Shown here in pieces: positions 1 to 14,407 of a DNA stretch of 14,407 nucleotides. The notes below the pieces were generated by a model. It ran no database searches. It was not told where the DNA came from and saw only the letters and a program-made list of their open reading frames with translations. Where the stretch lies: the NCBI GenBank assembly GCA_028287415.1, contig JAQBPS010000772.1, positions 1 to 14,407 of the forward strand. Reading direction: 5' to 3'. Position numbers and translations under genes: made by a program. Position 1 is the first letter of the stretch. The number at the start of each line of letters is the position of its first letter. This DNA is from Bacillota bacterium (GTDB lineage: Bacteria; Bacillota; Sulfobacillia; Symbiobacteriales; Symbiobacteriaceae).

Positions 1-499
1 CGGGCGCCGGCTCCAGCGTGGCCGACATCACCAGAATGCGCAGGTCGGCCCGCAGCAGGGCCTGTGACTGCAGACACAGCGCCAGCCCCAGGTCGCTATG
101 GAGCGAGCGCTCATGAAACTCATCAAAAATCACGGCGCCCACACCCTCCAGCGCAGGGTCAGCCTGCAGCAGGCGGGTGAGCACCCCTTCGGTAATCACT
201 TCAATCCGGGTTGTCGGTCCGACCTGGGTGTCATGCCGGACCCGGTAGCCGACGGTCTCGCCGACCGTCTCGCCCAGCGTGGCAGCCATAAAATGAGCGG
301 CCGCCCGGGCGGCCAGGCGGCGGGGCTCCAGCATCAAAATACGGCGCCCTGCGAGCCAGGGCTCGTCCAGGAGCGCCAGGGGCACCCGGGTCGTCTTGCC
401 CGCGCCAGGCGGCGCTACAAGCACGCTACTACTGCGGGCTCGCAGCGCGTCGGCGAGCAGCGGCAGGATTGGCTCAATTGGCAGCGTTGTCGTCAGCAT
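1..499 (-). CDS. hrpB: ATP-dependent helicase HrpB, N-terminal part (cut by window edge)
   Basis: About 166 residues of the N-terminus of a DEAH/DExH-family RNA helicase-like protein; the rest lies beyond position 1. Visible in order: the opening [10 protein letters not shown], a Walker A/motif [10 protein letters not shown] (about residues 29-37), the HrpB-like stretch [15 protein letters not shown], the motif TEGVLTRLL, motif II as DEFH in [12 protein letters not shown], and motif III SAT near the edge. DEFH instead of DEAH is usual for HrpB. The family is known as putative ATP-dependent RNA helicases of unclear physiological role. I chose ATG at 499; an in-frame GTG directly upstream (502) is an alternative, and an in-frame stop at 524-526 limits the start. 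It begins 33 bases after the NUDIX stop on the same strand, so the two are probably co-transcribed. Confidence 0.9.
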
Positions 500-532
500 C
501 ACCCCGTTATCATCAACATAGCCTTAATCCGG

Positions 533-976
533 CTACTCCATGCGGTTCATGGCCGGATCCGGGAAACGGTGATAGCGGGTCTCCCCGCCCTGGAGCCAGT
601 GCGTCAGGGGCTCCAGCCAGGGGCGCCAGCGGATGTACTCGCCCACCTGCGCCACCGGCACCCACTTCACGCCATAGATCTCGCCGGGCCGTGGAAACAG
701 CGTGCCCCCGGTCGGCCGGGCCGAAAAGAAGAACTGGACCAGATGCTCCCGGGCATCCATATTCCGAAACTCCGTAATAAACGCCAGGTCCCCGACTTCC
801 ACCAGGAGTCCCGTCTCCTCAAGCACTTCGCGCACAGCGGTCTCCGCGAGCAGTTCACCGGCCTCCCAGTGTCCTTTCGGAAGCCCCCAGTGCCCGTTGC
901 GGTTACGGATCAGCAGAATGTAGCCATCCTCCAGGACCAGACCGCCGGCTGAGAGATGTCTCCGCAGATGTAGCAT
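533..976 (-). CDS. NUDIX hydrolase (MutT/Ap4A-hydrolase-like)
   Basis: A 147-residue protein with a complete NUDIX box: G35, five residues, E41, seven residues, then REVLEETG (49-56). The three metal-binding glutamates of the REUxEE core are intact, so it should be an active Mg-dependent pyrophosphatase of nucleoside-diphosphate-linked substrates; the exact substrate cannot be read from sequence. The opening LSAGGLVLEDG and WGLPKGHWE are typical of the Ap4A-hydrolase/MutT-like type. I chose ATG at 976 because AGAGG lies 7 bases upstream; an in-frame GTG at 982 sits too close to that site. A good sigma-A-like promoter lies upstream at 1015-1044. It is followed by the hrpB start after 33 bases, which suggests a two-gene operon. 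Confidence 0.92.
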   Translation of the reverse strand: MLHLRRHLSAGGLVLEDGYILLIRNRNGHWGLPKGHWEAGELLAETAVREVLEETGLLVEVGDLAFITEFRNMDAREHLVQFFFSARPTGGTLFPRPGEIYGVKWVPVAQVGEYIRWRPWLEPLTHWLQGGETRYHRFPDPAMNRME

Positions 977-1014
977 AACCACACCTCTATCTTGTAAAGG
1001 TCCTCATGTTACAT

Positions 1015-1044
1015 ATTTTACTATGTTAACTATCGAATATTCAA
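1015..1044 (-). promoter_or_regulatory. Candidate sigma-A-type promoter for NUDIX-hrpB
   Basis: Read on the minus strand: TTGAAT (1044-1039), an 18-base spacer, then TAAAAT (1020-1015). This lies in a short AT-rich patch between the divergent genes and would start transcription about 30 bases before the NUDIX ATG. The -10 box matches consensus at 5 of 6 positions and the -35 at 4 of 6. Prediction by eye only. Confidence 0.5.
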
Positions 1045-1117
1045 GTCGGCTGACGGCAGGACTGCGCGCTGCGGCTACAGAAATTCGTTTCATTGACCGT
1101 ATTGGACCCTATAACGC

Positions 1118-1124
1118 AGGAGGG
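1118..1124 (+). promoter_or_regulatory. Ribosome binding site that fixes a TTG start at 1133
   Basis: AGGAGGG ends 8 bases before TTG at 1133-1135. No ATG or GTG with comparable spacing is in frame nearby, so this site decides the start of the C25-like peptidase gene. Confidence 0.75.
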
Positions 1125-1132
1125 TACAGTCG

Positions 1133-4100
1133 TTGCAAGACCTGTTCATCATTGATGTAACCCGCGGCTTTCTGCCGGCGGCCCTGCTGACAGCGGCGGC
1201 TTATGCGCGCACTGGCGGCGAGGCGATGCTCGTCCAGGGCAGCGCCGACCATGCGTCGGTCCATCAGGCTGTGGAGCGGTTCCGCCCTGCCCGCCTGCTG
1301 ACGATGGCCGGTTGTGCGCCCGAGATCGCCATAGGGCGCGGCGGCGATGACCGCCTGGCGCAGGAGACGCTCCCTGCCGAGAGCGCCCCGCTTCTGTCCT
1401 GGCTGATCAATGAGGCCGTGGCGGAGGCCCGGGGCGTCGTGTTGTTCCCGGCCCACTCGCCGTCCTGGGCGATCAAGGGCGCAGCCCTGGCGACCCGGCT
1501 CGGCTACCTCGCCTGGCCCCTGGAGGAGACGTCGGGCTTTGCCTATGCCGCCCCGGCGGAGATTCCCGTGCTCGTGCTCGGCGAGGCAATGGTCGGCCTG
1601 GGCGAGAAGCTGCAAGGACGGGAATTCCGGCATCTGCCGGGCGATCACGCCGTGGCCGACTACCTGGCGGAGATTGGCAAGCCCGCCCGCTATGTCGTGC
1701 TGGTCAACTCGGCCGACTTGGAGCCGCCGCCGTCGACCGGGGTGAGCATGGGCACCGCCTGGGTGCGGGGCCTTAGCCTGCTTGCGCCCCAGCTTGCATC
1801 CTACCGGGAAGCGCTGGTGCTCGACGCCCACTCCTCCCGCCCCGAGCCGCACGAGATTGAGCGCACGCTTAACCAGCGGGTGCACGAGGCGCGCCTGGCC
1901 CCGGAGTACCTGGCCGTGCTGGCGGCACCGGGCGCCATCCCGTTTATCGCTGATGCGGACATGCGCTTTCCGCCTGACGAGGACGCAACCCGGGAGCTCC
2001 ACTTGCGGCTGAACAACGACCTCTTTTTTGATGTCGCCGAGGGGCGCATTTTCGGCCAGACCGCTGGCAAGGTCAGCCTCCAGCTCCTGTCGACGAAGCA
2101 CCATGCGCAGCTTCACGGCGCTTTCCGCTCCCGGGCGCTGATCTTCAGTCGACCGCACGTGGAGGGCGGCGTCACCTTCGCACTGGATGAGGCCGTGGGT
2201 CGGACCCAGTTGCGGCCGGTGCTGGAAAAGGCCGGACTCAGCGTGACCGAGCTCTACGATCAGGACTGCTCTCCGCGCCAGATCGCAGAGCATTTGCCGG
2301 GCGCCGGCCTGATGATGTACGCCGGCCATGGCCATCCTGAGGCCCTGGCGACCCACGAGGCCCCGCTCTATGCGGAGTTTCTGCCGGAGCAGATCGCCCC
2401 CGGCGTCGTGTACGCGTGCGCTTGCTCAACGATGTACCCCAAGCCTGTCCGGTTCAGCAGCGACGGCGGTTTCAGTGCGGAGGAGGAGGCGACGCCCTTC
2501 GCCGAGCAGATCGGCCCGGCCTTTGTTGACCGGGGCGCTCTGGCCTTTGTCGGCGGCCTCACCGCTGAAGATGTGCTGCTGAATACGCCGATGTACGTTG
2601 CCTTCATGCACGCGCTTGTGCTGAAGGGGCTGAGCGTGGGCCAGGCCGTGCGCTATGCCCGCAACCACACGCTCACCCACATGGCAGTGATGAGCCAGCG
2701 GGCGCCCGCCACCTACAACGCCTACCGGGAGACGGTCGCCGAAGCCGTTCAGCAACAGGTGCTCCTGGGCGATCCGGCCTTCCAGCCTTACCCGGGCACG
2801 GCGGCCGCCAGGCTGCCGGTTGCGGCCGCCGCGGCGGGCGATGAGGCGGTCTCGGTCACGCTGAGCCTGCCGGAGGAGCGCTGGCTGCGCACAACCGTCA
2901 AGGTCGATGAGGGCAAGCAGAACAAGGACTTCCATCGGGCACGCAGCCTGGAAGCGTGGCTGCCGGTCGGCGAGGATGTCTTCAACTGGGGCGAGAACTA
3001 CACGGTCGCAAAGGCTGCCGACGGTGCGGCCGACAAGGGCGTGATGGGCGCGTACGTGCGCCTCAGCGCCGACCTGCCGGCAGGGCGGGTGCCGGTCTCG
3101 CTGACGCTCGAGAGCGTAGCGGTGGGACCGCAGGAGTGCCTGCTCTGCGGCACTAGTCACCCGGTCGCCGACGCCGCCGCAAAGTTCAGCAAGCATGTGA
3201 TTCCCTTTATGGGGAAGGAGGCCCCCGTCGCGCACGACCAGCGCAAGGGCTGGGCGTTTGCCACGGAGGAGACCCCGACCGGGCTGCGGGTGCATTGGCT
3301 CGTGCCCGCGTTGGTGATCGATGATGCGACCCGCCAGGCGATCCGCCTCGAGAGCGCTACGTTCCGGCTCGAGCACCGGCCGGGCGTGCTGGCGCAGGGG
3401 CGGCTCGATCTGGAGCGCAACGGCGGCGGCGGCGGGACAGAGGCGCCGGGCGCCATGGAGGGTACCCGGGGGCTGCTGCCGGACGACCTTCTGCTCTCGT
3501 TCGGCCCGGTGCAGGCCGCCGACGCTGCCGACGATGCGCAGGCCCAGCCCGCGGACAGCAAGGCGAAGCAGCTTTCGGTGATCGCCCAGACGCTCTCCAG
3601 CCCTGGCGGCCACTGGTCCTGCTGGCTGCCGACCGGCGCTGAGGTCGGCCTGCGAGTCGATACGCCCATGCCGGTCTACCGCCACGTACCCGAGGCGCCG
3701 CTGAGCTATGCCCCGGCTACCGTGACGGACATCGCGGCGCCCTTGAAGGCCCCGAATACCGGCACCGTGCGGGGCACCGTGGTCGACGGCTTCACCGGGC
3801 GGCCGCTGCCCGGCGCCCGGGTCCGCCTGTGGCGGGGCAAGGCTGGCGACCGCACGGTGTTTGAGGGCTTCGTGGGCGAGGCCCGGGCCGATGCCCAGGG
3901 GCACTTCGCGTTCACCGTTCCGGTCGGCAGCTACGTGGTGCGTACGGCGCATCGCACCGACTTGCGGTACTTTGCCGGCAAGGGCAGCGTTACGGTGTTC
4001 AAGGGCCGGGATGCCGCAGTGCTCGTGCCGATGGAGCCAGGCGCCCTGCTCACCGGCCGGGTGGAGTGGGCCGGCCCATACCGGCCGAAGCACGCGGGCA

Positions 4101-4315
4101 TCAAGCTGCTGGAGCACGGCAGCAAGGACGAGGTGCTGGGCTTCGGGAGCATCCGCCGGGATGGCGGCTTTGCCGTGCTCGTGCCCGTGACCAGGCCGTT
4201 CGACGTGCAGATCTGGCCGGAGGGCTTCGATCGCCTGCTGGACGACAACGGCGGGGAGGGCTACCACCTGGCGCCAGGGGATGTCCTGACGAAGTCGTAC
4301 ACCGTCAAGGGGTAG
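1133..4315 (+). CDS. Large gingipain-like (C25/caspase-fold) peptidase with C-terminal carboxypeptidase-regulatory-like domain
   Basis: A 1060-residue protein starting at TTG behind AGGAGGG. Residues about 170-555 resemble the C25 (gingipain) fold. EYLAVLAAPGAIPF and VAEGRIFGQTAGKVSLQLL match the usual lead-in. The catalytic region follows, with the His motif MYAGHGH (H399, H401) and the Cys motif VVYACACST (C429, C431). The C25-typical ending VLLGDPAFQPYPG closes it. By alignment with CHAT/C25 motifs, H399 and C431 are my best dyad. Residues 1-170 look like alternating strand/helix repeats somewhat like cell-wall-binding type 2 units (weak). Residues 560-870 are unrecognised, with a CLLC pair (669-672) and a Gly run near 765. 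Residues about 876-968 form a carboxypeptidase-regulatory-like beta-sandwich (GTVRGTVVDGFTGRPLPGARV). No signal peptide, sorting signal or membrane segment is visible, which is odd for this family. It stands alone, with only the broken NUDIX remnant behind it. Confidence 0.72.
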   Translation: MQDLFIIDVTRGFLPAALLTAAAYARTGGEAMLVQGSADHASVHQAVERFRPARLLTMAGCAPEIAIGRGGDDRLAQETLPAESAPLLSWLINEAVAEARGVVLFPAHSPSWAIKGAALATRLGYLAWPLEETSGFAYAAPAEIPVLVLGEAMVGLGEKLQGREFRHLPGDHAVADYLAEIGKPARYVVLVNSADLEPPPSTGVSMGTAWVRGLSLLAPQLASYREALVLDAHSSRPEPHEIERTLNQRVHEARLAPEYLAVLAAPGAIPFIADADMRFPPDEDATRELHLRLNNDLFFDVAEGRIFGQTAGKVSLQLLSTKHHAQLHGAFRSRALIFSRPHVEGGVTFALDEAVGRTQLRPVLEKAGLSVTELYDQDCSPRQIAEHLPGAGLMMYAGHGHPEALATHEAPLYAEFLPEQIAPGVVYACACSTMYPKPVRFSSDGGFSAEEEATPFAEQIGPAFVDRGALAFVGGLTAEDVLLNTPMYVAFMHALVLKGLSVGQAVRYARNHTLTHMAVMSQRAPATYNAYRETVAEAVQQQVLLGDPAFQPYPGTAAARLPVAAAAAGDEAVSVTLSLPEERWLRTTVKVDEGKQNKDFHRARSLEAWLPVGEDVFNWGENYTVAKAADGAADKGVMGAYVRLSADLPAGRVPVSLTLESVAVGPQECLLCGTSHPVADAAAKFSKHVIPFMGKEAPVAHDQRKGWAFATEETPTGLRVHWLVPALVIDDATRQAIRLESATFRLEHRPGVLAQGRLDLERNGGGGGTEAPGAMEGTRGLLPDDLLLSFGPVQAADAADDAQAQPADSKAKQLSVIAQTLSSPGGHWSCWLPTGAEVGLRVDTPMPVYRHVPEAPLSYAPATVTDIAAPLKAPNTGTVRGTVVDGFTGRPLPGARVRLWRGKAGDRTVFEGFVGEARADAQGHFAFTVPVGSYVVRTAHRTDLRYFAGKGSVTVFKGRDAAVLVPMEPGALLTGRVEWAGPYRPKHAGIKLLEHGSKDEVLGFGSIRRDGGFAVLVPVTRPFDVQIWPEGFDRLLDDNGGEGYHLAPGDVLTKSYTVKG

Positions 4316-4320
4316 GCGGA

Positions 4321-4540
4321 ATGGTGTACACAGTCAAGGAGAAGGTTCTTCCCGGAGGGCGGTACCCAGGTGCCCGCGGGCACCATGGAGCCCGGTGAGG
4401 CCCCCGAGCACGCCGTCCTGCGCAAGGTATTCGAGGAGTCGGGGCTGACCGGCCCGGCCATCACCAGCTACGTTGGCTGCTTTGCGTATGACAAGGCGCT
4501 CGGAATATCCGAGCGCCTTTCCTCACCATATGACTATTGA
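4321..4540 (+). pseudogene. Broken NUDIX hydrolase remnant (frameshift plus internal and 3' deletion)
   Basis: An opening MVYTVKEKVL (ATG at 4321, AGGCGGA just upstream) looks like the start of a NUDIX hydrolase, but its frame soon diverges and stops at 4398. From 4361, in a different frame, the sequence reads GTQVPAGTMEPGEAPEH and then VLRKVFEESGL. This is a NUDIX box with the usual GTxVPxGTxEPGE lead-in and one core change (RK instead of RE). About 20-25 residues normally found between the opening and this motif are missing. The second frame ends soon after SYVGCFAYDK, where a hairpin begins, so the C-terminal half is gone as well. It is unrelated in detail to the intact NUDIX gene at 533-976. 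I infer a decayed gene cut by a rearrangement next to the TPR cassettes. Confidence 0.75.
4493..4519 (+). terminator. Hairpin, probable terminator
   Basis: A perfect 12-base-pair stem (AAGGCGCTCGGA / TCCGAGCGCCTT) with a 3-base loop, followed by TCCTCACC, which is only weakly T-rich. It sits inside the broken NUDIX frame and just before the promoter of the first TPR gene, so it would separate the peptidase transcript from the TPR cassette. Confidence 0.65.
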
Positions 4541-4543
4541 TAC

Positions 4544-4572
4544 TTGATTAATAATTTCTATATAGTTATGAT
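4544..4572 (+). promoter_or_regulatory. Sigma-A-type promoter for TPR/peptide cassette 1
   Basis: TTGATT (4544-4549), a 17-base spacer, TATGAT (4567-4572), in an AT-rich patch that contrasts with the GC-rich surroundings. Predicted transcription starts near 4579. The coding start must therefore be downstream, which supports TTG at 4610 over earlier in-frame starts. Confidence 0.65.
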
Positions 4573-4609
4573 ATTCATGTACTACCGCATCCGGGAAGGG
4601 GGTATACCA

Positions 4610-5518
4610 TTGCCGCTCGCTGATTTCAAAGCGGCCGTCCAGGCAGAGCAATATCAGACTGCACGGTGGTTGTTTGTGCAATTAAGGGACGACCCCCTCG
4701 TTTCCCGGGAAGAATTGGCCGAAGCATACTGCGAGGCGGCGGTCGTGGAGTATCGGGCCGGTCATCTGCGCACTGCCATTGCTTGGGCCAAGGTGGCGAT
4801 CAAGATGGCCATGGCCCCCGAAACAAACCAGCTGATGCTTCTGAGTCGTACCGCTCTGAACCTGATTGAGTTTCAACGACTGGCAGGGGATACAGCTGCT
4901 GCGATTGACACCGGTCACCACTGGCTTACGCATTACGGGGACAACCGCGAAGTAGCGCACCGAAAGGGCCGGTTCTACTTCAATCTGGCGGTTACTCATC
5001 AGCAGCGGGAAGAAGTCGAGAAGGCTCTCGAACACTACGAGCTGGCGTGGAATCACCTTGCCGGTGTCCGTTCGAGCCATCCAGACGCGTCGGAGCGGGA
5101 ACGAAGCCTTGTGTACGAAGTGATGGCGCTTCAGAACTCGGCCTGGCTTATGTACGAGGTTGACCTTGGGGTCGCGAAAGAGATTGCGGGAAAAGCTCGG
5201 CGGTTGATTCCAGAGGGGAACTCACTCCTTGCTCGTGAACAGATGCTGCTCGAAGCCCTTGAAATACATAAGTGCGGCGACTCGGTCTCCGTCCTCGCCT
5301 TAGTGAACCGGATCTTCGCCAATGCGACTGCGATTCCAACCCGTCAACTGTTCTGGCTCTACTGGCTGGCCGCCAAAGAACTGGTCCGTTGCGGGAAGAT
5401 GAGCACCGCTAACGCGTATGCCGCTATGGCAACGCAGGCGGCCGAGGATGCGAAGGACAGGCGCCTCATTCGACTCGGACGTGAGGTCGAAGAGGAGACC
5501 GATGGGGTTGCCTCGTAG
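4610..5518 (+). CDS. TPR protein, candidate Rap-like peptide receptor of cassette 1
   Basis: A 302-residue, all-helical protein without signal peptide or membrane segment. TPR-type helix pairs are clearest at about residues 118-150 (FYFNLAVTHQQREEVEKALE, then HYELAWNHL) and earlier around TAIAWAKVAIKMA (about 55-67). The C-terminal part continues as helix pairs. No helix-turn-helix is evident at the N-terminus. I chose TTG at 4610 because GAAGGGGG lies 7 bases upstream and the promoter at 4544-4572 excludes longer forms. A 45-residue exported peptide gene begins 37 bases after its stop. By analogy with Rap-Phr and other RRNPP systems, I infer that it binds the imported peptide and alters a protein partner; no partner is visible here. 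Its codon use is more AT-tolerant than that of its neighbours, which hints at an accessory origin. Confidence 0.8.
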   Translation: MPLADFKAAVQAEQYQTARWLFVQLRDDPLVSREELAEAYCEAAVVEYRAGHLRTAIAWAKVAIKMAMAPETNQLMLLSRTALNLIEFQRLAGDTAAAIDTGHHWLTHYGDNREVAHRKGRFYFNLAVTHQQREEVEKALEHYELAWNHLAGVRSSHPDASERERSLVYEVMALQNSAWLMYEVDLGVAKEIAGKARRLIPEGNSLLAREQMLLEALEIHKCGDSVSVLALVNRIFANATAIPTRQLFWLYWLAAKELVRCGKMSTANAYAAMATQAAEDAKDRRLIRLGREVEEETDGVAS

Positions 5519-5555
5519 CCTCCAAATACTACAGGAACTCAGGGGGTGGACCATC

Positions 5556-5693
5556 ATGACGAGGTACCGGAAGGCGATCCTGATGCTTGCCATTGTGTCG
5601 GCGTTGCTGCTCGATGCAACAGTGACGTTCGCAGACCACGGAGGCATTGTCGAAGCCCAACCGTCAACGAGTTCGTCGCTCGCACCCTACTAG
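5556..5693 (+). CDS. Short secreted peptide precursor, candidate Phr-like signal of cassette 1
   Basis: A 45-residue product from ATG at 5556, with AGGGGGTGG 7 bases upstream. It has a textbook Sec signal peptide: basic MTRYRK, hydrophobic AILMLAIVSALLL, and a likely cleavage after VTFA (residue 26). This leaves the 19-residue DHGGIVEAQPSTSSSLAPY. The gene lies 37 bases behind the TPR gene and surely shares its transcript; no separate promoter is clear in the gap. The signal peptide, position and size fit a pro-peptide that is exported, trimmed and re-imported. The active peptide cannot be read from sequence; the C-terminal residues are the usual candidate. An open reading frame in another phase continues to 5764, so an old frameshift is possible. 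Confidence 0.7.
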   Translation: MTRYRKAILMLAIVSALLLDATVTFADHGGIVEAQPSTSSSLAPY

Positions 5694-5761
5694 CTGAGGG
5701 ACCCGCCTGCATCGACAAGATAACGCTGATCGCTCGACCCGAGGACCCTTACATTTACCCG

Positions 5762-5805
5762 TAACAAAGGCCAGGTGGCTGCATGACAGCACCTGGCCTT
5801 TGTTA
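5762..5805. terminator. Bidirectional terminator shared by the two convergent cassettes
   Basis: A perfect 16-base-pair inverted repeat (TAACAAAGGCCAGGTG / CACCTGGCCTTTGTTA) around a 12-base loop. The loop can add three more pairs (CTG/CAG) with one bulged G. The outer stem gives T-rich ends in both directions. It lies between the peptide 1 stop (5693) and the peptide 2 stop (5820), so it should end both transcripts. Confidence 0.85.
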
Positions 5806-5819
5806 TGGGGCATTACCAC

Positions 5820-5957
5820 CTACGGCTGTATGATCGCGCTCTGCGAGTGAGTCCAAGCCTTCCACGGCTCGATGACACCGCCGCCTTGTGCCGACACGGT
5901 TGCTGCCATGGCCGCTAACGCGAGGATGACCAGAACCAGGCCCATAACCTTCCGCAT
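5820..5957 (-). CDS. Short secreted peptide precursor, candidate Phr-like signal of cassette 2
   Basis: A 45-residue product from ATG at 5957, with GGAGGGG 5 bases upstream. A clear Sec signal peptide runs from MRK through the hydrophobic VMGLVLVILALAAMAA to a strong cleavage site after TVSA (residue 23). The 22-residue remainder starts QGGGVIEPWKAW and ends SAIIQP. It follows the TPR gene of cassette 2 by 57 bases. Its length equals that of peptide 1, and the motif GG-V-I-E right after cleavage mirrors GG-I-V-E in peptide 1, so the two look like diverged copies. No cysteine is present, and no lanthipeptide or bacteriocin hallmark is seen. Such short genes are easily missed by annotation pipelines. 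Confidence 0.72.
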   Translation of the reverse strand: MRKVMGLVLVILALAAMAATVSAQGGGVIEPWKAWTHSQSAIIQP

Positions 5958-6014
5958 GCAGACCCCTCCATTTTACCTGAGAGATAAAACCTTTTCTTGG
6001 AAGAGGGGGCGGAT

Positions 6015-6902
6015 TTACGCCCCCTGCCTCTGTTCCTGTATCACCTGTGTAATGTGGTGGCGGACTCGTTTGGCGGTGGTCCAGCATCGGAGGTCTACCC
6101 CAGGCATGCTGGCTTCTACGAATGCCCGATAAATTATATGCTCGGAAGCGGCAATCATCCCTGGGTCGGTGTACCGCATCCCAATCGCGGCCAGGGCCAT
6201 CACGGACAGGCCGAGGATGAACGCACTGCTGCCGTCCTCACGGTGGATCACTGACTGCAACGTGTCCAGACAGCGGGCGCAATCCCCGGCGGCCAGGAGC
6301 TGGTATGCATTCATCACCTGCTGCATCGCCCTGTCTGACTCCGTAGCGCACAAGGGCGCCGCTTCATCAATCAGGTCTGCCGCCCGGTCGGGCTGATTCA
6401 GATCGCACAAGGTCCAGGCCAAGTTCCACAGAGAGAGGAGCAGGTGCTTCTTCAGGCCTTCACGGCGCAACTCCGCCACCGCTCGTTCGTAGTAGGCGGC
6501 GGCCTGGCGCAGGTTTTCCGGCTTGCCGTTGCGGTTATAGTACGCCAGCCCCAGATTATGTAGGAGCGGTCCGGTCAGGACGCCAGCCAGACTCGGGTGC
6601 TCAGGTAACTCGGCCAGACACGCTTCGAGATGCTCGATTGCCTCGCCGTAGGCGCCCAGTTGCTCCTCAGTACTGCCGAGACGCTGGAGGAGCTTGATGC
6701 GAATCTCCCCGGATGGCTTCAAGGACAGGCCGTACTCGGCCGCCCCCCGAGACCGTAGATACTCCTCAAGATGCCAGTACACCAGCGACCCCAGCCAGTA
6801 CCATTCCGGATCCGTGCAGCCTGGTTGCCCTTGGTATAATGCCCGCGCCTCGGCCAACCGCCGCTCCTGGTACAAGGCGCGTAACTCCGTCAATCGATCC
6901 AC
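6015..6902 (-). CDS. TPR protein, candidate Rap-like peptide receptor of cassette 2
   Basis: A 295-residue helical protein with no signal peptide or membrane segment. TPR-like helix pairs are visible at about residues 71-100 (LGSTEEQLGAYGEAIEHLEA), 113-146 (LLHNLGLAYYNRNG, then AAAYYERAVAEL) and 155-184 (LWNLAWTLCDLNQPDRAADL). No helix-turn-helix is evident. The start is GTG at 6902 with a GGGGGG tract 8 bases upstream; an ATG at 6910 is in another frame and hits a stop at once. It matches the first TPR protein in size, layout and following peptide gene, but residue identity by eye is low, so the receptors have diverged strongly or were acquired separately. I infer a cytosolic peptide receptor; its target is unknown. 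Confidence 0.8.
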   Translation of the reverse strand: MDRLTELRALYQERRLAEARALYQGQPGCTDPEWYWLGSLVYWHLEEYLRSRGAAEYGLSLKPSGEIRIKLLQRLGSTEEQLGAYGEAIEHLEACLAELPEHPSLAGVLTGPLLHNLGLAYYNRNGKPENLRQAAAYYERAVAELRREGLKKHLLLSLWNLAWTLCDLNQPDRAADLIDEAAPLCATESDRAMQQVMNAYQLLAAGDCARCLDTLQSVIHREDGSSAFILGLSVMALAAIGMRYTDPGMIAASEHIIYRAFVEASMPGVDLRCWTTAKRVRHHITQVIQEQRQGA

Positions 6903-6946
6903 GTGGCCATCCCCCCACTGTCCAAGCCATGAAGTGGTTCGCTATC

Positions 6947-6975
6947 AGTGTACTTAGAATTCGCCTGGAAAACAA
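6947..6975 (-). promoter_or_regulatory. Weak candidate promoter for cassette 2
   Basis: On the minus strand TTGTTT (6975-6970), 17 bases, TACACT (6952-6947), about 45 bases before the GTG start. Matches are 3 and 4 of 6. An overlapping alternative, TTGGTA with TCTAAG, is equally weak. The region is AT-rich compared with its flanks, which is the main support. Confidence 0.25.
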
Positions 6976-7037
6976 TACCAAACAGTTGACGAACATTTCG
7001 ACACTTTGTGCCGTGTTTGCGAAGTGATGGCAGCACG

Positions 7038-7073
7038 ACAGCAGGCCGACGGGCACCGCCCGCGGCCTGCTGT
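7038..7073 (-). terminator. Two-tier hairpin at the end of the DedA gene
   Basis: An outer 10-base-pair stem (ACAGCAGGCC / GGCCTGCTGT, 7038-7047 with 7064-7073) and an inner 5-base-pair stem (CGGGC / GCCCG, 7050-7054 with 7058-7062). It touches the DedA stop codon and has no T-run on the minus side, so termination is likely but not certain. Confidence 0.6.
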
Positions 7074-7696
7074 TACTGTTGTCCCTGAATCTTCACCTTC
7101 CGCAAGCGGCGCACCAGCCAAAACGCCCCCAGCCCCACGAGGATCACGGCCAGCGCCACCACCCCGATCCGCATGGCGCTATGGTGCAGGAAATGCCCGC
7201 TCCGCCGGCCCAGATAGGCCAGCGCCTGGTGCGAGAGCCAGGTCCACGCCATCGCCCAGAGGAAGTTGTTGATCACCATCACCAGGAAGAACTGGCCGAA
7301 GGGGACCCTGGTGATGCCGCTCAGCCACATGTTCTGGGCAAACCCCCAGTTGATCCACCGGGTGGCCACGACCACCGTCATACCGTGCCGCTGAAACCAG
7401 TGTTCCACGCGCGCCCACGCATCCGGTGTCACCCGGAACCAACTCACCAGCTTTCGCACCAACGGCCGCCCGCCATAGTAGCCGATCAGGTAGCCGACCA
7501 TATTGCCGACCACAGTTGTAAGCCACATAACGCCAACGATCTGCCAGTAGGAATTCAGCCCCTGGGTGATGCGCTGCCCGACCATCACCAGCGGAATCTC
7601 CACCGGGATCGGCACCCCGAGCCCTTCAAGCAGGAAGATCAGTGCGGCTCCGGGCAGGCCCAGCAATCGATAGAGACGCAGCGCCGCCTTGCCCAC
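7073..7696 (-). CDS. DedA/VTT-domain family membrane protein (divergent)
   Basis: A 207-residue polytopic membrane protein. DedA-like marks are EGLGVPIPVEIPLVMVG (about 24-40), the glycine-rich GNMVGYLIGYYGG (64-76), and a half-helix region with RHGMTVVVATRW (102-113), followed by membrane segments to a basic tail. The family is linked to lipid scrambling and flipping, envelope homeostasis and membrane potential. The usual RxxPxxR-like stretch reads RWINWGFAQ here, without the proline and second arginine, so function may differ. I chose GTG at 7696 because GGGAGGG lies 5 bases upstream; an in-frame ATG at 7738 would add a 14-residue Cys-rich start unlike the family. It is transcribed in the same direction as TPR cassette 2, with a hairpin between them. 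Confidence 0.8.
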   Translation of the reverse strand: MGKAALRLYRLLGLPGAALIFLLEGLGVPIPVEIPLVMVGQRITQGLNSYWQIVGVMWLTTVVGNMVGYLIGYYGGRPLVRKLVSWFRVTPDAWARVEHWFQRHGMTVVVATRWINWGFAQNMWLSGITRVPFGQFFLVMVINNFLWAMAWTWLSHQALAYLGRRSGHFLHHSAMRIGVVALAVILVGLGAFWLVRRLRKVKIQGQQ

Positions 7697-7701
7697 GATA
7701 G

Positions 7702-7708
7702 CCCTCCC
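7702..7708 (-). promoter_or_regulatory. Ribosome binding site deciding the DedA start
   Basis: GGGAGGG on the minus strand, 5 bases before GTG at 7696. The upstream ATG at 7738 has only a GGGG about 7 bases away, so the downstream start is preferred. Confidence 0.55.
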
Positions 7709-7738
7709 ACACGGTTCGCACTGCGGGACTGCACACAT

Positions 7739-8055
7739 CAGCTATCCCCAATCGTTTCGACCTTATTCGACAAACAGTGCCGAGAACCTACCAGCGACTG
7801 CCATCCAGAAAACAGAGACTTTCATCGGTCCGTGTCTGAGTGCCCCTGTTGTCGTCAAAACGAATGGGGCTGTGGTCCTCTTGTCATCCGCGTCCAACGC
7901 TGGTATATACAAGTTATCACACATCAACCGGGAACATTTAGGCATGCCATAAAGTCAATATGAAACGCTGTGCACGTTGCGGGGACCGAAGGATTTCGCC
8001 ACTGACTGCCGGAATTCTTTTCAGATAGTGTCTGCGGGAGAGAAAGGGGACGAAT
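7739..8055. other. Divergent intergenic region between DedA and the ABC exporter
   Basis: About 317 bases with lower GC than the neighbours. It holds one reasonable plus-strand promoter (7881-7909) and the AAAGGGGA binding site ahead of the exporter start. Short open frames on both strands here have no ribosome binding site and no family features. I see no riboswitch or repeat that I can name in the roughly 140-base leader. Confidence 0.5.
7881..7909 (+). promoter_or_regulatory. Candidate promoter for the ABC exporter operon
   Basis: TTGTCA (7881-7886), a 17-base spacer, TATATA (7904-7909). The -35 matches at 5 of 6 and the -10 at 4 of 6. It would give a 5' leader of roughly 140 bases before the ATG at 8056. 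Confidence 0.45.
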
Positions 8056-9882
8056 ATGCGAGTTTTCTCTAAACTAAAACGATTCTATTGGCCTTACATG
8101 CGCCTGGGGGTCGCCGGCCTCATCGCCATGGCCGTGCTGACAGGTGTCGGGCTTCTCCGACCCTGGCTGCTGGAGCAGCTGATCGACCGGGTCATCAAGG
8201 AGCGCCGGTTCACGGAGCTGCCCTATTGGGCGCTGGCCGTCGTTGCGGTGGCCGTGGTCCGAGCGGCATTCAACTTCGGCCGCCAGTACCTGGGCCAGGT
8301 GTTCGGGCAGAATGCGACCTACGACCTGCGCAGCGCGATGTACGACAAGCTCCAGTACCTGCACTTCAAGTTCTATGACAACGCCCAGACCGGTGACCTC
8401 ATGTCCCGTGTCACGGGCGACACCGAGGCGTTCCGCCAATTTCTTTCCTTCGGCTTTATCAACCTGATGGACGTTACCTTCATGACCGTCTTCAGCCTGG
8501 TCCTCATGATGAGCATGAGCGTCAAGCTGACCCTGGTCACCCTGCTGACGATGCCGTTCATCCTGATCGTCGTGATCCGGTTTGAACGGGTGGTCCACCC
8601 GGCCTTCACCAAGATTCGGGAGGCGCTTGCGAACCTGACCACCGCCACCCAGGAGAACCTGAACGGCGTCCGCACGGTCAAGGCGTTTGCCCGGGAGCGG
8701 TTCGAGGTGGGTAAGTTCTCCCGGCGTAACCAGGAGTATGTGCGGGCCAACCTGGGCGCAGCCGCGCTGTGGGGCTCCTTTTTCCCGCTGATCGAGCTGC
8801 TCAGCAACCTGGCGATCACGCTGCTGCTCTGGTACGGCGGCAAGATGGTCCTCGGCGGCGAGCTCTCCCTCGGCCAACTGGTCGCCTTCTTCAGCCTGAT
8901 CTGGTACTGGATCTGGCCGATGCGTGAAGTCGGCTACCATATCAACAACCTGACCCAGGCGGTGGCATCCGGCGAGCGGCTGGTGCAGCTACTTGACCAT
9001 CCCCGCGAGATCGCCGACGCCCCCGGGGCCCGCCGCATGCCGGAGATGGCCGGCCACGTACGGTTCGAGGACGTCAGCTTCCGCTACGAATCCCCCAAGC
9101 CCGGCACCGGTGAGATCGGGGAGCAGCAGGCCCTCCAGAACATCACCCTGGATGCCCCGGCCGGCTCGGTGATCGCCCTGCTGGGCACGACCGGCTCGGG
9201 CAAGTCCTCGCTGATCAACCTGATCCCCCGCTTCTATGATGTCACGGGCGGTCGGGTGCTGGTCGACGGTGTCGATGTCCGCGACATCAACCTGTATGAC
9301 CTGCGGAGCCAGATCGGCATCGTGCTCCAGGAGACCTTCCTCTGGTCGGCGACGATCCGTGAGAACATCGCCTACGGCCGCCGGAGCGCCACCATGGCGG
9401 AGATCACCGCTGCGGCCAAGCTGGCCTGCGCGCATGACTTCATCATGGAGACCCCCCTCGGCTATGAGACCGTCGTCGGCGAGCGCGGCATGGGCCTGTC
9501 GGGCGGTCAGAAGCAGCGCATTGCCATCGCACGGGCGATCCTGAATAACCCCCGGATCCTGGTGCTCGATGACGCAACCGCCGCCGTCGATATGGAGACG
9601 GAGCACCTGATCCAGACCGGCCTCCAGCGGCTGATGCAGGGGCGGACCACGTTCGTGATCGCCCACCGCCTGTCCAGCCTGAAGCACGCTGATGAGATCC
9701 TGGTGCTGGAAGAGGGCCGGGTGGTCGAGCGGGGCACGCACGAGCAGTTGCTGGCAAAGGGCGGCATCTACCGCTCCGTCTATGAGATCCAGTTCAAGGA
9801 CCGGGAGCAGGAGATCACCCGCCGGGCGGCCCCTTCGGATGCATGTGCCGCCGGCATTGTTCCGGAAAGGGGGGACGCCTGA
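8056..9882 (+). CDS. ABC exporter half-transporter, subunit with degenerate Walker B
   Basis: A 608-residue fusion of a six-helix type I exporter membrane domain (about 1-320) and an ATPase domain (about 345-590). Motifs: Walker A GTTGSGKS (377-384), Q-loop IVLQETFLWSATIRENI, canonical signature LSGGQ (481-485), Walker B ILVLDD (D505, D506) and H-loop H537. The catalytic glutamate after Walker B is aspartate (D506). This is the pattern of one half of heterodimeric multidrug/lipid-type exporters such as the TM287/288 and BmrCD families. Its canonical signature completes the active site of the partner encoded directly downstream. AGGGGA lies 7 bases before the ATG. The stop overlaps the next start by one base, so the two are translationally coupled. 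The substrate is unknown. Confidence 0.93.
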   Translation: MRVFSKLKRFYWPYMRLGVAGLIAMAVLTGVGLLRPWLLEQLIDRVIKERRFTELPYWALAVVAVAVVRAAFNFGRQYLGQVFGQNATYDLRSAMYDKLQYLHFKFYDNAQTGDLMSRVTGDTEAFRQFLSFGFINLMDVTFMTVFSLVLMMSMSVKLTLVTLLTMPFILIVVIRFERVVHPAFTKIREALANLTTATQENLNGVRTVKAFARERFEVGKFSRRNQEYVRANLGAAALWGSFFPLIELLSNLAITLLLWYGGKMVLGGELSLGQLVAFFSLIWYWIWPMREVGYHINNLTQAVASGERLVQLLDHPREIADAPGARRMPEMAGHVRFEDVSFRYESPKPGTGEIGEQQALQNITLDAPAGSVIALLGTTGSGKSSLINLIPRFYDVTGGRVLVDGVDVRDINLYDLRSQIGIVLQETFLWSATIRENIAYGRRSATMAEITAAAKLACAHDFIMETPLGYETVVGERGMGLSGGQKQRIAIARAILNNPRILVLDDATAAVDMETEHLIQTGLQRLMQGRTTFVIAHRLSSLKHADEILVLEEGRVVERGTHEQLLAKGGIYRSVYEIQFKDREQEITRRAAPSDACAAGIVPERGDA

Positions 9883-11783
9883 TGCCCGCTGGAAGCTTTA
9901 CAACTGCGCAGGAGTTGCACCACCGCAACGCACCCACAGAGGGCAAGAACGCAGCGCGTTTCCACTACGATGAAGAAGTGATCTTCGAGAAGCCGTTCGA
10001 CTGGAACGAGACGAAGCGGATCGGCGCCTTCCTGGTGCCGTACAAGCGCACGCTCATCGTGGCGCTGCTGATGATGGTCCTGGCGACCATCACCCGCCTG
10101 GCGGTGCCGACGATTATCGCCTACGCCATCGACGTCGTCCTGTCGGCAGACCCGAAGACAACCGTACTGAACGCCTGGCTGCTCAAATACGACCACCTCA
10201 CCAGGTTGAACATCCTGGTCGTCATGATGATCGTGGTCCACGTGCTGAACTGGTTCGCTAACCTGATGCGCATCAAGCTGACGAATCATGCGGGCCAGAA
10301 TGCACTGTATGACATGCGGCAGAAGCTCTTCGGCCACATCCAGACCCTTTCGTTCAAGTTCTTCGACACTCGCCCGGCTGGCGCCGTCCTCGTCCGGGTG
10401 ACGAACGATGTCAACTCGCTCCAGGACCTGTTCACGAACGGCATTGTGTCGTCGCTGCAGGACGTCCTGACCCTGGTCGGCATCGTCGTGATCATGATGA
10501 CGATGCACCTGCCGCTGGCGCTTGTCTGCTTCATCTTCCTGCCCGTCGTGCTGGTGATCACGGGCAAGCTGCGGGGCGGCATCCGCCATGGCTGGCAGGT
10601 GGTCCGGGTGAAGCAGTCCCGCCTGACGGCGCACATCGCTGAGGCGATTCAGGGCGCCCGGGTGACGCAGTCCTTCCACCAGGAAGAGGAGAACAAGGAC
10701 TTCTTCACGGACATGAACGCCGACAACCGGCACCACTGGCTCAACGTGCTGCGGCTTCAGTCCTGGTTCAACCCGGTGGTCGAGGTCATGTCGGCCCTCG
10801 GCACGATGGTCGTGTACTGGTACGGCACCAACGTTCTCAGGGACGGCGCGATCACGGTCGGTGCACTGGTGGCGTTCGTCACCTACCTGGGCCAGTTCTG
10901 GGAGCCGATCCAGCGCCTCACCAACCTGTATGGCCAGGTCCTGGTGGCGATGGCCTCCAGCGAGCGCATCTGCGAGTACCTGGACACGGTCCCGACAGTG
11001 GCCGAGGGGGAATCCGCCCGGGACCTGCCGACGATCGACGGCGGTGTTGAGCTGGACAACGTGGTCTTCGAGTATGAGAAGGGGCGCGCAGCGCTTAACG
11101 GCGTCAGCCTTCAGGTGGCGCCGGGCGAGACGGTCGCACTGGTCGGGCACACGGGCGCCGGCAAGACCTCGATTATCAACCTGCTGAGCCGCTTCTACGA
11201 CGTCACCTCAGGCAGCATCCGCATCGACGGCACCGACGTCCGGGATGTCACCCTGGAGTCGCTGCGCCAGCAGATCGGCATCGTGCTTCAGGACACGTTC
11301 ATCTTCAGTGGCACGATCATGGAGAACATCCGCTTCGGCCGGCTGGACGCCTCGGACGAAGAGGTGATCGCCGCCGCCAAGGCGGTGCGGGCACATGAGT
11401 TTATCGTGCGGATGCCGGAGGGCTACCACACGGAGGTGAAGGAGCGGGGCGCCCGCCTTTCCATGGGCGAGCGGCAGCTGCTCTCCTTTGCCCGGGCGCT
11501 GCTGGCGAACCCGCGCATCCTGATCCTGGACGAGGCCACGGCCTCGATTGATACCAGGACGGAGCTGCTGATTCAGGAAGCGCTCAAGGAACTGCTCAAG
11601 GGGCGGACATCGTTCGTGATTGCCCATCGGCTCTCGACGATCCGGGAGGCGAACAAGATCGTCGTCCTGGATCACGGCAAGATTGTCGAGCAGGGCGACC
11701 ACGATGCGCTCATGCGCCACCGGGGCGTTTACTACGGGCTCATCCAAGCGCAGTTCAAGTTCTTCGAAACGGCATCGGCATAA
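9882..11783 (+). CDS. ABC exporter half-transporter, subunit with catalytic Walker B and non-canonical signature
   Basis: A 633-residue membrane-plus-ATPase fusion and partner of the preceding gene. After a roughly 35-residue polar N-terminal extension and the exporter membrane domain come Walker A GHTGAGKT (422-429), Q-loop IVLQDTFIFSGTIMENI, signature LSMGE (526-530) instead of LSGGQ, Walker B ILILDE (D550, E551) and H-loop H582. The catalytic glutamate is intact, so the working ATPase site forms from this Walker A/B and the LSGGQ of subunit 1; the other site is degenerate. I chose ATG at 9882 because GGGGGG ends 7 bases before it and it overlaps the upstream TGA by one base. A longer in-frame form from 9843 lacks this support. 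A hairpin terminator follows. Confidence 0.93.
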   Translation: MPAGSFTTAQELHHRNAPTEGKNAARFHYDEEVIFEKPFDWNETKRIGAFLVPYKRTLIVALLMMVLATITRLAVPTIIAYAIDVVLSADPKTTVLNAWLLKYDHLTRLNILVVMMIVVHVLNWFANLMRIKLTNHAGQNALYDMRQKLFGHIQTLSFKFFDTRPAGAVLVRVTNDVNSLQDLFTNGIVSSLQDVLTLVGIVVIMMTMHLPLALVCFIFLPVVLVITGKLRGGIRHGWQVVRVKQSRLTAHIAEAIQGARVTQSFHQEEENKDFFTDMNADNRHHWLNVLRLQSWFNPVVEVMSALGTMVVYWYGTNVLRDGAITVGALVAFVTYLGQFWEPIQRLTNLYGQVLVAMASSERICEYLDTVPTVAEGESARDLPTIDGGVELDNVVFEYEKGRAALNGVSLQVAPGETVALVGHTGAGKTSIINLLSRFYDVTSGSIRIDGTDVRDVTLESLRQQIGIVLQDTFIFSGTIMENIRFGRLDASDEEVIAAAKAVRAHEFIVRMPEGYHTEVKERGARLSMGERQLLSFARALLANPRILILDEATASIDTRTELLIQEALKELLKGRTSFVIAHRLSTIREANKIVVLDHGKIVEQGDHDALMRHRGVYYGLIQAQFKFFETASA

Positions 11784-11788
11784 GGAAG

Positions 11789-11812
11789 AGGGAGGGCTAA
11801 ATGCCCTCCCTT
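11789..11812 (+). terminator. Terminator of the ABC exporter operon
   Basis: A 9-base-pair stem (AGGGAGGGC / GCCCTCCCT) with loop TAAAT, starting 6 bases after the stop codon and followed by TTC. The T-run is short, so release may be incomplete; a second hairpin lies 64 bases further on. Confidence 0.75.
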
Positions 11813-11875
11813 CGAAGTGAGCGGGGGTCAGAGCGCGCAACCCCCTCTCACACTCTCCCCCGCGTTTAGTTGTCC

Positions 11876-11916
11876 CGTCAGCCCCCGCGACGTCTTGGCC
11901 GTCGCGGGGGCTTCTG
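11876..11916 (+). repeat. Hairpin element, copy A (terminator-like)
   Basis: CGTC followed by a perfect 13-base-pair stem (AGCCCCCGCGACG / CGTCGCGGGGGCT) with the 7-base loop TCTTGGC, then TCTG. A second copy of the same element lies on the minus strand at 14368-14406. It may act as a backup terminator for the exporter operon, as a dispersed hairpin repeat, or both. Confidence 0.7.
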
Positions 11917-12242
11917 ACATCAAAGCGAAGCTGCGTCAGATTTTTGCTGTGGTCGTTTTTCGCCGGAAGATGCTCAGGGCGAGGCCCACCCGGCTGCGGC
12001 CCCGGTACATTCTCCTCGTGGACCCGCCGCCGCCACGGGCAGGGACGAGGCAATCGTTCAGATTACTCCATGCCCCCGCGGCGGGGCTTTTGGCGTCCGG
12101 CCCTGGCCGGCTGTGGCCAACAAGGCCGAAGAATACTTCCGTGCAAAGATATTTGATTGAAATTACTCGCAGGAGCCTGCGGGCCACTTCGAGAATCGCT
12201 TAGGTATTCATCCGCGACAGGCTCCATGACGGAGGGAACAAC
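11917..12242. other. Gene-poor leader region before the GGDEF gene
   Basis: About 326 bases with no convincing gene. It holds a weak hairpin with a TTTT tail at 12072-12091 (GCCCC or CCCCG stems of 5 base pairs), an AT-rich patch at about 12135-12170 that may carry a promoter I cannot define, and the GGAGGG site ahead of ATG 12243. I looked for the conserved core of c-di-GMP riboswitches and did not recognise it. Open frames on both strands lack start signals and family features. Confidence 0.45.
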
Positions 12243-13733
12243 ATGAATAGCTGGCGCAGCCTGCAATTCCGCAACTGGTGTAGCAAGCGGGCAGTGCGCC
12301 GTCTGGTCGTCGTACCGGCGGTGTTGTCGGCGGCGGGCCTGCACTTGTTGCTTGTAGGCAAGTATCTCTGGTCGAGCGGCGCCGTGTGGCGGTCGCCGAC
12401 CCTCCACCTGGTTGATGTGATGCTGAAGCTGATTGTGGCCGCAGGCATCGCCGGTGCGCTGGCGGTGGTCTGGCGGCTGGCCCCGGCCGACAGGGGCTCG
12501 GCCAGGGTGCTGGACTGGTTCGGCGGCGGCCTCCTGGCCCTTACCGCTACCCTGCTCTTCTCAACGCCGGATGAGTTCTTCAACGTGGACAGTGCCGGAC
12601 CCTGGGCGGCGTTTCTGGTCTCGCGGATGTGGGCAGTCTGGGGCGCCGCCGCTGGGATCCTGTTGGTCGTTGCCACCGGCAAGACTGCACGCGAACTGAC
12701 CAGCGAACGCAAGGAGCGGGAGCGGCTCGAGGCGCTCATGGAGTTCACGAGTCTGATCACGAGCCTTGACTACCAGACGATCCTGGACCAGACCGTCACC
12801 CACCTGCACAAGCTGCTCCGGGCAGATTCATGCGTCCTCTACCTGTGGAACGACATGCACCAGGTGCTCGTCCCCGTGGCGGGGTTCCACCATCCGGATG
12901 TCTACCAACTGGGGTACGTCAGCCGCATGATGTCGTTCAGGTTCCCGATCGGCTTTGGCCTCACGGGCTGGGTGATGCAGACCGGCGATCCGTACATCAC
13001 CGCAAACATGTCGAGCGATCCCCGCTCGCAGGGCGTGCCGGGCTTTACAATCATTGAGCATTCCTGCCTGCTGGCGCCCATTCAGATGGAGGGGCACCGG
13101 CTCGGGGTGGTGCGGCTGACACGGCGCGGCATCAACCAGTTCACTGACGATGACCTGGACCTGACGCTCAGCTTCGCGCGCCAGGCTGCGCTTGTGATCG
13201 AGCACGGCAGGACCGTGAAAGACCTGTCTGACCTCTCGATCACGGATGGCCTGACCGGGCTGTACAACAGCCGGCACTTTTACCACGTGCTCAACGTGGA
13301 GGTGAACCGGGCGAACCGGCACGGCCGTCCGCTCTCCCTGGTCATGGTCGACTCCGATTCGCTCAAGCGGCTAAACGACCGGTTCGGGCACCAGCGGGGC
13401 GATGAGTACCTCCAGGTGATCGGCCAGGTAATCCAGGAGAGCATCCGCCAGACAGACTACGCCTTCCGCTACGCCGGCGATGAGTTTCTGTTGCTCCTGC
13501 CGGAGACGGGGCCGGAAGATGCGACCGCCGTGGCCGAGCGCATCCGTTGGGTGATGCAGGGGTACGAACTGGAACCCGGACTGACCGGCACGGTCAGCGT
13601 GGGGGTGGCGGTGCACCCGCTCAACGCGCGGGATAGCGAGGGGCTGCTGGCGGCGGCCGACCAGGCTGTCTCCGAATCGAAACAGGCTGGCAAGAACCGG
13701 GTGACCGTAGCCGGCGCCCACCAACATCACTAG
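12243..13733 (+). CDS. Membrane-bound GAF-GGDEF protein, probable diguanylate cyclase
   Basis: A 496-residue protein from ATG behind GGAGGG (6-base spacing). About four membrane helices lie near residues 18-42, 56-79, 88-108 and 118-145, followed by a basic coiled linker (ELTSERKERERLEALMEF), a GAF sensor domain (about 176-318) and a GGDEF domain from SITDGLTGLYN (about 331). The GGDEF signature reads AGDEF (411-415), a variant known from active cyclases. The metal-binding D370 and N378 in VDSDSLKRLND are present. RQTD (402-405), five residues before AGDEF, matches the inhibitory I-site RxxD, so product feedback is likely. Expected role: making c-di-GMP from two GTP in response to a ligand or redox cue sensed by GAF. 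A membrane thioredoxin-like gene follows after 70 bases. Confidence 0.9.
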   Translation: MNSWRSLQFRNWCSKRAVRRLVVVPAVLSAAGLHLLLVGKYLWSSGAVWRSPTLHLVDVMLKLIVAAGIAGALAVVWRLAPADRGSARVLDWFGGGLLALTATLLFSTPDEFFNVDSAGPWAAFLVSRMWAVWGAAAGILLVVATGKTARELTSERKERERLEALMEFTSLITSLDYQTILDQTVTHLHKLLRADSCVLYLWNDMHQVLVPVAGFHHPDVYQLGYVSRMMSFRFPIGFGLTGWVMQTGDPYITANMSSDPRSQGVPGFTIIEHSCLLAPIQMEGHRLGVVRLTRRGINQFTDDDLDLTLSFARQAALVIEHGRTVKDLSDLSITDGLTGLYNSRHFYHVLNVEVNRANRHGRPLSLVMVDSDSLKRLNDRFGHQRGDEYLQVIGQVIQESIRQTDYAFRYAGDEFLLLLPETGPEDATAVAERIRWVMQGYELEPGLTGTVSVGVAVHPLNARDSEGLLAAADQAVSESKQAGKNRVTVAGAHQHH

Positions 13734-13803
13734 GGTTCGGTTCGGGCGTGCGGTCAGCGACCTGGCGCTCGATTTCCATATCAGCGGGGGGGTACATTGA
13801 TCA

Positions 13804-14286
13804 ATGGCTGCTGTGCGCCGGTACTCATATGTCCTTGTTAGTCTAGTTCTGGTTGGAGCGCTTGTCGGGTACGCGATTCGGGCCGCGAATGCGACGTCCG
13901 GTCTGCTTTCTCTGGTGGTCGCGGCGTTCCTGGTGATCTTCTGGGTAGTGGCCCGCCGGCATTTGCCGATGCCCGCCAACGCGGAAAAGCGAATCCGGCG
14001 GGCGCGCCAGTCGACCCGGCCGGTGATGGTGCACTTCTACAGCGATTACAACCTGGGTTGTCTGCTGAAGCGAGTGCTCGCGGCTGGCGCCGAGCGGGGC
14101 TTTCGCGGCCGGTTCGATTTCATCTACATAGATATGAATCATCCGGAGGCGGCCGGTGTGGCACGGTCCCTCCAGGCGCGGCTCGGGGACTTTGTACTGT
14201 TCGACGCCACGGGCCGGGAAGTGGCGCACAGCGGGCTAATCAGCGGGCAGAGCCTGGAGCGGGTGTTAGAGCAGCCAGCAAAGTAG
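13804..14286 (+). CDS. Small membrane-anchored thioredoxin-like protein lacking the CxxC pair
   Basis: A 160-residue protein with two N-terminal membrane helices (about 8-26 and 33-50), a basic linker (KRIRRARQS) and a thioredoxin-like domain from about 72. PVMVHFYSDYNLGC aligns with the thioredoxin strand plus active site, but WCxxC reads YNLGC, so only C86 remains. DFIYIDMNHPEAAGVA and DFVLFDATGREVAHSGLISG match the later strands, and the usual cis-proline position is Gly128. It is therefore unlikely to be a standard disulfide reductase; binding or scaffolding is possible. The start at ATG 13804 is bounded by an in-frame TGA at 13798, with a G-rich site about 11 bases upstream. It probably shares the transcript of the GGDEF gene and ends at a strong terminator. 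Confidence 0.75.
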   Translation: MAAVRRYSYVLVSLVLVGALVGYAIRAANATSGLLSLVVAAFLVIFWVVARRHLPMPANAEKRIRRARQSTRPVMVHFYSDYNLGCLLKRVLAAGAERGFRGRFDFIYIDMNHPEAAGVARSLQARLGDFVLFDATGREVAHSGLISGQSLERVLEQPAK

Positions 14287-14295
14287 CATCATAGC

Positions 14296-14336
14296 AAACA
14301 GGGTGCGAAGGGGGATACTCTTCGCACCCTGTTTTT
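14296..14336 (+). terminator. Strong intrinsic terminator after the thioredoxin-like gene
   Basis: A perfect 15-base-pair stem (AAACAGGGTGCGAAG / CTTCGCACCCTGTTT) with a 9-base loop, ending in TTTTT (14332-14336), 9 bases after the stop codon. Confidence 0.93.
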
Positions 14337-14367
14337 CGTCACAATCGAGAGCGCTGCGCATGGCGAG

Positions 14368-14406
14368 CAGAAGCCCCGTGACGGCCATGACGTCACGGGG
14401 CTGACG
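14368..14406 (-). repeat. Hairpin element, copy B (terminator-like)
   Basis: On the minus strand: CGTC, a perfect 12-base-pair stem (AGCCCCGTGACG / CGTCACGGGGCT), 7-base loop TCATGGC, then TCTG. It matches copy A at 11876-11916 with one loop change, one base pair fewer and a compensatory C-G to T-A pair in the stem. It may terminate a minus-strand gene that lies beyond the window. Confidence 0.7.
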
Positions 14407-14407
14407 A

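Follow-up and report, generated by a model that had tools for sequence, protein, structure and literature searches.

In RRNPPA peptide-signaling systems, the receptor is described as a five-TPR core with an optional helix-turn-helix (HTH) and four extra TPRs (PMC12700828), and the known receptors relay their signal via an N-terminal part that binds a DNA or protein target (PMC11343458). Rap and subfamily 17 are both said to have been founded by loss of the HTH (PMC12700828). Rap itself consists of a 3-helix bundle (residues 1-70), a linker (71-94), and a TPR domain (95-373), and the bundle and linker join in target binding (PMC3601965). According to the authors of PMC12700828, the ancestral number of TPRs is not settled, a point on which an outgroup would be of use. 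No literature linking RRNPP systems and Symbiobacterium was found, and the string "Symbiobacter" is absent from the main texts of PMC10075063, PMC9765709, and PMC12700828; the RRNPP_detector supplementary tables might list some pairs.

Results

Organization of the Locus

The window, the whole stretch of 14,407 nucleotides that was analysed, contains two converging units in the order TPR1 (+), pep1 (+), hairpin, pep2 (−), and TPR2 (−). TPR1, a predicted TPR peptide receptor of 302 aa, occupies 4610..5518 on the + strand. Its most likely start in the sequence is TTG 4610 (alternatives, ATG 4577 and TTG 4544), which was adopted because six database homologues (P0003-P0008) start at the equivalent position, AGGGGG sits just upstream, and the listed start at TTG 4544 falls within a promoter-like site, TTGATA-18-TATAGT (4537..4566, +). 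That site, upstream of TPR1, is a consensus match only, two being found versus 1.0 expected in shuffles. The stop of TPR1 is separated by 37 bases from the ATG of the pep1 precursor (45 aa; 5556..5693, +), which comprises a predicted signal peptide (5556-5633) and the mature part DHGGIVEAQPSTSSSLAPY (5634-5690) and is preceded by the ribosome-binding-like AGGGGGTGG (5541..5549, +). On the − strand, TPR2 (295 aa; 6015..6902, start GTG 6902), predicted to be a TPR peptide receptor from the ORF list, Pfam, and a structure model, is followed after 57 bases by the pep2 precursor (45 aa, ATG start; 5820..5957), with a predicted signal peptide at 5957-5889, the mature part QGGGVIEPWKAWTHSQSAIIQP at 5888-5823, and the ribosome-binding-like GGAGGGG at 5963..5969. 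Both ribosome-binding-like sites are G-rich stretches picked by eye, as were the cleavage sites; signal peptides were called by eye with a home-made hydropathy and cleavage filter rather than SignalP. The ORF coordinates confirm the arrangement claimed in the sequence-only reading, two convergent cassettes of a TPR gene and a 45-aa signal-peptide ORF at 37 and 57 bases. These values lie within the adjacent-propeptide range given in PMC10075063 (10-100 aa at −60 to 400 bp), export being called by the hydropathy filter, and the receptor lengths of 302 and 295 aa lie inside the 250-500 aa range given there for RRNPPA.

A hairpin common to both converging cassettes lies between them (5758..5809, both strands). 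The arms of its inverted repeat (5758-5777 and 5790-5809) are 20 nt long and 95% complementary, and the folding energies on the two strands are −42.4 and −40.0 kcal/mol (z −7.4 and −8.0). The single bidirectional terminator proposed earlier has a strong hairpin at its place; its action as a two-way terminator is probable, and we count the label as inferred because a simple terminator scan of the window did not flag this hairpin. The promoter and terminator scan of the window returned nothing clearly above chance.

The cassettes adjoin a 1060-aa protein (1133-4315, +) carrying Peptidase_C25 (gingipain-type family) and carboxypeptidase-regulatory-like domains. A gene remnant, a truncated NUDIX domain (4370-4540, +; Pfam E 2.9e-8, profile positions 33-72 of 134), lies between this C25-like protein and TPR1, and a full NUDIX gene is present at 533-982 (−).

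Protein-database homologues were found for pep1 (P0018, 89% identical) and pep2 (P0015 and P0016, 82%). Foreign precursors, one for pep1 and two for pep2, were thus fewer than the receptor homologues. P0015 is on a contig of 3710 bases, as is P0003, a homologue of TPR1, and P0018 and the TPR2 homologue P0009 are each on one contig of 1704 bases. Given this pairing of contig sizes, the convergent arrangement itself seems to be conserved. For TPR1 homologues P0004-P0008, no precursors were found in the protein database by a search that reaches close relatives only.

Recurrence and Distribution

A signal-peptide ORF was located 3′ of 22 of 30 family TPR genes, compared with 3 of 106 other ORFs of the same loci and 190 of 4000 random positions; for one of these three (in L062), the signal-peptide ORF follows another TPR protein, of 874 aa. 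Ten further loci yielded five with such an ORF, four without, and one undecidable at a contig end. In total, the ORF was present behind 27 of 40 family TPR genes in seven related genomes (12 without, 1 undecidable), the 27 including L058, whose precursor is truncated. A rerun with automatic matched selection gave 24 of 34 family TPR genes against 2 of 138 other ORFs, control ORFs near contig ends being excluded from both control counts. The short ORF behind family TPR genes is not due to chance. Relatives that keep the TPR gene without the short ORF, the adverse case named in the sequence-only reading, form a minority only (12 of 40).

The 40 genes derive from 45 profile matches in the eight genomes of the order. 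Six matches were dropped, five longer than 400 aa (G006:C74, G004:C70, G002:C143, G007, and G002:C63) and one an 84-aa contig-end piece; L055 was drawn from the class-wide profile search, and a 183-aa neighbor in L104 was left uncounted. The eighth genome, with one weak match of 456 aa, was left out of the 27/40 count.

In the receptor tree, 16 of 18 receptors on the window side had a signal-peptide ORF, the exceptions being L051 and L055. This tree was rooted at the midpoint, with a support of 82/98 for the main split, several unsettled deep forks, and both window rows on long branches. Among the TPR rows lacking a signal-peptide ORF, some are tandem TPR pairs and several are single genes. 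At L044 and L049:2692-4774, related TPR genes occur as tandem pairs in which no precursor was detected; these may be listeners without a signal of their own or may have another function.

Profile searches covered 154 genomes of the class, 398 of the phylum, and then the 8 order genomes, for which all candidates were scored. In the phylum search, 73 of 398 genomes matched, with at most six candidates scored per genome. Matches above 60 bits were confined to the order of the window; outside it there were weaker ones, a part of them in frames of 250-400 aa, and a wider spread of the family is conceivable. Of the 45 matches, 11 came from the window genome (4.1 Mb, 78% complete), 6 with a readable precursor, and up to nine recognized cassettes were present in one genome (G002). 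No relatives were found in viral_contigs searched with TPR1 homologues or in plasmids searched by tblastn with TPR2. Matches to SBP_bac_5 numbered 50 in the window genome (G000), some of them fragments, versus 6-17 in each of the remaining seven genomes of the order.

Precursor Sequences

The dN/dS values of three precursor ortholog pairs were 0.21, 0.59, and 0.25; a fourth pair was left out, one copy (L058) being truncated. Synonymous and nonsynonymous differences amounted to 21.5 and 10.5 in the first 24 codons and to 7 and 17 beyond. Judged by these substitutions, the evolution of the short ORFs is that of coding genes, and a conserved export tag joined to a faster mature part is the pattern expected of signal specificity. 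At L058:1-172, the G004 precursor breaks off in sequence that does not resemble the G001 counterpart. An ORF there may be the start of a transposase, and the truncation was probably caused by an insertion element.

Many mature parts, which on the window side are ∼10-29 residues long, share a core soon after the predicted cleavage site: NG[TPS]IWP, NGTV, GGVIE, or IGGVGVKS. By precursor, NGTIWP is present in L009, NGPIWP, NGTV, and IGGVGVKS occur twice each, and GGITP occurs once; pep1 has GGIVE, and pep2 has GGVIE. In the precursor at L003:2389-2583, the core is duplicated as NGTIWP and NGSIWP (NGSIWPF). Among 16 window-side precursors, a set that omits the Cys-bounded class and four precursors of the opposite side of the tree, G-x-[IV] was found in 11 (shuffle mean 3.4; five without) and G-x-[IV]-x-P in 6 (shuffle mean 0.27), both patterns having been picked after the peptides were seen. 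As an unbiased finder, the NGxIWP DNA pattern gave 10 matches in 8 genomes and 1 in a reversed-pattern control and added no new cassette: five of the 10 fell inside four signal-peptide ORFs, all behind TPR genes and already known, and the other five outside such ORFs.

Cross-talk between the pep1 and pep2 signals (GGIVE versus GGVIE) is possible on the basis of these cores. It would be better founded for a pair of divergent cassettes in G002:C296 (L006), the receptors of which are 36.9% identical (106/287) and the precursors of which differ around an identical IGGVGVKS. L006 adjoins a gene that we take to be threonine-aldolase-like, and a relative of the same gene flanks cassette L002 in the window genome.

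A second class of precursor, found behind related TPR genes, has a mature part with one early Cys and a terminal Cys, as in CNGGSGGPPPPPTGSKC and CTVSTWRTYGSC (L056, L059, L108, L109, L049:5705-6625 (TPR), L105, and L062). Such mature parts could be disulfide-closed peptides.

Receptor Domains and Predicted Fold

Two Pfam TPR models matched TPR2 above their curated cut-offs. TPR1 passed no Pfam cut-off, its best match being TPR_2 (21 bits versus 27 needed), and its TPR nature therefore rests on weak TPR matches, the profile of the family, and its modeled structure. Both proteins were modeled as TPR superhelices, in line with the fold expected of them from sequence. No HTH occurred among the 25 Pfam families listed, of 29 matched by 40 family members, or in the model helices of TPR1 and TPR2, which bears out the earlier statement that neither receptor carries one; an HTH regulator was rejected on the same grounds.

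The TPR1 and TPR2 models superposed on the TPR domain of Rap (RapI) at 3.4-3.5 Å. By Z score the best bacterial structural matches were Rap chains, and the NprR and AimR receptors were matched too. The eukaryotic protein LGN gave equal or higher Z scores, 23.7 and 23.0, at 4.9 and 5.9 Å, and partial LGN chains superposed at 2.8 Å. Because TPR folds match widely, the match to the Rap fold is weakened as evidence; likewise, the hhalign result against Rap (E 2.3e-5, probability 76) has to be read with the tie in Z score with LGN and the ability of repeats to mimic homology. The backbone-contacting Asn of RNPP receptors (RapF Asn227) is kept at TPR1 model residue 134, at TPR2 residue 116, and in 22 of 29 aligned rows, a residue that is common in TPRs generally (PMC3601957).

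The window receptors are ∼70 residues shorter than Rap and about the size of its TPR domain. The structural alignment with RapI begins at Rap residue 101-104, and those with some other Rap chains begin at residue 36-53. The structures disagree on the register, in that apo or target-bound Rap ends opposite model residue 289-291 and compact peptide-bound Rap lies one register off; the RapI-type register was preferred because it is matched when the sequences are aligned with pLS20 Rap. RapH_N (PF18801) was detected in 0 of 8 order genomes at E 0.001; the control was positive in Bacillus subtilis, and also in M. jannaschii. The column equivalent to RapF Asp194 is mostly L, E, or R, and the recurrent cores contain no Arg. 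In a fused model in which TPR2 was read through into its precursor, the mature tail was unplaced, with pLDDT mostly <50. On these models, each receptor seems to consist of no more than the TPR domain that binds the peptide, devoid of an effector part.

Discussion

We consider it likely that each cassette is a self-contained RRNPP-like peptide-signaling unit of the Symbiobacterium lineage with a short TPR-only receptor. Both genes of a cassette would be co-transcribed, and the Sec pathway would export the precursor, which would be cleaved behind an A-x-A-like site, releasing a short linear peptide with its core near the new N terminus (GGIVE.. from pep1 and GGVIEPW.. from pep2). An oligopeptide permease would then take the peptide back up, and the TPR protein would bind it, extended, on its concave face, changing what the protein itself binds. 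Because the receptor appears to be a TPR domain alone, with neither an HTH nor a Rap bundle, output would arise from the superhelix itself, through partner binding or oligomerization. The layout, the coding selection, the recurrent core, the TPR fold with its Asn, and the many Opp-type binding proteins all support such a unit. The RRNPP-like layout suggested by the sequence-only reading is partly supported, in that it recurs in relatives, its short ORFs are under coding selection, and its receptors share a fold with Rap TPR domains. Against a signaling unit are the 12 of 40 TPR genes without a signal-peptide ORF, the broad matching of TPR folds and of the Asn, the unplaced mature tail of the fused model, motif patterns picked after the fact, precursor homologues for a part of the receptor homologues only, and a core that is not C-terminal, most known pheromones being C-terminal in their precursors. 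A pheromone can also be internal, NprX being cited as an exception to this rule (PMC10075063).

It is unlikely that the exported peptide is instead an effector (antimicrobial, adhesion, or spore-coat) with the TPR protein as its cytosolic chaperone or regulator, re-import and signaling being absent. Such a role would suit the Cys-bounded mature parts of L056, L059, L108, L109, and L105, which are unlike known Phr pheromones, and would dispense with the import step that we infer; on the other hand, mature parts of only ∼10-29 residues, a recurrent core, and the duplication in L003 are features of pheromone precursors, and the TPR domain matches the Rap, NprR, and AimR receptors. That the short ORF encodes a hydrophobic toxin resembling type I toxins, or else serves the TPR operon as a leader/attenuator peptide, is very improbable: small and hydrophobic as it is, and beside a strong hairpin, it lies 3′ rather than 5′ of the TPR gene and has recognizable cleavage sites and a post-cleavage core, and the hairpin is common to two converging units. 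Still less probable is a genuine Rap-Phr pair, in which the Rap protein is a phosphatase or anti-activator that its Phr inhibits. Rap chains do head the bacterial Z scores, the receptor-then-propeptide layout is shared, and the chains that align from residue 36-53 make an N-terminal remnant conceivable; this is countered by the missing RapH_N in 8 genomes, the RapI alignment from residue 101-104 with which the pLS20 Rap register agrees, the nonconserved Asp194, and cores without Arg. Chance ORFs were rejected and have next to no probability, since, short as they are, they recur in 22/30 versus 3/106 cases and in 24/34 versus 2/138 on rerun, show dN/dS <1 in three pairs, and have homologues for both window precursors.

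A signaling unit of this kind bears on several questions. Receptors seemingly without the N-terminal part by which known RRNPPA receptors act raise the question of how a bare peptide-binding superhelix signals, and the family is a candidate outgroup for RRNPPA. The Symbiobacterium lineage is known for co-culture dependence, and a growth-factor study of S. toebii argues against the quorum character of those factors (PMC3208422); the cassettes offer a testable peptide language for this lineage. More tentatively, they could form a deep, separate branch of TPR-domain-only pheromone receptors, either an outgroup rooting RRNPPA (five versus nine TPRs ancestral) or an independent invention, with receptor sets that share one signal (IGGVGVKS) and a second, two-cysteine peptide class.

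Among known systems, Rap-Phr (RRNPPA clan B) resembles the cassettes in having a Sec-type propeptide encoded behind the TPR receptor gene, in lacking an HTH, and in a TPR domain (RapI) that superposes at 3.4-3.5 Å with the RNPP Asn kept. In contrast to Rap-Phr, the window receptors have no RapH_N match and are ∼70 residues shorter, the Asp that anchors the Phr Arg is not conserved, the recurrent cores have no Arg, the core sits close to the cleavage site and not at the C terminus, and the lineage is outside Bacilli. The earlier description of the receptors as Rap-like and acting through proteins is half right: it holds for the absent HTH, but RapH_N was found in none of the 8 order genomes, and ∼70 residues are missing. 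NprR-NprX and AimR-AimP likewise combine a TPR superhelix with an exported peptide, but NprR and AimR have folds of nine TPRs plus an HTH that binds DNA. Like the window receptors, RRNPPA subfamily 17 of Anoxybacter fermentans, compared here by its description in PMC12700828, is HTH-less, but it sits in the nine-TPR clan B. True Rap-Phr membership was rejected on RapH_N (0/8 genomes), the alignment register, and the absent Asp-Arg anchor, the structural register being mixed. Membership in RRNPPA by descent is tentatively judged likely, and the best reading is that the cassette family works like Rap-Phr but is not Rap-Phr.
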